The translations under genes were made by a program, and so were the position numbers. From Pelolinea sp. (GTDB lineage: Bacteria > Chloroflexota > Anaerolineae > Anaerolineales > Anaerolineaceae), in the NCBI GenBank assembly GCA_030692365.1, contig JAUYCC010000053.1, positions 1 to 64,000 on the forward strand: a DNA stretch of 64,000 nt, written 5' to 3'. The notes beneath the pieces are model-generated. The model was not told the DNA's origin. It did not search any database and saw nothing but the letters and a program-made list of their open reading frames with translations. Each line of letters opens with the position of its first letter. Positions within the stretch are counted from its first letter, which is position 1. This document shows, piece by piece, positions 1 through 64,000 of this stretch.

Positions 1-64
1 GCTCTTTGGGTTTGTGCTTTACTAACTGATAAAATTGTTTGGGTAAGTGGTATCTCACATGCAT
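1..64 (-). CDS. N-terminus of a gene cut by the window edge, possibly a transposase
   Basis: An open frame begins with ATG at 64-62 on the minus strand and runs off the left edge. The visible peptide begins MHVRYHLPKQFYQLV. A GGAG Shine-Dalgarno sits 6 nt before the ATG, so the start is well supported. The basic start, the position next to a truncated gene (174-434) and the start codon lying in an inverted repeat suggest an insertion sequence. The family cannot be named from 21 residues. An ordinary chromosomal gene is the alternative. Confidence 0.4.
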   Translation of the reverse strand, partial: MHVRYHLPKQFYQLVKHKPKE

Positions 65-114
65 CGGGGTCTCCTTTTGTTTTGGTTGTCAACCCTTAAG
101 GATGACCCCGATGC
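61..114. repeat. Inverted repeat enclosing a start codon
   Basis: GCATCGGGGTC at 61-71 is matched by its exact reverse complement at 104-114, an 11-bp stem with a 32-nt loop. Read on the minus strand, the 3' arm contains the ATG of the gene at 1-64 and lies directly against its GGAG ribosome site. A transcript starting upstream of position 114 could hide its own start codon, a control seen in some transposase mRNAs. The function is inferred from position only. Confidence 0.5.
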
Positions 115-173
115 TCCTTTTTGTCCAGTGCTATCGTCTCATATGTGTCTGAACTAATTCAGCGATACTTACC

Positions 174-434
174 GTGAAAACCGATGAAGAAAAGGGATAT
201 GTGAAAGTCAACTCCATCGAAATAACACCCGAGACGACAGGAGTGGACAATCCGGCTGAGTGGAGCGGAATTTATTTCAAGGATGTACCGGTGATGATTA
301 CAGCAGTTCCCAAACCGGGTTACCAGTTCGCGGGTTGGGAGGGAACTAGCCAGGAGGGGATGGAAATCACTTTGGAATTACAAGATGATCTGAATTTGAC
401 TGCAAACTTTATTTTGGAAGAAAGTAATAATTAG
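174..434 (+). pseudogene. Orphan C-terminal fragment with an InlB B-repeat-like domain
   Basis: The 86 codons from a GTG at 174 encode a beta-rich stretch with the motif PGYQFAGWEG followed by LTANF. This is the signature of the divergent InlB B-repeat that often closes CotH-type or other large surface proteins. There is no signal peptide, no ribosome site and no catalytic domain, so this is best read as the 3' end of a long surface-protein gene whose 5' part was removed. The likely insertion sequence just to the left could be the cause. Confidence 0.6.
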
Positions 435-455
435 AAAAACGCTTCAAAAATATTA

Positions 456-517
456 GTCAGGGCGAGAGGACTGCGCAACGCCCTGATGAGGGTTCGAACC
501 TCCGATCTCTTGCACCC
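456..517. repeat. tRNA-Pro-derived direct repeat, left copy
   Basis: This 62-bp block matches 3109-3170 at 59 of 62 positions. It contains the T-arm and anticodon-side sequence of tRNA-Pro (GGTTCGAACCTCCGATCTCT and neighbouring bases), but with an extra segment inserted near the 3' end of the tRNA sequence, so it is not a working tRNA. With its partner it brackets the AT-rich cassette at 518-3108 and looks like a duplicated attachment site. Confidence 0.7.
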
Positions 518-644
518 TTGGCAAGTAGACTGGTCGCATGACATACAATACCCTTTTTTACTTCAAATCATACTTATTATTTTCCTTTGGTTTCAATTGT
601 TCTAAGCAATGTAAGTTAGTTCTTATTTATATTAAGAATTAATT

Positions 645-1226
645 TCACGAATTTAAAAGATCCATGGCTTTTATGAAATTATTCCTTTTTTCAACATTTT
701 CAGTGCAACGCAATTCACAAATATAGTTATTAAAGTGTGTCTCAACTGATTCAATTAATCTCGCTGTGTCTATTTGAATAAAGCTAATTCTCTTTTGTGT
801 ATTTAATAAAATAGTAATTGGATCATTACTTTCAATTAACCAAATTTTCTCCCTAAATAAACCTGTATGATATAAACCACAGCGAAAACTTTTATACATA
901 ATATTTATTATTTCATTTAATTGGTTAGCTGAATAATTAGTGGATGATATTTTTGGGAAAACAGATAAAAAGCCTTGTCTAAAAAATTGTGGAGATTTCC
1001 TTTCACTATCTTTTCCTCTTAAAATAATCGTAAAACCTTCGAAATACGAAGCTAATAAATAACAAATTGCTACACCTCCGTGTTTATACAATGTAAGTTT
1101 TCTCGCAGGTTCAATAATCCAAAATCGAATCCTATCTTCATATATATCTATATTAGATTCAATTGATACTGGTTTGGTGGTTTTTGTGATGTCATAATTT
1201 GGGCTAATCATCATTAGAGCATTCAT
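645..1226 (-). CDS. Unknown 193-aa protein, divergent from the GHKL ATPase gene
   Basis: I do not recognise a family. The start at 1226 is preferred over an upstream ATG at 1265 because GAAGGGA lies just upstream of it. The protein is AT-rich in codon use, has no signal peptide or clear membrane segment, and contains an aromatic, basic middle part (RFWIIEPARKLTLYKHGG). It sits inside the tRNA-Pro-bracketed cassette, divergently transcribed from the GHKL/zincin gene with an 80-nt gap, so shared regulation is possible. It may be part of the same functional unit; nothing in its sequence says what it does. Confidence 0.6.
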   Translation of the reverse strand: MNALMMISPNYDITKTTKPVSIESNIDIYEDRIRFWIIEPARKLTLYKHGGVAICYLLASYFEGFTIILRGKDSERKSPQFFRQGFLSVFPKISSTNYSANQLNEIINIMYKSFRCGLYHTGLFREKIWLIESNDPITILLNTQKRISFIQIDTARLIESVETHFNNYICELRCTENVEKRNNFIKAMDLLNS

Positions 1227-1306
1227 GAGCTTATTCCCTTCTTTCAAAATTATATATATAATCAATCTGATAATAATTTGAAATCAATATTTTTGGGAGG
1301 TTAATA

Positions 1307-2695
1307 ATGATATTGAAATTATTTGATTTGAATATTGAAGAAGTACTTGAAGATTGGGAATCTGAGCATGCCATAAGAGAAATAATTGCAAATGCCTTGG
1401 ATGAGCAATTATTAACAAATACAAAAGATATTGAGATAAAAAAAGATTCCTCATCAAGGTGGCATATAAGAGATTTTGGTAGGGGGTTACAAATTGAGCA
1501 CTTTACTTTAAATGAAAACCCAGAAAAAATAAACAACAATAAGGGTGTTATTGGGAAATTTGGAGTTGGATTAAAAGATGCGCTTGCAACATTTTATAGA
1601 CGGAGAGTTGGAGTTGAAATTAAATCAAAATATGGAACATTTCATCTAAAAAAAGAAACAAAACAAGGATTTGAAAACATATCAACTTTACACGTGGAAT
1701 ATGATGAAACTCAAAATAATATTGTTGGCACAGAGTTTTTATTATCGAATGTAAGCGAAAATTCTATAAAAATAGCTAAATCTTTTTTTATAAAATTTAA
1801 TAAAGAAATATGGATTGACGACACTGAATATGGTCAAATATTTTTAAGAACAAACCTAGGGGGAAAAGTCTATGTAAATGGCGTGTTTGCAGCTGATGAG
1901 CCTAATTTTATGTTCACATACAACATAACAAATTTAACTGAATCTATTAAAAAGAAATTAAATCGAGAGCGCATTAATGTAGGTAGGACTACTTACTCAG
2001 GTAGAGTCAAAGACATTATTTTGGCATCACAAAACAATATTGTTCAGGAGAATCTTGTAGAACAATGTAAGAATAGATCTAAGGGGATTTTATATGATGA
2101 ATTATCTTGGATTGAAGTAAGCCAAAAAGCTTTAAATTTATTACACCAATCAACTAAGGCAGTTTTTCTAACAGACATTGAAATTCAAGAACATCCTGAA
2201 TTATTAGATTGGGCAAGAAGAGATGGATTTGACATTGTTCCAATTTCACAAATTCAAAAAGAGAAATTAGATAGACAAATGTCGGAGGGTGGACCTGAAA
2301 TAAGAACAGCAGGAATATTTATTAACGAAGTTAATGACAGTTTTCGGTATCGTTTTATAAACCTTTCGGAATTAAATGATGAAGAGAGATATATATTTAA
2401 AAGAGCTGAAGATATTTTAAATTTAATTAACTTGTCGAGATGGGATTTCCCAAAATTATTGATTTCAGAGACAATGAGAATCACTAATGATGATACAGGT
2501 GGCATTTGGGATTCAAATCTTGGAGCAATTGTTATTAAGCGAAGCCAACTATCCTCTATTGAGAATTTTTCAGCCACCTTATTACATGAAACTGGGCATG
2601 AACAATCAGGGGCAACTGATTGTACAAGGTCATTTGAAAGTACTTTAACGAATTACTTAGGCAGAGTTTCAAAAAAGGCAATCAATAATGTTTAA
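1307..2695 (+). CDS. GHKL (HSP90-like) ATPase with a C-terminal HExxH zincin-like motif
   Basis: Residues about 18-130 form a GHKL nucleotide-binding fold: the N-box REIIANALDEQ, the G1 box DFGRGL and the G2 box GKFGVGLKDA. The middle part has no recognisable motif. The last 40 residues contain LLHETGH, with H427, E428 and H431 as a zinc-binding HExxH, and E444 as a possible third ligand. A GHKL ATPase joined to a metallopeptidase-like tail suggests ATP-driven recognition coupled to proteolysis. A GGGAGG ribosome site precedes the ATG. The gene overlaps the next one by 8 nt and lies in a cassette between tRNA-derived repeats, a setting typical of defence or conflict genes; that role is inferred. 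Confidence 0.75.
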   Translation: MILKLFDLNIEEVLEDWESEHAIREIIANALDEQLLTNTKDIEIKKDSSSRWHIRDFGRGLQIEHFTLNENPEKINNNKGVIGKFGVGLKDALATFYRRRVGVEIKSKYGTFHLKKETKQGFENISTLHVEYDETQNNIVGTEFLLSNVSENSIKIAKSFFIKFNKEIWIDDTEYGQIFLRTNLGGKVYVNGVFAADEPNFMFTYNITNLTESIKKKLNRERINVGRTTYSGRVKDIILASQNNIVQENLVEQCKNRSKGILYDELSWIEVSQKALNLLHQSTKAVFLTDIEIQEHPELLDWARRDGFDIVPISQIQKEKLDRQMSEGGPEIRTAGIFINEVNDSFRYRFINLSELNDEERYIFKRAEDILNLINLSRWDFPKLLISETMRITNDDTGGIWDSNLGAIVIKRSQLSSIENFSATLLHETGHEQSGATDCTRSFESTLTNYLGRVSKKAINNV

Positions 2696-3068
2696 TGACA
2701 ATTTTCAAGATGCCATAAGTAAAGCCGGGGATTATTTAGGTCGACATTATTCTACATATGTTGAAGAAGTAAAAGATTTAAAAAGGAAAGGTGATGTAAA
2801 TAAGTTAGAACATTTATTATATAAGTTAGTTGAAGCTACAGAAGCGCAAGATATGGTTTCTAATTATGGTGTAGCCCCCTGGTATTATGAAGAGTTGGCA
2901 AAATATTTTAGAAAGAAAAAAGATTATCAATCTGAAGTTGCGATTTTAACTAGGTATTCAATTCACCAATTAAATAGAAGACCTTGTACTAAAACACCTA
3001 TTCTGCTAAAAAGGCTTGAAAGAGCAAAGGAATTACTGGCAAAAACAATCAAAATAATCAGAAATTGA
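2688..3068 (+). CDS. Small helical (TPR-like) partner of the GHKL/zincin protein
   Basis: This 126-aa protein begins inside the end of the GHKL gene (8-nt overlap), so the two are translationally coupled and probably act together. It is predicted almost wholly helical. The segment APWYYEELAKYFRKKKDYQSEVA resembles one tetratricopeptide-type helix pair, followed by a second basic helix pair near the C-terminus. No catalytic motif or signal peptide is visible. A regulator or adaptor of the upstream ATPase is the natural guess. Confidence 0.65.
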   Translation: MFNDNFQDAISKAGDYLGRHYSTYVEEVKDLKRKGDVNKLEHLLYKLVEATEAQDMVSNYGVAPWYYEELAKYFRKKKDYQSEVAILTRYSIHQLNRRPCTKTPILLKRLERAKELLAKTIKIIRN

Positions 3069-3108
3069 ATACAAACCTTTGATAATTATTTATTGAGGTA
3101 TTTGTTTA

Positions 3109-3170
3109 GTCGGGGCGAGAGGACTGCACAGCGCCCTGATGAGGGTTCGAACCTCCGATCTCTTGCACCC
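3109..3170. repeat. tRNA-Pro-derived direct repeat, right copy
   Basis: Partner of 456-517 (3 differences in 62). It carries the same internal insertion relative to the intact tRNA-Pro at 5124-5199, so the two copies derive from each other and not independently from the tRNA gene. It marks the right edge of the GHKL cassette. Confidence 0.7.
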
Positions 3171-3204
3171 CATTCATTAGCAAGCCTGTCCACGGCGTAT
3201 CTAG

Positions 3205-3310
3205 GCGTCCATAGTTTCCACACAGTCCAAAAATAAGTTAATAAAGCGTCCATAGAGTCTATATTGTCCATAATTTCCACCCCGGTTGCACACGAATTGC
3301 ACACGAAAAA
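3205..3310. repeat. GTCCATA-rich segment, first copy
   Basis: The motif GTCCATA-(G/A)-TTTCCA occurs at 3207-3220 and 3266-3279, with another GTCCATAG at 3248-3255. TTGCACACG then occurs twice (3286-3304). The 32 bp at 3248-3279 recur imperfectly at 4918-4949. Several short direct repeats beside tRNA-derived repeats resemble integrase arm-binding sites of an attachment region; this is inference. Confidence 0.45.
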
Positions 3311-3414
3311 ATATTAATCGGGAAAGGCGACTCAATTTGTCCCGACTAAAAATAGACAAATTTCAAAGCGGAAGATTTGTAAAGTAAATCATGGTATTGA
3401 TGAAGTCAATTAAT

Positions 3415-3615
3415 TCAGGATGCTATTGGTTCTTTGCCAACCTCAATACTGCTTTGAAGAGCATACATCAAAAGCGTAACACCGAATTGCACAAGAAAGC
3501 GCAGGTCGCAGTAATGCCACAGCTCACTCAGGTGCTGGTGCAGCAGTCTGCGCTGGGGTTGGATGATCAAATCCCATTCTTTATTTACAGCAGTTTTTCT
3601 AGATTCTGTCAGCAT
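3415..3615 (-). pseudogene. Degenerate N-terminus of an ABC-2 polysaccharide/teichoic-acid export permease
   Basis: The translation contains WDLIIQPQRRLLHQHLSELW followed by HYCDLRFL. This resembles the cytoplasmic start of Wzm/TagG-type permeases (pattern WDLVIQPQ, LWRYRDLL). The frame ends after 66 residues, before any complete membrane segment, and no Wzt-like ATPase gene follows. I therefore read it as a remnant of a lost surface-polysaccharide export locus; the neighbouring LCP transferase fits such a locus. The identification rests on one short motif. Confidence 0.45.
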
Positions 3616-3644
3616 GAACCAATTTTCACCAATCTTTTAAGGGA

Positions 3645-4583
3645 TTATTGATCAATCTCACCTTTTAAAACCTTTTGTATAAAGGGCACAACCGAGGGTT
3701 CAGGTATGCGAACATTCGCTCCTCCTGTTGTGGTGTAAGGTTTGAACATATCCTGTGGGATATTTATAAACACGATATTTTCATAATCCATTGATTTTCC
3801 AAGACATGCCAGCGAATTTAAATCCTTAATATTAATGTCTGCCAAAATAGTTTTATCCATGACCACCTCTATCCCCAGGCTCACTAACTGAACAGCATTT
3901 AATGTATCTTTTATTTTCTTTAATACTTGCGTCATTACTAGAGTTTGCCTGTCGATGCGGTAATCGTCAGTATCCACTTCTCGTATGCGCACAAACTCCA
4001 TCGCGGTTTTTCCGGTGAGATGGTACTTTCCGGCAATAAAATTGGCATCCACGGGCTTGTCCAGTACAATATCCACCCCACCAATTTTATCGATCACTTT
4101 TTCAAAATTATTAAAATGGATTGCGACATAATGATCAACTTTTACCCCATAGTTAGAATAGATTGTATTGGCGGTAGAAGCAATCCCGCCCCCTTCAACA
4201 TGATAATATTCACCATAACCATAAACCGCATTGATTCTGCCTTCAGTAATCCCGTGATCACTAAAACCTGGAATTGGCACCCAAAAGTCTCTGGGGATCG
4301 ATAAGACGATGATTTTTCGCTCAACGAAATCGACTCTTGCCAATCGAATCGCGTCTGTCTGTTCATTTTCATCTATACCCAAGATAAGCACTATCATCTC
4401 AGCGGGTCCGACACAGGCAGTGGTAACAGGTTCGGCTTCCTTGTTACCTGAGGTAATCCCCTCCTCTGTCGGTAATGATTTACCGAACAATGAACTGATC
4501 CAGACAATAAAAACACCAGAAATCAGTAATCCTAAAATCAATAAAAAAATAATCGATTTCGAAATAAAATTTTTTGTTTTCAT
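3645..4583 (-). CDS. LytR-CpsA-Psr (LCP) family glycopolymer transferase
   Basis: A 312-aa single-pass membrane protein. Residues about 9-31 form the N-terminal membrane anchor, and the LCP domain lies outside. Family features are visible: LILGIDENEQTDAIRLARVD, VLSIPRDFWVPIPG, GRINAVYGYG, the FEKVIDKIGGVDIVLDKPV region and the arginine-rich FVRIREVDTDDYRIDRQ. LCP enzymes move lipid-linked glycopolymers onto peptidoglycan or proteins. GAAGGG lies 5 nt before the ATG. It stands alone between repeat-rich stretches, with a permease remnant downstream, so it may be the survivor of a polysaccharide locus. Confidence 0.88.
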   Translation of the reverse strand: MKTKNFISKSIIFLLILGLLISGVFIVWISSLFGKSLPTEEGITSGNKEAEPVTTACVGPAEMIVLILGIDENEQTDAIRLARVDFVERKIIVLSIPRDFWVPIPGFSDHGITEGRINAVYGYGEYYHVEGGGIASTANTIYSNYGVKVDHYVAIHFNNFEKVIDKIGGVDIVLDKPVDANFIAGKYHLTGKTAMEFVRIREVDTDDYRIDRQTLVMTQVLKKIKDTLNAVQLVSLGIEVVMDKTILADINIKDLNSLACLGKSMDYENIVFINIPQDMFKPYTTTGGANVRIPEPSVVPFIQKVLKGEIDQ

Positions 4584-4917
4584 TATTCCCTTCGAATTTA
4601 TTGCTTAAGTTTGTTTTATACTTATCTTACTATTGAGAAATACAGCTGATTTATACCCGGTAAATACGGTTTATTTAGGAAAAGATAGCAGGGCCAGGAT
4701 TCAAACCTTGGACCTCTGCCCCCTTCGGGGGTACTTCGCGGGTTATGAGTTCGAATCTTATATCACTGACTTTAGAACTCTAGGCTTTCCCTATCAGGTA
4801 TGCCTGTTGATTTATGGTTAAGAAGAACCTCACAAAGTAAAGTTCTAGCAATAATATACCACAAATTAGATATTGAAACTTTAATAACCTACTTATTAAG
4901 AGTCAGTTGCTCTTAGT
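4584..4917. other. Gene-free stretch with degenerate tRNA-like sequence
   Basis: No credible gene was found between the LCP gene and the repeat at 4918. At 4690-4720 the sequence resembles a decayed minus-strand tRNA 3' half (CAGGATTCAAACCTTGG). It runs into a CCCCC-TTCG-GGGG tetraloop hairpin at 4719-4731. At 4742-4765 ATGAGTTCGAATCTTAT is like a T-arm on the plus strand. Neither folds into a whole tRNA. These look like more debris of integration at tRNA genes. Confidence 0.4.
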
Positions 4918-4975
4918 GTCCACTGTGTCTATATAGTCCATAGTTTCCATCTCAATTGCACACGCAACGAAATAA
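4918..4975. repeat. GTCCATA-rich segment, second copy
   Basis: The 32 bp at 4918-4949 align with 3248-3279 without gaps (about 26 of 32 identical), and both are followed by TTGCACACG. This copy precedes the tRNA-Pro fragment at 5041 just as the first copy follows the tRNA-Pro fragment at 3109, consistent with repeated integration or recombination at one attachment site. Confidence 0.45.
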
Positions 4976-5008
4976 TTGATGAAATTAGGTCAAACCACCC
5001 CAATATAA

Positions 5009-5034
5009 AGGGGGCTGCTGGTTAGCAGTCCCCA
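5009..5034 (-). terminator. Hairpin downstream of the tRNA-Pro fragment
   Basis: GGGGCTGCT and AGCAGTCCCC form a strong stem with a GGTT loop. Read on the minus strand it is followed by TTTATATT. It has the right place and polarity to have terminated the tRNA copy now reduced to 5041-5057. Confidence 0.5.
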
Positions 5035-5040
5035 TATATG

Positions 5041-5057
5041 GTCGGGGCGAGAGGATT
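5041..5057 (-). repeat. 17-bp tRNA-Pro 3' end fragment
   Basis: GTCGGGGCGAGAGGATT is identical to 5123-5139, the 3' terminal part of the intact tRNA-Pro gene 82 bp away. Beyond this the match breaks down. A short direct repeat of a tRNA 3' end is the usual footprint of site-specific integration. Confidence 0.6.
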
Positions 5058-5087
5058 TGCGAAGTGCAACTGAGTCAAACCTCAGGA

Positions 5088-5114
5088 ATAAAAAGACACC
5101 AATTGAAGGTGTCT
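5088..5114 (-). terminator. Intrinsic terminator of tRNA-Pro
   Basis: On the minus strand AGACACC, a 7-nt loop and GGTGTCT are followed by a run of T. It starts about 10 nt after the tRNA-Pro 3' end and matches a rho-independent terminator. Confidence 0.7.
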
Positions 5115-5123
5115 ATGGATCAG

Positions 5124-5199
<76 letters not shown>

Positions 5200-5235
5200 A
5201 TAACGGAAAGGATTATACCATCAACCTTTTAAAAA

Positions 5236-5982
5236 TCACTCCGGAACTCTGCCAAACGCGTAAAAAATCGGCACAAATAACACCCGCCTGCCTTGCCGTG
5301 ATGCTTCGAGATCAATTTTGTAATACCTTTCCAACTCTTCGGATGACATTTTCCCCTCAAGGTCCTTTCTGAGCACGGACCACTCCAGATCGAATTCAGC
5401 CTGATCAAAATCCCGATGCCATTCCGCGGAAATAATACCGGATTGAATATTTTGTAATCCGCAATCCGTAAAAAGTCCTTTTAGTTTACACCCGGTGAAA
5501 ACGTCTGCACCCTGATCTTGCAAAGATTGCGATTGAGCCTTACCCAGTTGTATTAATTCCTCGGGAAAATCAATCCTGCCCCCGTAATCCGGCTCTGCCA
5601 GGGCGATGACCCATCCGCCGGGTCTGGTAACCCGCGCCATTTCTTTTAAAACTTTCAGCGGGTCTGCGACCCAGAGCAAAAGAAAATGGCACAGGCTGAT
5701 ATCAAAACTATTCCGGGCAAAAGGTACCTTTAACGCGTCTGCGTTGGTAACAATCTCAGATATAGCCAATCGCAGAGCAGCGTAATCAATATCCAACCCG
5801 ATTGCGTTGGAAAAGCCGTCTTTGATAAGCGATTCAAGGACCGCGCCGCTTCCGCAGCCAACTTCCAGTATTCGCTGAGAAGGGCGGACGCCTATCTTGT
5901 CGAAGATGTATCTGCGAGCAGCAAGGGTCCAGCGGACCTGCTGGGTATAACGTTGATGCCAGAATTCAGGATTGGCTGACAA
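5236..5982 (-). CDS. Class I SAM-dependent methyltransferase of the radical SAM operon
   Basis: The 248-aa protein has a Rossmann methyltransferase core: motif I ILEVGCGSGAVLE near residue 40, acidic motif II GLDIDYAALRLA, and LCHFLLLWVADPLKVLKEMARVTRPGG typical of ubiE/Methyltransf_11 proteins. The start appears to be TTG at 5982, 6 nt after the stop of the upstream gene, with no clear ribosome site, so it is probably read by coupling. As the last gene of the operon it may methylate the product of the radical SAM pathway; that substrate is inferred from context only. Confidence 0.85.
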   Translation of the reverse strand: MSANPEFWHQRYTQQVRWTLAARRYIFDKIGVRPSQRILEVGCGSGAVLESLIKDGFSNAIGLDIDYAALRLAISEIVTNADALKVPFARNSFDISLCHFLLLWVADPLKVLKEMARVTRPGGWVIALAEPDYGGRIDFPEELIQLGKAQSQSLQDQGADVFTGCKLKGLFTDCGLQNIQSGIISAEWHRDFDQAEFDLEWSVLRKDLEGKMSSEELERYYKIDLEASRQGRRVLFVPIFYAFGRVPE

Positions 5983-5988
5983 AACGGA

Positions 5989-7149
5989 TCAGCGCCGCTT
6001 CCAGATCTTTTGCCAGGGGTCTTTCAGGATGTTGCCCAAGACCCGGTTGACACCCTGCGCGGGCAGCACATCGCCGTCCGGTTCAACATAAAGCCAGGTT
6101 TTACCAGCGCCTTCAGGCATGTGGTTGCCCGCTTTACTCTGTTCAAACGCTACCGGGTGGCTGGCGGAATAGGGCACGGGCAGGTCCCACACCAGGCGCA
6201 TTCCCAATGCGGCGGTTTTATGGCTGGCCTCTTCGAGCTGTTTTGAAAGCGATTCATTTTCAGCGCTGAGAGAAAGGCTGGTGACATTTTCTTTGGATAA
6301 TTTTTCGAGGAAAGCATTGAATCCTGCCTGGTTGGTTATGGTTAAGGTGGCGTGAACTGTAACCGCAATATCCGCGGGCATCAGCAGCTTCAGCGCTTTC
6401 CAGAAATCTTTGCTGGCTTCATCCGCCAGGAGCATAATGTGGTCAAGCCCGCTTACCAAAAGCGTATCCAGGTATTTTTTATCGGTCAGTTTCAAACCAT
6501 CAGTCAGAAGGCCGCTCACAATTCCAATTTGCTCTGTTTTACTGATCAATTCTGGCAAGTCATCGCGCAGGGTGGGTTCGCCACCGGTAAATACTACATG
6601 CGGCACCCCCGCGTTCCAGATATTTTCCAAAACCGTCTCCCATTCCTGGGTAGTCAGTTCCCTGTTGACACGCTCGTTAGGGGCAACCGCAGATTCGGTC
6701 CCCGGGGAAACCTTATAGGTCAGCGCGCAGTCAATCCGTAAAGGGGCTGATAGCTTTTTGGAATGCGGCGTAACGCGATCCATATCCAGGTAGGTGACAG
6801 GGTCCAAATCTTCTGAACCAATCAATAAAGTGACTTTTTCAATGAACTCATCCAGATCTTTTTCAGCCTGATTTTTTTCAACGTCATACCGTTCAGCAAC
6901 CAGTTGGACGATTTCCGCTTTCTTTTTCCCTTGGGCCAGATAATAGGCATACTCAGCCGCGGTATGGTTGAGGTGCAGGACAGTGCTGGCGTTAATGACC
7001 AACAGACCTGTGCCATCGGCTTCAACCCGTAAATGCCATTTATATGGCAGCGGAGCGTCAGCGGGTGCCTGGTACTGGTAAATTCCCGCCGGAACTGGGC
7101 GGACTTTCATGAAAAGATTATCAAAAACCTGTTCAATTTTATTAAACAT
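5989..7149 (-). CDS. Radical SAM homologue with PqqD-like domain, cluster cysteines lost
   Basis: Residues about 15-110 form a PqqD-like (peptide-binding) domain. The rest aligns with the neighbouring enzyme at 7167-8543, for example VPHVVFTGGEPTLRDDLPEL. Where the neighbour has CNNRCIHC, this protein reads KVSPGTESAV, so the CxxxCxxC site for the [4Fe-4S] cluster is gone. It ends at DPWQKIWKRR without the SPASM cysteines. The frame is open and preceded by AGGAGG, so it is probably expressed. It is likely a non-catalytic partner or substrate carrier. The second of two adjacent ATGs is preferred for spacing. Confidence 0.85.
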   Translation of the reverse strand: MFNKIEQVFDNLFMKVRPVPAGIYQYQAPADAPLPYKWHLRVEADGTGLLVINASTVLHLNHTAAEYAYYLAQGKKKAEIVQLVAERYDVEKNQAEKDLDEFIEKVTLLIGSEDLDPVTYLDMDRVTPHSKKLSAPLRIDCALTYKVSPGTESAVAPNERVNRELTTQEWETVLENIWNAGVPHVVFTGGEPTLRDDLPELISKTEQIGIVSGLLTDGLKLTDKKYLDTLLVSGLDHIMLLADEASKDFWKALKLLMPADIAVTVHATLTITNQAGFNAFLEKLSKENVTSLSLSAENESLSKQLEEASHKTAALGMRLVWDLPVPYSASHPVAFEQSKAGNHMPEGAGKTWLYVEPDGDVLPAQGVNRVLGNILKDPWQKIWKRR

Positions 7150-7166
7150 CATTCCTCCTGGTCAAA

Positions 7167-8543
7167 TTAAAAAGGCAAAGCATTGATCGGTTGAGGCTGC
7201 ACCTCGGGATTGTTTTTGATGTATAACGGACAGCCTCCACCGCAGGTATCCAGTACATCACAATATCTGCATCCTTCTGGAACTGCTTTTCTTTCGCGCA
7301 AGGAAACAGCAAGATCGTGTTCCCAAATCTTTTCCCACGGATCAGTAAGGATGTTTCCCAGCGGCTGGTAATAAGATTGGCAGGGCAGCACGCTGCCGTC
7401 CGGTTCAACGCACATGTTATACAGCGCAGCGGTGCAGCCCTTGACGCCCAAACCGCTTTCAATAGGATTGAAATGGCAATATAGCGTGGGTGTATACCAG
7501 ATAAGCCGCTGGTCTGTTCTGGCAACGTGGTCCTTCGCGATTTCCAACAAACCTGTCAGGTCGGCTTCGGAAATTTCCTGATTTACCGACTCACCGCGTC
7601 CTGAATAAATCAGACCGTTCAATCCTACGGTGGGGACGCCTAACCCAGAGAGAAATTTCAATGTGTCAGCAAGGTATTGGCTGTTTGATTTCAGCAGGGT
7701 TGTATTGGTCATGACAAATAATTTTGAATTGAGCGCATTTTTGATACCCTTAACGGTTTGCACCCAGGCGCCGCTGCTGGCTACTATCGATTCATGGATA
7801 GATGGATTGTGAGACTCAAGCGTAATCTGAACATGATCCAGGCCTGCATCAACCAACTTTTGCAGATAATCAGTTTGGCTCAATCGCCGGCCGTTGGTGT
7901 TCAAACCTGTGATCAGACCTAAGTTCTCGGCATAGGCAATTAATTCCGGCAGGTTATCTTTCAAGGTTGGTTCACCGCCGGTAAACACCACATGCGGAAT
8001 GCCCAATTCCCAAATTCGGCTTAGTACCTTTTTCCAATCATCAGTGCTCAATTCGTTTTGTGCCCGGGATGCTTCGTTATAGCAGTGGATACAGCGATTG
8101 TTGCAGCGGTAAGTGAGCGCGAGGTCCATACGGTAAGGCGCGGACGGTTGGCGGGAGAAAGGCGTGATTGTTTCTATATCCAGGTCGCAGATTGGGCAAG
8201 GATCATCAGTTGGAGAAATAATACGATCGAAAGAGGTTTTAAATTTTTGGTAGTCCTCCGTAGCTTGATCCCGTTTCACGTCAAAAGATTTACGAAGATG
8301 CTTAATGATTTCATTTTCCGGCTTTTCATCCAGCAGCATGCGCGCCATGAGGGTGGCGGAAGGGTTGAAGTGAACCATCCGGCTGGCGTTGATAATCAGA
8401 ACGCCGCTGCCGTCCTTATCAATCCTGAGGTGAATGCGCTTCTTGTTTTCGCCTGATTCACGGACAAAATGATAAATTCCTGAATCCAGCGGCTGATAAA
8501 CACCGCTGGGTTTTTGTTTTGGCAAAGAAAATATGCCTTGCAT
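7167..8543 (-). CDS. PqqD-like/radical SAM/SPASM peptide-modifying enzyme
   Basis: The N-terminal ~110 residues form a PqqD-like domain (DGSGVLIINASRMVHFNPSA), followed by CPICD. The radical SAM barrel has LALTYRCNNRCIHCYNEA, the cluster-binding CxxxCxxC, and the GGEPT motif. The C-terminus has SPASM-type cysteines (GCTAALYNMC, PCQSYY, CRYCDVLDTCGGGCPLY) for auxiliary Fe-S clusters. Such enzymes modify ribosomally made peptides; PqqE is the model. I place the start at the ATG at 8543, 12 nt after the preceding gene's stop. An upstream start at 8615 would overlap the Cys-Ala tail codons. The likely substrate is the tail encoded just upstream. Confidence 0.9.
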   Translation of the reverse strand: MQGIFSLPKQKPSGVYQPLDSGIYHFVRESGENKKRIHLRIDKDGSGVLIINASRMVHFNPSATLMARMLLDEKPENEIIKHLRKSFDVKRDQATEDYQKFKTSFDRIISPTDDPCPICDLDIETITPFSRQPSAPYRMDLALTYRCNNRCIHCYNEASRAQNELSTDDWKKVLSRIWELGIPHVVFTGGEPTLKDNLPELIAYAENLGLITGLNTNGRRLSQTDYLQKLVDAGLDHVQITLESHNPSIHESIVASSGAWVQTVKGIKNALNSKLFVMTNTTLLKSNSQYLADTLKFLSGLGVPTVGLNGLIYSGRGESVNQEISEADLTGLLEIAKDHVARTDQRLIWYTPTLYCHFNPIESGLGVKGCTAALYNMCVEPDGSVLPCQSYYQPLGNILTDPWEKIWEHDLAVSLRERKAVPEGCRYCDVLDTCGGGCPLYIKNNPEVQPQPINALPF

Positions 8544-8554
8544 TTTATTGGAAA

Positions 8555-10273
8555 TTACCGACCGCCACCCGCGCAGGCACATGCACAGCCGGCGCACGCG
8601 CACGCGCACGCACACCCACCGGATATACCGCCGCCGCTTCTGCCGCTGCCGCGGAAAGTGCTTGATGTGGGCTGCGGGATCGGGTTGGTCTTGCTGGTCA
8701 CACCGCTGGTAAACGAGGTCAAATTACCAACCGCGCCTGTGGAAAACGCCGTGACTGTGTTGACCACAGAAGCCGCTGCGTCAGAGCCAGGTAGCCTGGG
8801 AAGTGTTATCGTTTGAGACTTACCGCCAGATGGCATGGTTGGCATTGAACCGCCAGTAACCGATCCGCCAATCGTGCGGCCGGATGTTCCCCGAATGGTC
8901 GGGTCAGCACGGTACCACCAGAATGGCATGAAGACAGGTCCGGATCCGAAGGTTCTGCGGGTGCGTTGGTCATAATCTTTGTCAAGCATGGTCCAATCCA
9001 CGGCTTCTGAGTACTTTTCAGCTTTAACCTCAGGCGTTTGAGCTTCTTCAACCTGCGACCAGGCTTTGTTAATAATCTCTTCGTAATAAGTCACAGTCTC
9101 TTTGCGGGAAAAACCTTTCATCTTTTCGCCGACTGTCTTAACCAAAGCGACCATCATATCCTGCAGGATGGTCCGCCGCTCAACTGGTTTTTCAGTTTTA
9201 AATGCGTTCAGGAAAGCGGTTTCATATTCGCGCAAGTCTTCGGGTAATTTCGCTTCTACTGTGATAGCCAAAGGTTCGCGAGTAGTTACAGTAGCGCAGC
9301 CCTTTCTTAGAACGCTAAAAAGGATCATGGTCAGAATCTTGTCCATTGGCTGTTCCATCAAAATGGCTGCTTCGACAGCGGTCAAGCCGCGTTTAATGCC
9401 GTGGCCTTCAATGGCTATCTTGGGAGGCAGGTATTTTAGTTTTCGTTTCTTGGCGCTTCTAATGGACAAATAAATTACCAAAACAAAGAGTCCCAGGAAA
9501 CCGCCGCAACATACGATGGGAATGATAGTCCCCATCAGGGCAGAAGGGTTATATGTTACAGTTTGTTCTGTCCGGATGGCATCAGTGGGTATCAAGCGCG
9601 CAGGAAAAGCCGCGCCGAACGTATACACACCATCTGGTTGGGCGGTGGTTGTTGACCATTGATAAACGATCCTGTTTTCCTGGTCAAATCCTGATGCAGG
9701 TGTCTCATCACCCGGCCAGCCTTTGGGTGTATACCAGATAATTTCGCCGTCTTTAGCGCCGGGTGGAAGATGGAGTGTTACGGTCAGTTTTGTGCTGCCG
9801 CTGGTAAAACCGGACTCGAAATAATTGGGTTGGAACTGGACGGACGCGTAATCTTCACCCTTGTCTGAGGAAGCAGAATAGAAAATGTCCCTTACATTTT
9901 TGGCATACATATAAACTATGCCAGTTGCGCCTGGCTGGATGGCATTGCTGTCCAACCCAAGGGCAACGCCATCGACGTATTGAGAACTGCTGATATCTGT
10001 GACCGGAATATTGTTGATTGTGGCTGTGATATCGCTCAGGTTGTAAGAGCTTGCCCCGGGCATGCCAACATCTACAAAGTCAATAGCATGCGCTCCGGGT
10101 GCGTTGCTGAAGAGGTACTGGTATTCAATCGCAGCCGTGCCGTCCGATTCAAGGTAAACATTGACTTCAACCTCAGGAACCTCAAAAGAATAATCCTGGG
10201 CGAATACCGGAAGGATTGCAGTAAAAGATAACGTTAAGGCAAAAAATATGGAAAAAACAAATCTCTTAATCAT
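8555..10273 (-). CDS. DUF2207-like membrane protein with a Cys-Ala repeat tail
   Basis: A signal peptide (residues about 3-27, ending near VFAQ) is followed by a beta-rich outer domain of ~200 residues of DUF2207 type, then a membrane segment (IPIVCCGGFLGLFVLVIYLSI). Next comes a ~200-residue cytoplasmic region and a Gly/Ser/Thr-rich linker. The protein ends in CACACACAGCACACAGGGR, seven cysteines alternating with alanine. GTG at 10279 or ATG at 10273 may be the start. A tail this regular is probably modified or binds metal, and the radical SAM gene starts 12 nt further on. I recall similar tails in DUF2207-type proteins but cannot check this here. Confidence 0.82.
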   Translation of the reverse strand: MIKRFVFSIFFALTLSFTAILPVFAQDYSFEVPEVEVNVYLESDGTAAIEYQYLFSNAPGAHAIDFVDVGMPGASSYNLSDITATINNIPVTDISSSQYVDGVALGLDSNAIQPGATGIVYMYAKNVRDIFYSASSDKGEDYASVQFQPNYFESGFTSGSTKLTVTLHLPPGAKDGEIIWYTPKGWPGDETPASGFDQENRIVYQWSTTTAQPDGVYTFGAAFPARLIPTDAIRTEQTVTYNPSALMGTIIPIVCCGGFLGLFVLVIYLSIRSAKKRKLKYLPPKIAIEGHGIKRGLTAVEAAILMEQPMDKILTMILFSVLRKGCATVTTREPLAITVEAKLPEDLREYETAFLNAFKTEKPVERRTILQDMMVALVKTVGEKMKGFSRKETVTYYEEIINKAWSQVEEAQTPEVKAEKYSEAVDWTMLDKDYDQRTRRTFGSGPVFMPFWWYRADPTIRGTSGRTIGGSVTGGSMPTMPSGGKSQTITLPRLPGSDAAASVVNTVTAFSTGAVGNLTSFTSGVTSKTNPIPQPTSSTFRGSGRSGGGISGGCACACACAGCACACAGGGR

Positions 10274-10286
10274 AGCCACTCGCAGA

Positions 10287-10652
10287 TTACCACTTGGGTG
10301 CTTCGGTCAGTTGGTAAGTCGTACCGCAGAACGGGCAGGTGACCACTGGAGCGCCGGCCACAAGCTTGACATCTTTTTCCGAGAGTGTGCCGCCGCAGGA
10401 CGTGCATTTGATTGTATCCATGCCGACTTCTCCGGGAAGGTCAATATTCACAGTGACGTTTTGGGCGGCATCGCTCGCCGCGCCCATCCGAGTGGCGAAG
10501 AAAATAAGGATGAAACCCACCGCGGCCAGGCCGACCGCGAACCAGATATAACCGGCGCTGCCGGTTTGTCCTCCCGCGCCCAAAAAGAAAAGGAAGGAAA
10601 AAATCAGGGAAAAAGCAGCAAGTATAAACAGGATAATTTTGCCAGATTTCAT
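10287..10652 (-). CDS. Two-TM protein with a C-terminal zinc ribbon
   Basis: Two membrane segments (residues about 5-25 and 33-53) precede a linker and a zinc ribbon with CTSCGG and CPFCGT. It is the first gene of the minus-strand operon that continues with the Cys-Ala-tailed protein (7-nt gap to that frame's GTG). GGAG lies before the ATG. It may be an accessory membrane partner of the tailed protein. No enzymatic motif is seen. Confidence 0.75.
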   Translation of the reverse strand: MKSGKIILFILAAFSLIFSFLFFLGAGGQTGSAGYIWFAVGLAAVGFILIFFATRMGAASDAAQNVTVNIDLPGEVGMDTIKCTSCGGTLSEKDVKLVAGAPVVTCPFCGTTYQLTEAPKW

Positions 10653-10730
10653 TTCAACTCCATTAGAGTGGCGGTAATTTGAATCCGAATGTGATTTTAA
10701 TTATATACGCAAAAAGATTTGCTTAGTTTT

Positions 10731-10757
10731 GCTGGATTTTCCCTGGGAAAATCCAGC
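10731..10757. promoter_or_regulatory. 27-bp perfect palindrome between divergent genes, candidate operator
   Basis: GCTGGATTTTCCC and GGGAAAATCCAGC flank a single central T. It lies between the zinc-ribbon/radical SAM operon (leftward) and ligA (rightward), covering the place where a -35 box for ligA would sit. It could be a regulator-binding site or, less likely, an RNA hairpin. Confidence 0.5.
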
Positions 10758-10763
10758 TCATAA

Positions 10764-12802
<2,039 letters not shown>

Positions 12803-12803
<1 letters not shown>

Positions 12804-13987
12804 TGGAAACACTCATTCTAAAACCGGGCAGGGAAAAATCGCTGCTCCGCCGCCATCCCTGGATCTTCTCCGGAGCCATTAAGTCAGTCACAGGCCAACT
12901 CGAACCAGGGGAAACAGTTAAGGTTGTTACATCCAACGGGGATTACATTGGACAATGCTGTTTCAATCCTGAATCATCAATTAGCGGGCGTATGTGGACT
13001 TTTGATAATGAGGTAATAAATAGAGAATTTTTCTTATCAAAAATGCGTATAGCCATTATATTACGAAATAATTTATCCCTATTAAATTCATTAAATACAG
13101 CATGCAGGATTATTCATGCAGAATCCGATGGATTACCCGGTTTAATCGTAGATCAATATGGGGAATATTTAGTGGTCCAATATCTTACAGCAGGAATAGA
13201 GAAATGGAAAACCGACATCATTTCCGGTTTGATTGAATTAACTGGGATAAGCAATATCTATGAAAGGTCAGATGTTGATGTCAGAAAACTGGAAGGGTTA
13301 AGTGAGAGAAAAGGCTTACTAAACGGAGAAGAGCCATTAGAAAAAATTGAAATTCTCGAAGGTGGAAATCGCTTTCTTGTTGATATTAAAAACGGCCAGA
13401 AAACAGGTTTTTATCTGGACCAAAGGGAAAACCGGATCAAATTGGCTGAATTTGCCAAGGACAAATCGGTATTAAATTGCTTTTGCTATACAGGCGGTTT
13501 TACAGTTTACGCCTTGCGAGAAGGGGCGAAATCTGTTTTATCTATTGATTCCTCAGATGATGCAATTGAGATAGCCAAAGAAAATATAAGAATCAATAAC
13601 CTCGATTCCACCCGAGCGGAATGGATAACAGGGGACGTTTTTAAAGAATTGAGGTTATTGCGCGATCGAGGAGTCAAATTTGATGTCATCGTTCTCGATC
13701 CGCCAAAATTTGCTTCTACTTCCGCACAAGTCAATTCCGCGGCTCGCGGCTACAAGGATATCAATTTATTGGCATTTAAATTATTAAACCCGGGCGGCAC
13801 TTTATTTACATTTTCATGTTCAGGCGGTGTTTCCCAGGAGTTGTTCCAAAAAATTGTCGCTGATGCTGCGCTGGACGCGGGGATTAATGCGAGCATCATC
13901 GGGTACCTTTCACAGGGACCGGATCACCCAATCGCACTGAACTTTCCTGAAGGGGAATACCTTAAAGGGTTAATTTGTAAGACCTGA
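12803..13987 (+). CDS. rlmI: PUA-domain rRNA cytosine-C5 methyltransferase (RlmI-like)
   Basis: The 394-aa protein begins with a PUA RNA-binding domain (SLLRRHPWIFSGAI). A methyltransferase domain follows, with VLNCFCYTGGFTVYALREGA (SAM binding) and VLDPPKF, the catalytic loop of the RlmI/RlmK family. It shares one base with the ligA stop (TAGTG), so translation is coupled. The RlmI assignment (m5C1962 of 23S rRNA) is by family; the exact base is not proven by sequence. Confidence 0.88.
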
Positions 13988-13995
13988 TAAATAAA

Positions 13996-14012
13996 ACGCG
14001 CTTAAAGCGCGT
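13996..14012. terminator. Hairpin between the methyltransferase and tmRNA genes
   Basis: ACGCGCT and AGCGCGT form a 7-bp stem with a 3-nt loop in the 31-bp gap between two convergent genes. There is no long T run, so termination is plausible but not certain. Confidence 0.45.
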
Positions 14013-14018
14013 AATAAG

Positions 14019-14415
14019 TGGTGGAGATGGCGGGAATCGAACCCGCGTCCGAAAGATTAGAGCGCCGAACATCTACGAGCGTATCAGATTTTTGTTCTTG
14101 TTGCCGGACGGAGAACCTGCAGCCGTTACCTGCAACCAGCCGTTTGGACCCGAAAGTCCTCTTTCACGCGAATCACGGCGTTTCGCGCGGCACTCCAGCT
14201 TTGTGTCGCCTGTTCTGCTACCGGCCGGAGAACGGAGCAGACAGACGTGGCCTACAAGAGGCCATTGCACCCTTGATCTAACTGCTTACGCAGCTAAAGG
14301 CAGGGTTGCGTAGTTAGTGCGATTGGCACTTGTTTTTTGTACTGATTTCACGAGGTCGGTACCTCTCGGCTCGCCGTTCGGGTTCAGCCTCTCCCGTCGA
14401 AGCCTGTCATCCCCG
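14019..14415 (-). ncRNA. ssrA: tmRNA (ssrA), tag ANRTNYATLPLAA
   Basis: Read on the minus strand, the RNA begins GGGGATGACAGGCTTCGACG and ends in a tRNA-Ala-like 3' half with GGTTCGATTCCCGCC and an encoded CCA. The ends pair as an acceptor stem. The reading frame in the loop, starting at GCC near 14327, encodes ANRTNYATLPLAA and then TAA. The hydrophobic LAA end is what tail-specific proteases recognise. tmRNA frees ribosomes stalled on broken mRNA; its partner SmpB is encoded at 50658-51107. Confidence 0.96.
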
Positions 14416-14521
14416 AAGACATCCCAATTATACAGCACCATTATCAGATATTTATTAAAACCCTGGCAATTGCCTGGCATGATACCTGCAACATAAGGAA
14501 TGATTATTAATTTATTGGTGA

Positions 14522-15127
14522 ATGATGGTATCCGGAATCGATCTTTCTGAAAAAAACGGCAGCATTGAATGGCCACTTATTGGAAGTGGCGATATTAGTT
14601 TTGCCTATATTAAAGCCACAGAAGCGCTTGATATCATCGATTCCCAATTTACAACCAATTTAAAATCTGCTCAAGAATCAGGGATTTTAGTTGGCGCATA
14701 TCACTGGCTTCATCCTGGCCTTCATGTTGGGCAACAACTGGAGTCATTCGTTAAAACAGTAAAGGATTTCCGCGGTTTGCTGCCTCCCGTTGTTTGCCTT
14801 GAAACGTATCAAACTTCGGTGGGAGAGATGGAAAAAAACATCAAGTCGTTTTTGGTCCTCCTGGAAAAAAAAGTGGGAGTTAAACCTGTCATCTATACTT
14901 CGGATACATTTTGGATGACCTATCTGCCACAATCGGACTGGGGCTGTGATTATCCTCTCTGGATTGATAAACCCGGAGTGTTGTGGCCTACGCAACTTTG
15001 GCCATGGGCAAGTTGGACTTTCTGGCAATATTCATATCAGGCTCGCTTGCCTGGAATTCCTGTGAACCTGGGGACCAATTGGTTCAATGGCTCGATGGAT
15101 GAACTTAAAAGCATGGTGATCCAATGA
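14522..15127 (+). CDS. GH25 muramidase-like protein with an altered active site
   Basis: The 201 residues span a whole GH25 (lysozyme) barrel: GIDLSEKNG at the start, FAYIKATEA, GAYHWLHPG, PVIYTSDTFW, and WTFWQYSYQARLPGIPVNLGTNWFNGS at the end. In active GH25 enzymes the central strand reads DxE; here it is VVCLE, so the Asp is Cys92 while Glu94 remains. D7 is kept. No signal peptide is visible. It lies 20 nt before an intact paralogue and probably arose by duplication. Reduced or altered activity is inferred. Confidence 0.82.
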   Translation: MMVSGIDLSEKNGSIEWPLIGSGDISFAYIKATEALDIIDSQFTTNLKSAQESGILVGAYHWLHPGLHVGQQLESFVKTVKDFRGLLPPVVCLETYQTSVGEMEKNIKSFLVLLEKKVGVKPVIYTSDTFWMTYLPQSDWGCDYPLWIDKPGVLWPTQLWPWASWTFWQYSYQARLPGIPVNLGTNWFNGSMDELKSMVIQ

Positions 15128-15147
15128 AAACGGATTTGAGGTAAATA

Positions 15148-15999
15148 TTGATTCCAGGCATTGATGTTTCCCATTGGCAAAGTGATATTGACTGGGCTGA
15201 AGTAAAGCGCAGCGGTGTGAAGTTTGCCTTTATTAAAGCGACTGAATTTCCGGATAAGAGAATTTCACTCTTTGTTGATAACAAGTTCAGGGCAAATGCT
15301 GATGGCGCGAAAGCCAATGGAATTCATTGGAGCGCTTATCATTTCTTCCGTACCCATATCGATCCGGTAATCCAGGCCAAGGTATTTTGTGAGACCGTTG
15401 GTGAATTCTCTAGCCTGCCGCCGGTTTTAGACCTTGAGGCAGCAGGTTCAAAAGGGGAACGCCTGAATTACAAGGTTAGACAATTCCTGGAAGAAGTTGA
15501 GAGAATCAGCAACCGAAAACCAATCATTTATACAAGCAGCGGTTTTTGGCGCAGTTATATGACTTGTGAAAAGCGCGACCATACGGATTGGGCCAGATTT
15601 TATCCGCTGTGGTTAGCGCATTACACCTCCCTCTGGCCAAACTCACCATATCCCTGGATAGGATGGTCTTTTTGGCAGAATTCCGATAAGGGGACTTTAC
15701 CAGGCATCAAGACGCATGTTGACCTGAATTGGTTCAATGGATCAGAAGAAGAATTAATCGAGCAATTTGTTAGAGTTGAAGGGAGTGCAAATTATTCAAA
15801 CACCCCTGTTGAAAAGTTACCAAATCAGGTTTCTTATGAAGCAAAATACGTGGATGACTTGAATTTTAAAGGGGATTATCAGGAAGAAATGCAGCCTTCT
15901 AACTTGCGATATCCGTTGCCCGAAACCTCAAATAGTGCCGAAGCCAAATATTCAAATCAGGAAGAAAACTGGATCAGGTCTTATTTTTTCAACCAATAA
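15148..15999 (+). CDS. GH25 family muramidase
   Basis: The 283-aa protein has a complete GH25 barrel with GIDVSHWQSDIDW, FAFIKATE, SAYHFFR, PPVLDLEA (catalytic D95 and E97), PIIYTSSGFW and a WSFWQNSDKGTLPGIKTHVDLNWFNG end. A ~70-residue low-complexity C-terminal extension follows. It starts with TTG at 15148, preceded by GAGGT. No signal peptide is evident, so its route to the wall is unclear. The family cleaves the MurNAc-GlcNAc bond in peptidoglycan. Confidence 0.88.
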   Translation: MIPGIDVSHWQSDIDWAEVKRSGVKFAFIKATEFPDKRISLFVDNKFRANADGAKANGIHWSAYHFFRTHIDPVIQAKVFCETVGEFSSLPPVLDLEAAGSKGERLNYKVRQFLEEVERISNRKPIIYTSSGFWRSYMTCEKRDHTDWARFYPLWLAHYTSLWPNSPYPWIGWSFWQNSDKGTLPGIKTHVDLNWFNGSEEELIEQFVRVEGSANYSNTPVEKLPNQVSYEAKYVDDLNFKGDYQEEMQPSNLRYPLPETSNSAEAKYSNQEENWIRSYFFNQ

Positions 16000-16037
16000 G
16001 ATAATCCTTCAATTCTCAGTAATTCCACGAATATTTT

Positions 16038-16925
16038 TTAAACCAGAATTTTTCCGTTCGTTTTACATTTAAGGCGATAAACCTTTGAGCTGCAGGTAAT
16101 AAACAATGAATGGCCATCCTCTCCCCAGGCAAGATTGGACGTCTTGTCATCCAGGTAAATTCTTCCAAGCAATTCGGCTTTGGGGTTGAAGACCCATACA
16201 CCGCCTGGCCCTACGCAAAAGACATTCCCATTTTGGTCAACTTTTAACCCATCTGGCCGGCCAACGACACTGTTATCCCATAATTCAGCCCAAATTTGAC
16301 CACCGGAAATGAGCCAATTATCATCAACAGTGAAAACCCTTAGATGTTGACGAACTGTATCGGCAATATAGAGTGTTTTTTCATCCGGAGAAAAAGCGAG
16401 ACCGTTAGGCCGTTCAATGCTATCCGTGATCAATTCAAGTTCATTATTGGTAGGTTTTATCCAATAAACTCCCTGAAAAGGAAGTTCCTGGTCAGCGGGA
16501 CCTCCCATACCGGCTCTCAGCCCGTAAATTGGATCTGTGAAGAGAATTGAGCCATCACTCGATGCGATAACATCATTGGGTGAATTCAGTTTTTTCCCTT
16601 GATAATGCGAAGCGAGCGTCACAATATCTCCCCCAGGAAGCTCCCGGGTGATGGAACGGCTTTGGTGTTCGCAGGCAATTAATGAACCCTCCGAATCATA
16701 AGTTAACCCATTAGAGAAGTTGCTTTTTTGCCGGTAAACTTCCACACCATTAATCGCCGACCATTTATAGATTTTATTTACTGGAATATCTGAAAAAAGG
16801 AGGTAATTACCTTTGGAATTCCAAAGTGGTCCTTCAGTGAAACTGAAACCTTCCGCAATCAGTTCAATGGTCGCATCCGGCGCGATGAGACTGTCAAACT
16901 GTTGATTCAGCTTTTCAATTCTCAT
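16038..16925 (-). CDS. SMP-30/gluconolactonase family protein
   Basis: A 295-aa six-bladed beta-propeller. Visible family features are AEGFSFTEGPLWNSKGNYLLFSDI, which holds the first metal-ligand Glu, LNSPNDVIASSDGSILFTDPIYGL, ERPNGLAFSPDEKTLYIADT and GRPDGLKVDQNGNVFC. The family are metal-dependent lactonases acting on sugar or aldonic lactones. It starts 1 nt after the stop of the nicotinate phosphoribosyltransferase gene, so the two are co-transcribed, though a shared pathway is not obvious. Confidence 0.88.
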   Translation of the reverse strand: MRIEKLNQQFDSLIAPDATIELIAEGFSFTEGPLWNSKGNYLLFSDIPVNKIYKWSAINGVEVYRQKSNFSNGLTYDSEGSLIACEHQSRSITRELPGGDIVTLASHYQGKKLNSPNDVIASSDGSILFTDPIYGLRAGMGGPADQELPFQGVYWIKPTNNELELITDSIERPNGLAFSPDEKTLYIADTVRQHLRVFTVDDNWLISGGQIWAELWDNSVVGRPDGLKVDQNGNVFCVGPGGVWVFNPKAELLGRIYLDDKTSNLAWGEDGHSLFITCSSKVYRLKCKTNGKILV

Positions 16926-16926
16926 A

Positions 16927-18492
16927 TCAATCGTCCTTTATTCCGTCTGAATATTCCTTCACCAAATCTTGTTTCAGAGACCATAATTTCTCTGTAAGCG
17001 ATACATGGTAATGGTGCGGATTCATGATTCGTTTAACTCCCGGATAGAGATATTGCATATCTTCCTGTCGTTTCTCACGGATCATCTCAAGCGAGGGCAA
17101 ATCGCACATGACCTTCCCGTCTTTCATAATGTCTTCAAGCAAAGGCTCAATTCGGGATAATTCCTTGCAGAACAGAATTCTATGCTTGGTCTGGTCGGTC
17201 GGATGATGCAAATGTATCTCATCCATGGCGCAAAGATTTTCGTCATCGGTGCTCATCACATCCGCGATTGCTTTATCTCTATCGTCATATAAGCGCCAGA
17301 TATGCTTGTGGCCGGGATTGAGGGTTTTCTCCGGATTCTCCGAAATCTTGATCGCGGGAGTCCAGCCCCCGTTTTCCTTGATAGCTACAAGTTTATAGAC
17401 TCCATCCAGCGCGGGATCAACACTGGAAGTGATCATTCTGGTGCCAACCCCGTAAGCAAGCCGTTTGATAAGATGGTCGGGATCTACCCCATAGCGGCTG
17501 GCTTCTTCTTTAATTTGGGTCAGGATTTGCCATATAACCAACTCATCGATCTGGTTTGAGAGAACAATACGGACATCCTCAAAACCCGCGTCGTTCAGCT
17601 TACGAGCTGCCTGAATACTGAGGTACGCCAAATCGCCAGAATCCAGGCGGATCCCAGCCGGTTTGTGGCCTTTTGCTTTTAATTCTTCAAATACCCTTAT
17701 CGCGTTGGGAACGCCGCTCTCAAGCGTGTCATAAGTATCAACCAGAAGCGTGCAATCGTCAGGATATGATTTTGCGTATGCCCTAAACGCATCCAATTCT
17801 GATCCGCCCATGGCAACTATGGCTTGTACAAGGCTGTGGGCGTGTGTTCCACTGGGTTTGTATCCCAGAATGGCAGAAGCGCCTGTGTTGGATGTGCCTA
17901 CTGCGCCGCCAATAATCGCAGCCCGAGCGCCGGCTGTGGCAGCCCGGTCCTGGGCGCGGCGTAAGCCAAATTCAAGAATGGCTTGCCCCAGGCTGCTTTC
18001 CTGAATTCGGGCAGCTTTGGTGGCGATCAAGGTCTGGTAATTAAGATGATTTAGTAATGATGATTCTATGAGCTGGGCGAACAGAAGTGGACCCTGAACA
18101 ACAGCTAAAGGAATATTAGGATGAACAACCCTGCCTTCCGGAATTGCCTGGATACTTAACCCGGTTGCCACGCTCTTGTCCATCAGCCAGCCAAGAAATT
18201 CGTTTGAGAAGAGGGGATTTCCTTCGTGATTCTTTAATGTACGAAGATAATCAATTTCCGGGGAGAGAAAATTGGCTTCACTGATCCAATCCAGCAGCCA
18301 TTCCATACCCGCGTTGATGCAATAACCCGCTTGATGTAAGCCATAATCAGGATAACTTCTGAAAAAATAATCAAACTGAGAGGTTTTTTCGTGAATACCA
18401 AGCTGGAAATATACTTGGGCCATGGTGAGCTGATAAAAATCAGTATATAACGCTCCTTCAGCCAATAAACTCTCATTAAATTTCATTTTCAC
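16927..18492 (-). CDS. pncB: Nicotinate phosphoribosyltransferase
   Basis: The 521-aa protein carries the NAPRTase pattern: [12 protein letters not shown] near the start, a [22 protein letters not shown] segment with the conserved His region, and [23 protein letters not shown]. It makes nicotinate mononucleotide from nicotinate and PRPP, the salvage entry to NAD. NAD synthase lies at 32244-33140 in the same window, but not in the same operon. The length fits the long bacterial form. Confidence 0.92.
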
Positions 18493-18605
18493 GCTCCGGG
18501 CAAATAGATGCAGTTATTATAGCCTCAGTGAAATGCCTTGATAAATATAAGCGAAGACGATTTGTATTAGTTGTTTTTCGATTAATATTAGTTAAAGATA
18601 ATAAT

Positions 18606-19037
18606 ATGGGAAAACCAATCGTTATAGGATTCTACGGGTATTCTGACAGCGGGAAAACCACGCTGATTGAACGATTAATCCAGGAACTCACCTTACGCGG
18701 CAAGAAAATCGCAGCGATTAAACAATCCAGCCATCCGGTCAGCATGGATTCCCAGGGTAAAGATACCTGCCGCTTCACCCAGGCTGGCGCTGATCCTGTG
18801 GTGCTTTCTTCCTCAATAGAGACGAATATCAAATTCAATAAGGCACTTGGAATTGATGAAATAATCAAATTCATCACAACCATTCAACAGGTTGACATAA
18901 TTATTATTGAAAGCGCCCGTGACGCTGAAATAATGAAAATCAGGATTGGCGATATAGAATTAAGGGAAAATACATTCTGGACTTATAACGGAAATTTTGA
19001 AGAACTGGTCAATAAAATAGTAAACGGAGGTGAATAA
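18606..19037 (+). CDS. mobB: Molybdopterin-guanine dinucleotide biosynthesis protein MobB
   Basis: A small P-loop GTPase: GFYGYSDSGKTTLIERLI is the Walker A region at the start. KIAAIKQSSHP and the DTCRFTQAGADPV segment are typical of MobB. ATG at 18606 is preferred over one at 18528 because the conserved domain begins at once. It aids formation of the guanine dinucleotide form of the molybdenum cofactor. A Mo-hydroxylase that could use such cofactor is at 35997-38915. The stop overlaps the next small gene by one base. Confidence 0.87.
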   Translation: MGKPIVIGFYGYSDSGKTTLIERLIQELTLRGKKIAAIKQSSHPVSMDSQGKDTCRFTQAGADPVVLSSSIETNIKFNKALGIDEIIKFITTIQQVDIIIIESARDAEIMKIRIGDIELRENTFWTYNGNFEELVNKIVNGGE

Positions 19038-19189
19038 TGTATCAAATAACTATTAAGGTTAACGGTAAGGACATCTATTTGACTGAATTCCCAACCCAAA
19101 TTATTACCAATATTTTGCTAGGAATTCTCAAATCATTGAAAGATGTAAAAGATATCAAGGACGCGGTAATTGAATTAAAGGCGAAATAG
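19037..19189 (+). CDS. 50-aa small protein translationally coupled to MobB
   Basis: An ATG overlaps the mobB stop (TAATG) and is preceded by GGAGG inside mobB. The peptide starts MYQITIKVNGKDIYLTEFP and ends in a charged helix with ELKAK. It has the look of a small beta-strand plus helix protein of unknown function. The strong ribosome site and stop-start overlap argue that it is real. The integrated element begins 6 nt after its stop. Confidence 0.65.
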   Translation: MYQITIKVNGKDIYLTEFPTQIITNILLGILKSLKDVKDIKDAVIELKAK

Positions 19190-19194
19190 TGGGT

Positions 19195-19242
19195 GTGGGC
19201 GGAACAGGGCTCGAACCTGCGACCTCATCTGTGTAAGAGATG
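19195..19242. repeat. Left attachment repeat, tRNA-Val 3' part
   Basis: Identical over 48 bases to 26713-26760; it holds the T-arm, variable loop and 3' anticodon arm of tRNA-Val. The match stops at 19242, where the remaining tRNA 5' half is absent. A degenerate third piece follows at about 19253-19280 (TCGAACCGCGAACCTCATCT). Confidence 0.88.
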
Positions 19243-19387
19243 GATTTTCACAAGTCGAACCGCGAACCTCATCTCTGCCAGATTCCGGGTAGATTGCTAA
19301 CTCTGGTTCCATGTCATTATATCAATAGATGAGGTCATAGGTTGTAAGCTTTCAAATAAAGGAAAGGAACAGTTTTACTATAAAAAA

Positions 19388-19720
19388 TTATTCAGAATCC
19401 GGCATTTGAGAAATGATTTTAATTGTTTCTGCACTTACAGTACAAACGCGGCATAACAGGCTAATTACCTGTTCTTTATAATCGGCAAATTTGTATAAAT
19501 TGAATTTTTCATTAATTGTTGGGTCCTTTGGAGATTTCTCCTTATATCGTTCTAAGACCCATTCAACTGCGGAATAAGTACCCAATCTGTATTGCCACAC
19601 CTCTTTTGGAATATCATTTAGTGAAGTAATAGTATCAACTTCGATTAAGTTCTTTTCTTTATATGCAATCAGCCCGGTCATTGATATTGTATCGGTGCGC
19701 TTTATTATCACTCTTAACAT
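19388..19720 (-). pseudogene. C-terminal stub of a type ISP restriction-modification enzyme
   Basis: The 110 residues contain PKEVWQYRLGTYSAVEWVLE, then KDPTINEKFNLYKFADY and CTVSAETIKIISQMP. This is the familiar extreme C-terminus of long single-chain restriction-methyltransferase proteins of the type ISP/LlaBIII kind. These are normally over 900 residues with helicase, N6-methylase and target-recognition parts. None of those remain upstream on this strand. It is thus a remnant, showing that the element once carried, or landed next to, a restriction system. Confidence 0.7.
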
Positions 19721-19829
19721 TCATTTGATAAACAGCGATCTGATTACGTATTTGCGCAATTAGTTCTTCACTCGTTTCCCTCAAGAAGGAATCTTCTGTA
19801 CAAAGCTTTTGCTTCTCTAGCAATAATTG

Positions 19830-20108
19830 TCATTTCCGAGAAATATATTTCTCTATTTCGTTTTCAGACCATTTTACAATGTATTTGCATGCTTCGCGCC
19901 ATGCGGGATCCTGGTCGCCAAGTCGCAATTCTTCACGAGCATTGTTGATCATCTCAAACAGTTTTTCTTCCCCCAATTCTCGCATAACGATGGGTATGAA
20001 TAATCTATAATCACTGGTGATTGGTTTTACAAAAGACTCAGCGCACCCTAATTGTCGAAGCGATTCTTCAAATGCTTGTTGGTTGAAAATATCTGGTCTA
20101 CGAGCCAT
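19830..20108 (-). CDS. Small unknown helical protein in the tRNA-Val element
   Basis: A 92-aa soluble protein beginning MARRPDIFNQQAFEESLRQLG. The start at 20108 is fixed by a strong AGGAGG just upstream. It is charged and probably helical, with no motif I recognise. It follows the helicase gene in the same direction (80-nt gap) and may belong to the defence module or be an independent small cargo gene. Confidence 0.6.
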   Translation of the reverse strand: MARRPDIFNQQAFEESLRQLGCAESFVKPITSDYRLFIPIVMRELGEEKLFEMINNAREELRLGDQDPAWREACKYIVKWSENEIEKYISRK

Positions 20109-20187
20109 ATCTACCTCCTGTGAGATCAAATTATTAGGGATATATTGAACCTAATATTCTGAACAATTCGTTTGTGAAAAAAGCTTT

Positions 20188-22365
20188 TCATACAATTTTA
20201 TTGATGCAATCCTTTGTATTTTCCCAGTCAATCCACTCGTAGGCAGCGCGTTTGCGAATAAGCAATTCCGGCAGGTACTGGTCATACTTATGGGTCTGCA
20301 GCAGTTCGATGCGCATCTCGGTGACAAGCTCAAAGCCATCCTCTATACCTAATGCTTCGCTATTCAGTCGGGCAATGAAATCCTTCCAATGCATACCAGC
20401 TTCCGGTTTCTGGATGATCAACACCCAGGGGAAGAGAAAGGGAGCAAATTCAGCGCAGAATCCAACCCTTTGGATATAAAGTTGCAGCGTCCTGGCGATT
20501 CGCGTACCAGTCCAAGGAAAGAGGATCCACTCATCCATCCCATCCACGTAATTGTGATTGTTCAGGTCCATTTCACTGAATAACGAGCGAGCTTGCTGCA
20601 ATCTGGTGATTCCCTCCGGACCAATATAAACCGGTTCATTTGAGTCGCAAAGCAGTTTGAATACTTCCTGTCCGATACGCGGATGCATTTCTGGAACTCC
20701 TGTTCCACTAAACAAGGTGGCAGTGGCATTTTTTGCCTGTTTCACTATCACCTGTTTCTGTTCAGGATAGATTGCGGTAACTTCCCATAACCTCCCGCCC
20801 AACATCAGTCGGACGCCTGACATGAGATCTGGATGGGGACTGATACGCCCGATGTTTTTATCCACGTAGACCACATCCCATTCTGGAGGGGCTTGAAACA
20901 CCGCGTAGAAATCCCTGGAACGGGCGACCTTCTCGCCTTCCAATCCGAGGATCATCTCTCCAGACTCTAGCATTTCGACATGCCCGATTTTGACCAAGTG
21001 CTTCAGAAGTAAGTCGAAATCGTCTAGGGAGACATTACTAAAGATCCCTTTGCAATAAAAGGCATTGACCAAATCCTTTGGAGTGGATTCGTTGCGCTCA
21101 ATCAACAAGGAAAGAATCTGGTGATAGAGAATATGATAGGGATAAGTGCTCAATGCGGGTGGTTCCACCCAGCCCTGCAGGAACAGGTTCACAATTGCTG
21201 TCGCTTTTAGAAGCGAAAATGGGAAACGGTTAAAGAAGGAGTCATTAGGCTCACTTGTAAGCTCGGAAGAATAGATCTGCATAATACGCGATTCGCCGAA
21301 TTTCCGACCGGTCCGACCCAGGCGCTGAACAAAGGACATGACTGAGTGGGTGCTGTCTATCTGGACGGTCAATTCTAACTGACCTATATCGATTCCTAGC
21401 TCTAGGGTATTAGTGCACACGACAGAGTAGGGGCGGGAGCCATCCCGCATCTTGGACTCCGCATCCTCGCGAATATCTTTGCTGATTGAGCCATGGTGAG
21501 GTAAGTAGCGTTCGTCCAGGTAATCCCTTCGACAGCGATGATTGAGTTGGGCAGTCACCTGTTCCACTTGGTCTCTGGTATTACAGAAGATAAGCGACCG
21601 GCGGTTACGTGTAAGTAAATACAGGTCATCCAATAGATCCGGATGAATCTCGGGTTTAGATGAGATGAAATGGAGATGACTGAGGCTGGCAGAAGGCAGT
21701 TCTACCTTTGGGTTGATCAATGTGACCAATTCGGAACTGTTGTAGTTTAGCCAGCGTTTTGCGACTTCGACATCGCCCACTGTCGCGGAAAGTCCGATGC
21801 GTCGCGGCCGCTGAGCACTGTAAGCAGACAGACGTTCTAGCTGAGACTGAAGCTGCAGGCCGCGGTCTGATTCGAGGAAAGTGTGCACTTCGTCCACGAC
21901 GATGAACTCAAGCCCGGAAAAGAGCCGATGGAGACTTTTGGTCTTGTTTATAAGTAGGCTCTCGATCGATTCAGGTGTGATTTGTAGGACTCCACCTGGA
22001 TTATCGATCAGGTCGCTCTTCTGATTGGCTGCTACGTCACCATGCCAGCGATGGATGGGGATACCGCCCTGCTCGCAAAGCGGTTCGAGACGGCGGAACT
22101 GGTCATTGATCAACGCCTTGAGTGGTCCTACATACAGTACTTTGACACTTCCTATCGGAGCGTGTGAGATTAGGCTGATAACCGGCAGAAAGGCAGCTTC
22201 AGTTTTGCCGCTGGCTGTACCAGTAGTGATGAGAACATCCTGGGCGCTGTTCATCACTGCCTGAACCGCTTCGACCTGCAGAAGGCGCAATTCCTTCCAG
22301 GATTGACGGTAAATGAATTCTTGAACAAATGGTGCCAGTGAGTCAAAAGCAGCCTGCATGTCCAC
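20188..22365 (-). CDS. DEAD/DEAH-box (Lhr-like) helicase of the TerB/ATPase module
   Basis: The 725-aa SF2 helicase shows LRLLQVEAVQAV (Q-motif region), TTGTASGKTEAAF (Walker A), VVDEVHTF (DEVH box), GLSATVGD (motif III), CTNTLELGIDIG (motif V) and QRLGRTGRKF (motif VI). A ~300-residue C-terminal part of the Lhr type follows. It is the third gene of an operon; its ATG lies 1 nt from the ATPase stop. In BREX type 2 loci a BrxD-like ATPase is also paired with an SF2 helicase (BrxHI), so joint action on DNA is likely. Confidence 0.88.
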   Translation of the reverse strand: MDMQAAFDSLAPFVQEFIYRQSWKELRLLQVEAVQAVMNSAQDVLITTGTASGKTEAAFLPVISLISHAPIGSVKVLYVGPLKALINDQFRRLEPLCEQGGIPIHRWHGDVAANQKSDLIDNPGGVLQITPESIESLLINKTKSLHRLFSGLEFIVVDEVHTFLESDRGLQLQSQLERLSAYSAQRPRRIGLSATVGDVEVAKRWLNYNSSELVTLINPKVELPSASLSHLHFISSKPEIHPDLLDDLYLLTRNRRSLIFCNTRDQVEQVTAQLNHRCRRDYLDERYLPHHGSISKDIREDAESKMRDGSRPYSVVCTNTLELGIDIGQLELTVQIDSTHSVMSFVQRLGRTGRKFGESRIMQIYSSELTSEPNDSFFNRFPFSLLKATAIVNLFLQGWVEPPALSTYPYHILYHQILSLLIERNESTPKDLVNAFYCKGIFSNVSLDDFDLLLKHLVKIGHVEMLESGEMILGLEGEKVARSRDFYAVFQAPPEWDVVYVDKNIGRISPHPDLMSGVRLMLGGRLWEVTAIYPEQKQVIVKQAKNATATLFSGTGVPEMHPRIGQEVFKLLCDSNEPVYIGPEGITRLQQARSLFSEMDLNNHNYVDGMDEWILFPWTGTRIARTLQLYIQRVGFCAEFAPFLFPWVLIIQKPEAGMHWKDFIARLNSEALGIEDGFELVTEMRIELLQTHKYDQYLPELLIRKRAAYEWIDWENTKDCINKIV

Positions 22366-22366
22366 G

Positions 22367-23713
22367 CTAATTCACTTTAAAGTTGGTGAAGCGGTCTAGG
22401 GGATCGTCCTCATCTTGGACGTCTTCAGGCGCAATCGAGGTTGGATCTTGTGTGGACTGGGCTGCGATAATCTCCCCAGCAAGGTCTCCGAATTTCTTTT
22501 CTGGATACTGTACCAACAGATTCAAGAGGCTCACGAAATCGCGAATCAGCTCACGTGGCGTAGTGAACTCGCGGGAGCCGATACGCCGGAGAGTACTCTC
22601 CATAAAGCTATGGATGTTTGAGTCAGAAACCTCGATTGCCACTAGAATGGTGCTATTATATATATCGCGCACCTTCTGTAACAGTACGAAAATTTCCTCG
22701 TTGGTCAAGGATGGGATTAAGAGGACCGGACCGGAAAGATCCTGCATCTCCGCAGTGGCGAAGCGATTCCCGGAAAGGCGGGAACGAAGCGCTTCGTAGC
22801 TGTAAAGTCCACGCCGCGAGTCTTCCATGAACTCGGGTGTGCCGCCGAAGATGAAACCGATCGAACTCGCTTTGCCCTGTAGACAGTCGTTCAGGATGTT
22901 CAGAATTGCTTCGTAATTATTCTTGCGAGAGATGCTATTAGATATCTTGTACAAGTAGGCGGCCTCATCAAAACAGATCAGCAGCCCCGTATACCCGACA
23001 TTCCGTACAAAGCGAGCTAGGATTTTGAGGTAATCATAGTAATTGTCGCTATCGATAATCGCCTTGACTCCTAGTGCCTGGGAAGCTTCTGTCTTATTTG
23101 GGAACTCACCGCGAAGCCAGCGGATGGCATTGTTCTTGAGGGTATCGTCGCCCGTAAGGTAGCCGCGGAAGTAAGCATTGATAACCTGAGCGAAGTCAAA
23201 TCCATGTACCAATTCATGCATGGCAGAAAGGGTCTGAACAATCTTTTTTTCTACTTCACAGACGAATTCTGGCGAACCGCTTGACGCAGCGCAATCCTGC
23301 ATCACCTGGGATTGCACACCGGCAATCCATTTCTCGATAATGATAGGTAGTGCATTACCATCCGGACGGGTTTGGGTAGATATGTTGCGAGCCAGCTCGC
23401 GATATGTGGAGATCGCCTCGTCGCTCGAACCAAACAAGCGGCGTTCCGGGGAGAAGTCGACATCTGCCACAACAAACTTGCTGTCCAGCGCATATGAACG
23501 GATCAGCTGCAGAAGGAAGCTCTTTCCGGATCCATAGCGCCCTATAATAAAGCGGATGGAAGCTCCATCAGCCGCGATCTGATCAAGGTCCTGCTTGATT
23601 GCGTTGACCTCTTTTGAACGCCCAACAGCTATGTGACGCAAGCCAGCACGCGGGGTTACACCAGCGGCTAATGAATTCAAGATGGTTATAGCTTCCCTGC
23701 GTGGAATTGCCAT
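22367..23713 (-). CDS. BREX-type P-loop ATPase (DUF2791/BrxD-like)
   Basis: The 448-aa protein has FIIGRYGSGKSFLLQLIR (Walker A, near residue 60), GLLICFDEAAYLYK (Walker B) and GFIFGGTPEFMEDSRRGLYSYEALRSRL, a block typical of the BREX ATP-binding domain family. TTPRELIRDFVSLL near the end also fits. The ATG directly abuts the TerB gene stop, so translation is coupled. The family is found as BrxD in BREX type 2 and, from memory, with TerB_N proteins and a helicase in predicted stress/defence operons. Its exact role is unknown. Confidence 0.85.
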   Translation of the reverse strand: MAIPRREAITILNSLAAGVTPRAGLRHIAVGRSKEVNAIKQDLDQIAADGASIRFIIGRYGSGKSFLLQLIRSYALDSKFVVADVDFSPERRLFGSSDEAISTYRELARNISTQTRPDGNALPIIIEKWIAGVQSQVMQDCAASSGSPEFVCEVEKKIVQTLSAMHELVHGFDFAQVINAYFRGYLTGDDTLKNNAIRWLRGEFPNKTEASQALGVKAIIDSDNYYDYLKILARFVRNVGYTGLLICFDEAAYLYKISNSISRKNNYEAILNILNDCLQGKASSIGFIFGGTPEFMEDSRRGLYSYEALRSRLSGNRFATAEMQDLSGPVLLIPSLTNEEIFVLLQKVRDIYNSTILVAIEVSDSNIHSFMESTLRRIGSREFTTPRELIRDFVSLLNLLVQYPEKKFGDLAGEIIAAQSTQDPTSIAPEDVQDEDDPLDRFTNFKVN

Positions 23714-25546
23714 TTATGCTCCTTCAATAGTAACACTTGCACGTAATTGTTCGAGGGCTTCTTCATCAAACACCATTCGATCACCCTGTTGATAAAAAGG
23801 ATTATTTCCTGTGTATTTAATCACTTTTTCGATGAGCGAATCGACCATCAGATTGCCCATTTGATTCCTCTCGCGAGCGAATGTCGCGATTTCGGATTCA
23901 CTCATAAAGCCTGCAACGCTGAACTTCTGAACCAGCGCCCTTTCATCGGCGGAAAGCGCCAGGTTAATCTTATTCCATGGGGAAGTTGAAGCTGCCACAT
24001 ATTCTTCACCTACCTTTGGTCGCAGGTCATCCAATGAATTCTCACGGGATATAAGCTCCATCTCATCCGTAAAATCATCTGCGATAAAGATGCTGTCTCC
24101 GTCAATTATTGAGATTATCTGATCGCCCAGGAATTGTAACGACTGCTCATTGAGGTTCTTGACTAGAAGGGGATAGATTGCTCCTGGCGAATTATTATCC
24201 ATTCGTGTAATCTCCCCAACAAAAACAGCGAGCAGGAAATATCTAGATGTGGTATCCAGCAGATTCCACATGGAGCGCACCTGGGCAATGTCGCTATAAA
24301 GCGGTTTCGGTTCGACTTCGGTCTTCAAAAGATCGACAACCTGTTCGCTTTCCGCTTGTAGTGTTTGAATCTTCTTGGAATCAAGGGTGATTTTAACCGG
24401 TTCAGGTGTGATCTCGAAGGCCTTATCAAGTATATTTTGGAAGCGTTCTTCCAAAGTGAAACCGGATAATTTCGCTGTAACATTGTGATGTTTGCGTAAG
24501 ATGTTCTCTGTGTATTTGGTTATACTCAATAGAAACATCCCTAAGCGATCGCTAGATTTATACCTTTTCGCCATTCCCAAGTTGATCATCTTCCCCCATC
24601 CGGAGGGAACCACTGCAGAAGAAAAGGTGTACTTGGTTTGTGGATAAAGCTTTTCAGAGACATATCTATCGAGTATCCCCTTTGGAGTTTTCAAACTACG
24701 CAGGTAAGTATCGATCTCTTGGATAGCTTTGAGATATGCTTGGTCAATTGAGTTGTCTTGATTATGCTCCAGGTAAAACTTGTTTTGAGGACGATATGAG
24801 TTCAACTGCTCCCAGAAGGAATAGGGAAGTTCGCTAGCCTTATGTTCCTTATCCAGATCTTGCAGGATCTTGTTAAGGATCGAATCCGGTGGACTATAGT
24901 GATCATCTAACAACCTATGCATCCACCACTCAATACCAGCAGAGACCCCGATTTTTGTTATGATCAAGTCACCTGCCCAATCATACACATAAGATTTGAG
25001 CTTGGGATAATTCTGTTCATAAGCCCTGCAGAGCATCATTAGATGGTCGACAGCGATTATGGGATCCTTCATTTCGATCAGGGAAAGAACTTCATAAACA
25101 TGGACAAATATATAACTTAGGTCGGTCTTGGGATATCTCTTCTGCCGAACTTCGGTACGCCAATAGGCATACCAGTAAAACTGTGCTTTGGTGAATGAGC
25201 GGTATGTGGGCCAGTAAGTCAAAAACGGCACGTGCGGCACAGGCTCGCCTTCTATATCATGTGCGATGATAGCGTCTTTTATGAATTGGTCGTTACTGCT
25301 CGTGTAATTGAATGAAATAGTATTGCCACCAGTACCGTTTCTCGATCCGGGAGAAACTTGCCGAAATCGGTCCTGGATTGGTTGCGATTGATGCATCTGC
25401 TGACCGAATCTATAGGTTTGGTTTCTGTTTATAGATGGAGGAGAATGCTTCGATTTCGACTTGGATGAAAGTACAAAGAGCCAGATCACAAATACGAACA
25501 GAAGAACGCTAATGCAACAAAATGAGGTAAGGAAGGAGTTGTCCAT
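23714..25546 (-). CDS. Membrane-anchored TerB_N/TerB_C domain protein
   Basis: A membrane helix at residues about 5-27 is followed by a Ser/Lys-rich linker. The TerB_N-like domain (residues about 95-230) has PFLTYWPTYRSFTKAQFYWY, RYPKTDLSYIFVHVYEVL and YDWAGDLI. The C-terminal ~80 residues, ALSADERALVQKF through the acidic NPFYQQGDRMVFDEEALEQL, fit TerB_C. TerB domains bind metal and act at the inner membrane in tellurite/phage-resistance gene clusters. First gene of the three-gene module; it would tether the ATPase and helicase to the membrane if they form a complex. Confidence 0.82.
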   Translation of the reverse strand: MDNSFLTSFCCISVLLFVFVIWLFVLSSKSKSKHSPPSINRNQTYRFGQQMHQSQPIQDRFRQVSPGSRNGTGGNTISFNYTSSNDQFIKDAIIAHDIEGEPVPHVPFLTYWPTYRSFTKAQFYWYAYWRTEVRQKRYPKTDLSYIFVHVYEVLSLIEMKDPIIAVDHLMMLCRAYEQNYPKLKSYVYDWAGDLIITKIGVSAGIEWWMHRLLDDHYSPPDSILNKILQDLDKEHKASELPYSFWEQLNSYRPQNKFYLEHNQDNSIDQAYLKAIQEIDTYLRSLKTPKGILDRYVSEKLYPQTKYTFSSAVVPSGWGKMINLGMAKRYKSSDRLGMFLLSITKYTENILRKHHNVTAKLSGFTLEERFQNILDKAFEITPEPVKITLDSKKIQTLQAESEQVVDLLKTEVEPKPLYSDIAQVRSMWNLLDTTSRYFLLAVFVGEITRMDNNSPGAIYPLLVKNLNEQSLQFLGDQIISIIDGDSIFIADDFTDEMELISRENSLDDLRPKVGEEYVAASTSPWNKINLALSADERALVQKFSVAGFMSESEIATFARERNQMGNLMVDSLIEKVIKYTGNNPFYQQGDRMVFDEEALEQLRASVTIEGA

Positions 25547-25705
25547 TTTGAATGGCCGCCTATATAGTATTATTTATAGCACTGAAAGCCAATTTTTAGA
25601 ATGAATCTGATAAAGAATTTGAATACAAGAGCGGGAGATAATCAATTTAAGAAATAAAAAAATCCTTAGTGTAGATGGTATTAAGATGCTTGTTCTTTAT
25701 AAACT

Positions 25706-26635
25706 TCATAATTTCCAATTATCAACAGGGCTAGCTTTTCGATGTGCTGTTTCGCAGTCAGCTTTCGCAATAGCTAAGTATCTTTTTACCATCTCCAAGG
25801 ATGAATGACCCAGAATTCTTTGAAGCGTAAAGATATCCCCTCCATTGCGTAAATATTGAATAGCGAATGTATGCCTGAATCTATGGGGGTAAACATGAAG
25901 AATTTCTGCTTTTTCTCCAATTCTTGCTAATAATTGGCGAATAGAAGTGCGGTTCATTTGATAGTCATTATGAGTAGTGAAGATAAAGTCATCGAATTCT
26001 TTATGCTTTCCTGCTAAGAATCGCCAAAGTGTACTTCTAGACAACTTTCCAATATATACAGTTCTAGGTTTGCTTTTTAAACCGGACCCAAACGGTCTTA
26101 TTTGGATTTCTCCTGTTTCAAGATTCAGGTCTTGCATTGACAATCTTGCCAATTCGCTAACTCGAACACCTGTATCAAGCAGGGTCAAGATAATTGCCTT
26201 GTCTCTATCCGCGGTAGGGCGTTTCATGGTAAACGCCTTTCGAATATTTGAATAGGATGCAGATGTGAAATTGCATGCAGAAATCAATCTGCGAATCTCA
26301 TTATCTGTAAAGGGTATAACGAGTTTTATTGGTGCTTTAGGGTAAGGCATATCCTCATCAGGTCTGCTTGTTCCTAATTCTTTTTCTGCCCAGGAAAATA
26401 GAACCCTGATAGCACGCCAAACATTTATCAAAGAGTTTTCTGATAGATTAGTTTCCTGCCGAAGATGGAAGAAGAAAAATTGAATATCCTTATTGGTGAT
26501 TGCCTGTATTTCGGGATTACCCAGATGTCTTGCTAATTTTGCTATTCCATATTGGTAAACTTTGATAGTATGCGGACTTTTCCCCTCTGCAATCTTTGAT
26601 AAAATCAATCCTTGTAAGGCTTTTTCGAGTTCCAT
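25706..26635 (-). CDS. Tyrosine recombinase (integrase) of the tRNA-Val element
   Basis: The 309-aa XerC/D-type recombinase has an N-terminal SAM-like core-binding domain and a catalytic domain with TGVRVSELARL (first Arg), HVYPHRFRHTFA (H-x-x-R), LGHSSLEMVKRYL (His and nucleophile Tyr). All catalytic positions are present, so it may be active. ATG at 26635 with GGAG 9 nt upstream is chosen over a GTG at 26677. It lies 78 nt from the right attachment repeat, the usual place for an element integrase. Confidence 0.9.
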   Translation of the reverse strand: MELEKALQGLILSKIAEGKSPHTIKVYQYGIAKLARHLGNPEIQAITNKDIQFFFFHLRQETNLSENSLINVWRAIRVLFSWAEKELGTSRPDEDMPYPKAPIKLVIPFTDNEIRRLISACNFTSASYSNIRKAFTMKRPTADRDKAIILTLLDTGVRVSELARLSMQDLNLETGEIQIRPFGSGLKSKPRTVYIGKLSRSTLWRFLAGKHKEFDDFIFTTHNDYQMNRTSIRQLLARIGEKAEILHVYPHRFRHTFAIQYLRNGGDIFTLQRILGHSSLEMVKRYLAIAKADCETAHRKASPVDNWKL

Positions 26636-26712
26636 AGATGAGCTCTCCAGTTCATTAGAATTTGAACCGTAGTACACAATCTATGGGATTTGCAGTACAG
26701 ATGAGCTTTACA

Positions 26713-26760
26713 GTGGGCGGAACAGGGCTCGAACCTGCGACCTCATCTGTGTAAGAGATG
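26713..26760. repeat. Right attachment repeat within the intact tRNA-Val
   Basis: This is the 3' part of the tRNA-Val gene plus one base, identical to 19195-19242. Recombination between the two would remove the element and leave a whole tRNA-Val gene. Confidence 0.88.
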
Positions 26761-26787
26761 CGCTCTGACCAACTGAGCTACCCGCCC
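26714..26787 (-). tRNA. tRNA-Val(TAC)
   Basis: A complete 74-nt cloverleaf on the minus strand: acceptor GGGCGGG/TCCGCCC, D-arm GCTC...GAGC, anticodon stem CATCT/AGATG with loop CTTACAC (anticodon TAC), and T-arm GCAGGTTCGAGCCCTGT. CCA is not encoded. It is the target of the element to its left. Confidence 0.95.
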
Positions 26788-26832
26788 GATTGACGTACCT
26801 ATTATAACTGTAAACGAGAAAAACCAAAAACA

Positions 26833-27600
26833 ATGCAGATAATTCGTTTCACACATAAAAAATCAGATTCTCAATATGGTTGGATCAATGAAAATTACGT
26901 TGGACTTCTGAGCAGTCCTCCTTTTGGCGCCTTCAGGCGGCTTGAAGCCTCAATTCCATTGGAAGAAATCAGATTATTGCCTCCTGTCCAACCCAGCAAG
27001 ATTATAGCCATCGGCAGAAACTACCCTGAACACGCCAAAGAGCATGAAGTCGAAATTCCCGAAGTCCCAATGATATTTCTCAAACCGCCGTCAGCAATCA
27101 TTGGACCAGGGTCAACCATCATTCTTCCTCCCCAATCCACTCAAGTGGAGCATGAATCAGAATTAGGGGTCGTTATTGCCAGAAGAGGGCGCTGGATCAA
27201 ACAGGAAGATGTAAAAAATTATATTCTTGGGTACACAATCATAAACGACGTGACTGCCCGAGACTTGCAGCGCCGCGATGGTCAATGGTCACGCGCCAAA
27301 GGGTTTGATACTTTTTGTCCAACAGGCCCCTGGATTGAAACAGATCTGGATCCTTCGGATATTCTTATCACATGCCGGGTAAATGGCGAAATAAGGCAAT
27401 TATCCTCAACGCGCGAAATGGTCTTTAGCATTAAGCAATTAATTGTTTACATTTCATCAGTTATGACGCTTGAACCTGGTGATTTAATCCTTACGGGTAC
27501 TCCGGCAGGAGTGGGCCGACTGGTAGATGGAGATAAAGTTGAAATTGAGATCGAAGGGATTGGAATATTAAGAAATCAGGTTAAAGAAGAAAAGAAATAA
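26833..27600 (+). CDS. Fumarylacetoacetate hydrolase family protein
   Basis: The 255-aa protein has the FAH fold: KIIAIGRNYPEHAKEH, FLKPPSAIIGPG, the metal-binding VEHESELGVVI, NDVTARDLQRRDGQWSRAKGFDTFCPTGPW and GDLILTGTPAGVG. Members hydrolyse or decarboxylate acyl-pyruvates and related diketo acids. The specific substrate cannot be told. It stands alone upstream of yebC with the tRNA-Val gene on its other side. Confidence 0.88.
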   Translation: MQIIRFTHKKSDSQYGWINENYVGLLSSPPFGAFRRLEASIPLEEIRLLPPVQPSKIIAIGRNYPEHAKEHEVEIPEVPMIFLKPPSAIIGPGSTIILPPQSTQVEHESELGVVIARRGRWIKQEDVKNYILGYTIINDVTARDLQRRDGQWSRAKGFDTFCPTGPWIETDLDPSDILITCRVNGEIRQLSSTREMVFSIKQLIVYISSVMTLEPGDLILTGTPAGVGRLVDGDKVEIEIEGIGILRNQVKEEKK

Positions 27601-27695
27601 GCATGTTTAGCAGGATTAACTGCATTTAATACGTGGATGGTATAATTTTGTACGTATCATTATTCCCAAGTCTCTCAGCATAAGGAGTTTTTGGT

Positions 27696-28451
27696 ATGTC
27701 TGGTCATAATAAGTGGTCCACAATTAAGCGTAAGAAAGGTGTAGCCGACGCAAAACGCGGTCAGATCTTCACCCGGCTGGCCAGGGAAATTGCTATTGCC
27801 GCGCGAGAAGGTGGGAGTGATATTGAGTCAAACTTCAAACTTCGCCTGGCTGTGGAACGAGCCAGAGGCGATAACATGCCAAAGGATAATATTGAAAGAG
27901 CGATCAAACGAGGAACAGGGGATGATAAAAGTGGCTTGGCTATTGAGCGAATCACCTATGAAGGATATGCCTCCAATGGTATCGCGGTATTGGTTGATTG
28001 TTTAACAGAAAACAAAAATCGGACACTCTCTGAAATCCGCCACGTCCTATCCAGATGCGGCGGTAATATGGCGGAGGTTGGCTCAGTATCCTGGCAGTTT
28101 AAGCATATTTGTTATTTTTCAATACCAAGCAAAAATGCGAATTTTGATAAGGTTTTTGAATTGGCAGTTGAAAACGGCGCTGATGACATCACTAATAATG
28201 GGGAATATATTGAAATATTTGGTCCTGTCGATAATTATAAAGAAATCAGTGATCGGCTGAAAGAAGCTGGTTTTGAACCCGATGAATCAGACCTTAGATT
28301 CCTTCCTAAACAGGAAATAGGTCTGGAGACTGACAAAACATTAAAAGTTATGCAGGTTATTGAGTCGCTGGAAGAGTTGGATGACATACAAAGCGTTTAT
28401 TCCAACCTTGAGATTTCCGAGGAAGTGTTAGCAGCCCTGGAATCAGAGTAA
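27696..28451 (+). CDS. yebC: YebC/PmpR family protein
   Basis: The 251-aa sequence begins MSGHNKWSTIKRKKGVADAKRGQ, the hallmark of YebC proteins, with GGNMAEVGSVSWQF in the middle and a regular full length. The family was described as DNA-binding regulators and more recently as aiding ribosomes at difficult sequences. AAGGAG precedes the ATG, and a TATAAT (27641-27646) lies about 50 nt upstream. It heads the operon yebC-ruvC-trmH-ruvA; the pairing with ruv genes is common. Confidence 0.95.
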   Translation: MSGHNKWSTIKRKKGVADAKRGQIFTRLAREIAIAAREGGSDIESNFKLRLAVERARGDNMPKDNIERAIKRGTGDDKSGLAIERITYEGYASNGIAVLVDCLTENKNRTLSEIRHVLSRCGGNMAEVGSVSWQFKHICYFSIPSKNANFDKVFELAVENGADDITNNGEYIEIFGPVDNYKEISDRLKEAGFEPDESDLRFLPKQEIGLETDKTLKVMQVIESLEELDDIQSVYSNLEISEEVLAALESE

Positions 28452-28454
28452 GCT

Positions 28455-28985
28455 ATGGCTGTGATCGGAATTGATCCGGGCACAGCGCTCACAGGTTATG
28501 GGATTGTCGAAGAACTTGGTGACGGATCCTTAAGGGCAATTGATTATGGAGTTTTCAGGACGAATGCCAATGAGGCTCCTGAAATAAGATTGCGTTCATT
28601 ATTTGAACAACTTAATAGCCTCCTCCTTCTCCATAGTCTGGAATGTGCGGCTGTAGAGAAATTATTTTTCCAGCGTAATGTCAAAACGGCTTTATCTGTG
28701 GGGCAGGCCAGAGGGGTTATCATGCTATCCCTGACTTTGGCGAATAAGCAGATATTTGAATACAATCCGATGGATATCAAGCAATCGGTTGTCGGTTACG
28801 GGCGCGCTGATAAAAAGCAAGTGCAGCAAATGGTAAAAGTGTTATTGGGTCTGGATAGTATTCCAGAGCCCGATGATGCGGCGGATGCCCTCGCTGTTGC
28901 GATTTGTCATATTCACAGTCACAAATTGTTGAACACCATTAATCCAGATGAAAACAATAACCAGTCCATCGAACCCAACGATTAA
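28455..28985 (+). CDS. ruvC: Crossover junction endodeoxyribonuclease RuvC
   Basis: The 176-aa nuclease has the acidic catalytic positions in GIDPGTALTGYG, AVEKLFFQRN, and the terminal PDDAADALAVAICH. GQARGVIMLSL is also typical. RuvC resolves Holliday junctions together with RuvAB. It starts 3 nt after yebC, and its last 38 nt overlap the next gene. ruvA is two genes on; ruvB is not in this window. Confidence 0.95.
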   Translation: MAVIGIDPGTALTGYGIVEELGDGSLRAIDYGVFRTNANEAPEIRLRSLFEQLNSLLLLHSLECAAVEKLFFQRNVKTALSVGQARGVIMLSLTLANKQIFEYNPMDIKQSVVGYGRADKKQVQQMVKVLLGLDSIPEPDDAADALAVAICHIHSHKLLNTINPDENNNQSIEPND

Positions 28986-29742
28986 ATTCATTCGCAGCCT
29001 TAAACAAAAGAAAGAAAGAGAATCCTCGGGATTATATTATGTTGAGGGGATACGCCTTATTGGTGAAGCTGTTAGAACCCAACAAAAAATCGCTCATGTG
29101 ATTGTATGTTATGAACTTCTGGATTCGTCATTTGGGAAAGAATTGATTTCGCAAATTGTTGAAGAGGGAATTGATACGATTTCTGTGCCTGAGTCTGTCT
29201 TTGAATCAATTTCCCTCAAAGAAGGGCCACAAGGTATCGCAGCAGTCCTGGAAGAAACCTGGGCTGATCTGGGCGCGATAATGAATATTAAAGGTTTATG
29301 GGTTGCGCTGGAGTCGGTGCAAGATCCGGGGAACTTGGGTTCAATATTACGCTCTGCTGATGCGGCAGGAGGCAAAGGCATTGTTTTACTGGATGAATCT
29401 ACCGATCCCTATCACCCCACCTCTGTTCGAGCCAGCATGGGAGGAATATTTTCCCAGAAAATTATTAAAACCTCCCTCGAAGGGTTTTCTCAGTGGAAAA
29501 AAGCGAACAATTATCCTTTGGTTGGCACACGGTGCGGAGAAGGATTGAATTATCGCAGATATAATTATCCTAAAGACATGATTTTGCTCATGGGTAGCGA
29601 ACAAAAAGGGCTTTCATCTCAGCATTTGGAAATTTGCGACGAACTTGTCACAATCCCTATGAAGGGTACTGTAGATTCTTTAAATCTTTCCAACGCAGCA
29701 TCTATTGTCCTTTTTGAAATTTTAGCGCAACATTCAGGATGA
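28948..29742 (+). CDS. SpoU/TrmH family RNA 2'-O-methyltransferase
   Basis: The N-terminal SpoU substrate-binding domain (NPTIKFIRSLKQKKERE, YYVEGIRLIGEA) is followed by the knotted SPOUT domain: ALESVQDPGNLGSILRSADAAG, LLMGSEQKGLS and IPMKGTVDSLNLSNAASIVLFE. The 264-aa length is normal for 23S rRNA 2'-O-methyltransferases of this group. It overlaps ruvC by 38 nt in another frame; the conserved start region lies within that overlap, so the start is credible. The target nucleotide is unknown. Confidence 0.92.
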   Translation: MKTITSPSNPTIKFIRSLKQKKERESSGLYYVEGIRLIGEAVRTQQKIAHVIVCYELLDSSFGKELISQIVEEGIDTISVPESVFESISLKEGPQGIAAVLEETWADLGAIMNIKGLWVALESVQDPGNLGSILRSADAAGGKGIVLLDESTDPYHPTSVRASMGGIFSQKIIKTSLEGFSQWKKANNYPLVGTRCGEGLNYRRYNYPKDMILLMGSEQKGLSSQHLEICDELVTIPMKGTVDSLNLSNAASIVLFEILAQHSG

Positions 29743-29748
29743 TCCGAA

Positions 29749-30327
29749 ATGATTTCTTCGATTAAAGGTGAAATAAAAGAAAAGGATGAAGGCAGTTTGG
29801 TAGTTGAGATCGGTGGACTTGGCTTCAAAGTTTATACACCGCAAAGAGTCTGTGCAGCAGTTAATTTGGGCGATCGTATCAGTTTATACACATACCTGGT
29901 TGTTAGAGAAGATAACCTATCCCTATATGGATTCGAGGACCAGGATGAAAGAGAGTTATTTCAGCAATTGTTAAAAGTAAATGGTGTCGGTCCCCGTATC
30001 GCACTTGCGATTCTTTCAACGCTTTCTGTAGAAAAAATTTATCAAGCGGTAATTGAAGAAAAACCGCAACTTTTTAATCAGGTTCCCGGGATTGGAAGCA
30101 AGACTTCTCAAAAACTTGTCCTCATGCTACACGATAAACTTAAAGAATCTAGCCGTGTCGGGATTCTCGCCGGCTTTCGGGATATCCATATGGAATTGTT
30201 GGATGCATTGACCGGATTGGGCTACAGCGTGGTTGAAGCTCAGGCTGCCATCCAATCTTTGTCAAAAGATGCGCCGGATGATTTGGAAGAACAATTACGA
30301 ATGGCGCTTCAATATTTTTCAAATTAG
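29749..30327 (+). CDS. ruvA: Holliday junction DNA helicase subunit RuvA
   Basis: The 192-aa protein starts MISSIKGEIKEKDEGSLVVE with the OB-fold. It has the two helix-hairpin-helix motifs (LLKVNGVGPRIALAILS and FNQVPGIGSKTSQKLVL) and the C-terminal domain ALTGLGYSVVEAQAAI that contacts RuvB. It binds four-way junctions and directs branch migration. It closes the yebC-ruvC operon, 6 nt after the methyltransferase. Confidence 0.95.
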   Translation: MISSIKGEIKEKDEGSLVVEIGGLGFKVYTPQRVCAAVNLGDRISLYTYLVVREDNLSLYGFEDQDERELFQQLLKVNGVGPRIALAILSTLSVEKIYQAVIEEKPQLFNQVPGIGSKTSQKLVLMLHDKLKESSRVGILAGFRDIHMELLDALTGLGYSVVEAQAAIQSLSKDAPDDLEEQLRMALQYFSN

Positions 30328-30385
30328 TTACACAGGGCTCCATGTTAAAATTCAATACTTTTGGCAATAACATTGGAATAGACTG

Positions 30386-31390
30386 ATGGCAAATCTATCA
30401 CGCGAATTGAGCATTGATCTGGGGACTTCTTTTACTGTAATCACAGAAGGACAAGAAGTCTTGCTTCACGAACCTACAACAGTCGCTATATTGCTCGATG
30501 AATGGAAAATGATCGAGTGGGGGCAGGCAGCCAAAGATATGACTGGCAGAGTCCCTGATGATATTGAGGTAATCAATCCTATTCAACATGGTGTAATTGC
30601 GGAATATGAAATAACTGAAAATTTGCTGCGCTATTTAGTTCAAAAAATCTGCGGCTCGATGGTGCTATTTCGTCCAAAATTGATGATTTCTGTTCCCTGC
30701 AATATCACCAGTGTTGAAAGCCGCGCAGTTCATGAAGCTGGAATTGGTGCGGGCAGCCGAGAAGTATATTTGATCCAGCAACCTTTGGCAGCCGCTATCG
30801 GGATTGATTTACCGTTAGCACCACCTTCCGGAAACATGATTATTAGTTTAGGCGGTGGCACTAACCAGGCAGCAGTGATGGCTATGAACAGCATTATTTC
30901 CTCTGGCCTGGAACGGACTGGCGGCCAATTAATGGATGAGGATATCATCAGTTATATTCGCAAAAACTACGGGGTAATTCTTGGAAAATCGACCGCAGAA
31001 ATCGCCAAGATGCGCATAGGCGCAGCTATCAAAGAAGAAGACCAATTACCGATGGATGTTCAGGGTCAAGACCAGATAACAGGATTGCCGCGAACAATTA
31101 CCATCAAAACGGAAGACATTGTCGAAGCCTTGCAGGACAGCCTTCAGGCAATCGTCAAGTTGGTCAAACGGGTTTTAGAAAAAACTCCCCCTGAGCTTGT
31201 ATCCGATATTATGGATAAGGGTGTTGCATTATGCGGCGGTGGCACACAGTTGCGCGGAATTGATCGATATCTTACCAGACAGCTTGGAATACCTGCATAC
31301 CTGGTGGACAATCCTACAACTTGCACTTCTCTGGGCGCTTCGAAAGCGCTTGGAATGATGGATGAATACAAACGCGCTATTTTAAAATAA
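30386..31390 (+). CDS. MreB/actin-like protein with altered ATPase residues
   Basis: The 334-aa protein keeps the MreB architecture: LSIDLGTSFTVIT (phosphate 1), PIQHGVIAEYEITENLLRY, SAEIAKMRIGA-like segment (STAEIAKMRIGAAI), and ALCGGGTQLRGIDRYL (adenosine motif). Two normally invariant sites differ. The EEP motif with the hydrolytic Glu is QQP (131-133), and the phosphate-2 Asp of DIGGGTTE is Ser154 in SLGGGTNQ. It probably binds nucleotide poorly or does not hydrolyse it. No mreC or mreD follows. It may be a second, specialised MreB paralogue in cell shape or wall synthesis. Confidence 0.82.
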   Translation: MANLSRELSIDLGTSFTVITEGQEVLLHEPTTVAILLDEWKMIEWGQAAKDMTGRVPDDIEVINPIQHGVIAEYEITENLLRYLVQKICGSMVLFRPKLMISVPCNITSVESRAVHEAGIGAGSREVYLIQQPLAAAIGIDLPLAPPSGNMIISLGGGTNQAAVMAMNSIISSGLERTGGQLMDEDIISYIRKNYGVILGKSTAEIAKMRIGAAIKEEDQLPMDVQGQDQITGLPRTITIKTEDIVEALQDSLQAIVKLVKRVLEKTPPELVSDIMDKGVALCGGGTQLRGIDRYLTRQLGIPAYLVDNPTTCTSLGASKALGMMDEYKRAILK

Positions 31391-31391
31391 G

Positions 31392-31419
31392 AAAACCGGA
31401 ACTATTTGGTTCCGGTTTT
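31392..31419. terminator. Bidirectional terminator after the mreB-like gene
   Basis: AAAACCGGAAC and GTTCCGGTTTT form an 11-bp stem with a 6-nt loop and T or A runs on both sides. It separates the plus-strand mreB-like gene from the convergent metallopeptidase gene. Confidence 0.85.
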
Positions 31420-31432
31420 TGATTAATTCACT

Positions 31433-32128
31433 TTAATTTCTGCGTCTGCCGCCAAAAAGCAGCAAACCGTAATAAACCAGGGTTGAAAGAACCTGGACTG
31501 CGCCAGCCACATAGGTTAAGGCGGCAGCATCTAAAACATTGTTTACCCCTTCCATCTCGCCTGAATAGACAATCCCGGTACTGGTTAATAATTCTTTTGC
31601 CCTTCTGGAAGCATCCATCTCAACCGGGATGGTGATGATTGAAAAGACGGCAGTAGCGGCGAAGAGCAGGACCCCGATTAATGCCAGGTTATACCTCTGG
31701 AATAGAAACCCAACCATAAATACAATCGGTCCAAGCAAGCTGCCCAACTGGACGGCTGGAACTATCAGAGAGCGGAGCGCCAAAGGTCCATAATTTTGGC
31801 TATGCTGAATAGCATGGCCTGCTTCATGGGCAGCAATACCCGCAGCGGCTATACTTGGCGTGGCATAGACTGCCTGGCTTAATCGAAGGATTCTACTTCG
31901 CGGGTCATAATGATCGCTTAAAGCTCCCCGCGTTTGTTCGATTTGGACTGATTCCAAATGATTGGCGTCTAATACCTTGCGCGCTACTTCGGCGCCAGTC
32001 ATGCCATTGCTGGTACGAACACGGGAGTATTTATTAAATGAACCTTGCACTTTGGCCTGAGCATATAAACCAAGAAGCAAGGCAGGTAAACTGATTAATA
32101 GATAAAGGCCATATCCTCCAAAATTCAT
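31433..32128 (-). CDS. Neutral zinc metallopeptidase (YugP family)
   Basis: A 231-aa membrane protein with an N-terminal helix (residues about 5-22), the zinc motif AAHEAGHAIQHSQNY, and further membrane segments after SLIVPAVQLGSLLGPIVFMVGF and ALIGVLLFAATAVFSIITIPVE. MDASRRAKELL is typical of the Zn_peptidase_2/YugP family. Its physiological substrate is unknown. It is a single gene, convergent with the mreB-like gene. Confidence 0.9.
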   Translation of the reverse strand: MNFGGYGLYLLISLPALLLGLYAQAKVQGSFNKYSRVRTSNGMTGAEVARKVLDANHLESVQIEQTRGALSDHYDPRSRILRLSQAVYATPSIAAAGIAAHEAGHAIQHSQNYGPLALRSLIVPAVQLGSLLGPIVFMVGFLFQRYNLALIGVLLFAATAVFSIITIPVEMDASRRAKELLTSTGIVYSGEMEGVNNVLDAAALTYVAGAVQVLSTLVYYGLLLFGGRRRN

Positions 32129-32243
32129 TTTTTCTCCTTAGGAAATAAATTTTATATTTTTATTATAAGGACTTATCAATTAATTGGTGTAAAAATATTA
32201 TTAAATTTAAATGACTTAGTATGTATTTTCATCAAAGGATAAC

Positions 32244-33140
32244 ATGACAAAAAACGCTTCGCTTATAAAAGAAATCTTTGACTTTATTATTCATGAGAAG
32301 GATTTATTAAATCGGAATGCTGCCGTATTGGCTTTTAGTGGAGGATTGGACTCGGCTGTTGTCGCATCTTTGGCTGTCAGAGCGCTCGGCAATGAAAAAG
32401 TAATCCTAATTAATCTTCCAGAGAGGGACAGTAACCCGCTACATCAAAAACATGCTAAACAATTCGCAAATCTCCTTGGATGCAAGTTTATAAAACATTC
32501 TTTGACAGTTTCGTTAATGGCTGCAGGTACTTACCGCCTTTTACCAATCAGCCTACTTCCTACAAAATCCCTTAGAGGGAAGCTTATTGAATATGGAAGA
32601 ATCAAGGTAGTGAATAAAGATTCAAAAGACTTATTGCTGACACGATTAAACACATGTGATGATTCCTGGGAAGCACGTGCCAATGCTTATGCAATGGCTA
32701 AACATCGAATGCGCATGGTCTGGATTTATCAATACGCGGAAAGGCACAATTTGATGGTGGTAGGGGCAGCTAACAGGACGGAATGGCTGACTGGAACATT
32801 CTCCAAATGGGGGGTTGATCATTGCGCGGATATTATGCCGATTATGCACTTGTTTAGAACACAAGTGGAAGAAATTGCCAAAGAATTATGCATCCCTGAT
32901 TACATTCGTTTAAAATCCGCAGACCCAGACATATTACCAGGGCTTGCTGACAAGAATATATTATTGGGAGATTTTAAAATTGTAGACGAAATTCTTAGGA
33001 ATATCGTAGAAGGAAAGCCCAAGAATGAAATAATTAGTAATTTTGATAAAGCATTGGTTGAAAGGCTTTTCGAATTGGTGGCTCAATCGGAGCATATGCG
33101 GATGAGCCCGTATCATCTTCTAAATCGAAGTAAATTATGA
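32244..33140 (+). CDS. nadE: NAD synthase
   Basis: The 298-aa protein has the ATP-pyrophosphatase P-loop SGGLDSAVVASLAV and the NAD synthase pattern ANRTEWLTGTFSKWGVDHCADIMP, LFRTQVEEIAKEL and SADPDILPGLADK. There is no glutaminase domain, so ammonia should be the nitrogen donor unless a separate subunit supplies it. It converts deamido-NAD to NAD. It stands alone; a tRNA-Arg gene follows on the opposite strand. Confidence 0.88.
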   Translation: MTKNASLIKEIFDFIIHEKDLLNRNAAVLAFSGGLDSAVVASLAVRALGNEKVILINLPERDSNPLHQKHAKQFANLLGCKFIKHSLTVSLMAAGTYRLLPISLLPTKSLRGKLIEYGRIKVVNKDSKDLLLTRLNTCDDSWEARANAYAMAKHRMRMVWIYQYAERHNLMVVGAANRTEWLTGTFSKWGVDHCADIMPIMHLFRTQVEEIAKELCIPDYIRLKSADPDILPGLADKNILLGDFKIVDEILRNIVEGKPKNEIISNFDKALVERLFELVAQSEHMRMSPYHLLNRSKL

Positions 33141-33159
33141 AACCATTGGGGAATAAAGG

Positions 33160-33231
33160 CGTCCCTGGGGAGACTCGAACTCCCGCTTTCGGCTTCGGAG
33201 GCCGACGCTCTATCCACTGAGCTACAGGGAC
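33160..33231 (-). tRNA. tRNA-Arg(CCG)
   Basis: A complete cloverleaf on the minus strand: acceptor GTCCCTG/CAGGGAC with discriminator G, D-arm GCTC...GAGC, anticodon stem TCGGC/GCCGA with loop CTCCGAA (anticodon CCG), and T-arm GGGAGTTCGAGTCTCCC. CCA is not encoded. Confidence 0.95.
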
Positions 33232-33317
33232 CTGATTTTCAGATTTTACCACGTGGTAAAAAGTGAATTCTAGTTGCAAACCGTGTAAAATGGAGGGCGT
33301 TTGATTATGAGGATATT

Positions 33318-34022
33318 ATGAGATTATTTTTTATTAGACACGGCCAATCAGAGAATAATGCTTTATGGGCAAGAGCCCACTCCAATGTTGACAGGGTATC
33401 TGATCCACAGTTGACTCCTACCGGTAGAAAGCAGATAGAAGCAACAGCTCTTTTTTTGGAAAAGAGCCTTAAGACGGATCCATCTCTTGGGTACAAAAGC
33501 GGTGACGTCCACATCTATTGCAGTTTAATGGATAGGGCGATTCAAAGCGGATTAATAATTGCCAATAGGTTATCTCTTCCATTGCATGCCCAACTTGATA
33601 TTCATGAAAATGGGGGGCTTTATTTGGAGGACCCTTTAACAACCGAACGAACGGGCGAACACGGCAGATCTCTTGCTGACCTCAAAACCACATATCCCAA
33701 TCTCATTTTATCGGATGGAATCAATGTATCCGGTTGGTGGAATAGGCCATTTGAAGATAGAGATTCTCGTCGCATAAGGGCGAAAAAGGTTTTGAACGAT
33801 ATCACAAACCGTTTTGGAAAGAGCAATGCACTCGTGATTTTCATCAGTCATGGAGGCTTCTACAACTATTTTTTGCGGTCTTTGCTTGAGTTGAGGGATG
33901 ATACAGAGATATGGTTTGATCTCTTCAATGCTGCGATCACCCTTTTTGAATTTTCAGATGATTTTATAAATCTTGTTTATTGCAATCGTTTTGATTTTAT
34001 TCCGGAAGAATTGGTTACTTAA
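33318..34022 (+). CDS. Histidine phosphatase family protein
   Basis: The 234-aa protein starts RLFFIRHGQSENN; the RHG His is the phosphoryl acceptor. The second conserved His lies in FISHGGFYNYF, and a YCSLMDRAIQSG segment fits the phosphoglycerate mutase-like fold. Members act as broad phosphatases or mutases, and the substrate is not readable from sequence. Its stop codon overlaps the stop of the convergent dihydrouridine synthase gene (TTAA). Confidence 0.88.
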   Translation: MRLFFIRHGQSENNALWARAHSNVDRVSDPQLTPTGRKQIEATALFLEKSLKTDPSLGYKSGDVHIYCSLMDRAIQSGLIIANRLSLPLHAQLDIHENGGLYLEDPLTTERTGEHGRSLADLKTTYPNLILSDGINVSGWWNRPFEDRDSRRIRAKKVLNDITNRFGKSNALVIFISHGGFYNYFLRSLLELRDDTEIWFDLFNAAITLFEFSDDFINLVYCNRFDFIPEELVT

Positions 34023-34975
34023 GAAGGTTGGTTTTCAATTCCTAGCGCTATGATTGGATCAGCAGCGCTAATTAATTGCTTTAATTCTAAATCGGCAAAT
34101 TGTGGGGTGGATAAATATGACTTCAAATGCTTTCGGAACAAGACCAATGCTTTTTCCCTTCCGTAAAAATCTTCAACATTTTTCCAATGTTTAGAAATCA
34201 TTTCCAAAATTTCTGTTTGAGATAATTCATTCTTATTAATCCGTGAAAAAATCCATGGATTACCAATTGCTGCACGGCCTATCATTATGCCATCACAGCC
34301 TGTTTGCTCGAACATTTCATTGATATCTTCTATTGTCCTGACATCTCCATTACCGATTACTGGAATTGATACTGCATTTTTCACCGCTTCTATCGGCTGC
34401 CACAATGCGGGTTCTCGCCAGCGCTGATCGCGTGTTCGACCGTGAACAGCGATCATACTGGCCCCGCTATCTTCAAGGATTTTGGCAATTTCAATGTAAT
34501 TAAGGGAAGTTTTATCCCATCCTATTCGAAATTTGGCAGTGATTGGTATATGAAAATGGGTTACCAAAGCCGTCATAATTTCGCGAATTTTCTCCGGAAA
34601 TCTTAATAATCCGGAACCAGCACCGCGGGAAGCGACATGCCTTTCTGAACATCCCAGATTCAGGTCAAAAAAATCAGGGGAGTAATCATCAAGAATTTCT
34701 GCAGCTTTTATTATTTCATCAGTTGAATTTCCATAAATCTGGAAACCCACAGGTCTTTCAGTTTCCTGAAAAGCAATTCGCTTCAGAATATAAGGGTGTT
34801 TTTGCAGTACATCGGTAGTATTAATAAATTCTGTATAGGAAATAGCGGACCCGAATTGCCTGCAAATTGTCCGGAAGGGCTGATCTGAAAACCCATCCAT
34901 CGGGGCAAGGATCAGATTGCCTTTGATGGGAATTGATCCAACGTTGAAATAAATCTTGTCTAATGAAGGATAAAT
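34019..34975 (-). CDS. dus: tRNA-dihydrouridine synthase, apparent ATT start
   Basis: FMN-dependent Dus enzymes reduce uridines in tRNA. The protein has LAPMDGFSDQPFR, DLNLGCSERHVASRGAGSGLL (with the catalytic Cys), TAKFRIGWD, VHGRTRDQRW, NGDV and IMIGRAAIGNPW. The first in-frame ATG (34900) lies inside the conserved LAPM motif and would remove the first strand. The frame is open back to the upstream gene's stop at 34988, yet has no ATG, GTG or TTG. GGAG followed 5 nt later by ATT (34975-34973) is the best start, giving 318 aa. Homocysteine methyltransferase is upstream in the same operon. Confidence 0.85.
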   Translation of the reverse strand: MYPSLDKIYFNVGSIPIKGNLILAPMDGFSDQPFRTICRQFGSAISYTEFINTTDVLQKHPYILKRIAFQETERPVGFQIYGNSTDEIIKAAEILDDYSPDFFDLNLGCSERHVASRGAGSGLLRFPEKIREIMTALVTHFHIPITAKFRIGWDKTSLNYIEIAKILEDSGASMIAVHGRTRDQRWREPALWQPIEAVKNAVSIPVIGNGDVRTIEDINEMFEQTGCDGIMIGRAAIGNPWIFSRINKNELSQTEILEMISKHWKNVEDFYGREKALVLFRKHLKSYLSTPQFADLELKQLISAADPIIALGIENQPS

Positions 34976-34987
34976 AGATACTCCAAA

Positions 34988-35878
34988 TTACATCACAATT
35001 TTATGCACAACATCAGCGATAGAGCGCAAATGCTCAGGAGAAGTACCGCAGCAACCGCCAATAATTTTTGCTCCAGATGCAATCCACGATTCCACATGGC
35101 TCGCCATAATTTCAGGTGTGACATCGTAAACCGGTTGACCAGTGCCGGTCAATTTTGGCAATCCAGCATTGGGCTTAAACCAAATCGGCAGGTCAGTTGC
35201 GTCAGCCAACTCTTTCAATGCATTCAGATTATCATCAAGGCTCTTGCCGCAATTAATCCCCAAAGCTGTAACTCCCAGTTTCCCAATTGTCTGGGCAAAT
35301 TTGGTGGGACTGACACCCATCATAGTCTTAGTGCCGCGGTCAAAACTTAAAGAGCATATCACTGGAAGATTGCTGATTGAAATTGCTGCATTAACGCCAA
35401 TCGAAGCTTCGGTAAGATCAAATTGGGTTTCAACCAGAAGGATATCTACGCCCGAATCTGATAAAACCTTTGCCTGGTCCCGATAATATTTTTCTGCATC
35501 TTTCTCATCAAGCAGTCCCATCGGCTTTAGCATGTGTCCTAGAGGACCCATAGACCCGGCAATCATAATGTTGGTGTTTTTTACAGCCTCTTTCGCAATT
35601 GCAACTGCCCGGGAATTGACTTCATAAAATCGATCGGCTAAGCCAGATTGTTCAAGGCGGACCTTGGATCCTCCAAATGTCGAGGTCAAAATAATATCTG
35701 AGCCTGCATTGATAAAATCCGAATGCAATTGCAGAATTTTGTCAGGATTTTCCAATACCCATTCTTCTGAAGTTTTGCCGGAGGGTAAACCTCTTTGAAT
35801 TAGATTCGTCCCTGTTGCGCCATCACTGACGAGCAGCTTTTTTTGTTCAAGTTGAGAAGAAAAATCTTTATCACCCAT
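34988..35878 (-). CDS. Homocysteine S-methyltransferase family protein
   Basis: The 296-aa protein has the N-terminal DGATGTNLIQRGLP, NAGSDIILTSTFGGS, and the zinc-binding cysteines in GINCGKS and the C-terminal GGCCGTSPEHL. This is the domain that passes a methyl group to homocysteine in MetH and betaine/S-methylmethionine enzymes. No folate or B12 domain is attached, so a stand-alone methyltransferase or a partner subunit is possible. It precedes the dus gene by 12 nt. Confidence 0.9.
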   Translation of the reverse strand: MGDKDFSSQLEQKKLLVSDGATGTNLIQRGLPSGKTSEEWVLENPDKILQLHSDFINAGSDIILTSTFGGSKVRLEQSGLADRFYEVNSRAVAIAKEAVKNTNIMIAGSMGPLGHMLKPMGLLDEKDAEKYYRDQAKVLSDSGVDILLVETQFDLTEASIGVNAAISISNLPVICSLSFDRGTKTMMGVSPTKFAQTIGKLGVTALGINCGKSLDDNLNALKELADATDLPIWFKPNAGLPKLTGTGQPVYDVTPEIMASHVESWIASGAKIIGGCCGTSPEHLRSIADVVHKIVM

Positions 35879-35996
35879 TTATGGCTCCATTACCTGGAAA
35901 TTGCGTAAGTAAAACCTTATCAAATATCATTATGTCAAAATGCAGGCTTATTTGCAAAAGTTGAATGTAAAGCAATTTTATTTAAAATCTCGCAGT

Positions 35997-38915
35997 TTAT
36001 TTTGAAAAACCTGCCAATACTTTGTCCTTGGTCAGAGGTAAATCATGGTACCAAACTCCGGTGGCATTATGGATTGCGCTGACTATCGCAGGCGCGGCAC
36101 CATCGATGGAGATTTCCGACACTGATTTAGCGCCATAAGGGCCGGATGGTTCATCTGTCTGAACGAAGATCACATCAAGCGGGGGCATCTTGTCGGCTTT
36201 GATCAATTCATAGGTTGATAATCGGTCATTGGTGATCTGACCTTTTTCGTTGTAATAAGTGTCTTCACCCAATGCAAATCCAAGGGCTTGCGCCATTCCA
36301 CCTTCAACCTGTCCGGCTGCGGTGATCGGATTGATAACCCTGCCGCAATCGACGACCATTAGAAGCCTTTCAACTTCCACTTCACCGGTATCTTTGTGTA
36401 CTTTGACCTCCGCAAATTGGGCCCCGGTCGGAGGGGGGCTGGTGAAACTGTGATGTGACTCAGTGGCCATGATCTGATGCTGGTCAAGCTGGTGCAGACT
36501 GCTTAATGCGACCTCACGCATTGTTACCGAACTTTCATCAGGAGCGATGATAGTCCTATCAATAATTATTAAAGTTTCAGGATCATCCACTTTCAACATT
36601 TTAGCTGCGTGTGTAAGAATTTGGCCGCGGACGTTCCTTGCGGCTTTCAAAACAGCGCCACCGCTAATATAAGTGGTCGAGCTCGCGTAAGCGCCTTTGT
36701 CAAAAGGAGTGAAATCGGTATCTGAGGAATAAACAATAAAATCTTCTACTGGCACACCCAACTGTTCAGCGGCCATTTGTGCAAGGATTGTGTCTGACCC
36801 AGTTCCGATATCCGTTGCCCCCATTAAAAGATTGAATGATCCGTCATCATTCATTTTGATGGTAGCCGCAGCCATATCAAGCCCAGCGATACCGCTTCCA
36901 TGGATCATGACTGACATCCCAATACCTTTTTTAATAAGGTCTTGTTGAACCTTATATAGTTTTCGTTTCGCAAAGAAATCGGTTGCCTTTAAGCCAACCT
37001 TAACACATTCATCCAGAGCGGAAGTAGCCATCGCCTGGTCATAGCCTTCGCGACCCTCACCAAGTTTTCTAGCCAGGTGCATAGTTTCACCCAGTTTCAG
37101 CCAATTCTTTCGTTTGAATTCAATTACATCAATATTCAGTTTTTCAGCAAACTCTTCCATCAGAACTTCAACAGCAAATTGCGCTTGCATTGCTCCGTAA
37201 CCACGGTAGGCACCTGCCGAGGGAGTATTGGTGTAAACTACGTCGCATATGAAACGGGAATTAGGCGCATTATATAAGGTAAGTCCTTTAAAACCGCTGA
37301 CCATATTAACTGTCAATCCGTGAGTCCCATAAGCGCCAGTATCACCAATCAGTCTAAATTCTGCTGCGATGAGTTTCTGATTTTTTACTCCCAATTTATA
37401 GCGGATAACCTGGCGATGTCGAGACCGACCGCTGGTAAATTCCTGGCTGCGTGTTAATTCCAGGCGAACAGGTTTGCCAGTTCTCAGCGTCAGCAACGAA
37501 CAGAGGTCTTCCAGCAGGACTTCCTGCTTTCCGCCAAAACCTCCACCGATACGGGGTTTGATAACGCGAATTCTTTTTTCAGGGAGACCAATAAGAGGGG
37601 CGATGATCCGCCTTACATGGAAGGGCACCTGTGTGCTGGTTCTTACGACCAGTCGGTTATCTTCATCAAGGTACGTGATACATATGTGAGGTTCCATCTG
37701 CGCGTGTTGCTGCTTGGGAGTTTTGAACTCACCCTCAATGATGTTATCCGAATCTTTAAATGCCTGATTGGGGTCTCCAACCTCGGCTTCAATGTGGTAA
37801 ACGATGTTATGTTTCGCGTCAAAAATTCCTTCGGTATCAGTCTCATCATGAATAATTGGCGCGCCATTTTTCATAGCTTCTTCTGCGTCAAGAACGAAGG
37901 GAAGTACTTCGTAAGAAACGTCAATCAGTTGCAGCGCTTTTTCAGCAATTTCTCTGCTTTCGGCTGCCACGACTGCAACGCGGTCACCTACATGACGTAC
38001 TTTATTATCAAAAACAACCTGATCGTGCGGAAGAGGCTGTGGGTAACTTTGTCCCCCGGTCGCGTATTTAATTCTGGGAACATCTTTAAAGGTCAAAATC
38101 TCAACAACCCCGGGCAGCGCTTTGGCTTTACTGGTATCAATATCTTTAATAATCGCATGGGCATGAGGGCTGGTTAATAAAGCCGCGAAGAGCAGACCAT
38201 CTGGTTGCACATCATCCGTAAATACGGGTTTTCCGGTAACAAGCTTTACACCATCAACTTTGGTGGGTGTTTTTCCAACCACTACCATTTTAGGCATTTT
38301 CTCGGGCGTCAAGACCAATGGCAGGAGAGGAGCAGCTTTCTTGCCTTTTCTATAGTACTGTTGGGGCAACACTATTTTGTCGATATCGGATTGGAAAATC
38401 AGTTCAGGAACCTTATATTCACTTACTACTTCACCGCGCATAACAGCTGCTGCCCTCATTACAGCATCAATAATACGTACATAACCGGTACAACGGCAGA
38501 GGACTTCGGATAATGTTTTTCGAGTTTCCTCTTCAGTAGGATTAGGATTTTTATCAAGGAAAGCTTTGGCGGTAAGAATTTGAGCGGGTGTGCAGAAACC
38601 GCATTGTATTGCCCCGGTTTCCAGGAAAGCTTTTTGAAGTGGGTGAAGGTTTTCAGCGTTTCCCAATGCTTCAAGAGTTTCAACTCTTTTTCCAGCAGCA
38701 GAGTTTATTTTCAGAAGGCATGATTTTGAAGGGACTCCATCTATAAGAACGGTGCACATGCCACAATCCCCTTCACGGCAGCCGGATTTAACACTTTTCA
38801 ACCCGGAATTGCGAAGGTAGTCCAAAAGTAATGTCTTGGGATTGATTGAGATATTTCGGGACTCGCCATTCAAAACAAACTGGATTTCTTGAACTTCCTG
38901 GTTATTTATGACCAT
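35997..38915 (-). CDS. Xanthine dehydrogenase-family Mo-hydroxylase with fused 2Fe-2S domain
   Basis: Residues 1-160 carry two [2Fe-2S] clusters (SGCREGDCGMC, then QCGFCTPAQ and CRCTGYV). Residues ~190-972 form the molybdopterin part: GGFGGKQEVLLEDL, SAGAYRGYGAMQAQFAVE, TDIGTGSDTILAQ, and GPYGAKSVSE with the catalytic Glu. There is no FAD subunit in the chain or beside it. This layout matches Desulfovibrio-type aldehyde oxidoreductase, which passes electrons directly to a carrier. The active-site residues do not settle the substrate. Single gene; MobB for the cofactor is at 18606. Confidence 0.92.
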   Translation of the reverse strand: MVINNQEVQEIQFVLNGESRNISINPKTLLLDYLRNSGLKSVKSGCREGDCGMCTVLIDGVPSKSCLLKINSAAGKRVETLEALGNAENLHPLQKAFLETGAIQCGFCTPAQILTAKAFLDKNPNPTEEETRKTLSEVLCRCTGYVRIIDAVMRAAAVMRGEVVSEYKVPELIFQSDIDKIVLPQQYYRKGKKAAPLLPLVLTPEKMPKMVVVGKTPTKVDGVKLVTGKPVFTDDVQPDGLLFAALLTSPHAHAIIKDIDTSKAKALPGVVEILTFKDVPRIKYATGGQSYPQPLPHDQVVFDNKVRHVGDRVAVVAAESREIAEKALQLIDVSYEVLPFVLDAEEAMKNGAPIIHDETDTEGIFDAKHNIVYHIEAEVGDPNQAFKDSDNIIEGEFKTPKQQHAQMEPHICITYLDEDNRLVVRTSTQVPFHVRRIIAPLIGLPEKRIRVIKPRIGGGFGGKQEVLLEDLCSLLTLRTGKPVRLELTRSQEFTSGRSRHRQVIRYKLGVKNQKLIAAEFRLIGDTGAYGTHGLTVNMVSGFKGLTLYNAPNSRFICDVVYTNTPSAGAYRGYGAMQAQFAVEVLMEEFAEKLNIDVIEFKRKNWLKLGETMHLARKLGEGREGYDQAMATSALDECVKVGLKATDFFAKRKLYKVQQDLIKKGIGMSVMIHGSGIAGLDMAAATIKMNDDGSFNLLMGATDIGTGSDTILAQMAAEQLGVPVEDFIVYSSDTDFTPFDKGAYASSTTYISGGAVLKAARNVRGQILTHAAKMLKVDDPETLIIIDRTIIAPDESSVTMREVALSSLHQLDQHQIMATESHHSFTSPPPTGAQFAEVKVHKDTGEVEVERLLMVVDCGRVINPITAAGQVEGGMAQALGFALGEDTYYNEKGQITNDRLSTYELIKADKMPPLDVIFVQTDEPSGPYGAKSVSEISIDGAAPAIVSAIHNATGVWYHDLPLTKDKVLAGFSK

Positions 38916-38997
38916 TGCTTTCTTCCGCTCCTGATTTGGGTAAGTCTTGATAGAAGAATACTATTTAAGAAAGATTTTACTATATTCACTTAAATAA

Positions 38998-39021
38998 AAA
39001 ATCCGGCACTAACCGGATTTT
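38998..39021 (-). terminator. Terminator of tRNA-Asp
   Basis: AAAATCCGG and CCGGATTTT form a 9-bp stem with a 6-nt loop, followed on the minus strand by TTTATTTAAG. It begins 4 nt after the tRNA-Asp 3' end and precedes the Mo-hydroxylase gene. Confidence 0.8.
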
Positions 39022-39024
39022 AGG

Positions 39025-39098
39025 CGGGAGCGACGGGATTCGAACCCGCGGTCTCGGCCTTGACAGGGCCGCATGTTCAACCACTACACCACGCCCCC
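39025..39098 (-). tRNA. tRNA-Asp(GTC)
   Basis: A complete 74-nt cloverleaf on the minus strand: acceptor GGGGGCG/CGCTCCC with discriminator G, anticodon stem CGGCC/GGCCG with loop CTGTCAA (anticodon GTC), and T-arm GCGGGTTCGAATCCCGT. CCA is not encoded. Confidence 0.95.
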
Positions 39099-39157
39099 GT
39101 GGGAAATGGAAGTTTAACATGATCTGCTTATGGCGTCAAGAAAAAATTCAGGTAATT

Positions 39158-39622
39158 TCAGTTCAAACCCGAGATCCAGTCTTCATGTAGGCGGGACCAC
39201 TCAAAGATTTCATCTTTTTTGAACCACATTTGAATTTCTTTTTCCGCGGTTTCAACGGAATCAGACGCATGGATCAGATTGCGGCTGGTTAGTAGAGCTA
39301 AATCATGGCGGATAGTCCCAGGAGCCGATTCTAATGGATTGGTGGCGCCAACAGTCTGGCGAACTGCTTTGATCGCCTCAGTTCCTTCCCATACCATCGC
39401 TATCAATGGCGCGGAAGTGATATATTTTACAAGCCCGTTATAGAAAGGTTTTCCAATATGCGCGCCATAGTGGGTTTCGGCAAATTCTTTTGTCACTTGA
39501 CGGAAATTCATCGCAATAAGCATTAATCCCCGTTTTTCCAATCGTGAGATTATTTCCCCAACCAATCCCCGTTGAACTCCATCAGGTTTTATCAGGACAA
39601 GGGTTCGTTGATTATTGATCAT
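39158..39622 (-). CDS. ndk: Nucleoside diphosphate kinase
   Basis: The 154-aa enzyme shows TLVLIKPDGVQRGLVGEII, GAHIGKPFYNGLV, GPLIAMVWEG-like PLIAMVWEG, GTIRHDLAL, and NLIHASDS with the phosphate-accepting His. It passes the terminal phosphate between nucleoside triphosphates and diphosphates. It ends the rpoD-TPR-ndk run, 12 nt after the TPR gene. Confidence 0.96.
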   Translation of the reverse strand: MINNQRTLVLIKPDGVQRGLVGEIISRLEKRGLMLIAMNFRQVTKEFAETHYGAHIGKPFYNGLVKYITSAPLIAMVWEGTEAIKAVRQTVGATNPLESAPGTIRHDLALLTSRNLIHASDSVETAEKEIQMWFKKDEIFEWSRLHEDWISGLN

Positions 39623-39633
39623 TAGTTCCTGCC

Positions 39634-41256
39634 TTAAAGGGAGATAAATTTTTGAGCGTTGTGTAATATTGCTAAAGCTTTCTCTTTTTCTTCCAGTTTT
39701 GTATATGTTTCACCTAAAAGCAGGCGAAAATCGGTACAATCAGGATAAAGTTCTATAGCTCGCTCAAGCTGGATAGCAACATCTGAAAGGTTCTTTTTTT
39801 TAGAAATCAACTTACGGAGTGTAGTCAATGCATATTGCGTGTTGCCGCCTTCCAATGCTTTCGCTGAATTAAAGAGAAGATTGTTGGAATCTTCCTGAAG
39901 AGTTGGAATTTGTTGTGTGTCTTCCAGGTTTGTATCGATAGTTGCTTTCGATGTTTGGATGGAACTTTCTTCATCATTAATCCACATAGTTTTAGATTGT
40001 TCGAAATCTTCCTTTTCGTTTATTGCAGGTTGAATATTTGAGTCAAAAACCCCATCTTCACCTGTTATTGACTCAAGTTGCTCTGAACCTTCAACTAACA
40101 CAGCCTCATTCTTAGACGTATTTACCGATTCAGTAAAATTGGATTCATTTTCAAAACGGGTGATTTCTCCGTTTCCATCAAAAAACCAGTCGGGAATATT
40201 ACCTGAATCGGTCGGAGTCGTTTTTGATGACCGTAATCTCTCAAGGAAAACTTTCTTTCGTGAATTTGCCATTTTATTGCCCAGATTTGTAATGTTTAAT
40301 TCATCACGGTTGTCAACCAGTACGCCTTCGTTGAATTTCGCTTGAATTGTTGGTGATTCAACCGCTTTGGTTATGATGGAATTCCAATCAACTTCCTCAG
40401 CCGGGAAATTATTTCTTTCAGTCAATTGATCCTGGCTTTTCCAAATGTTTTCAATAAAAGATTCAAGGTCGTAACCAAAATCATTCCTGTCCAATTCGTC
40501 TTCAACCATTACCGCGATATCAGGTACATCAAAAACAGACTGCGTTGATGGAAGCATTAAAGCATAATAAGGATCTAGTTCAATAAGACGCTTACGATAG
40601 AAACCATCTTTTTCAATTGTGTGATTTTTAGTGATGACCTTATCCAATATCTCATTTGCAGTCCAGCAGTAGGGCAATTGGCTGGTGATTTCCACACAGA
40701 TTTCAACAGCTTGAATTAAGTCTCCAGATTCAAAAAAAGATTTTGCCATCGCAATTTTGTAATCGATGCGCTGGGGGGTTTCGGAAAGCCCGGTCCTTGA
40801 TTCAGCGATTGCCTGTTGGTAAAGCTTGCCTTTAAGATACATTTTTATCAGGGCGCCGCGCGTTAGCTGGACCTTCTTTAGTTCAATACCATCCTTTGAA
40901 AAAAATAATCTTATTAATTCATTCTGCAAGCCTACATTGGCTGGCTGGATCTCAAAGGCAAATTTCATATGTTCAATCGCCGAATCCAGTAATTTATTAT
41001 TTTCGGCGATCATGCTTTTACCAATATGGGAAACAAAATCATCCGGTTCCATTTGCAGGATAATATCAAAGACTTTATCCGCGAATATAAAATCCTGTTT
41101 TTGAAGAAGGGCTTTGGATAAAACCTGATATGTATGAAGATTTCTGGGAAATTGTTGGAGGATTAAGAAACTTTGGAAAATCGCTTTGTCAATTTTATTT
41201 TCTTCAATCCATGATTCAATTTTTTGTTGATAAGCGCGAAGAGCTAAATTTGGCAT
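39634..41256 (-). CDS. Tetratricopeptide-repeat protein between rpoD and ndk
   Basis: The 540-aa soluble protein has TPR-like helix pairs in residues ~1-200 (ALRAYQQKIESWIEENKI, then repeats with the LLQKQDFIFADKVFDIILQM pattern). An acidic, low-complexity middle of ~200 residues rich in E, N, S and T follows, then two or three more repeats at the C-terminus (LFNSAKALEGGNTQYAL, LLLGETYTKLEEKEKALA). No enzymatic motif is seen. It lies 17 nt after rpoD. The partner proteins are unknown. Confidence 0.8.
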   Translation of the reverse strand: MPNLALRAYQQKIESWIEENKIDKAIFQSFLILQQFPRNLHTYQVLSKALLQKQDFIFADKVFDIILQMEPDDFVSHIGKSMIAENNKLLDSAIEHMKFAFEIQPANVGLQNELIRLFFSKDGIELKKVQLTRGALIKMYLKGKLYQQAIAESRTGLSETPQRIDYKIAMAKSFFESGDLIQAVEICVEITSQLPYCWTANEILDKVITKNHTIEKDGFYRKRLIELDPYYALMLPSTQSVFDVPDIAVMVEDELDRNDFGYDLESFIENIWKSQDQLTERNNFPAEEVDWNSIITKAVESPTIQAKFNEGVLVDNRDELNITNLGNKMANSRKKVFLERLRSSKTTPTDSGNIPDWFFDGNGEITRFENESNFTESVNTSKNEAVLVEGSEQLESITGEDGVFDSNIQPAINEKEDFEQSKTMWINDEESSIQTSKATIDTNLEDTQQIPTLQEDSNNLLFNSAKALEGGNTQYALTTLRKLISKKKNLSDVAIQLERAIELYPDCTDFRLLLGETYTKLEEKEKALAILHNAQKFISL

Positions 41257-41272
41257 TGCGACATCCTTTTTT

Positions 41273-42493
41273 CTATTCTCCTAAATAATCACGCAATTTT
41301 CTTCGGATAGTCGGGTGCCTCAGCCGGCTTAATGCCTGCGCTTCAATTTGGCGAACGCGTTCGCGGGTGACACCCATTTTTCTACCAACCTCTTCCAACG
41401 TGTAGGCTTGCCCGTCAAGCAAACCATATCGTAGCTGCAGAATCCTGACTTCTCTTGGTGGCAAAGAATCCATAACCGTTTCAAGATGTTCTTTCAATAA
41501 ATTGTAGGTGGCTGTCACATCAGGTGCAGGGATATCGTTATCCTCAATAAAATCACCAAGAACGGAATCATCTTCATTATCTGTAGGCGTTTCAAGGGAT
41601 AATGGCCGCCTTGACACCTTAATCATGTTTTCGACCTTCTTGGGTGGGACTTCCAATGCGTTGGCAAGTTCTTCAATTGAAGGATCTCTTCCCAATTTTT
41701 GGGTAAGCTGATGTTGTGTTCTCAGCAATTTATTGATCTGGTCGCCCATATGTACCGGGACGCGGATTGTGCGCCCCTGGTCTGCAATGGCGCGCGTAAC
41801 TGCCTGGCGGATCCACCAAGTGGCATAGGTGCTGAATTTATGACCGCGCCGGTAATCAAATTTCTTGGTTGCGCGAATAAGGCCAATATTGCCTTCCTGA
41901 ATTAAATCAAGGAATGGAACCCCGCGACCCATGTACTTCTTGGCAACACTGATCACCAGGCGGGAATTTGCCGTAATGAGGTGCTCTCTTGCTGCCCAGC
42001 CGTCTTCAATAAGAATGAGTAACTCCTGACCGCGTTTCTTACCCACACGGCCTCGAGCCAGTTCTTCGCGCGCCATCCGTCCGCGTTCTATTCGCTGCGC
42101 TAATTCAACTTCTTGTTCAGCAGTCAGAAGGGGAACGCGGCTTACTTCTTTCAGGTATAAACCGATCGTGTCATCAGTATCAATATGCTTTAAATCATCA
42201 ATCGGTGCTTCATGGCTATCTTCAACGATTTCCTTGACCTCATCTTTGGCCAGTTCATCATCTGATGGCTCCGATGAAAGGTCATCGTCATCCATATATG
42301 GGATACCAGCAGACATTAACGCTGCAAATGCCTCTTCCAGTTGGCTGACATCCTGTTCAGCATCCGGAAAAAAGTGGAGAATATCATCAATAGTGACATA
42401 GGATTTTTTCTGTCCAAGTTCTATCAGACGTGAAATAGCAGAAAACTCCAGATTTTCTTCTTCATCCATCACTTCAATTTTCTTGTCGTTCAT
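41273..42493 (-). CDS. rpoD: Primary RNA polymerase sigma factor (sigma-70, RpoD/SigA)
   Basis: The 406-aa protein has an acidic N-terminal region 1.1-like part, region 1.2 ([29 protein letters not shown]), the 2.1-2.4 core ([41 protein letters not shown], given in overlapping pieces [17 protein letters not shown] and [17 protein letters not shown]), region 3, and the region 4 helix-turn-helix [21 protein letters not shown]. All parts of a group 1 sigma are present, so it should read -35/-10 promoters of the TTGACA/TATAAT kind seen in this window. Confidence 0.93.
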
Positions 42494-42705
42494 ATACTGT
42501 GGAGGAACCTCATTTTATGGTTTAGCAGTATTAATTAATCCATGATTATCTCTAATCAGGATACACTTTTTATTGGCAAAAATCAATAACAAGGAATATA
42601 AGAAAATTCTTATAGAAAGTTCGTGACTATTTGCCTTACTGCCAAAGTAAGACTATACAAAAATAAAAGCCATTTGTCAATAAGTAATTTAATGTTAATA
42701 AATAT

Positions 42706-43416
42706 TTAACATTTCAAGTTTAATTTCAATATCGATAGCATATGAGTAAATGAGATTGGTAACGGCGCGGTGATGATCATAGGTACATTTGAAATAGGGT
42801 GTGCGAACTTCAATGAATATGCATGCAAAAAGTATCCTTCATTATCCTGGTGGTGGATGAGGCTTTGATTCTTTTTTAGTTTACAGCATCGCCAATATAA
42901 ATCATCACCTAAAATTGGAAAACCTATGGCAGAAAGATGCGCTCTAATTTGGTGAGTAAGGCCTGTTCTTGGAAAAATATCTGCATAGGAATAAATCCCT
43001 TGGTTGCTCAAAGTATTAATAAATGTCAAAGCTGGCTTGCCGTTGGTTATATCAATGACCGTTCTGTGTTTTTTATCACCATTTATTTTTAGCGAAAGCG
43101 CTATTTCATACGAATTCCAAATTGGGACACCGTTTATAATACCCCGATAGTTCTTAATGATCTCATGAGATGAAAAGGAATTATTTAATTTCCGATGAGA
43201 ATTTTGATTTTTGGCAAAGACAATCACGCCGCTTGTATATTTATCTAATCGGTGTACTGCCCAAATGGCTCCATAAATATCACGTAAGATTGATCGGAGG
43301 TTTAATTTTATTAAGTCATAACCATCCTCAATAGATAGCAACCCTGCGGGTTTATTGAGGGCGATTAAATGCTCATCCTCGTAAAGTATTATCTCTTTCA
43401 AATTGAATTCATTCAT
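42706..43416 (-). CDS. RluA-type pseudouridine synthase
   Basis: The 236-aa protein has LIALNKPAGLLS, the catalytic VHRLDKYTSGVIVFAKN (Asp of HRLDK), RTGLTHQIRAHLSAIGFPILGDDLY, and a short C-terminus. There is no S4 RNA-binding domain, and it is shorter than RluD, closer to RluA/TruC size. It turns uridine into pseudouridine in rRNA or tRNA; the target is unknown. It is divergent from the monooxygenase-like gene at 43467. Confidence 0.9.
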   Translation of the reverse strand: MNEFNLKEIILYEDEHLIALNKPAGLLSIEDGYDLIKLNLRSILRDIYGAIWAVHRLDKYTSGVIVFAKNQNSHRKLNNSFSSHEIIKNYRGIINGVPIWNSYEIALSLKINGDKKHRTVIDITNGKPALTFINTLSNQGIYSYADIFPRTGLTHQIRAHLSAIGFPILGDDLYWRCCKLKKNQSLIHHQDNEGYFLHAYSLKFAHPISNVPMIITAPLPISFTHMLSILKLNLKC

Positions 43417-43466
43417 ACATGTTTAGATTTTATAATATAGTAGATAAAGGCTTTCAAGGAGGAAAC

Positions 43467-43772
43467 ATGTTAGTAGTACAAGTAAACATTATTGTAAAAA
43501 AAGAGTTTATAAAAGAATTCATTTCAGCGACTGTAGAAAACGCCAGCAACAGCACTCATGAAAAAGGCATCGCTCACTTTGATTTTTTTCAGAATCAGGA
43601 AGATCCAACAAAATTCATCCTTTTAGAAGCATATCGGAATGACAATGCCCCTGCCGAACATAAAGAAACTGACCATTATAAAAAATGGAAGAGTACCGTC
43701 GAAGAAATGATGGCAGAACCACGTTATAGTATAAAATATTTCAATATTTTTCCAGATGATAAAGATTATTAA
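43467..43772 (+). CDS. Antibiotic biosynthesis monooxygenase (ABM) domain protein
   Basis: The 101-aa single-domain protein begins MLVVQVNIIVKKEFIKEFI and contains the family pattern EKGIAHFDFFQNQEDPTKF, ILLEAYRNDNAPAEHKETDHY. AAGGAGG just before the ATG at 43467 fixes the start over one at 43419, and TATAAT (about 43431) suggests its own promoter. LsrG/YgiN-type members isomerise or oxidise small molecules. It is followed 15 nt later by an iron-type alcohol dehydrogenase, so the pair may handle one aldehyde or quinone substrate. Confidence 0.85.
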   Translation: MLVVQVNIIVKKEFIKEFISATVENASNSTHEKGIAHFDFFQNQEDPTKFILLEAYRNDNAPAEHKETDHYKKWKSTVEEMMAEPRYSIKYFNIFPDDKDY

Positions 43773-43787
43773 TTCTAAAGGGTGACC

Positions 43788-44942
43788 ATGAAAATTGATT
43801 TTAGTACATCAAAACGTATTATCTTTGGCAACGGTGAATTCAGGAATATACCTGAATACATCAAGGGTTTGGGATCCCGTGTGTTTTTCATTCGTGGAAA
43901 TAATCCATTCTACGGGAAAGAATTCTTTGAATTAATCGAAACTTTAAACCTTGAAATTACATACTTTATTGTTAATAAAGAACCTGATATTTTTTTGCTA
44001 ATTTCGGCTGTTAAGCTCGCCCGAGAAAATAATTGTGAATTTGTCATAGGTTTTGGAGGCGGTTCAGTTATTGATACTGGTAAAGCAGTCGCAGCTTTGT
44101 TGAACAATGAAGGTGATTTGATGGATTATCTGGAGGTGGTTGGAAAAGGCTTGCCACTCAAGAATCCATCCAAACCCTATATCGCAATTCCCTCAACTGC
44201 AGGAACTGGCAGCGAGGTTACCCGGAATGCCGTGATTGATGTGCCTGAGAAAAACATTAAAGTCAGCATGCGAAACGCTTATATGCTGCCAACAATCGCT
44301 TTGGTTGACCCAGAACTGACTCTCGATCTCCCACCACAAATTACCGCGACTACCGGAATGGATGCCTTCGTCCAGGTGCTTGAACCTTATGTATGCAATT
44401 CTCCAAATCCCATGGTGGACATGTTCTGCCGTGACGCTATTCCCAGAGCGCCGGTAAATTTATTAAAGGCCTATCGTGATGGTTCGAATATGGAAGCACG
44501 GGAAAATATGGCTTGGGTAAGTTTGCTCGGCGGATTATCTCTGGCTAATGCAAAACTGGGCGCAGTGCACGGTTTTGCCGGACCTATTGGTGGTATGTTC
44601 CATGCTCAGCATGGGGCGATATGTGCTTGCTTACTGCCAGGTGTAATGCAAGTTAATGTTGAAACGCTCATAAAAAGAGATGCTGGCAGTTCTGCTTTAA
44701 AGCGATACCATGAAATATCGACCTGGATCACAGGTGACGCTAAAGCGCATATAGGCGATGGCGTTTTGTATGTTGAAGAGTTATGTAAAAATTTGAAAAT
44801 CCCACGATTAAGTGAAATGGGTATTACTAAAGAAGACTTTCCGCAAATTGTGGAAAAATCCAAAAATTCCTCCAGTATGAAGGGAAATCCGGTTCATTTA
44901 TCAGAAGAGGAATTGACCCGAATCCTTGAACAGTCGTATTGA
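43788..44942 (+). CDS. Iron-containing alcohol dehydrogenase
   Basis: The enzyme has the group III dehydrogenase pattern: VIGFGGGSVIDTGKAVAAL (NAD binding), PSTAGTGSEVTRNAVI, TTGMDAFVQVLEPYV (metal Asp region) and HGFAGPIGGMFHAQHGAICACLLPG, which holds the metal His residues. ATG at 43788, with AAAGGGTGA upstream, is preferred over GTG at 43782. The substrate is uncertain; short-chain alcohol or lactaldehyde-type reductions are usual for the family. Confidence 0.9.
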   Translation: MKIDFSTSKRIIFGNGEFRNIPEYIKGLGSRVFFIRGNNPFYGKEFFELIETLNLEITYFIVNKEPDIFLLISAVKLARENNCEFVIGFGGGSVIDTGKAVAALLNNEGDLMDYLEVVGKGLPLKNPSKPYIAIPSTAGTGSEVTRNAVIDVPEKNIKVSMRNAYMLPTIALVDPELTLDLPPQITATTGMDAFVQVLEPYVCNSPNPMVDMFCRDAIPRAPVNLLKAYRDGSNMEARENMAWVSLLGGLSLANAKLGAVHGFAGPIGGMFHAQHGAICACLLPGVMQVNVETLIKRDAGSSALKRYHEISTWITGDAKAHIGDGVLYVEELCKNLKIPRLSEMGITKEDFPQIVEKSKNSSSMKGNPVHLSEEELTRILEQSY

Positions 44943-44972
44943 AAAATAAGGTGGTTTAACCGCCTTATTTTT
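44942..44972. terminator. Bidirectional terminator between the dehydrogenase and DegV genes
   Basis: AAAAATAAGGTGG and CCGCCTTATTTTT pair around TTTAA. The hairpin covers the last codons of the DegV gene on the other strand, so it serves both convergent genes. Confidence 0.85.
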
Positions 44973-45807
44973 CGACAAAGAAACTTACCCCCAGTAGCCC
45001 AGGTCCACCATGAACAAGTATCGCGGGTGGCAGGTTTGTAATTGGGATTTCTCGAATACCAGTTTTTTCGATAAGCAAGTAACTCAATGATGCCGCTTCC
45101 TCGAGAGCGCCACCATGTTGAACATTTAGGAATGCCGAGTTAGTTTTCGGGCATTCGTTAATAACCATTTCAATAAAACGATCAAGCGCTTTTTTACGGG
45201 TTCTTAGGGATTCAATCACTTTAACTTCACCATCCATAATACCCAAAATGGGTTTTACCTGTAAAACACTGCCTAACAAAGCTTTTGCAGCTCCAATTCT
45301 CCCGCCTTTTTGCAAGTATTCAAGTGTATCAACCAAAAAATAGGTGCGGTTCCTGGAGGACATATCAATCACTTCTTTGCTTATTTCTGAAGCTGATTTT
45401 CCACCCGACGCCATTGTGACTGCCATTCGAATAACCGATCCCAATCCTGCCCCGATTATAGGAGTGTCAAGAACAGTAATATCGGAATTCGGATATTCCT
45501 GTGCTGCGACAACAGCCCTTCCGTAAGTTCCGCTGACTTTTGAACTTGGGCAGATGATCAATATCTCATCATTGTTCCTGGTCAACTCATCAAAAATAGG
45601 CTGGTAGAGATGCGGGTAGGGGGCAGTAGTTTTGGGCAGGATGGGGGATGATTTCAGACGTTCAATAAAAGTTTCCGAGTCTATTTCTGAATCATCACGA
45701 AAGCTTTCCTCGCCAAATATGACGATTTGGGGTAAATAGGCTATCCCTAAATGCTTAGCTTCTTCAACAGGGATAGACGAGAGAGTATCTGCAATGATTT
45801 TAACCAT
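44965..45807 (-). CDS. DegV family fatty-acid-binding protein
   Basis: The 280-aa protein shows MVKIIADTLSSIPVEEAKHL, the PKTTAPYPHLYQPIFDEL loop, SSKVSGTYGRAVVAA and VDTLEYLQKGGRIGAAKALLG, all typical of DegV/FakB. FakB proteins present fatty acids to the kinase FakA. No fakA (DAK domain) gene is nearby. It is the second gene after the P1 peptidase gene (14-nt gap). Confidence 0.92.
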   Translation of the reverse strand: MVKIIADTLSSIPVEEAKHLGIAYLPQIVIFGEESFRDDSEIDSETFIERLKSSPILPKTTAPYPHLYQPIFDELTRNNDEILIICPSSKVSGTYGRAVVAAQEYPNSDITVLDTPIIGAGLGSVIRMAVTMASGGKSASEISKEVIDMSSRNRTYFLVDTLEYLQKGGRIGAAKALLGSVLQVKPILGIMDGEVKVIESLRTRKKALDRFIEMVINECPKTNSAFLNVQHGGALEEAASLSYLLIEKTGIREIPITNLPPAILVHGGPGLLGVSFFVEK

Positions 45808-45821
45808 TTACTAATCCTTGC

Positions 45822-46817
45822 TTACTTAGACCTTGCTGAAGGCAAACCGCCAGCTGGTTCAGCGGCTAAAACGGCATTCCGTATGGCATCAGCGAAAACC
45901 AACGGAGAGAAGGCGCAGAGTATATTTAGATCCAGTTTTTTATTACCAGTTGAAAGCGCAAACACCGTATCCCCATCCAACATCGTGAAGGCTGGCTGAA
46001 CAGCCAGTGTAATACCGTCTGAGGCTGATTCTGCAAATTTATTGGCTTCTTCTTTAGTAAGTTTCACGTTAGTTGCTATAACACCGATAACTGTATTTTG
46101 TTTTACGGCAATAGACAAAATACCCCGTCCAATTATCGACTTCATCACCTTCAAGGTGTCTGCAAAGTAGTCTTGCGAATCAGACTCAGCATTACCCTTT
46201 TTCAAGCTTCTAGCGCCGGCGATTATTTTTCGAGATTGGTCATCAACAATATCTCCAAAAGCATTTACAACCGCAATAGCGCCAATTATCGCGCCTCCTC
46301 CAATTTGACGGCTGCTGGTTCCCACTCCCGATTTCATCGCTTGTGACATGCCAAAGATCTTACCAACCGATGCACCAGTACCGGCGCCCACATTGCCTTC
46401 TTCTGGTTTGGTTTTACTGGCGTTTTCACAGGCCTGATAACCCATTTCCGCATCGGGCCGGATCTTTGGATTTCCAATGCCTAAATCAAATATTATTGCT
46501 TCAGGCACAATTGGCACAATGGCTGGACCGGTATTAAAGCCGATTTTCTTGTTTTCAAGCCAGCGCATTACCCCGCCTGCAGCGTCCAAACCGTAGGCAG
46601 AACCACCCGCCAGTAAAATCGCATGAATTTTTTCAACTACATGCATCGGGCGAAGCAGGTCTGTTTCCCTGGTCCCGGGCGCTCCTCCGCGTTGGCTGAC
46701 TCCGGCTGTTGCACCTTTAGGAGATAAAATTACTGTACAACCGGTTAATGCTTCAAAATTTTGGGCATGTCCTACGGAGAGATAGCCAACATCTGTAATT
46801 GCATTTTTTAGGTTCAT
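45822..46817 (-). CDS. P1 family peptidase (DmpA/S58-like)
   Basis: The 331-aa protein has ITDVGYLSVGHAQNFEALTG, LLAGGSAYGLDAAGGVMRWLE, GNVGAGTGASVGK and GVGTSSRQIGGGAIIGAI. This matches the DmpA/BapA self-processing N-terminal-nucleophile fold, where cleavage occurs near the Gly-Thr/Ser pair to expose the nucleophile. Members are aminopeptidases or beta-peptidyl peptidases. It forms a two-gene unit with degV. Confidence 0.88.
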   Translation of the reverse strand: MNLKNAITDVGYLSVGHAQNFEALTGCTVILSPKGATAGVSQRGGAPGTRETDLLRPMHVVEKIHAILLAGGSAYGLDAAGGVMRWLENKKIGFNTGPAIVPIVPEAIIFDLGIGNPKIRPDAEMGYQACENASKTKPEEGNVGAGTGASVGKIFGMSQAMKSGVGTSSRQIGGGAIIGAIAVVNAFGDIVDDQSRKIIAGARSLKKGNAESDSQDYFADTLKVMKSIIGRGILSIAVKQNTVIGVIATNVKLTKEEANKFAESASDGITLAVQPAFTMLDGDTVFALSTGNKKLDLNILCAFSPLVFADAIRNAVLAAEPAGGLPSARSK

Positions 46818-46917
46818 TTTTTTAGATTTTTGAAATAGACTATTTATTAAGTATTTATTATTATAAGTTAATGATTTTTTTGGGGATTTTCGAAAATCTT
46901 CTAATAAGGAGAATTTT

Positions 46918-48411
46918 ATGGATGGAAGAAATGAAACAACAGGTTCTATAGCCTTTGTTATTTTTGGAGTTACTGGAGATTTAACAAAAAGAAAACTACT
47001 TCCTGCTTTATATCAATTAGCCAGGGAAAAGCGGATCCCGGAAAGAATTGACATCATCGGTTTCGCAAGAAGACCATGGGATGACGGTTTAATGCAACAA
47101 GTTTTGACTGAGGGCATCCACGAATATGCGAGAATTTCGCCAGTAGATAACAAAATAATCTCCGAACTACTCTCGGATGCAAAATATATCTTGTCTGAAT
47201 TTGAAGACAGAAAAGGATATGATGAATTAAACCGGCATTTGGATGATAAAAAATATCGAAAAGTTATTTTTTACCTGGCTACACCCCCGGATTCTTATGC
47301 GAATATCATTAATAATATTTCAGCGTGTCAAGATTATGCCATAAATAAAGAATGGTTGCGCATAGTTGTTGAAAAACCTTACGGCAGAGATCTGAACTCA
47401 GCTCAATCATTGGAAAATGATCTAAGGAAATGTTTTTCGGAAGAGCAAATATTCCGTATCGATCACTATTTAGGTAAGGAGACTGTACAGAATATCCTGG
47501 TTTTCAGGTTCGCTAATGGCATTTTTGAACCATTATGGAATAAAAATTTTATTGACCATGTCCAAATCACGGTATCGGAATCAACAGATGTTGGAACAAG
47601 GGCAGGATATTTCGACACTTCAGGTGTCATAAGAGATATGTTTGCCAACCACTTACTTCAATTGGTCACACTGACCGCGATGGAGGCGCCTTACGCATTT
47701 AATGCAGAGTCAGTGCGTGATGAAAAAATGAAGGTTCTAAAATCTCTACGACCTCTAATAAGCAAGGTTGCTTTAGAAAATACGATTAGAGGTCAATATG
47801 ATGACACGAAAATTGCTGAAAAAGTTCTCCCCGGTTACTTGCATGAGGATCGTGTAGCTAAAAATTCAATTACTGAAACCTATTTAAGCGCAAAATTATT
47901 CATTGATAATTGGCGCTGGGCAAATGTGCCTTTCTACATTCGCAGCGGAAAATGCCTGCCTGTTAGGGCAACTGAAATTGCGATTCAATTTAAGCAAATT
48001 CCGCTTTCATTATTTAATTGGAAAAATATGGCTGGCGAAGCTCCTAATGTCTTGGTTTTACGGCTTCAGCCTGATGAAGGCATCACACTGTCCTTTGGAG
48101 CCAAACTTCCCGGACCAGTTAATCAAATCGCGCCCGTAAATATGGAATTTTGTTACCAGGATGCATTTGGGTCCGAGCCGCCTGAAGCCTATGAAAGGCT
48201 ATTACTGGATTGCATTTTGGGTGATCAAACGCTTTTTACCCGGCATGATGAGGTGATTGAGCAATGGCGGTTTGTGACTGAAATACTTAAAGCATGGGAA
48301 GAAAACCCTGTAAAAGAACTGCCAAAATATCAAATTGGTTCCTGGGGTCCTGTGGAATCTGAACAATTTATATCAAGGGACAATAGAAATTGGAGAAATT
48401 TACAAGGATAG
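46918..48411 (+). CDS. zwf: Glucose-6-phosphate 1-dehydrogenase
   Basis: The 497-aa enzyme has FVIFGVTGDLTKRKLLPALY (NADP site), VVEKPYGRDL, the substrate-binding RIDHYLGKETVQNILVFRFAN with the catalytic His nearby, and FYIRSGKCLPVRATEI. It begins the oxidative pentose phosphate route. ATAAGGAG precedes the ATG. No gnd or pgl gene adjoins it. Confidence 0.96.
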   Translation: MDGRNETTGSIAFVIFGVTGDLTKRKLLPALYQLAREKRIPERIDIIGFARRPWDDGLMQQVLTEGIHEYARISPVDNKIISELLSDAKYILSEFEDRKGYDELNRHLDDKKYRKVIFYLATPPDSYANIINNISACQDYAINKEWLRIVVEKPYGRDLNSAQSLENDLRKCFSEEQIFRIDHYLGKETVQNILVFRFANGIFEPLWNKNFIDHVQITVSESTDVGTRAGYFDTSGVIRDMFANHLLQLVTLTAMEAPYAFNAESVRDEKMKVLKSLRPLISKVALENTIRGQYDDTKIAEKVLPGYLHEDRVAKNSITETYLSAKLFIDNWRWANVPFYIRSGKCLPVRATEIAIQFKQIPLSLFNWKNMAGEAPNVLVLRLQPDEGITLSFGAKLPGPVNQIAPVNMEFCYQDAFGSEPPEAYERLLLDCILGDQTLFTRHDEVIEQWRFVTEILKAWEENPVKELPKYQIGSWGPVESEQFISRDNRNWRNLQG

Positions 48412-48412
48412 A

Positions 48413-49003
48413 CTAAACGGGTTGCTTACAATTTGGGCAGTACTTTTCTCTATTTCCTAAAACAAACCCGCAATGCGAACACGTTCGAGGTTGCAGGTAG
48501 CCAAGGGGAGCTCCACAAGCAATGCAGCTCGGTTCACCGGCATAGTTCGCGGTCTGGCAATAATCACACACAACACGTCTTAAACGTTCCGAAAGTTCGT
48601 ATCCGCTGCCCAAAGCTTTTGCGTTGGATTCAAGTACTTTCCATACTTCATCGATAAGCTGGATATATTCAAAATCCTGGGCAATATCATCAATTCTGTG
48701 AAGTAAATTTAATGGATTTAAAAGCGCAGCAACCGCAGAGGCGCCAAGGCTTGCGGCAATTCCAGCCCAGGTTTGTTGTCCTACCTGAACCAAAATTCCA
48801 TCCTCAACTGGTTGGAAGATTATTCCCAGTGCTGTCTCGCCCCCTGAAGTTCTTCCATCCCTGGTTTTTATTTGAACTAATAAATTCTCACCAGTTACCA
48901 GTTCCTGAACGATAAGATTGCCGCGGTTAAAATGCACCAAAAGACAATCCGCAAATTTGTCAGGGGTGAACTGGCCGTGAAAAATTCTTTGCTGCATAAC
49001 CAA
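48413..49003 (-). CDS. Zinc-ribbon protein of unknown function
   Basis: The 196-aa protein has a basic N-terminal beta-rich part. A middle part follows with a hydrophobic stretch (AGIAASLGASAVAALLNPLNLL) that could touch membrane. It ends in two zinc ribbons: VCDYCQTANYAGEPSCIACGAPLG and CSHCGFVLGNREKYCPNCKQP. Such double ribbons are common in Chloroflexota proteins of unknown role. It is divergent from the SH3-domain gene, 35 nt apart. Confidence 0.75.
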   Translation of the reverse strand: MVMQQRIFHGQFTPDKFADCLLVHFNRGNLIVQELVTGENLLVQIKTRDGRTSGGETALGIIFQPVEDGILVQVGQQTWAGIAASLGASAVAALLNPLNLLHRIDDIAQDFEYIQLIDEVWKVLESNAKALGSGYELSERLRRVVCDYCQTANYAGEPSCIACGAPLGYLQPRTCSHCGFVLGNREKYCPNCKQPV

Positions 49004-49038
49004 TGGATTATAATCGGTAACCTGAGATTAGTATAAAA

Positions 49039-49653
49039 ATGAAGAAATTTCTTATTGTCATGTCCAACTGCATGCTTCTTGGTCTTTTCTTTGCCAATTT
49101 TAGATTTGTTAAAGCCCAAGGATTAAGCCAACAGCCAACCATCGCAATTCCAACTGTTACAGGAACTCCCAAGGGAGTGACCGCGACAGTTTTGTTAAAC
49201 CAAGATGAGTCTATAAACGTTCGTTCTGGACCTGGACGATTTTTTAATAAAGTTGGCGTATTGCTTCCAGGCCAGGAAGCGCCTGTTAGAGGTCGTTCAG
49301 CCGGTGGCGATTGGGTTATGATTGATTATCCCGGAGCCCCCAATAATGTCGGCTGGATCTACGCGCCATTGGTTCAGATATCTCCTGGTGAATTACCGAT
49401 TGTTGAACCTCCATCTACGCCAACTCCTATAATGACACAGACCATTAATCCTACTTTAGCGGCTCAATTTATCTCCACGCCTAACCCAACACGTTTACCG
49501 ACCTATACACCTTCTAATCCCCTAGTTATTCCGACATATGAAGATGTTTCAAGAACCTCGGTTTTGGGTGGAATACCAATGGGTTTGGTTATCTTAATTA
49601 TTGGTGGCATTGGTGGTTTGTTGGCGATTTTTTCAGTAATTAGAAACAGATAA
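49039..49653 (+). CDS. Exported SH3-domain protein with C-terminal membrane anchor
   Basis: The 204-aa protein has a signal-like N-terminus (KKFLIVMSNCMLLGLFFANF), then a bacterial SH3 domain (ESINVRSGPGRFFNKVGVLL, DWVMIDYPGAPNNVGWIYA). A Pro/Thr-rich stalk follows, then a C-terminal membrane helix (IPMGLVILIIGGIGGLLAIF). SH3b domains often bind cell-wall peptides. It overlaps the convergent patatin gene by 21 nt. Confidence 0.82.
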   Translation: MKKFLIVMSNCMLLGLFFANFRFVKAQGLSQQPTIAIPTVTGTPKGVTATVLLNQDESINVRSGPGRFFNKVGVLLPGQEAPVRGRSAGGDWVMIDYPGAPNNVGWIYAPLVQISPGELPIVEPPSTPTPIMTQTINPTLAAQFISTPNPTRLPTYTPSNPLVIPTYEDVSRTSVLGGIPMGLVILIIGGIGGLLAIFSVIRNR

Positions 49654-50577
49654 ACCGTCGTCTAAATTGCTCACTAACATCCCTGGGGGATTTGCCACTT
49701 TGAACCAACGATTAAGTCGGTTTGAAACGCTGAATGCGGATTCCATATCTTTTGTTGATTCAAGAACAGCCTGTTCTCCAAGGTAAATCATCTCATCAAC
49801 ATCCACTTTGTCAAACATTGTGTATTTATGGACCTCTGGCCGAATGATCACATCCGGTTTTTCAAGTTTCAACCGTAAATCAGCCACAGTATTAACCATA
49901 ATCTCCATAGAGTTGATGAAAACATGTATTGCTTGGCCAAGACGCAACTGGTTTAATTGTTCAACCAGGAATTGAGGAATAGGTACATAAGGAGGGATAT
50001 CCAGCTTTGGTACATTTGGCCATATTTCCATTTGAGGGGTAAGGCCGACAGCAAACACCGGAAGTTCTGGTTTTAACCAACGCGCAGTGAGAACTGGCAC
50101 AGGGTCGAGTACCCCGCCATCTACTAAATTTAACCCATTAATTCGTTGCGCTGGAAAAATCCCCGGAACTGCGGTAGTCGCTTTAATTGCATTCACTAAA
50201 CTACCTGAATTAAAAATCACTTCCTTGCCGGAATTGATATCCACTGAAATTGAGGCAAATGTTAATTTCAAATCCTCAATTTTTGTGTCCCCAAGCAATT
50301 TTTCAATATGTTTGTATAGACTACCGAGACCGAGCAGGGAAGGAGCATCTTTATGGGAGCGATTGAAAAGGTCCGAGTATTTCAGGTTTTTGGAGAAAGA
50401 AATGATTTCTTCTATCGAAAAACCGTAGGAATATAAAGCGCCAACAATACCTCCTGCACTTGTTCCGGCAATAGCCTTGATTTGATACCCCAATTTTTCC
50501 AATTGACGAATTACGCCAATATGGGCAAAACCCTTGGTTCCTCCGCCGCCTAAGGCTAAAGTAATATTCCTCATCAT
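49633..50577 (-). CDS. Patatin-like phospholipase (RssA-type)
   Basis: The 314-aa protein has the oxyanion loop LALGGGGTKGFAHIGVIRQL, the nucleophile elbow AGTSAGGIVGAL (Ser), and VDGGVLDPVPV (catalytic Asp). The Ser-Asp dyad is complete, so it should hydrolyse acyl lipids. No signal peptide is seen, so a cytoplasmic place is expected. Confidence 0.92.
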   Translation of the reverse strand: MMRNITLALGGGGTKGFAHIGVIRQLEKLGYQIKAIAGTSAGGIVGALYSYGFSIEEIISFSKNLKYSDLFNRSHKDAPSLLGLGSLYKHIEKLLGDTKIEDLKLTFASISVDINSGKEVIFNSGSLVNAIKATTAVPGIFPAQRINGLNLVDGGVLDPVPVLTARWLKPELPVFAVGLTPQMEIWPNVPKLDIPPYVPIPQFLVEQLNQLRLGQAIHVFINSMEIMVNTVADLRLKLEKPDVIIRPEVHKYTMFDKVDVDEMIYLGEQAVLESTKDMESAFSVSNRLNRWFKVANPPGMLVSNLDDGLSVSNY

Positions 50578-50657
50578 TTTTCCTGAAGACTTTTAGGATT
50601 TTTTCAAATGATTTAGGCTTTATTTATTTCAGCCCATATAAATGTTAAAATTGCTGC

Positions 50658-51107
50658 ATGTCAAAAAAAACCATTGCCAGTAATCGAAAAGCAAAATTCG
50701 AGTACTTTCTTTTGCAGCATTATGAGGCTGGGTTAGTTCTTAAAGGAAGTGAAATTAAATCAATTCGTGCTCGGCAGATAAGCATTTCCGAGGCGTATAT
50801 TCAAATTGAGGGTAATCAGGCGTGGTTAATGGAATCACATATTGCTCCTTACGATCCGGCAAGCCGTGAAAACCATGATCCAAAGCGAAGAAGAAAATTG
50901 CTTTTAAATAAAAAAGAGATAAATCAAATTTGGCAAGACATTAAGCAAAAAGGGCTGACTGTCGTTCCTACTGAGATTTATTTGAAGGATGGAAGAGCTA
51001 AGATAGATATTGCGGTTGCAAAAGGCAAAAAACTCTATGATAAGCGCCGTGAAATTGCGCAAAAAGATTATCAAAGGGATTTGGAACGAGAAGGAAATCG
51101 CAGTTAA
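50658..51107 (+). CDS. smpB: SsrA-binding protein SmpB
   Basis: The 149-aa protein shows ASNRKAKFEYFLLQHYEAGLVLKGSEIKSIR, cited here as NRKAKFEYFLLQ and GLVLKGSEIKSIRA, then LYLKDGRAK-like EIYLKDGRAKIDI and the basic GKKLYDKRREIAQKD tail that acts in the ribosome decoding site. It carries tmRNA (gene at 14019-14415) into stalled ribosomes. TAAAAT lies 9 nt before the ATG with no ribosome site, hinting at a leaderless mRNA. It leads a run of six plus-strand genes. Confidence 0.95.
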   Translation: MSKKTIASNRKAKFEYFLLQHYEAGLVLKGSEIKSIRARQISISEAYIQIEGNQAWLMESHIAPYDPASRENHDPKRRRKLLLNKKEINQIWQDIKQKGLTVVPTEIYLKDGRAKIDIAVAKGKKLYDKRREIAQKDYQRDLEREGNRS

Positions 51108-51121
51108 TCAAAGGAACTCAA

Positions 51122-52675
51122 ATGGTAAATATCGATGGTGAATCATTAAACGTCAGGGAGTTGATTAAAGTTGTTTATGAGAAAGAAAAAGTAGCCATCT
51201 CCGATTATGGGAAAGAAAAAATATTAAAATCAAACGCCAGATTATTGAAGATACTAGAAAATAAGAAGCCGGTTTATGGTTTGAATACTGGATTTGGAAT
51301 TTTTGCAAATCAGGTTATTTCTAAGCAAGATAATGAAAAACTTAATAGAAACTTAATCATCAGCCATGCAGTCGGTACCGGTGATCCATTACCTTGCGAA
51401 ATTGTAAGAGCAGCAATGCTTATCCGCGCAAATGCTTTAACAAAGGGATACTCAGGCGTCCGAATTGAGATCGTACAAACATTGGTTGATATGCTAAATA
51501 AAGATGTTACGCCATTAATCTATTCAAAAGGATCTTTGGGTTCTTCGGGTGATTTGTGTATGCTGGCACAAATGGCTTTAGTTTTTTCAAAAGGGAAAGA
51601 TGAAAATGAACAAGAATCAGGGTTCGCAGAATTCTCAAATGAACTATTATCCGGTAGTGAAGCCATGCGCCAGGCGGCGATAGAGCGATTGCGATTATCA
51701 CAAAAAGAAGGATTGGCGCTTATTAATGGCGCTACTTTCAGCGCAGCAATCCTGGCACTTAACCTTGATAAAGCTGAATTCTTGTGCAACCTGGCCGATT
51801 TGGCGATTTCGTTAAGTTTAGAAGGCCTGGTTGGAAAGTCAGATCCCTTTCACCCTGAACTTCACCAAGCCCGTGGATTAACTGGTCAAATTGAATCAGC
51901 TCTACAAATTTCTCGAAATATTCAGGGCAGCACTTTAATAGATTCTCATCCGCATGTTCAAGATGCGTATTCCTTACGATGCTCTCCGCAAGTTCATGGA
52001 GCCGTACGAGACACTTTGGAATTTGTAAAGCAGATAGTTTTAAAAGAGATAAATGCCGCAACTGATAATCCATTAATCGTAGAGGATGATAAAGTCATTT
52101 CGGGGGGTAATTTCCACGGAGAACCGGTCGGGATGGCTGCAGATTTTATGAGTATCGCATTGTCTGAATTAGCTGCGATCTCGGAAAGGCGTGTTTTCCG
52201 CATGATGGATAAAAACCTTAATTATGGGTTGAAAGAAATGCTTGTGGATGATAGTTCATTGGAGGGGTTGAATTCTGGATTAATGATGCTTCAATATACC
52301 GCAGCCGCGTTAGTGCTGGAAAACCAAACCCTCAGTTCGCCTGACTCAGTTAGGTCACTGCCCACATCTGCTAATCAAGAAGACCATAACGCCAACGCAT
52401 ATTTGGCAGCGTATCACACCTGGCAAATCGTTGAAAATGTAACAAAAGTGCTTGCAATAGAACTCTTTTCCTCATGCCGTGCGATTGAGCAAAGGAAAAG
52501 AGCACAACCTGATAAAAAATTGGGAAGTAAAACCGACCAGGCATATAAGTTAATTAGGGAATATTTTCCTTACAAAGCTGATGACTCCATGTGGGGCTTG
52601 GATATGGAAAAATTGTATTCTTTTTTGCTTAAACCAGCAAAATTTGAAAAAGAAATGCGCATAATACTTGATTGA
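51122..52675 (+). CDS. hutH: Histidine ammonia-lyase family enzyme with an SSG active-site motif
   Basis: The 517-aa protein has VYGLNTGFGIFANQVI, the MIO loop GSLGSSGDLCMLAQ, NGATFS, QDAYSLRCSPQVHGA, NAATDNPLI and the E-box region TSANQEDHNANA. In HutH the MIO cofactor forms from Ala-Ser-Gly; here the triplet is Ser141-Ser142-Gly143. Ring closure can still occur, as in family members with Thr or other first residues. Histidine lyase is likely, another aromatic lyase or aminomutase possible. No other hut gene is near. It follows smpB by 14 nt. Confidence 0.85.
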   Translation: MVNIDGESLNVRELIKVVYEKEKVAISDYGKEKILKSNARLLKILENKKPVYGLNTGFGIFANQVISKQDNEKLNRNLIISHAVGTGDPLPCEIVRAAMLIRANALTKGYSGVRIEIVQTLVDMLNKDVTPLIYSKGSLGSSGDLCMLAQMALVFSKGKDENEQESGFAEFSNELLSGSEAMRQAAIERLRLSQKEGLALINGATFSAAILALNLDKAEFLCNLADLAISLSLEGLVGKSDPFHPELHQARGLTGQIESALQISRNIQGSTLIDSHPHVQDAYSLRCSPQVHGAVRDTLEFVKQIVLKEINAATDNPLIVEDDKVISGGNFHGEPVGMAADFMSIALSELAAISERRVFRMMDKNLNYGLKEMLVDDSSLEGLNSGLMMLQYTAAALVLENQTLSSPDSVRSLPTSANQEDHNANAYLAAYHTWQIVENVTKVLAIELFSSCRAIEQRKRAQPDKKLGSKTDQAYKLIREYFPYKADDSMWGLDMEKLYSFLLKPAKFEKEMRIILD

Positions 52676-52707
52676 CAGGAAGAAAATTACAGAGTATTCT
52701 AAAAACT

Positions 52708-53826
52708 ATGTCAGATAAAAAAGACCTGTTTAGTCGAAGAGACTTTTTACAGAAGAGCCTTTTGGGAATGGGTGGTTTGATTCTATTACCAAGCCTGAAA
52801 GCTAAAAACTTACTACTGGATGAATGGCCTCAAGGAGAGTTGCTTGGACGAAATAACGTCTATCAACCTTCTGCCTTGCCAATCAGAATAAAACCGGCCG
52901 TGGAGAGCACCGTAGTAAGGCATCTTCAGGAGGATGAAGTTGTTGTTTGGTTGCGCGATGTGTTGGGTGAATCCCCTGTTGGAAGGCCGAATAAAAAATG
53001 GGTAGAAACCCCTGAAGGTTATATCTACGCACCCAGCCTTCAAAGAGTGAAAAACATCCCAAATACTCCGGTTACCAGTTTACCAGAAGCAAATGGAGAA
53101 AAAGGTATGTGGGTTGAGGTAACGGTTCCATATGTCAATATGGAATTAGCCAATCCACCCTCGAGGGCTCCATGGCTGAATGAAGTATCTCCTTCCCGAT
53201 GGCGCCTCTATTACAGCCAGGTGATCTGGGTAGATGAAATTCAAACTGCTTCGAATGGCAGGGTCCTTTACAGACTAAACGAACGCTATGGATCATATGG
53301 TGATATTTTCTGGGCAGACGCTTCTGCATTCAGGGTAGTAACGCAGGAAGAAATCGCTCCAATTAACCCGGAGGCTGCTGACAAGAGAGTTCTGGTAAAT
53401 ATTAATCAGCAATCACTAACTTGTTACGAGGGCAATAATGAGGTGTATTTCTGCCGGGTTGCTACAGGACGTAAGCTAGACGAATATGGTAACCCTGTTG
53501 ATACTTGGGCAACGCCAACCGGAACGCATTGGATTTGGAGAAAATTAATTTCCTTGCACATGAGCGGTGGTGGAACCGGCGCGGGTTGGGATACAATGAG
53601 CATCGCCTGGACATCTTTATTTGTAGGAGAAGGTGTAGCAATTCATTCAACATTTTGGCATAATGATTTTGGCACTCCAAAATCGCACGGGTGTGTAAAT
53701 GTTTTACCGGAAGATGCCAAGTGGATTTTCCGCTGGACAACCCCGCAGGTTTTTTACAATCCCGGAGATATCACAAATAATACTTACCAGGGCACAAAAA
53801 TCGAAGTGATTGAACCCTTGTATTAA
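52708..53826 (+). CDS. L,D-transpeptidase (YkuD) with a Tat signal
   Basis: The protein begins with a twin-arginine signal (FSRRDFLQKSLLGMGG). A ~200-residue domain follows with SH3-like segments (NNVYQPSALPIRIKP, WVETPEGYIYAPSLQ). The YkuD domain is at residues ~230-370, with GVAIHSTFWHNDFGTPKSHG and CVNVLPEDAKWIF; the Cys is the nucleophile. Such enzymes make 3-3 crosslinks in peptidoglycan. ATG at 52708 is chosen because it starts right at the signal. Confidence 0.92.
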   Translation: MSDKKDLFSRRDFLQKSLLGMGGLILLPSLKAKNLLLDEWPQGELLGRNNVYQPSALPIRIKPAVESTVVRHLQEDEVVVWLRDVLGESPVGRPNKKWVETPEGYIYAPSLQRVKNIPNTPVTSLPEANGEKGMWVEVTVPYVNMELANPPSRAPWLNEVSPSRWRLYYSQVIWVDEIQTASNGRVLYRLNERYGSYGDIFWADASAFRVVTQEEIAPINPEAADKRVLVNINQQSLTCYEGNNEVYFCRVATGRKLDEYGNPVDTWATPTGTHWIWRKLISLHMSGGGTGAGWDTMSIAWTSLFVGEGVAIHSTFWHNDFGTPKSHGCVNVLPEDAKWIFRWTTPQVFYNPGDITNNTYQGTKIEVIEPLY

Positions 53827-53831
53827 ATTGA

Positions 53832-54509
53832 ATGAGTTCTGATATTAAACCCAATGTCAATGATAAGGTATTCGAAGCCTGGTTTAGAAACCATTACCTT
53901 AATCTAATATTGGAATTTTTATTGATTTTCTCAATTCTTCCAGTTATAGCACCTGTATTAATGAAATTTGGTTTGGTTTTTCCCGCAAGAGTAATTTATT
54001 GGGTTTATAGTTATTTTTGCCATCAATTTCCTTTCAGATCATGGTTTCTATTCGGTGTTCAACCTTATTATCCATTAGCTCGTGTTGGAATCAATAGTTT
54101 CCTTTCTTTTGAATCAATTTTTCACCCGGAAACTCTGAATTTTGATATATTACGAACAATTGTAGGAAATCAATATGCCGGTTACAAAATTGCGATTTGT
54201 CAGCGCGATATTGCGATGTACTTTTCTCTTTTAGCCTTTGGATTATTTTTCGCAATAAAAAATAAAAGAATAAAAAGTATCCCATTATGGATTTGGCTAG
54301 TAGCGGGCGTCATACCTTTGGGATTTGACGGTCTGACTCAATATCTTGGACATTATTCCTTACTATTTTTTGGGAACTTAATGCGCGAAAGCACCCCTTT
54401 GCTTAGGACTATCACAGGCTGCCTTTTTGGTTCATTAACAGGATGGTATATTTTCCCGACATTAGAGTCCATGCTAAACAGAAATAATTTAGAAAAACAC
54501 GAGCCATAA
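53832..54509 (+). CDS. DUF2085 membrane protein
   Basis: A 225-aa protein with four to five membrane helices (LILEFLLIFSILPVIAPVLM, then around IAMYFSLLAFGLFFAI, IPLWIWLVAGVIPLGFDGL and RTITGCLFGSLTGWYIFP). It has the family signature YSYFCHQFPFRSWFLFGVQ...LARVG. The function of the family is unknown. It lies between YkuD and pgeF with 5-nt and 0-nt gaps. Confidence 0.82.
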   Translation: MSSDIKPNVNDKVFEAWFRNHYLNLILEFLLIFSILPVIAPVLMKFGLVFPARVIYWVYSYFCHQFPFRSWFLFGVQPYYPLARVGINSFLSFESIFHPETLNFDILRTIVGNQYAGYKIAICQRDIAMYFSLLAFGLFFAIKNKRIKSIPLWIWLVAGVIPLGFDGLTQYLGHYSLLFFGNLMRESTPLLRTITGCLFGSLTGWYIFPTLESMLNRNNLEKHEP

Positions 54510-55286
54510 ATGCCGATTCATCATTCACATGGAATCACTTTCGTCACATCAGAAACCCTTGAATCTCATGAAGTAAAACATGGGTTCTTTATGCGTCATG
54601 GTGGGTGCAGTCCGCAACCTTGGAAAAGTCTGAATATGGCAACCTCAGTAGGCGATTCACGCGAAAATGTTATCGAAAACAGAAACCGAATCGCAGACGC
54701 GCTGCAAATTAACAAAACCAGTTTTTATAACCTTTGGCAGGTTCACAGCGACAGGGTGGTGATTGCCGATAACCCCAGGCTGTTATCAAATGCTCATATT
54801 CAAGCAGATGCCTTAGTAACTAGTAAAAATCAAGTTGCTTTGTTGATGCTTTTTGCAGATTGTGTTCCGATACTTTTTTACGAACCTGAGCACAATGTTA
54901 TTGCATCCGCCCATGCGGGTTGGAAAGGGACATTGAGCGGTGTTGCTTCAGAAACAATCAAAGTGATGGTCGAAAAATTCTATTGTTCGCCTGGAAATAT
55001 AATCGGAGTGATCGGACCATCCATCTGTCGAAATCATTATCAAGTTGGTAATGATGTAGTTGACAAAGCCATGAATGTTTTTAGAACTGAAGACAACGTG
55101 ATCAATTCTCATAACGAGAAAATATTCATGGATTTACCCACTGCGAACAGGCTGATCATGGAAAAATGCGGAATGAAAACTATTGAAAGGCTCGATATTT
55201 GTACAATGTGTAATAACGAGGACTGGTTTTCTCATCGCGGAGAAAAAGGAAAAACCGGTAGATTTGCTGCGGTAATAACTTTATAA
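54510..55286 (+). CDS. pgeF: Peptidoglycan editing factor PgeF (laccase-domain, YfiH)
   Basis: The 258-aa protein carries the multicopper-like fold of the YfiH family: HGFFMRHGGCSPQPWKSLNM, WQVHSDRV, ADALVTSKNQVALLMLFADC, VIASAHAGWKGTLSGV, VIGPSICRNHYQVG and CTMCNNEDWFSHRGEKGKTGR. PgeF corrects wrongly built peptidoglycan precursors; some family members act as purine nucleoside phosphorylases. The ATG directly follows the DUF2085 stop. Confidence 0.92.
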   Translation: MPIHHSHGITFVTSETLESHEVKHGFFMRHGGCSPQPWKSLNMATSVGDSRENVIENRNRIADALQINKTSFYNLWQVHSDRVVIADNPRLLSNAHIQADALVTSKNQVALLMLFADCVPILFYEPEHNVIASAHAGWKGTLSGVASETIKVMVEKFYCSPGNIIGVIGPSICRNHYQVGNDVVDKAMNVFRTEDNVINSHNEKIFMDLPTANRLIMEKCGMKTIERLDICTMCNNEDWFSHRGEKGKTGRFAAVITL

Positions 55287-55289
55287 AAA

Positions 55290-55583
55290 ATGGAAAATAA
55301 ATGTGTTGCTCTTAATATTCATGTAATTCCTGGCTCAAAACTTAACCAAATTACAGGCTATATGGATAATGGTTCGTTAAAAATAAAAATTAAAGCAAGA
55401 CCATTAGATGGCAAAGCGAATAAAGAATTAACCAAAGTATTGGCTGGTATTTTGGAAATAAAAGAGTCAGAAATAGAAATATGTTCAGGTCAAACATCCA
55501 GAAATAAAGGAGTGAAGATTTGGGGAATTGATAACAATTCTTTTCAGAAGAAGATTTCCGTTTTAATACATCAAGAACCATAA
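55290..55583 (+). CDS. DUF167 (YggU-like) protein
   Basis: The 97-aa protein has the compact YggU fold with LNIHVIPGSKLNQITGYM, IKIKARPLDGKANKELTKVL, and IEICSGQTSRNKGVKIWGI. The function of this conserved family is not known. It is the last of the smpB run and overlaps the convergent zinc-ribbon gene by 13 nt. Confidence 0.9.
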   Translation: MENKCVALNIHVIPGSKLNQITGYMDNGSLKIKIKARPLDGKANKELTKVLAGILEIKESEIEICSGQTSRNKGVKIWGIDNNSFQKKISVLIHQEP

Positions 55584-56272
55584 AGAATTCTTCCGCAGCT
55601 TGGACAATAAAGAAGTTTGGCTTGTGATCTGACCTGCTGGCATTGGCTTGCGGTTAGTGATGCGCCGCAGCTTAAACAAGAATCATCCTGAAGCCTTGCA
55701 ACCGCAATCCCATTTTTTGTTTTTCTTAATGAATTGTAGGTATCCATAATAGTTGACTCAAACTGCATGGTAATAGATTCTCTTTTTCCATTTTGGTTAC
55801 CTACAAAGTGAATTAACTGATTTTTCTCACCTAGTAGAAGAGCTTTCTGGCTTTCAAATTCAGAAAGTTTATGATGAAGATTTTCTTTTGCTTTTAGCAG
55901 TTCCTTTTCTGTTTTCTCCAAATCATACAGTTTACTGAGCAATTCCTCTTCAAATCTGGATATATAAGAAGCAAGGGACGCGATTTCCTTTTGCAGATCC
56001 TGCAATTCTTTTGGATTTACAATACTTCCGCTATAAAGGCTGGATTCGCTTTGTGTTTTTTTTATTTTTTTGGATTGGATCTCATCATTAATTGAATTGA
56101 ATAGAGTATTATGGTGGAGGAAATTAGCCTCACTAGCCTCTACATTATCCTTAGCCTGCTTGACACGGATTTCATCAATAATACTAATTTCAATTTCCTT
56201 AATCCTGCGATTAGCATTATCTATCGCGGTATCTATTTCCTGTAGCTGGAATAATTGAAATCCTGTATTCAT
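55571..56272 (-). CDS. Coiled-coil protein with C4 zinc ribbon
   Basis: The 233-aa protein is a long antiparallel coiled coil (residues ~1-180, charged heptads), followed by the ribbon CLSCGASLTASQCQQVRSQAKLLYCPSCGRILY. This is the family of bacterial coiled-coil/zinc-ribbon proteins (zf-RING_7), some of which associate with ribosomes or tRNA. It begins 1 nt after the DUF362 gene, so the two are co-transcribed. Confidence 0.87.
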   Translation of the reverse strand: MNTGFQLFQLQEIDTAIDNANRRIKEIEISIIDEIRVKQAKDNVEASEANFLHHNTLFNSINDEIQSKKIKKTQSESSLYSGSIVNPKELQDLQKEIASLASYISRFEEELLSKLYDLEKTEKELLKAKENLHHKLSEFESQKALLLGEKNQLIHFVGNQNGKRESITMQFESTIMDTYNSLRKTKNGIAVARLQDDSCLSCGASLTASQCQQVRSQAKLLYCPSCGRILYGS

Positions 56273-56273
56273 T

Positions 56274-57473
56274 TTATAAAAAGAAAATTAAACTTAATAT
56301 AACCGCAGCAAGAAAACCTAATCCAATCAAGGCCTGGATGACGGTTTTAGGTTCCATCCCTGGTAAAACCACATTCCCATCGCCGTATGACTTAAACAAT
56401 CGCCCCCAAGGTGATTTAAGCGCATCCAATACGCGCTTTCGCCCGATGAATGGGTACCAGTAGACGTTATGATAAAAATTACTAGCAAAATAGCTCCAAG
56501 GAACCAGCGGGCTTTGCAATAATAATTTTTCAAAAGGTTTGAGGGGACCGTTATAAATCAACTTCTGGCCTTTTGAAGCGAAGGTGTCCTCCTGGATGAA
56601 ATGCCATTTCTTCTCCTGGTTGATGTCATACCCTATAATTTCGATCTCATCCGGGTTTCCAATTCCAAGGCCTTTTTCATGCGCCAGCCGTATAAAGTCA
56701 ATCTTCATCGGATCAAAACCCTGTAATTTTGCTGAAATAGCATCTATGGCTACTTGATCCGAGGAAGCTAATAAAATATTCTTCTCATGCCAGCGCATCG
56801 CGCGCGGACCTGGCCCATCACCGGCAAAAGTTCCATCCATTACTGCAAAAATACCCGGGTGGATATCCAGCTGGATTGTCAAAAGGTCGACCAGTGTTTT
56901 GTGGATAACGCTATGCGTCCAATGACGATTTCTATGGAGCAAACCGCCAAATGCATTTTTCATAGCCCCGGTTATGGTCGTGAAGACATGGGTTTTTACA
57001 GTGGGGAGTTGAATTATGTTGATACCTACCAAATCTTTGGGAATGAATACTCCCTCCGGGTAAACTTTGTCTAATACCAGAAAATTCTCCTTGGGATGGT
57101 ATTCAAACCACTCAAATTTTTGCTCATAAAGATAAAGACAAGGGATATTGTATTTATCCGTTACAAATTTATGCTTATTATTTTGCTCAGCCAAATGGGT
57201 ATCTACAACAACGGTATCATTGTGAATTCCTATTAGATTGTTGAATCCCTTGTTCTTGAGCGATTTGATCACTCCCTCAATCTGCCAAGGTGTGGAGGAA
57301 CACGCCGGATACCAGGTTTGCCAGGAAATATTGATCTTTAAACCTGTTTTTATATCCTTAGAAACAGCTTGTTCAATCTGTGCTAAGGATAAAAGCTTAT
57401 CATAATCATCCAGAACAGTTTCCGGTGTAGTTTTTAGTACTGCTACTTTACCCTTGCCAAAAAAATCAGCCAT
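56274..57473 (-). CDS. DUF362 domain protein with a C-terminal membrane helix
   Basis: The 399-aa protein has DUF362 hallmarks: INISWQTWYPACSSTPWQIE, LPTVKTHVFTTITGAMKNAFGGLL, HTDLVDL-like HKTLVDLLTIQLDIHPGIFAVMDGTFAGDGPGPR (cited by parts), and ASSDQVAIDAISAKLQGFDP. The usual [4Fe-4S] ferredoxin part is absent. The last ~22 residues (TVIQALIGLGFLAAVILSLIFFL) form a membrane helix, so the protein is tail-anchored. The function of the domain is not established. Confidence 0.85.
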   Translation of the reverse strand: MADFFGKGKVAVLKTTPETVLDDYDKLLSLAQIEQAVSKDIKTGLKINISWQTWYPACSSTPWQIEGVIKSLKNKGFNNLIGIHNDTVVVDTHLAEQNNKHKFVTDKYNIPCLYLYEQKFEWFEYHPKENFLVLDKVYPEGVFIPKDLVGINIIQLPTVKTHVFTTITGAMKNAFGGLLHRNRHWTHSVIHKTLVDLLTIQLDIHPGIFAVMDGTFAGDGPGPRAMRWHEKNILLASSDQVAIDAISAKLQGFDPMKIDFIRLAHEKGLGIGNPDEIEIIGYDINQEKKWHFIQEDTFASKGQKLIYNGPLKPFEKLLLQSPLVPWSYFASNFYHNVYWYPFIGRKRVLDALKSPWGRLFKSYGDGNVVLPGMEPKTVIQALIGLGFLAAVILSLIFFL

Positions 57474-57540
57474 TAATTACTCCATTAATTAGCATTGATT
57501 TTAACGGATAAACGATCAATATTATTTTTGAAAATAATCA

Positions 57541-57569
57541 TTGCAAAATAAATTTACCGATTCTATAAT
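57541..57569 (+). promoter_or_regulatory. Sigma-70 promoter of the response regulator gene
   Basis: TTGCAA (57541-57546), a 17-nt spacer and TATAAT (57564-57569) form a near-consensus housekeeping promoter about 30 nt upstream of the response regulator ATG, which also has GGGAGAG as a ribosome site. Confidence 0.75.
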
Positions 57570-57602
57570 AAGATAGATAATAAAGATATTACGGGAGAGA
57601 AA

Positions 57603-58313
57603 ATGCCGGTACAAATGGAAAATAAAAAAATTTTGATTGTTGATGATGAAGAACGCATGTTGAGGTTTATCCGATTAAATCTCGAACATGATGGTTTTCA
57701 AGTGATTGAAGCGCAGAAAGGACACGAAGCGCTGGATAAAATGCGTACTGATTTTCCGGATCTGATCCTGCTGGATGTGATGCTTCCTGACCTCGATGGA
57801 TTTGAGGTCCTAAGGATGGTGCGAGAGATAAGCAACACGCCAGTAATCATGCTGACTGCTAAAGGTGAAGAGGATGACCGGGTGAGAGGTCTGGAATTAG
57901 GAGCGGATGACTATGTAACAAAACCTTTCAGCCCTCGGGAGCTGGTCAGTCGCGTCAAAGCCGTATTAAGAAGAGTGGAAGTCGAGGGAGCTGCAGACCA
58001 GGATGTCCTGCAAGTAGATGATCGGTTGAAAATTGATTTCAGCCGGCGCGAAATCTTTGTCAATGGCCAGTTGGTGAAACTTCGACCAACGGAATATAGA
58101 CTTTTGTACCATCTTGTACAAAATGCAGGCTGGGTTTTAACTTATGACCAAATTCTCTCAAGAGTTTGGGGCTATGAATATAGAGATGAACCTCATTATG
58201 TCAGGCTATATATCAATTATTTACGTCAAAAGTTGGAAGATGATCCGGCTAATCCAAAATATATACTGACAGAAAGAGGCGTTGGTTATAGGTTTGTAGA
58301 TTTCAAGCGGTAA
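57603..58313 (+). CDS. OmpR/PhoB-family response regulator
   Basis: The 236-aa regulator has a receiver domain ([24 protein letters not shown] with phosphate-accepting Asp58, [27 protein letters not shown], cited by parts) and a winged-helix DNA-binding domain ([49 protein letters not shown]). No histidine kinase gene adjoins it, so its sensor is encoded elsewhere. A terminator follows at 58334. Confidence 0.93.
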
Positions 58314-58333
58314 TTTATTATAGAAAATTAAAT

Positions 58334-58364
58334 AAATGCTTGCATTTTTCTTATGCAAGCATTT
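58334..58364 (+). terminator. Terminator of the response regulator gene
   Basis: AAATGCTTGCAT and ATGCAAGCATTT form a 12-bp stem with a 7-nt loop, followed by AATTTTTAAG. Confidence 0.85.
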
Positions 58365-58392
58365 AATTTTTAAGAAAATTGATTCTTAAAGC

Positions 58393-58845
58393 ATGGAGGT
58401 AAAAACAGCAAATTTTATACGTTGGGATCCGATAAGAGATAGGACGACAATATATGATGTCATGGACCGAGTATTTGTAGATTTATTAAGTCGCAGTCCG
58501 GTAAATATTGAAAGATATATAGCAATCGACATCAATATGTTTCACTCGTAAGAAGCTGTAATTATTAAAGCATTAGTTCCTGGTGTAAAACCGGAATATT
58601 TAAATATCTCATTCACCGGCGAAACTTTAACAATTCGTGGAGAAATAAAAGAAGATGAAGAACTCAATAATGCCAATTACCAAATCAAAGAAATGCAATT
58701 CAGAAACTTTGCTCCCTCAATTCTTTTGCCAAGCAGTGTTGATGCCAATAAATCAATTGCTGAGCTTAAGGATGTAGTTCTTAAATTGACACTTCCCAAA
58801 GCAGAAGAATTCAAACCAAGAATTAGAACAGTCAAAGCGAAGTAA
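58393..58845 (+). pseudogene. Hsp20 small heat-shock protein gene with an in-frame stop
   Basis: One frame reads ...NFIRWDPIRDRTTIYDVMDRVF..., then TAA at 58549-58551 (codon 53), then EAVIIKALVPGVKPEYLNIS, LTIRGEIKEDEE and LTLPKAEEFKPRI to a normal stop at 58843. Both parts together make a typical 150-residue Hsp20/alpha-crystallin protein with the IxI-like tail motif region. The stop falls before the alpha-crystallin domain. The only ATG (58393) lies before GGAGGT, which would instead fit a start at the ACA codon at 58405, so the start may have decayed too. Confidence 0.8.
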
Positions 58846-58932
58846 AAAATAAAAGATATTTCTAATAGTGCCGAATTTAATTTTGCTATAAAATTATACA
58901 AAATTTGGCACTTATTTTTTTAGGAGAAAATA

Positions 58933-59286
58933 ATGAATGAACCAATCCATGTAACAGATGCAGCATTTGAAAAAACTGTGCTTAAATCAACTACACCTGT
59001 TATCGTAGATTTCTGGGCACCCTGGTGCGGTCCTTGTAAAATGGTCGCCCCAATTCTAGACAAATTGGCCAAGGATTATGAAGGGAAGATCATTGTTGCG
59101 AAAGTGAACACCGATGAAAACCAGGAATGGGCAGGAAGGTATGGGGTCCAGGGTATCCCAACGATGTTATTTGTGGCGAAAGGCAAAGTGCTCCATCGCC
59201 AGGTTGGGGCAGTTCCTGAAGGAATTTTACGTGAAGCGATCAACCAGTTTCTTGAAGTAGCTTCGCCGAACCAACAAGCTGCATAA
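58933..59286 (+). CDS. trxA: Thioredoxin
   Basis: The 117-aa protein has VDFWAPWCGPCKMVAPIL with the redox-active CGPC, KVNTDENQEWAGRYGVQGIPTM with the cis-Pro, and the full thioredoxin fold. AGGAGA precedes the ATG. It is a general disulfide reductase acting in the cytoplasm. Confidence 0.95.
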   Translation: MNEPIHVTDAAFEKTVLKSTTPVIVDFWAPWCGPCKMVAPILDKLAKDYEGKIIVAKVNTDENQEWAGRYGVQGIPTMLFVAKGKVLHRQVGAVPEGILREAINQFLEVASPNQQAA

Positions 59287-59287
59287 G

Positions 59288-59325
59288 AAAGAAGGCATCA
59301 AAAAAGTAATTTTGATGCCTTCTTT
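59288..59325. terminator. Bidirectional terminator between trxA and murA
   Basis: AAAGAAGGCATCAAAA and TTTTGATGCCTTCTTT form a 16-bp perfect stem with a 6-nt loop between convergent genes. Confidence 0.9.
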
Positions 59326-59338
59326 TATTTTAATAAAG

Positions 59339-60613
59339 TTACTGTCTGCTGATATTTGCCCCCAGGGCTTTCAACTTGTCATCAATCCGTTCATAACCTC
59401 TTTCAATCTGGGCAACATTTCGAATCGTAGAACAGCCTTTAGCAGATAATGCAGCCAGGAGCAAAGCCATTCCCGCACGAATATCCGGACTTTCCATTTT
59501 TTCACCATAAAGCCGGCTTGGACCTTGCACGATGCAGCGGTGCGGATCGCAAAGGACTATTTGCGCGCCCATACCAACCAGTTTATCTGTGAAAAACATT
59601 CTGCTGGGATACATCCAGTCATGAAACAAAACTGTTCCATTGGATTGGGTTGCCACCACAATAGCAATGCTCATCAGGTCCGTAGGAAAAGCGGGCCAAG
59701 GCATTACGCTTATTTCCGGAATTGCCTCCCCAAGATCGGATTCGATTGCAAGGCTCTGCTCTCTTGGAACAACAATATCTTTGTCGACTACTTGCCAGTC
59801 AACTCCCAAGCGGCGAAACACCATACGAATCATGTCTAAATGTTCAACCCCAGCATTCTTAATCCGGATTGATCCTTTAGTGACTACTGAAGCACCAATG
59901 AAACTGATGACTTCCAAATAATCAGCACCAATTTCGTATTCTCCGCCATGAAGTTTTGGAACCCCATGAATAACCAAGGTATTAGAGCCGATATTTTCAA
60001 TTTTTGCGCCAAGAATATTAAGAAAATTACAAAGTTCCTGTACATGCGGTTCAGACGCGGCATTTTTAATAGTTGTAGTGCCATTAGCTAAAACCGCCGC
60101 CATAATTGTGTTTTCAGTTGCGGTTACACTGGCTTCATCTAAAAGAATATTTGCCCCATGTAAGGATTGAGCCTTAAAAGTAAAGTGCCTGTTGTACTCT
60201 ACATTCGCACCTAAGGCGTTCAACGCAAATATATGGGTATCTACACGGCGCCGGCCAATAACATCGCCGCCTGGCGGGGGAAGTCTAAGGGTACCCATTC
60301 TGGCGACCATTGGACCTGCTAAAAGGATTGACGCGCGGATTTTGCTGCTGAGATCAGGATCCAAATCAGCGGGTCGGATTTCTCTTGCTTGAATCTCCCA
60401 TTTATGGGTAGCAATCTGGGAAATACTTACCCCCAAGCTCTGTAAGAGAGCACGCATGGTTTGTACGTCCTGAATATCAGGAAGGTTATTTAAAATTACC
60501 TTTTCGTCAGTTAACAGGCATGCCGCAAGGATGGGAAGTGCGGCATTTTTGTTACCTGAGGGTTCAATTTCCCCTTCAAGTGGTACGCCGCCTTCAATAA
60601 TAAATTTTTCCAA
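59339..60613 (-). CDS. murA: UDP-GlcNAc enolpyruvyl transferase MurA, Asp type
   Basis: The 424-aa enzyme has SGNKNAALPILAACLLTDE, the loop PPPGGDVIGRRRVDTHIFAL, ATENTIMAAVLANGTTTI and DLMSIAIVVATQSNGTVLFHDW. It starts peptidoglycan synthesis by joining enolpyruvate to UDP-GlcNAc. The Cys that fosfomycin attacks (Cys115 in E. coli, GGCAIG) is Asp117 here (GGDVIG), as in naturally fosfomycin-insensitive MurA enzymes. It lies 44 nt after a SIS-domain gene read in the same direction. Confidence 0.93.
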   Translation of the reverse strand: MEKFIIEGGVPLEGEIEPSGNKNAALPILAACLLTDEKVILNNLPDIQDVQTMRALLQSLGVSISQIATHKWEIQAREIRPADLDPDLSSKIRASILLAGPMVARMGTLRLPPPGGDVIGRRRVDTHIFALNALGANVEYNRHFTFKAQSLHGANILLDEASVTATENTIMAAVLANGTTTIKNAASEPHVQELCNFLNILGAKIENIGSNTLVIHGVPKLHGGEYEIGADYLEVISFIGASVVTKGSIRIKNAGVEHLDMIRMVFRRLGVDWQVVDKDIVVPREQSLAIESDLGEAIPEISVMPWPAFPTDLMSIAIVVATQSNGTVLFHDWMYPSRMFFTDKLVGMGAQIVLCDPHRCIVQGPSRLYGEKMESPDIRAGMALLLAALSAKGCSTIRNVAQIERGYERIDDKLKALGANISRQ

Positions 60614-60657
60614 GAGTGACTCCTATACTTATTTTTTTGTAAAAGATGCAGTTAATG

Positions 60658-61695
60658 CTAATATGTCTCAGTAACTTTAGTCAATCCTTCAGGTTTGTCA
60701 ATATTTAAGCCTTTTTCAATTGCCAATTGGCGAGCAAACAACTGTCCAGGTAAGATACAGGCAATCGGCGAAAGCCATTCGGGAATTCCAGCTGGTATTA
60801 CAAATCCAAGGTTGCTTTTTGAGGTTATTTCTTTCTTGTCTGAAATTGAAATAATCTCAGCGCCCATTCCAATGAGCTTATCCACAAATTCACGAATATG
60901 AGGATACATTTCTCCTGAGGGCGCAACCACGATGACGGGAAAACCTGATCGGACCGTCGCGATGGGTCCATGGCTAAAATCAGCTGAGGAATAAGGAACA
61001 GAAACAACCCTGGTTAATTCTTTTACCTTTAATGCGATTTCAAACGCTGTCGCGTAATTGAATCCTCGGCCGATTACAACACAGTGTTCCATATATCGGT
61101 ACCGCTCAGTGGTTTTAACCACTTCGCAAGCGGAAGAAATTATCCCTGCCAATTTTTCGGGCAATATGTGTAATTCTTTTTCACGTTTTACGTTTTTGTC
61201 AAAAGCAAGGGACAACAAAGCAAATGCTGCAAGTGATGCGGTGTAAGTTTTGGTGGCAGCCACGGCTTTTTCATGGCCGGTATGTTGGGAGATCACAAAT
61301 TCAGATGTTTTGGCAAGCGGTGATTTGACATCATTCGTTATACATAGCGTGGAGCAACCCTGTTCTTTTGCGCTGGCTAATACTGATACGATATCTGGGG
61401 ATTGACCTGATTGAGATACTCCAATGACCAGAGCTTCTTTAAGGTTTGGCGGATTCTTATACACGGTAAACAAAGAGGGCGTTGCCAATGCAACCTGATA
61501 ATGGTTGAAAGCGCCAAGAACGTATTGGGCATAGCGTGCTGCATTATCAGAAGTTCCCCTGGCAGCGATAACTATGTACTTAAATCTGTTTCTTAATTCG
61601 GAAGCTATTTTTGTGATGTGGTCTGCTTCTGAATCAAAGAGTCTTTGGATAATCGCTGGCTGTTCAGATATTTCGGAAAATAGAATATCCTGCAT
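60658..61695 (-). CDS. SIS-domain sugar isomerase/deaminase (GlmS C-terminal-like)
   Basis: The 345-aa protein contains two SIS modules like the isomerase half of GlmS: IVIAARGTSDNAARYAQY, GVSQSGQSPDIV, HEKAVAATKTYTASLAAFALLSLAF, VVIGRGFNYATAFEIALKVKEL and PYSSADFSHGPIA. It lacks the glutaminase half, so it may be a glucosamine-6-phosphate deaminase or isomerase (AgaS/FrlB-like). It is upstream of murA on the same strand, which suggests amino-sugar supply or salvage for the wall. Confidence 0.85.
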   Translation of the reverse strand: MQDILFSEISEQPAIIQRLFDSEADHITKIASELRNRFKYIVIAARGTSDNAARYAQYVLGAFNHYQVALATPSLFTVYKNPPNLKEALVIGVSQSGQSPDIVSVLASAKEQGCSTLCITNDVKSPLAKTSEFVISQHTGHEKAVAATKTYTASLAAFALLSLAFDKNVKREKELHILPEKLAGIISSACEVVKTTERYRYMEHCVVIGRGFNYATAFEIALKVKELTRVVSVPYSSADFSHGPIATVRSGFPVIVVAPSGEMYPHIREFVDKLIGMGAEIISISDKKEITSKSNLGFVIPAGIPEWLSPIACILPGQLFARQLAIEKGLNIDKPEGLTKVTETY

Positions 61696-61832
61696 TTTTT
61701 CCTCCTGGGTAAATGATTCGATTCCGGTTTAAGGGTGTTAATAGTAACATCAATCAATTTATAAATGGTTATTTAGAGTGTATACTGAATTATCATTTTG
61801 GATGTAACAAATTTATCTTCAGGAGCGATCTT

Positions 61833-62960
61833 ATGATTTCGATTGAGAAAGTGGATACTACTTCCAATAGCCAGGTTAATGAATTCGTAAATTTCCCCTT
61901 TCAAATATATTCCGGGGTCAAAGAATGGGTTCCTCCAATCCTGGCTGATGTAAAACTGATGCTGAATAAGAACAAGCATCCATTTTATGAACATTCTGGT
62001 GCAGAATTTTTCGTTGCCCGAAAAAATGGGAAGATGGTTGGCAGAATCGCACTTATTGAGAACAAACCCTCAAATAAATATCACGAGACAAAACAGGCAT
62101 CGTTCTATTTGTTTGAAAGTGTTGATGATAGAGAAGTAGCGGATAAATTATTTGAATTCTCATTCGATTGGGTTAAAAAGCGCGGTCTTAATTATTTCCT
62201 TGGTCCTAAAGGATTGTCTTCATTTGATGGTTATGGTTTCCTAGTGGAAGGTTTTGACAAGCGCCAAATGATGACCATGATGAACTACAACTTGCCCAAC
62301 TACCCGAAATTTGCCGAGGCGGCAGGTTTTAAAAAGGTAGTAGATTGGGTTTCATCATACGCGCATTTGCCAGAGTTTGAAATCCCGGAGAAAATCTCTG
62401 ATATAGCTAAAAGGGTTGAAGAAAAGGGTAAATTCAAGGTAAAACGCTTCAAGAATAAAGCAGAATTGAAAAGCTGGGCTAACCGAATTGGACATGCCTA
62501 CAACAAAACTTTCGTAAATAACTGGGAATATTACCCGCTTACAGATAATGAGATCAAATTCGTAATGAATAATATCATGGTCGTTGCAGTGCCCGACCTG
62601 ATTAAAATCATTACTTACAATGATGAAGTGGTCGGTTTTCTGCTCGCATTCCCAGATATTTCTGCCGCGTTACAAAAATACAAAGGCCGCTTATCCCCGA
62701 TTGCACTTTACAGCTACCTTAGAGAAATTAGAAAAACCAATTGGGTATCATTCAATGGGGTCGGGGTTTTACCGGAATACCAAGGCAGGGGTGGAAACTA
62801 TTTGCTAATGTCCGAAATGGTTAAAACAGCTCATTCATATAATTTTGAACATGGTGAATTAACACAAATAGCAGAGTCCGCTACCCAGATGAGAAATGAT
62901 TTGGGAAACCTGGGCGTGAAACCGTATAAAAATCACCGCATATACGGACGAGATATCTGA
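61833..62960 (+). CDS. GNAT-like acyltransferase-fold protein
   Basis: The 375-aa protein starts MISIEKVDTTSNSQVNEFV; AGGAG lies 8 nt before the ATG at 61833, preferred over ATG 61713. It has HSGAEFFVARKNGKMVGRIALIEN and KGLSSFDGYGFLVEGFDKRQ. It ends in a GNAT-type acyl-CoA loop, VSFNGVGVLPEYQGRGGNYLL. It belongs to a widespread family of N-acetyltransferase-like proteins without known substrate. No signal peptide is visible. A terminator follows. Confidence 0.75.
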   Translation: MISIEKVDTTSNSQVNEFVNFPFQIYSGVKEWVPPILADVKLMLNKNKHPFYEHSGAEFFVARKNGKMVGRIALIENKPSNKYHETKQASFYLFESVDDREVADKLFEFSFDWVKKRGLNYFLGPKGLSSFDGYGFLVEGFDKRQMMTMMNYNLPNYPKFAEAAGFKKVVDWVSSYAHLPEFEIPEKISDIAKRVEEKGKFKVKRFKNKAELKSWANRIGHAYNKTFVNNWEYYPLTDNEIKFVMNNIMVVAVPDLIKIITYNDEVVGFLLAFPDISAALQKYKGRLSPIALYSYLREIRKTNWVSFNGVGVLPEYQGRGGNYLLMSEMVKTAHSYNFEHGELTQIAESATQMRNDLGNLGVKPYKNHRIYGRDI

Positions 62961-62965
62961 TTCAG

Positions 62966-62993
62966 AAAGCGGAGGTCACCCTCCGCTTTTTTA
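62966..62993 (+). terminator. Terminator after the GNAT-like gene
   Basis: AAAGCGGAGG and CCTCCGCTTT form a 10-bp stem with a TCAC loop, followed by TTTT. Confidence 0.9.
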
Positions 62994-63033
62994 TTATAAT
63001 AATGCGGCTATAAATAAATTACCTGGAGTTAGC

Positions 63034-63429
63034 ATGAGAAAACTATCTTTAATAGTAGTATCCAGCTTGGTCATTTTGAATGTTGTTTTGAGTGGGTGTT
63101 CTGCTGTAAGTAAATTAAATCCTTCCGATGTCACATATGCTTATTTGAAAGCATTGGCTGAAAAAGACAAAACAAAAGTGATCAACCTCTCTTGCAAAGC
63201 GTGGGAAGAACAAGCATCACTTGAGGTGGATGCGCTCTTATCGGTTGGCGCAGGTTTGAATAACGTCCAATGTAAAGTTACAGGCAGCGAAGGGGATTTT
63301 CAACTGGTTAATTGCTCAGGAAAGCTGGACTTAACTTATAACGATGAGGTCCGCTCAATAGATTTAAGTCCGCGAATATATTCGATGTCTTTGGAAGACG
63401 GTCAATGGAGAGTTTGCTCCTATAAATGA
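63034..63429 (+). CDS. Small lipoprotein of unknown function
   Basis: The 131-aa protein has a lipoprotein signal (LSLIVVSSLVILNVVLSGC, lipobox LSGC, Cys22). A ~105-residue domain follows, beginning with a helix (DVTYAYLKALAEKDKTKVINL). It then has a beta-rich part with two more Cys and ends in DGQWRVCSYK. This DUF4878-like/NTF2-like look is only a guess. CTGGAG precedes the ATG. It overlaps the next small gene by 4 nt. Confidence 0.75.
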   Translation: MRKLSLIVVSSLVILNVVLSGCSAVSKLNPSDVTYAYLKALAEKDKTKVINLSCKAWEEQASLEVDALLSVGAGLNNVQCKVTGSEGDFQLVNCSGKLDLTYNDEVRSIDLSPRIYSMSLEDGQWRVCSYK

Positions 63430-63548
63430 TGGCCGGCAAAATCATTACCAAAGAAAACCTTTTAGCACTGGCCATTTGTCTGGTGATTATTGGTTTAATC
63501 ATCCTTACATCGGACAATGCTCCTCTTTGGATCTATCAAGGATTTTAA
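63426..63548 (+). CDS. 40-aa single-span membrane protein
   Basis: The ATG overlaps the lipoprotein stop (ATGA). The peptide is MMAGKIITKENLLALAIC and a following hydrophobic stretch (LVIIGLIILTS), then a short outer tail ending WIYQGF. It has one membrane helix at residues ~12-28. The stop-start overlap and the next gene 3 nt later support translation. Function unknown. Confidence 0.6.
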   Translation: MMAGKIITKENLLALAICLVIIGLIILTSDNAPLWIYQGF

Positions 63549-63551
63549 TTT

Positions 63552-64000
63552 ATGCTCTTAAACCAAATTTTTGCTGCTATTTGCATTTTGGTTTTTTTTA
63601 GAATCTTTTTTTGGCCAGTATCAAAAAACTGGCTATTATTTGTTCTAAGCCTGATAGCAATTTTTTGGTTTCAAACTTCATCACCAATTCGCACCCTGAT
63701 TTTTTGGCTGCCCACGATAATACTGGTTTTATCGACAGTTATATGGATGTTACTAGACCTCCGGGAAAAATCTATTATTACTGAGGATATTATTGCTTTA
63801 ATTATTATTTTGATTTTTCCTTTTTTGTTTGGTCTTTTGAAATTTATTGGTTTATCCGAAATCTCGTTCATAACAAATACGCCGCGATTTCTTTATTTGC
63901 TGCTTATACCGGGCATACTATTTCTTTGCTTGTATTTAATTGGCAAGAGAACCATCAATCAATCTCTTTTATCGGGTTTATTAATCAGTGGATTGGTTAT
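63552..64000 (+). CDS. N-terminal part of a polytopic membrane protein
   Basis: The frame opens at ATG 63552, 3 nt after the small gene's stop, and runs off the window end. The 149 visible codons hold at least five hydrophobic helices (IFAAICILVFFRIFFWPV, WLLFVLSLIAIFWF, LIFWLPTIILVLSTVIWML, DIIALIIILIFPFLFGLL, FLYLLLIPGILFLCLYLIG). An MBOAT-type acyltransferase is one possibility from the general pattern; the catalytic part is not in view. Confidence 0.65.
   Translation, partial: MLLNQIFAAICILVFFRIFFWPVSKNWLLFVLSLIAIFWFQTSSPIRTLIFWLPTIILVLSTVIWMLLDLREKSIITEDIIALIIILIFPFLFGLLKFIGLSEISFITNTPRFLYLLLIPGILFLCLYLIGKRTINQSLLSGLLISGLV

Follow-up and report, generated by a model that had tools for sequence, protein, structure and literature searches.

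Radical SAM enzymes that modify peptides typically have a PqqD domain and SPASM cysteines, and work on them has usually concerned the small precursors of antibiotics or cofactors. In the biosynthesis of PQQ and of mycofactocin, a small peptide-derived product is released by cleavage. For TvgB, modification of TVGG repeats is experimental, and systems in which Asp-Cys repeats are modified have been predicted (PMC9062424). Membrane proteins of the TIGR04222 family with Cys-rich carboxy-terminal tails have already been proposed as substrates of MNIO enzymes; these tails are diverse and are thought to be periplasmic (PMC12452194).

Here we describe a gene cluster from Pelolinea sp. (Chloroflexota, Anaerolineae), located in the window, a stretch of 64,000 nucleotides of contig JAUYCC010000053.1. 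A large membrane protein, which we call the carrier, ends in a tail that is the candidate substrate and that is fixed across many families of one phylum. A search of the literature, mostly of papers available without subscription, returned no description of this tail family, of a second one presented below, or of the pairing of either with a radical SAM enzyme; all of these appear to be undescribed in the literature searched.

Structure of the carrier protein

An initial annotation had noted a protein ending in seven alternating Cys-Ala units beside a PqqD-radical SAM-SPASM gene. Both features hold: the minus-strand open reading frame 10279-8555 was confirmed in the sequence and ends in GGCACACACAGCACACAGGGR, or, in longer or alternative excerpts of the same 574-residue frame, in SGGGISGGCACACACAGCACACAGGGR and FRGSGRSGGGISGGCACACACAGCACACAGGGR, directly followed by the stop codon (8557-8555). 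The reading frame of the enzyme starts with the ATG at 8543, 11 nucleotides past this stop codon and not 12 as previously given. The features of the cluster are listed in Table 1.

Table 1. Positions of the carrier, its segments and the neighbouring genes in the window
Feature	Position	Strand	Description or evidence
Carrier protein, 574 aa	8555..10279	(-)	signal peptide, ectodomain, one TM helix, cytoplasmic domain, C-terminal module, Cys tail
Cys-Ala tail CACACACAGCACACAGGGR = (CA)4-G-(CA)3-GGGR, 19 residues, 7 Cys	8558..8614	(-)	sequence; proposed modification site (core)
Gly/Ser-rich linker preceding the tail, sequence unconserved	8615..8671	(-)	commonest-residue frequency 0.43; low pLDDT
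Two predicted helices and T-N-P motif beside the tail, aa 496-536	8672..8794	(-)	conservation 0.70; helices 498-517 and 520-531 (model)
Single transmembrane segment, aa 250-271, then RSAKKRKLK	9467..9532	(-)	hydropathy peak; predicted helix 245-280; positive-inside rule
PqqD-radical SAM-SPASM enzyme, 458 aa	7167..8543	(-)	Pfam matches above cut-offs
Pseudo-radical SAM protein: PqqD and radical SAM-like core	5989..7152	(-)	domain search; conserved in 23 homologues
Class I SAM methyltransferase (Methyltransf_11)	5236..5982	(-)	frequent last gene of cluster
Small membrane protein, C-terminal zinc-ribbon-like CxxC...CxxC	10287..10652	(-)	directly upstream of carrier

The carrier contains a beta-sandwich ectodomain (approximately residues 28-245) and a cytoplasmic domain (approximately residues 280-457), separated by the transmembrane segment. 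Its AlphaFold2 model, with a mean pLDDT of 83, consists of an amino-terminal helix, a beta-rich ectodomain, a long helix (residues 245-280), an alpha/beta domain, helices at residues 498-531 and a disordered tail; the Cys-Ala array itself is predicted to be disordered, with a pLDDT of about 35. The sequence RSAKKRKLK, which follows the only hydrophobic segment after the signal peptide, suggests that the carboxy-terminal half and the tail are in the cytoplasm. Outside the tail, cysteines are limited to residues 257, 258 and 328. The segment of residues 496-536 is a candidate recognition (leader-like) segment and part of the carboxy-terminal module. A fold search with the model yielded weak, partial matches, mostly to the ectodomain (M1 aminopeptidases and oligosaccharyltransferase subunits), with a query TM-score of at most 0.26, and a search of a viral library gave nothing useful.

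The enzyme and the other genes of the cluster

The enzyme matches the PqqD, Radical_SAM and SPASM families above the Pfam cut-offs (PqqD with 28.3 bits, for a cut-off of 23.4). Ten cysteines, C148, C152, C155, C357, C371, C389, C426, C429, C435 and C439 (numbered from a start one codon upstream, which gives 459 residues), are invariant in 35 sequences from both tail classes. The first three form the CxxxCxxC motif, and both this motif and the SPASM cysteines are invariant, the CHSAC-type enzymes introduced below included. The protein thus has the CxxxCxxC core, the SPASM domain and the PqqD/RRE domain of RiPP-type radical SAM/SPASM maturases. Its closest solved relatives are PqqE and SkfB, which do not settle its chemistry.

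The next protein, the pseudo-radical SAM protein, has a PqqD domain (36.1 bits) and keeps the GGE motif, the CxxxCxxC motif is absent and the SPASM cysteine is lost (LPAQG for LPCQS). It is a probable non-catalytic partner, most simply one for recognition or scaffolding. No Pfam family matched the zinc-ribbon membrane protein with a score that passed the cut-off. An MNIO (DUF692) is absent from the five cluster proteins that were scanned, and with it the MNIO gene next to the precursor that marks MNIO-modified, bufferin-like systems.

This arrangement was compared across 80 fetched loci, 77 of which extend 700 bp or more downstream. The radical SAM gene is the next one downstream, on the same strand, in 76 of the 77, one of them (L064) interrupted by a run of N, in agreement with the constant neighbourhood that the initial annotation had asked about. 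Three cultured strains also carry the system, namely Ornatilinea apprima P3M-1, Bellilinea caldifistulae GOMI-1 and Levilinea saccharolytica KIBI-1. In most loci the zinc-ribbon gene lies upstream of the carrier and, where there is enough sequence, the pseudo-radical SAM gene lies downstream of the enzyme; in about half, the methyltransferase gene is also next in the series. Two other families of the class (f52 and f23) have the order zinc ribbon, radical SAM, pseudo-radical SAM, one or two carriers, methyltransferase.

Conservation of the tail

Homologous tails were taken from the genome contigs and from genomes of the class. The 104 that end in CACACAGCACACAGGGR are encoded by 102 distinct DNA sequences, in which the synonymous positions of the Cys, Ala, Gly and Arg codons are all variable. 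In 60 aligned carriers of about 50% identity, the mean frequency of the commonest residue is 1.00 in the tail and between 0.35 and 0.73 elsewhere (ectodomain 0.58, transmembrane helix 0.39, Gly/Ser linker 0.43 and cytoplasmic domain 0.73). The tail variants differ only in the number of CA units, being (CA)5-G-(CA)3, (CA)3-G-(CA)4, (CA)3-G-(CA)3, (CA)2-G-(CA)3 and (CA)2-G-(CA)4, apart from one in which the G is changed to S; all of them keep GGGR. The tally of variants counts the same gene repeatedly where loci overlap, and the lone CAGCACACAGGGR in it is a locus that starts inside the tail. With codons that vary freely, a near-invariant protein sequence and variants that retain GGGR, what is maintained in the tail is its amino-acid sequence.

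Co-occurrence of tail and enzyme

A degenerate pattern of the tail was found in 39 of 298 genomes of the class, with 44 matches, while the reversed control gave a single match; all 44 are on the carrier family, except for one fusion. Orthologues of the enzyme, taken as matches of 359 bits or more, are present in 43 of these genomes, covering all 39 that bear the tail (both, 39; tail only, 0; enzyme only, 4; neither, 255). The four with the enzyme only (G005, G006, G128 and G157) are all incomplete assemblies in which the tail was not detected. In the sample of the phylum, the enzyme accompanies the tail in 26 of 26 genomes. The initial annotation had named as a refutation of its proposal a large number of genomes in which the tail occurs and a radical SAM gene is wholly absent; put to the test, this refutation failed in both samples.

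In several genomes (G048, G012, G173, G100 and G659), the enzyme is present without being linked to the carrier. Loci without an adjoining enzyme were considered as counterexamples and rejected, because L064 is cut by N, and in G048, G012, G173, G100 and the genome of L062 the enzyme is encoded at another place. Conversely, tail and enzyme are both absent from G111, G179 and G595 (genus g6) and from G130 and G223 (genus g8), congeners of which have both; several of these genomes are of high quality. In G192 (genus g9; L180), the pseudo-radical SAM gene survives alone, without enzyme or tail gene. Fisher's test gives P values of 1e-44 and 2e-39 for the co-occurrence, which were computed ignoring shared ancestry, are inflated for that reason and should not be taken literally; the within-genus absences and the unlinked cases are the stronger evidence.

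Some related reading frames were observed in addition. The genome of L062 contains a radical SAM orthologue that has its own Cys/Gly-rich extension (GGGGCSGCSGSCGTGG; L179:7855-9648), after which lies a 334-codon reading frame that resembles the carrier, without a Cys tail. In G263, a second carrier-like ectodomain is located on a 900-codon reading frame (L181:6445-9144), also without a Cys tail.

The carboxy-terminal module on a kinase protein

The one fusion is encoded on contig C353 of G048 (L175:978-4406). It is a Ser/Thr kinase-ATPase-TPR protein, 1143 codons in length, which ends in the carboxy-terminal module of the carrier, comprising the helical segment, a TNPPP motif, a Gly linker and the identical tail CACACACAGCACACAGGGR; the remainder of the carrier is missing from it. 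The reading frame of the enzyme begins 424 bp after the fusion gene. The module is portable, in this one case. The fusion is known from a single metagenome-assembled genome (88% complete, 8% contamination) and on that account needs confirmation.

A second tail family

Homologues of the carrier with a different conserved Cys array, of the CHSAC type, were found at 11 loci of the class (L183-L192 and L196) and at two more from wider sampling (L229 and L231). Their tails are the same or close variants, and a radical SAM gene is located directly downstream of the carrier gene. At L229 and L231, the next downstream reading frame is about 420-430 residues long. A profile-profile comparison relates the CHSAC-type and window carrier families with 99.7% probability (E 1.5e-26), in an alignment that covers the window family from column 2 to column 414 and leaves the tail outside.

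In a tree of the enzymes, those associated with CHSAC and those associated with CACACA tails are separated with full branch support (100/100). Three rows for which no tail was observed are placed within the CHSAC clade, and that of the L062 genome, where the tail gene is elsewhere, within the CACACA clade. Between the two families, then, the scaffold is retained and the Cys array is exchanged along with the enzyme. They provide two clean pairs of putative substrate and enzyme, one with a (CA)n and one with a CHSAC tail, and the chemistry of both is open to direct testing.

L193, L194 and L195 contain radical SAM genes of the CHSAC clade, and the contig stretch shows no tail gene. The reading frames downstream measure about 400-440 codons and 180-210 codons, and those of the shorter class end in a zinc-ribbon-like CxxC pattern.

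Proposed function of the tail

The cluster is likely to encode a RiPP-like system that is anchored in the membrane, with the Cys tail of the carrier as the target of the enzyme. The proposal that the tail of a membrane protein is the substrate, already made in the initial annotation, gains support from the co-occurrence of tail and enzyme even where the genes are unlinked, from the module on an unrelated protein near an enzyme gene and from the second tail with its own enzyme clade; both the modification and its chemistry are inferred. Cys tails of membrane proteins have a precedent as proposed substrates in the TIGR04222 proteins with MNIO enzymes (PMC12452194).

According to the proposed mechanism, the cytosolic enzyme would modify the Cys-Ala array in place, on its flexible Gly/Ser linker, with its PqqD domain binding the conserved helical segment that immediately precedes the tail, and with the assistance of the catalytically dead PqqD/pseudo-radical SAM partner. 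It would work on the array repeatedly, for which the action of TvgB on repeats is a precedent (PMC9062424), and would introduce Cys-based crosslinks, of which thioethers would be the likeliest by analogy with SkfB (PMC6231123) and QhpD (PMC7876137). If the tail is indeed the substrate, the chances that the chemistry is of the thioether type seem about even. A further step may be supplied by the methyltransferase.

That the core is near-invariant across families and species speaks for a housekeeping role and against an antimicrobial product; the tail is more likely to serve as a resident redox, metal or signalling element than as a diversifying antibiotic. Together with the presence of the tail on a signalling protein in one genome, the fixed sequence suggests housekeeping RiPP chemistry in the cell envelope. 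We propose, tentatively, that Anaerolineae and their relatives possess an unreleased RiPP, in which the radical SAM enzyme turns a Cys-Ala peptide into a protein-bound redox, metal or crosslinked cofactor on a portable module, and that a sister cofactor is made from Cys-His-Ser-Ala repeats.

Other explanations start from the same genes. The target of the enzyme might be a different partner, for example the zinc-ribbon membrane protein. More specifically, the tail might stay an unmodified polythiol of a membrane sensor, binding metal in a metallothionein-like way or buffering redox state, with the enzyme, in the same pathway, modifying some other molecule. Seven regularly spaced thiols in a probably cytoplasmic tail would suit such a role, as would the zinc-ribbon membrane protein encoded next door. 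On the other hand, the near-invariance of the exact spacing and of the terminal GGGR exceeds what metal binding needs, the module has moved onto an unrelated protein near an enzyme gene, and there are two Cys arrays, each paired with an enzyme clade of its own, so that we regard an unmodified polythiol as unlikely.

Enzymatic modification of the tail, our preferred reading, might also be followed by cleavage, yielding a small peptide-derived cofactor or signal for which the carrier is just a large leader. An invariant core combined with a PqqD-radical SAM enzyme does recall the PQQ and mycofactocin pathways, but no peptidase is present among the five cluster genes examined and the other domains of the carrier are well conserved (the cytoplasmic one in particular, at 0.73), which would be needless in a mere leader; release of the tail is accordingly rated as quite improbable. 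That the tail is a functionless low-complexity repeat, arisen by slippage as a DNA microsatellite or by chance beside an unrelated enzyme gene, can be dismissed: by eye it does resemble (TGCGCN)n, but the protein is fixed over 102 distinct DNA sequences out of 104, with synonymous codons varying at every position, and the enzyme is both a constant neighbour and a genome-wide partner.

Comparison with known systems

Assignment of the window proteins to DUF2207, TIGR04222 or TIGR04463 was rejected, as they fall below all cut-offs. A Pfam search of the carrier gave no match, DUF2207 (PF09972) included, and just 2 of 60 of its homologues touched that family, with a best E value of 0.097; a distant CHSAC-type homologue passes the cut-off, with 28.7 against 24.4 bits. 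Of the description "DUF2207-like" in the initial annotation, what stands is thus a remote relationship, by way of this homologue and the profile comparison described above, while the carrier itself lacks the match. Nor does the carrier match TIGR04222 (near_uncomplex), for which a CHSAC-type homologue reaches 39 bits (E 6.6e-10), just under the cut-off of 43. By sequence comparison, the carrier would be a remote relative of DUF2207/TIGR04222 through its CHSAC-type homologues. DUF2207 proteins share with it an amino-terminal ectodomain and a cytoplasmic domain remotely related through these homologues; the carrier differs in having a single predicted transmembrane segment after the signal peptide, and its Cys-Ala module is an addition.

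The TIGR04222 systems also combine a large membrane protein, a disordered carboxy-terminal tail rich in Ser, Gly and Cys and an adjoining peptide-modifying enzyme. There, however, the enzyme is an MNIO and the tails are diverse and predicted to be periplasmic, whereas here a PqqD-radical SAM-SPASM enzyme is paired with an invariant Cys-Ala array that is predicted to be cytoplasmic. Among DUF2207/TIGR04222-like proteins, some of the Cys-rich tails not yet explained may be accounted for by this system. TIGR04463 (rSAM_vs_C_rich, NCBIfam) resembles the enzyme in being a radical SAM/SPASM family whose name implies pairing with Cys-rich proteins, and the enzyme scores 22.3 bits against its cut-off of 525. 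Sactipeptides and ranthipeptides are marked by Cys thioethers to an alpha, beta or gamma carbon and derive from a short free precursor; the precursor here would be a membrane protein of 574 residues.

QhpD and QhpC of quinohemoprotein amine dehydrogenase come close to the proposed system, with a cytoplasmic radical SAM enzyme that forms several thioethers within a protein, a substrate that bears a leader and a modified part that is likewise kept (PMC7876137). QhpC differs in being an enzyme subunit destined for the periplasm, with links from Cys to Asp or Glu (PMC7876137), whereas the carrier is a membrane protein, in the tail of which the putative acceptors would be Ala, Gly or Cys. TvgB, finally, resembles the proposed enzyme as a radical SAM enzyme iterating on a repetitive core (PMC9062424), and it and the Asp-Cys systems differ in having short precursor peptides with other repeats, where the repeat described here ends a large membrane protein.
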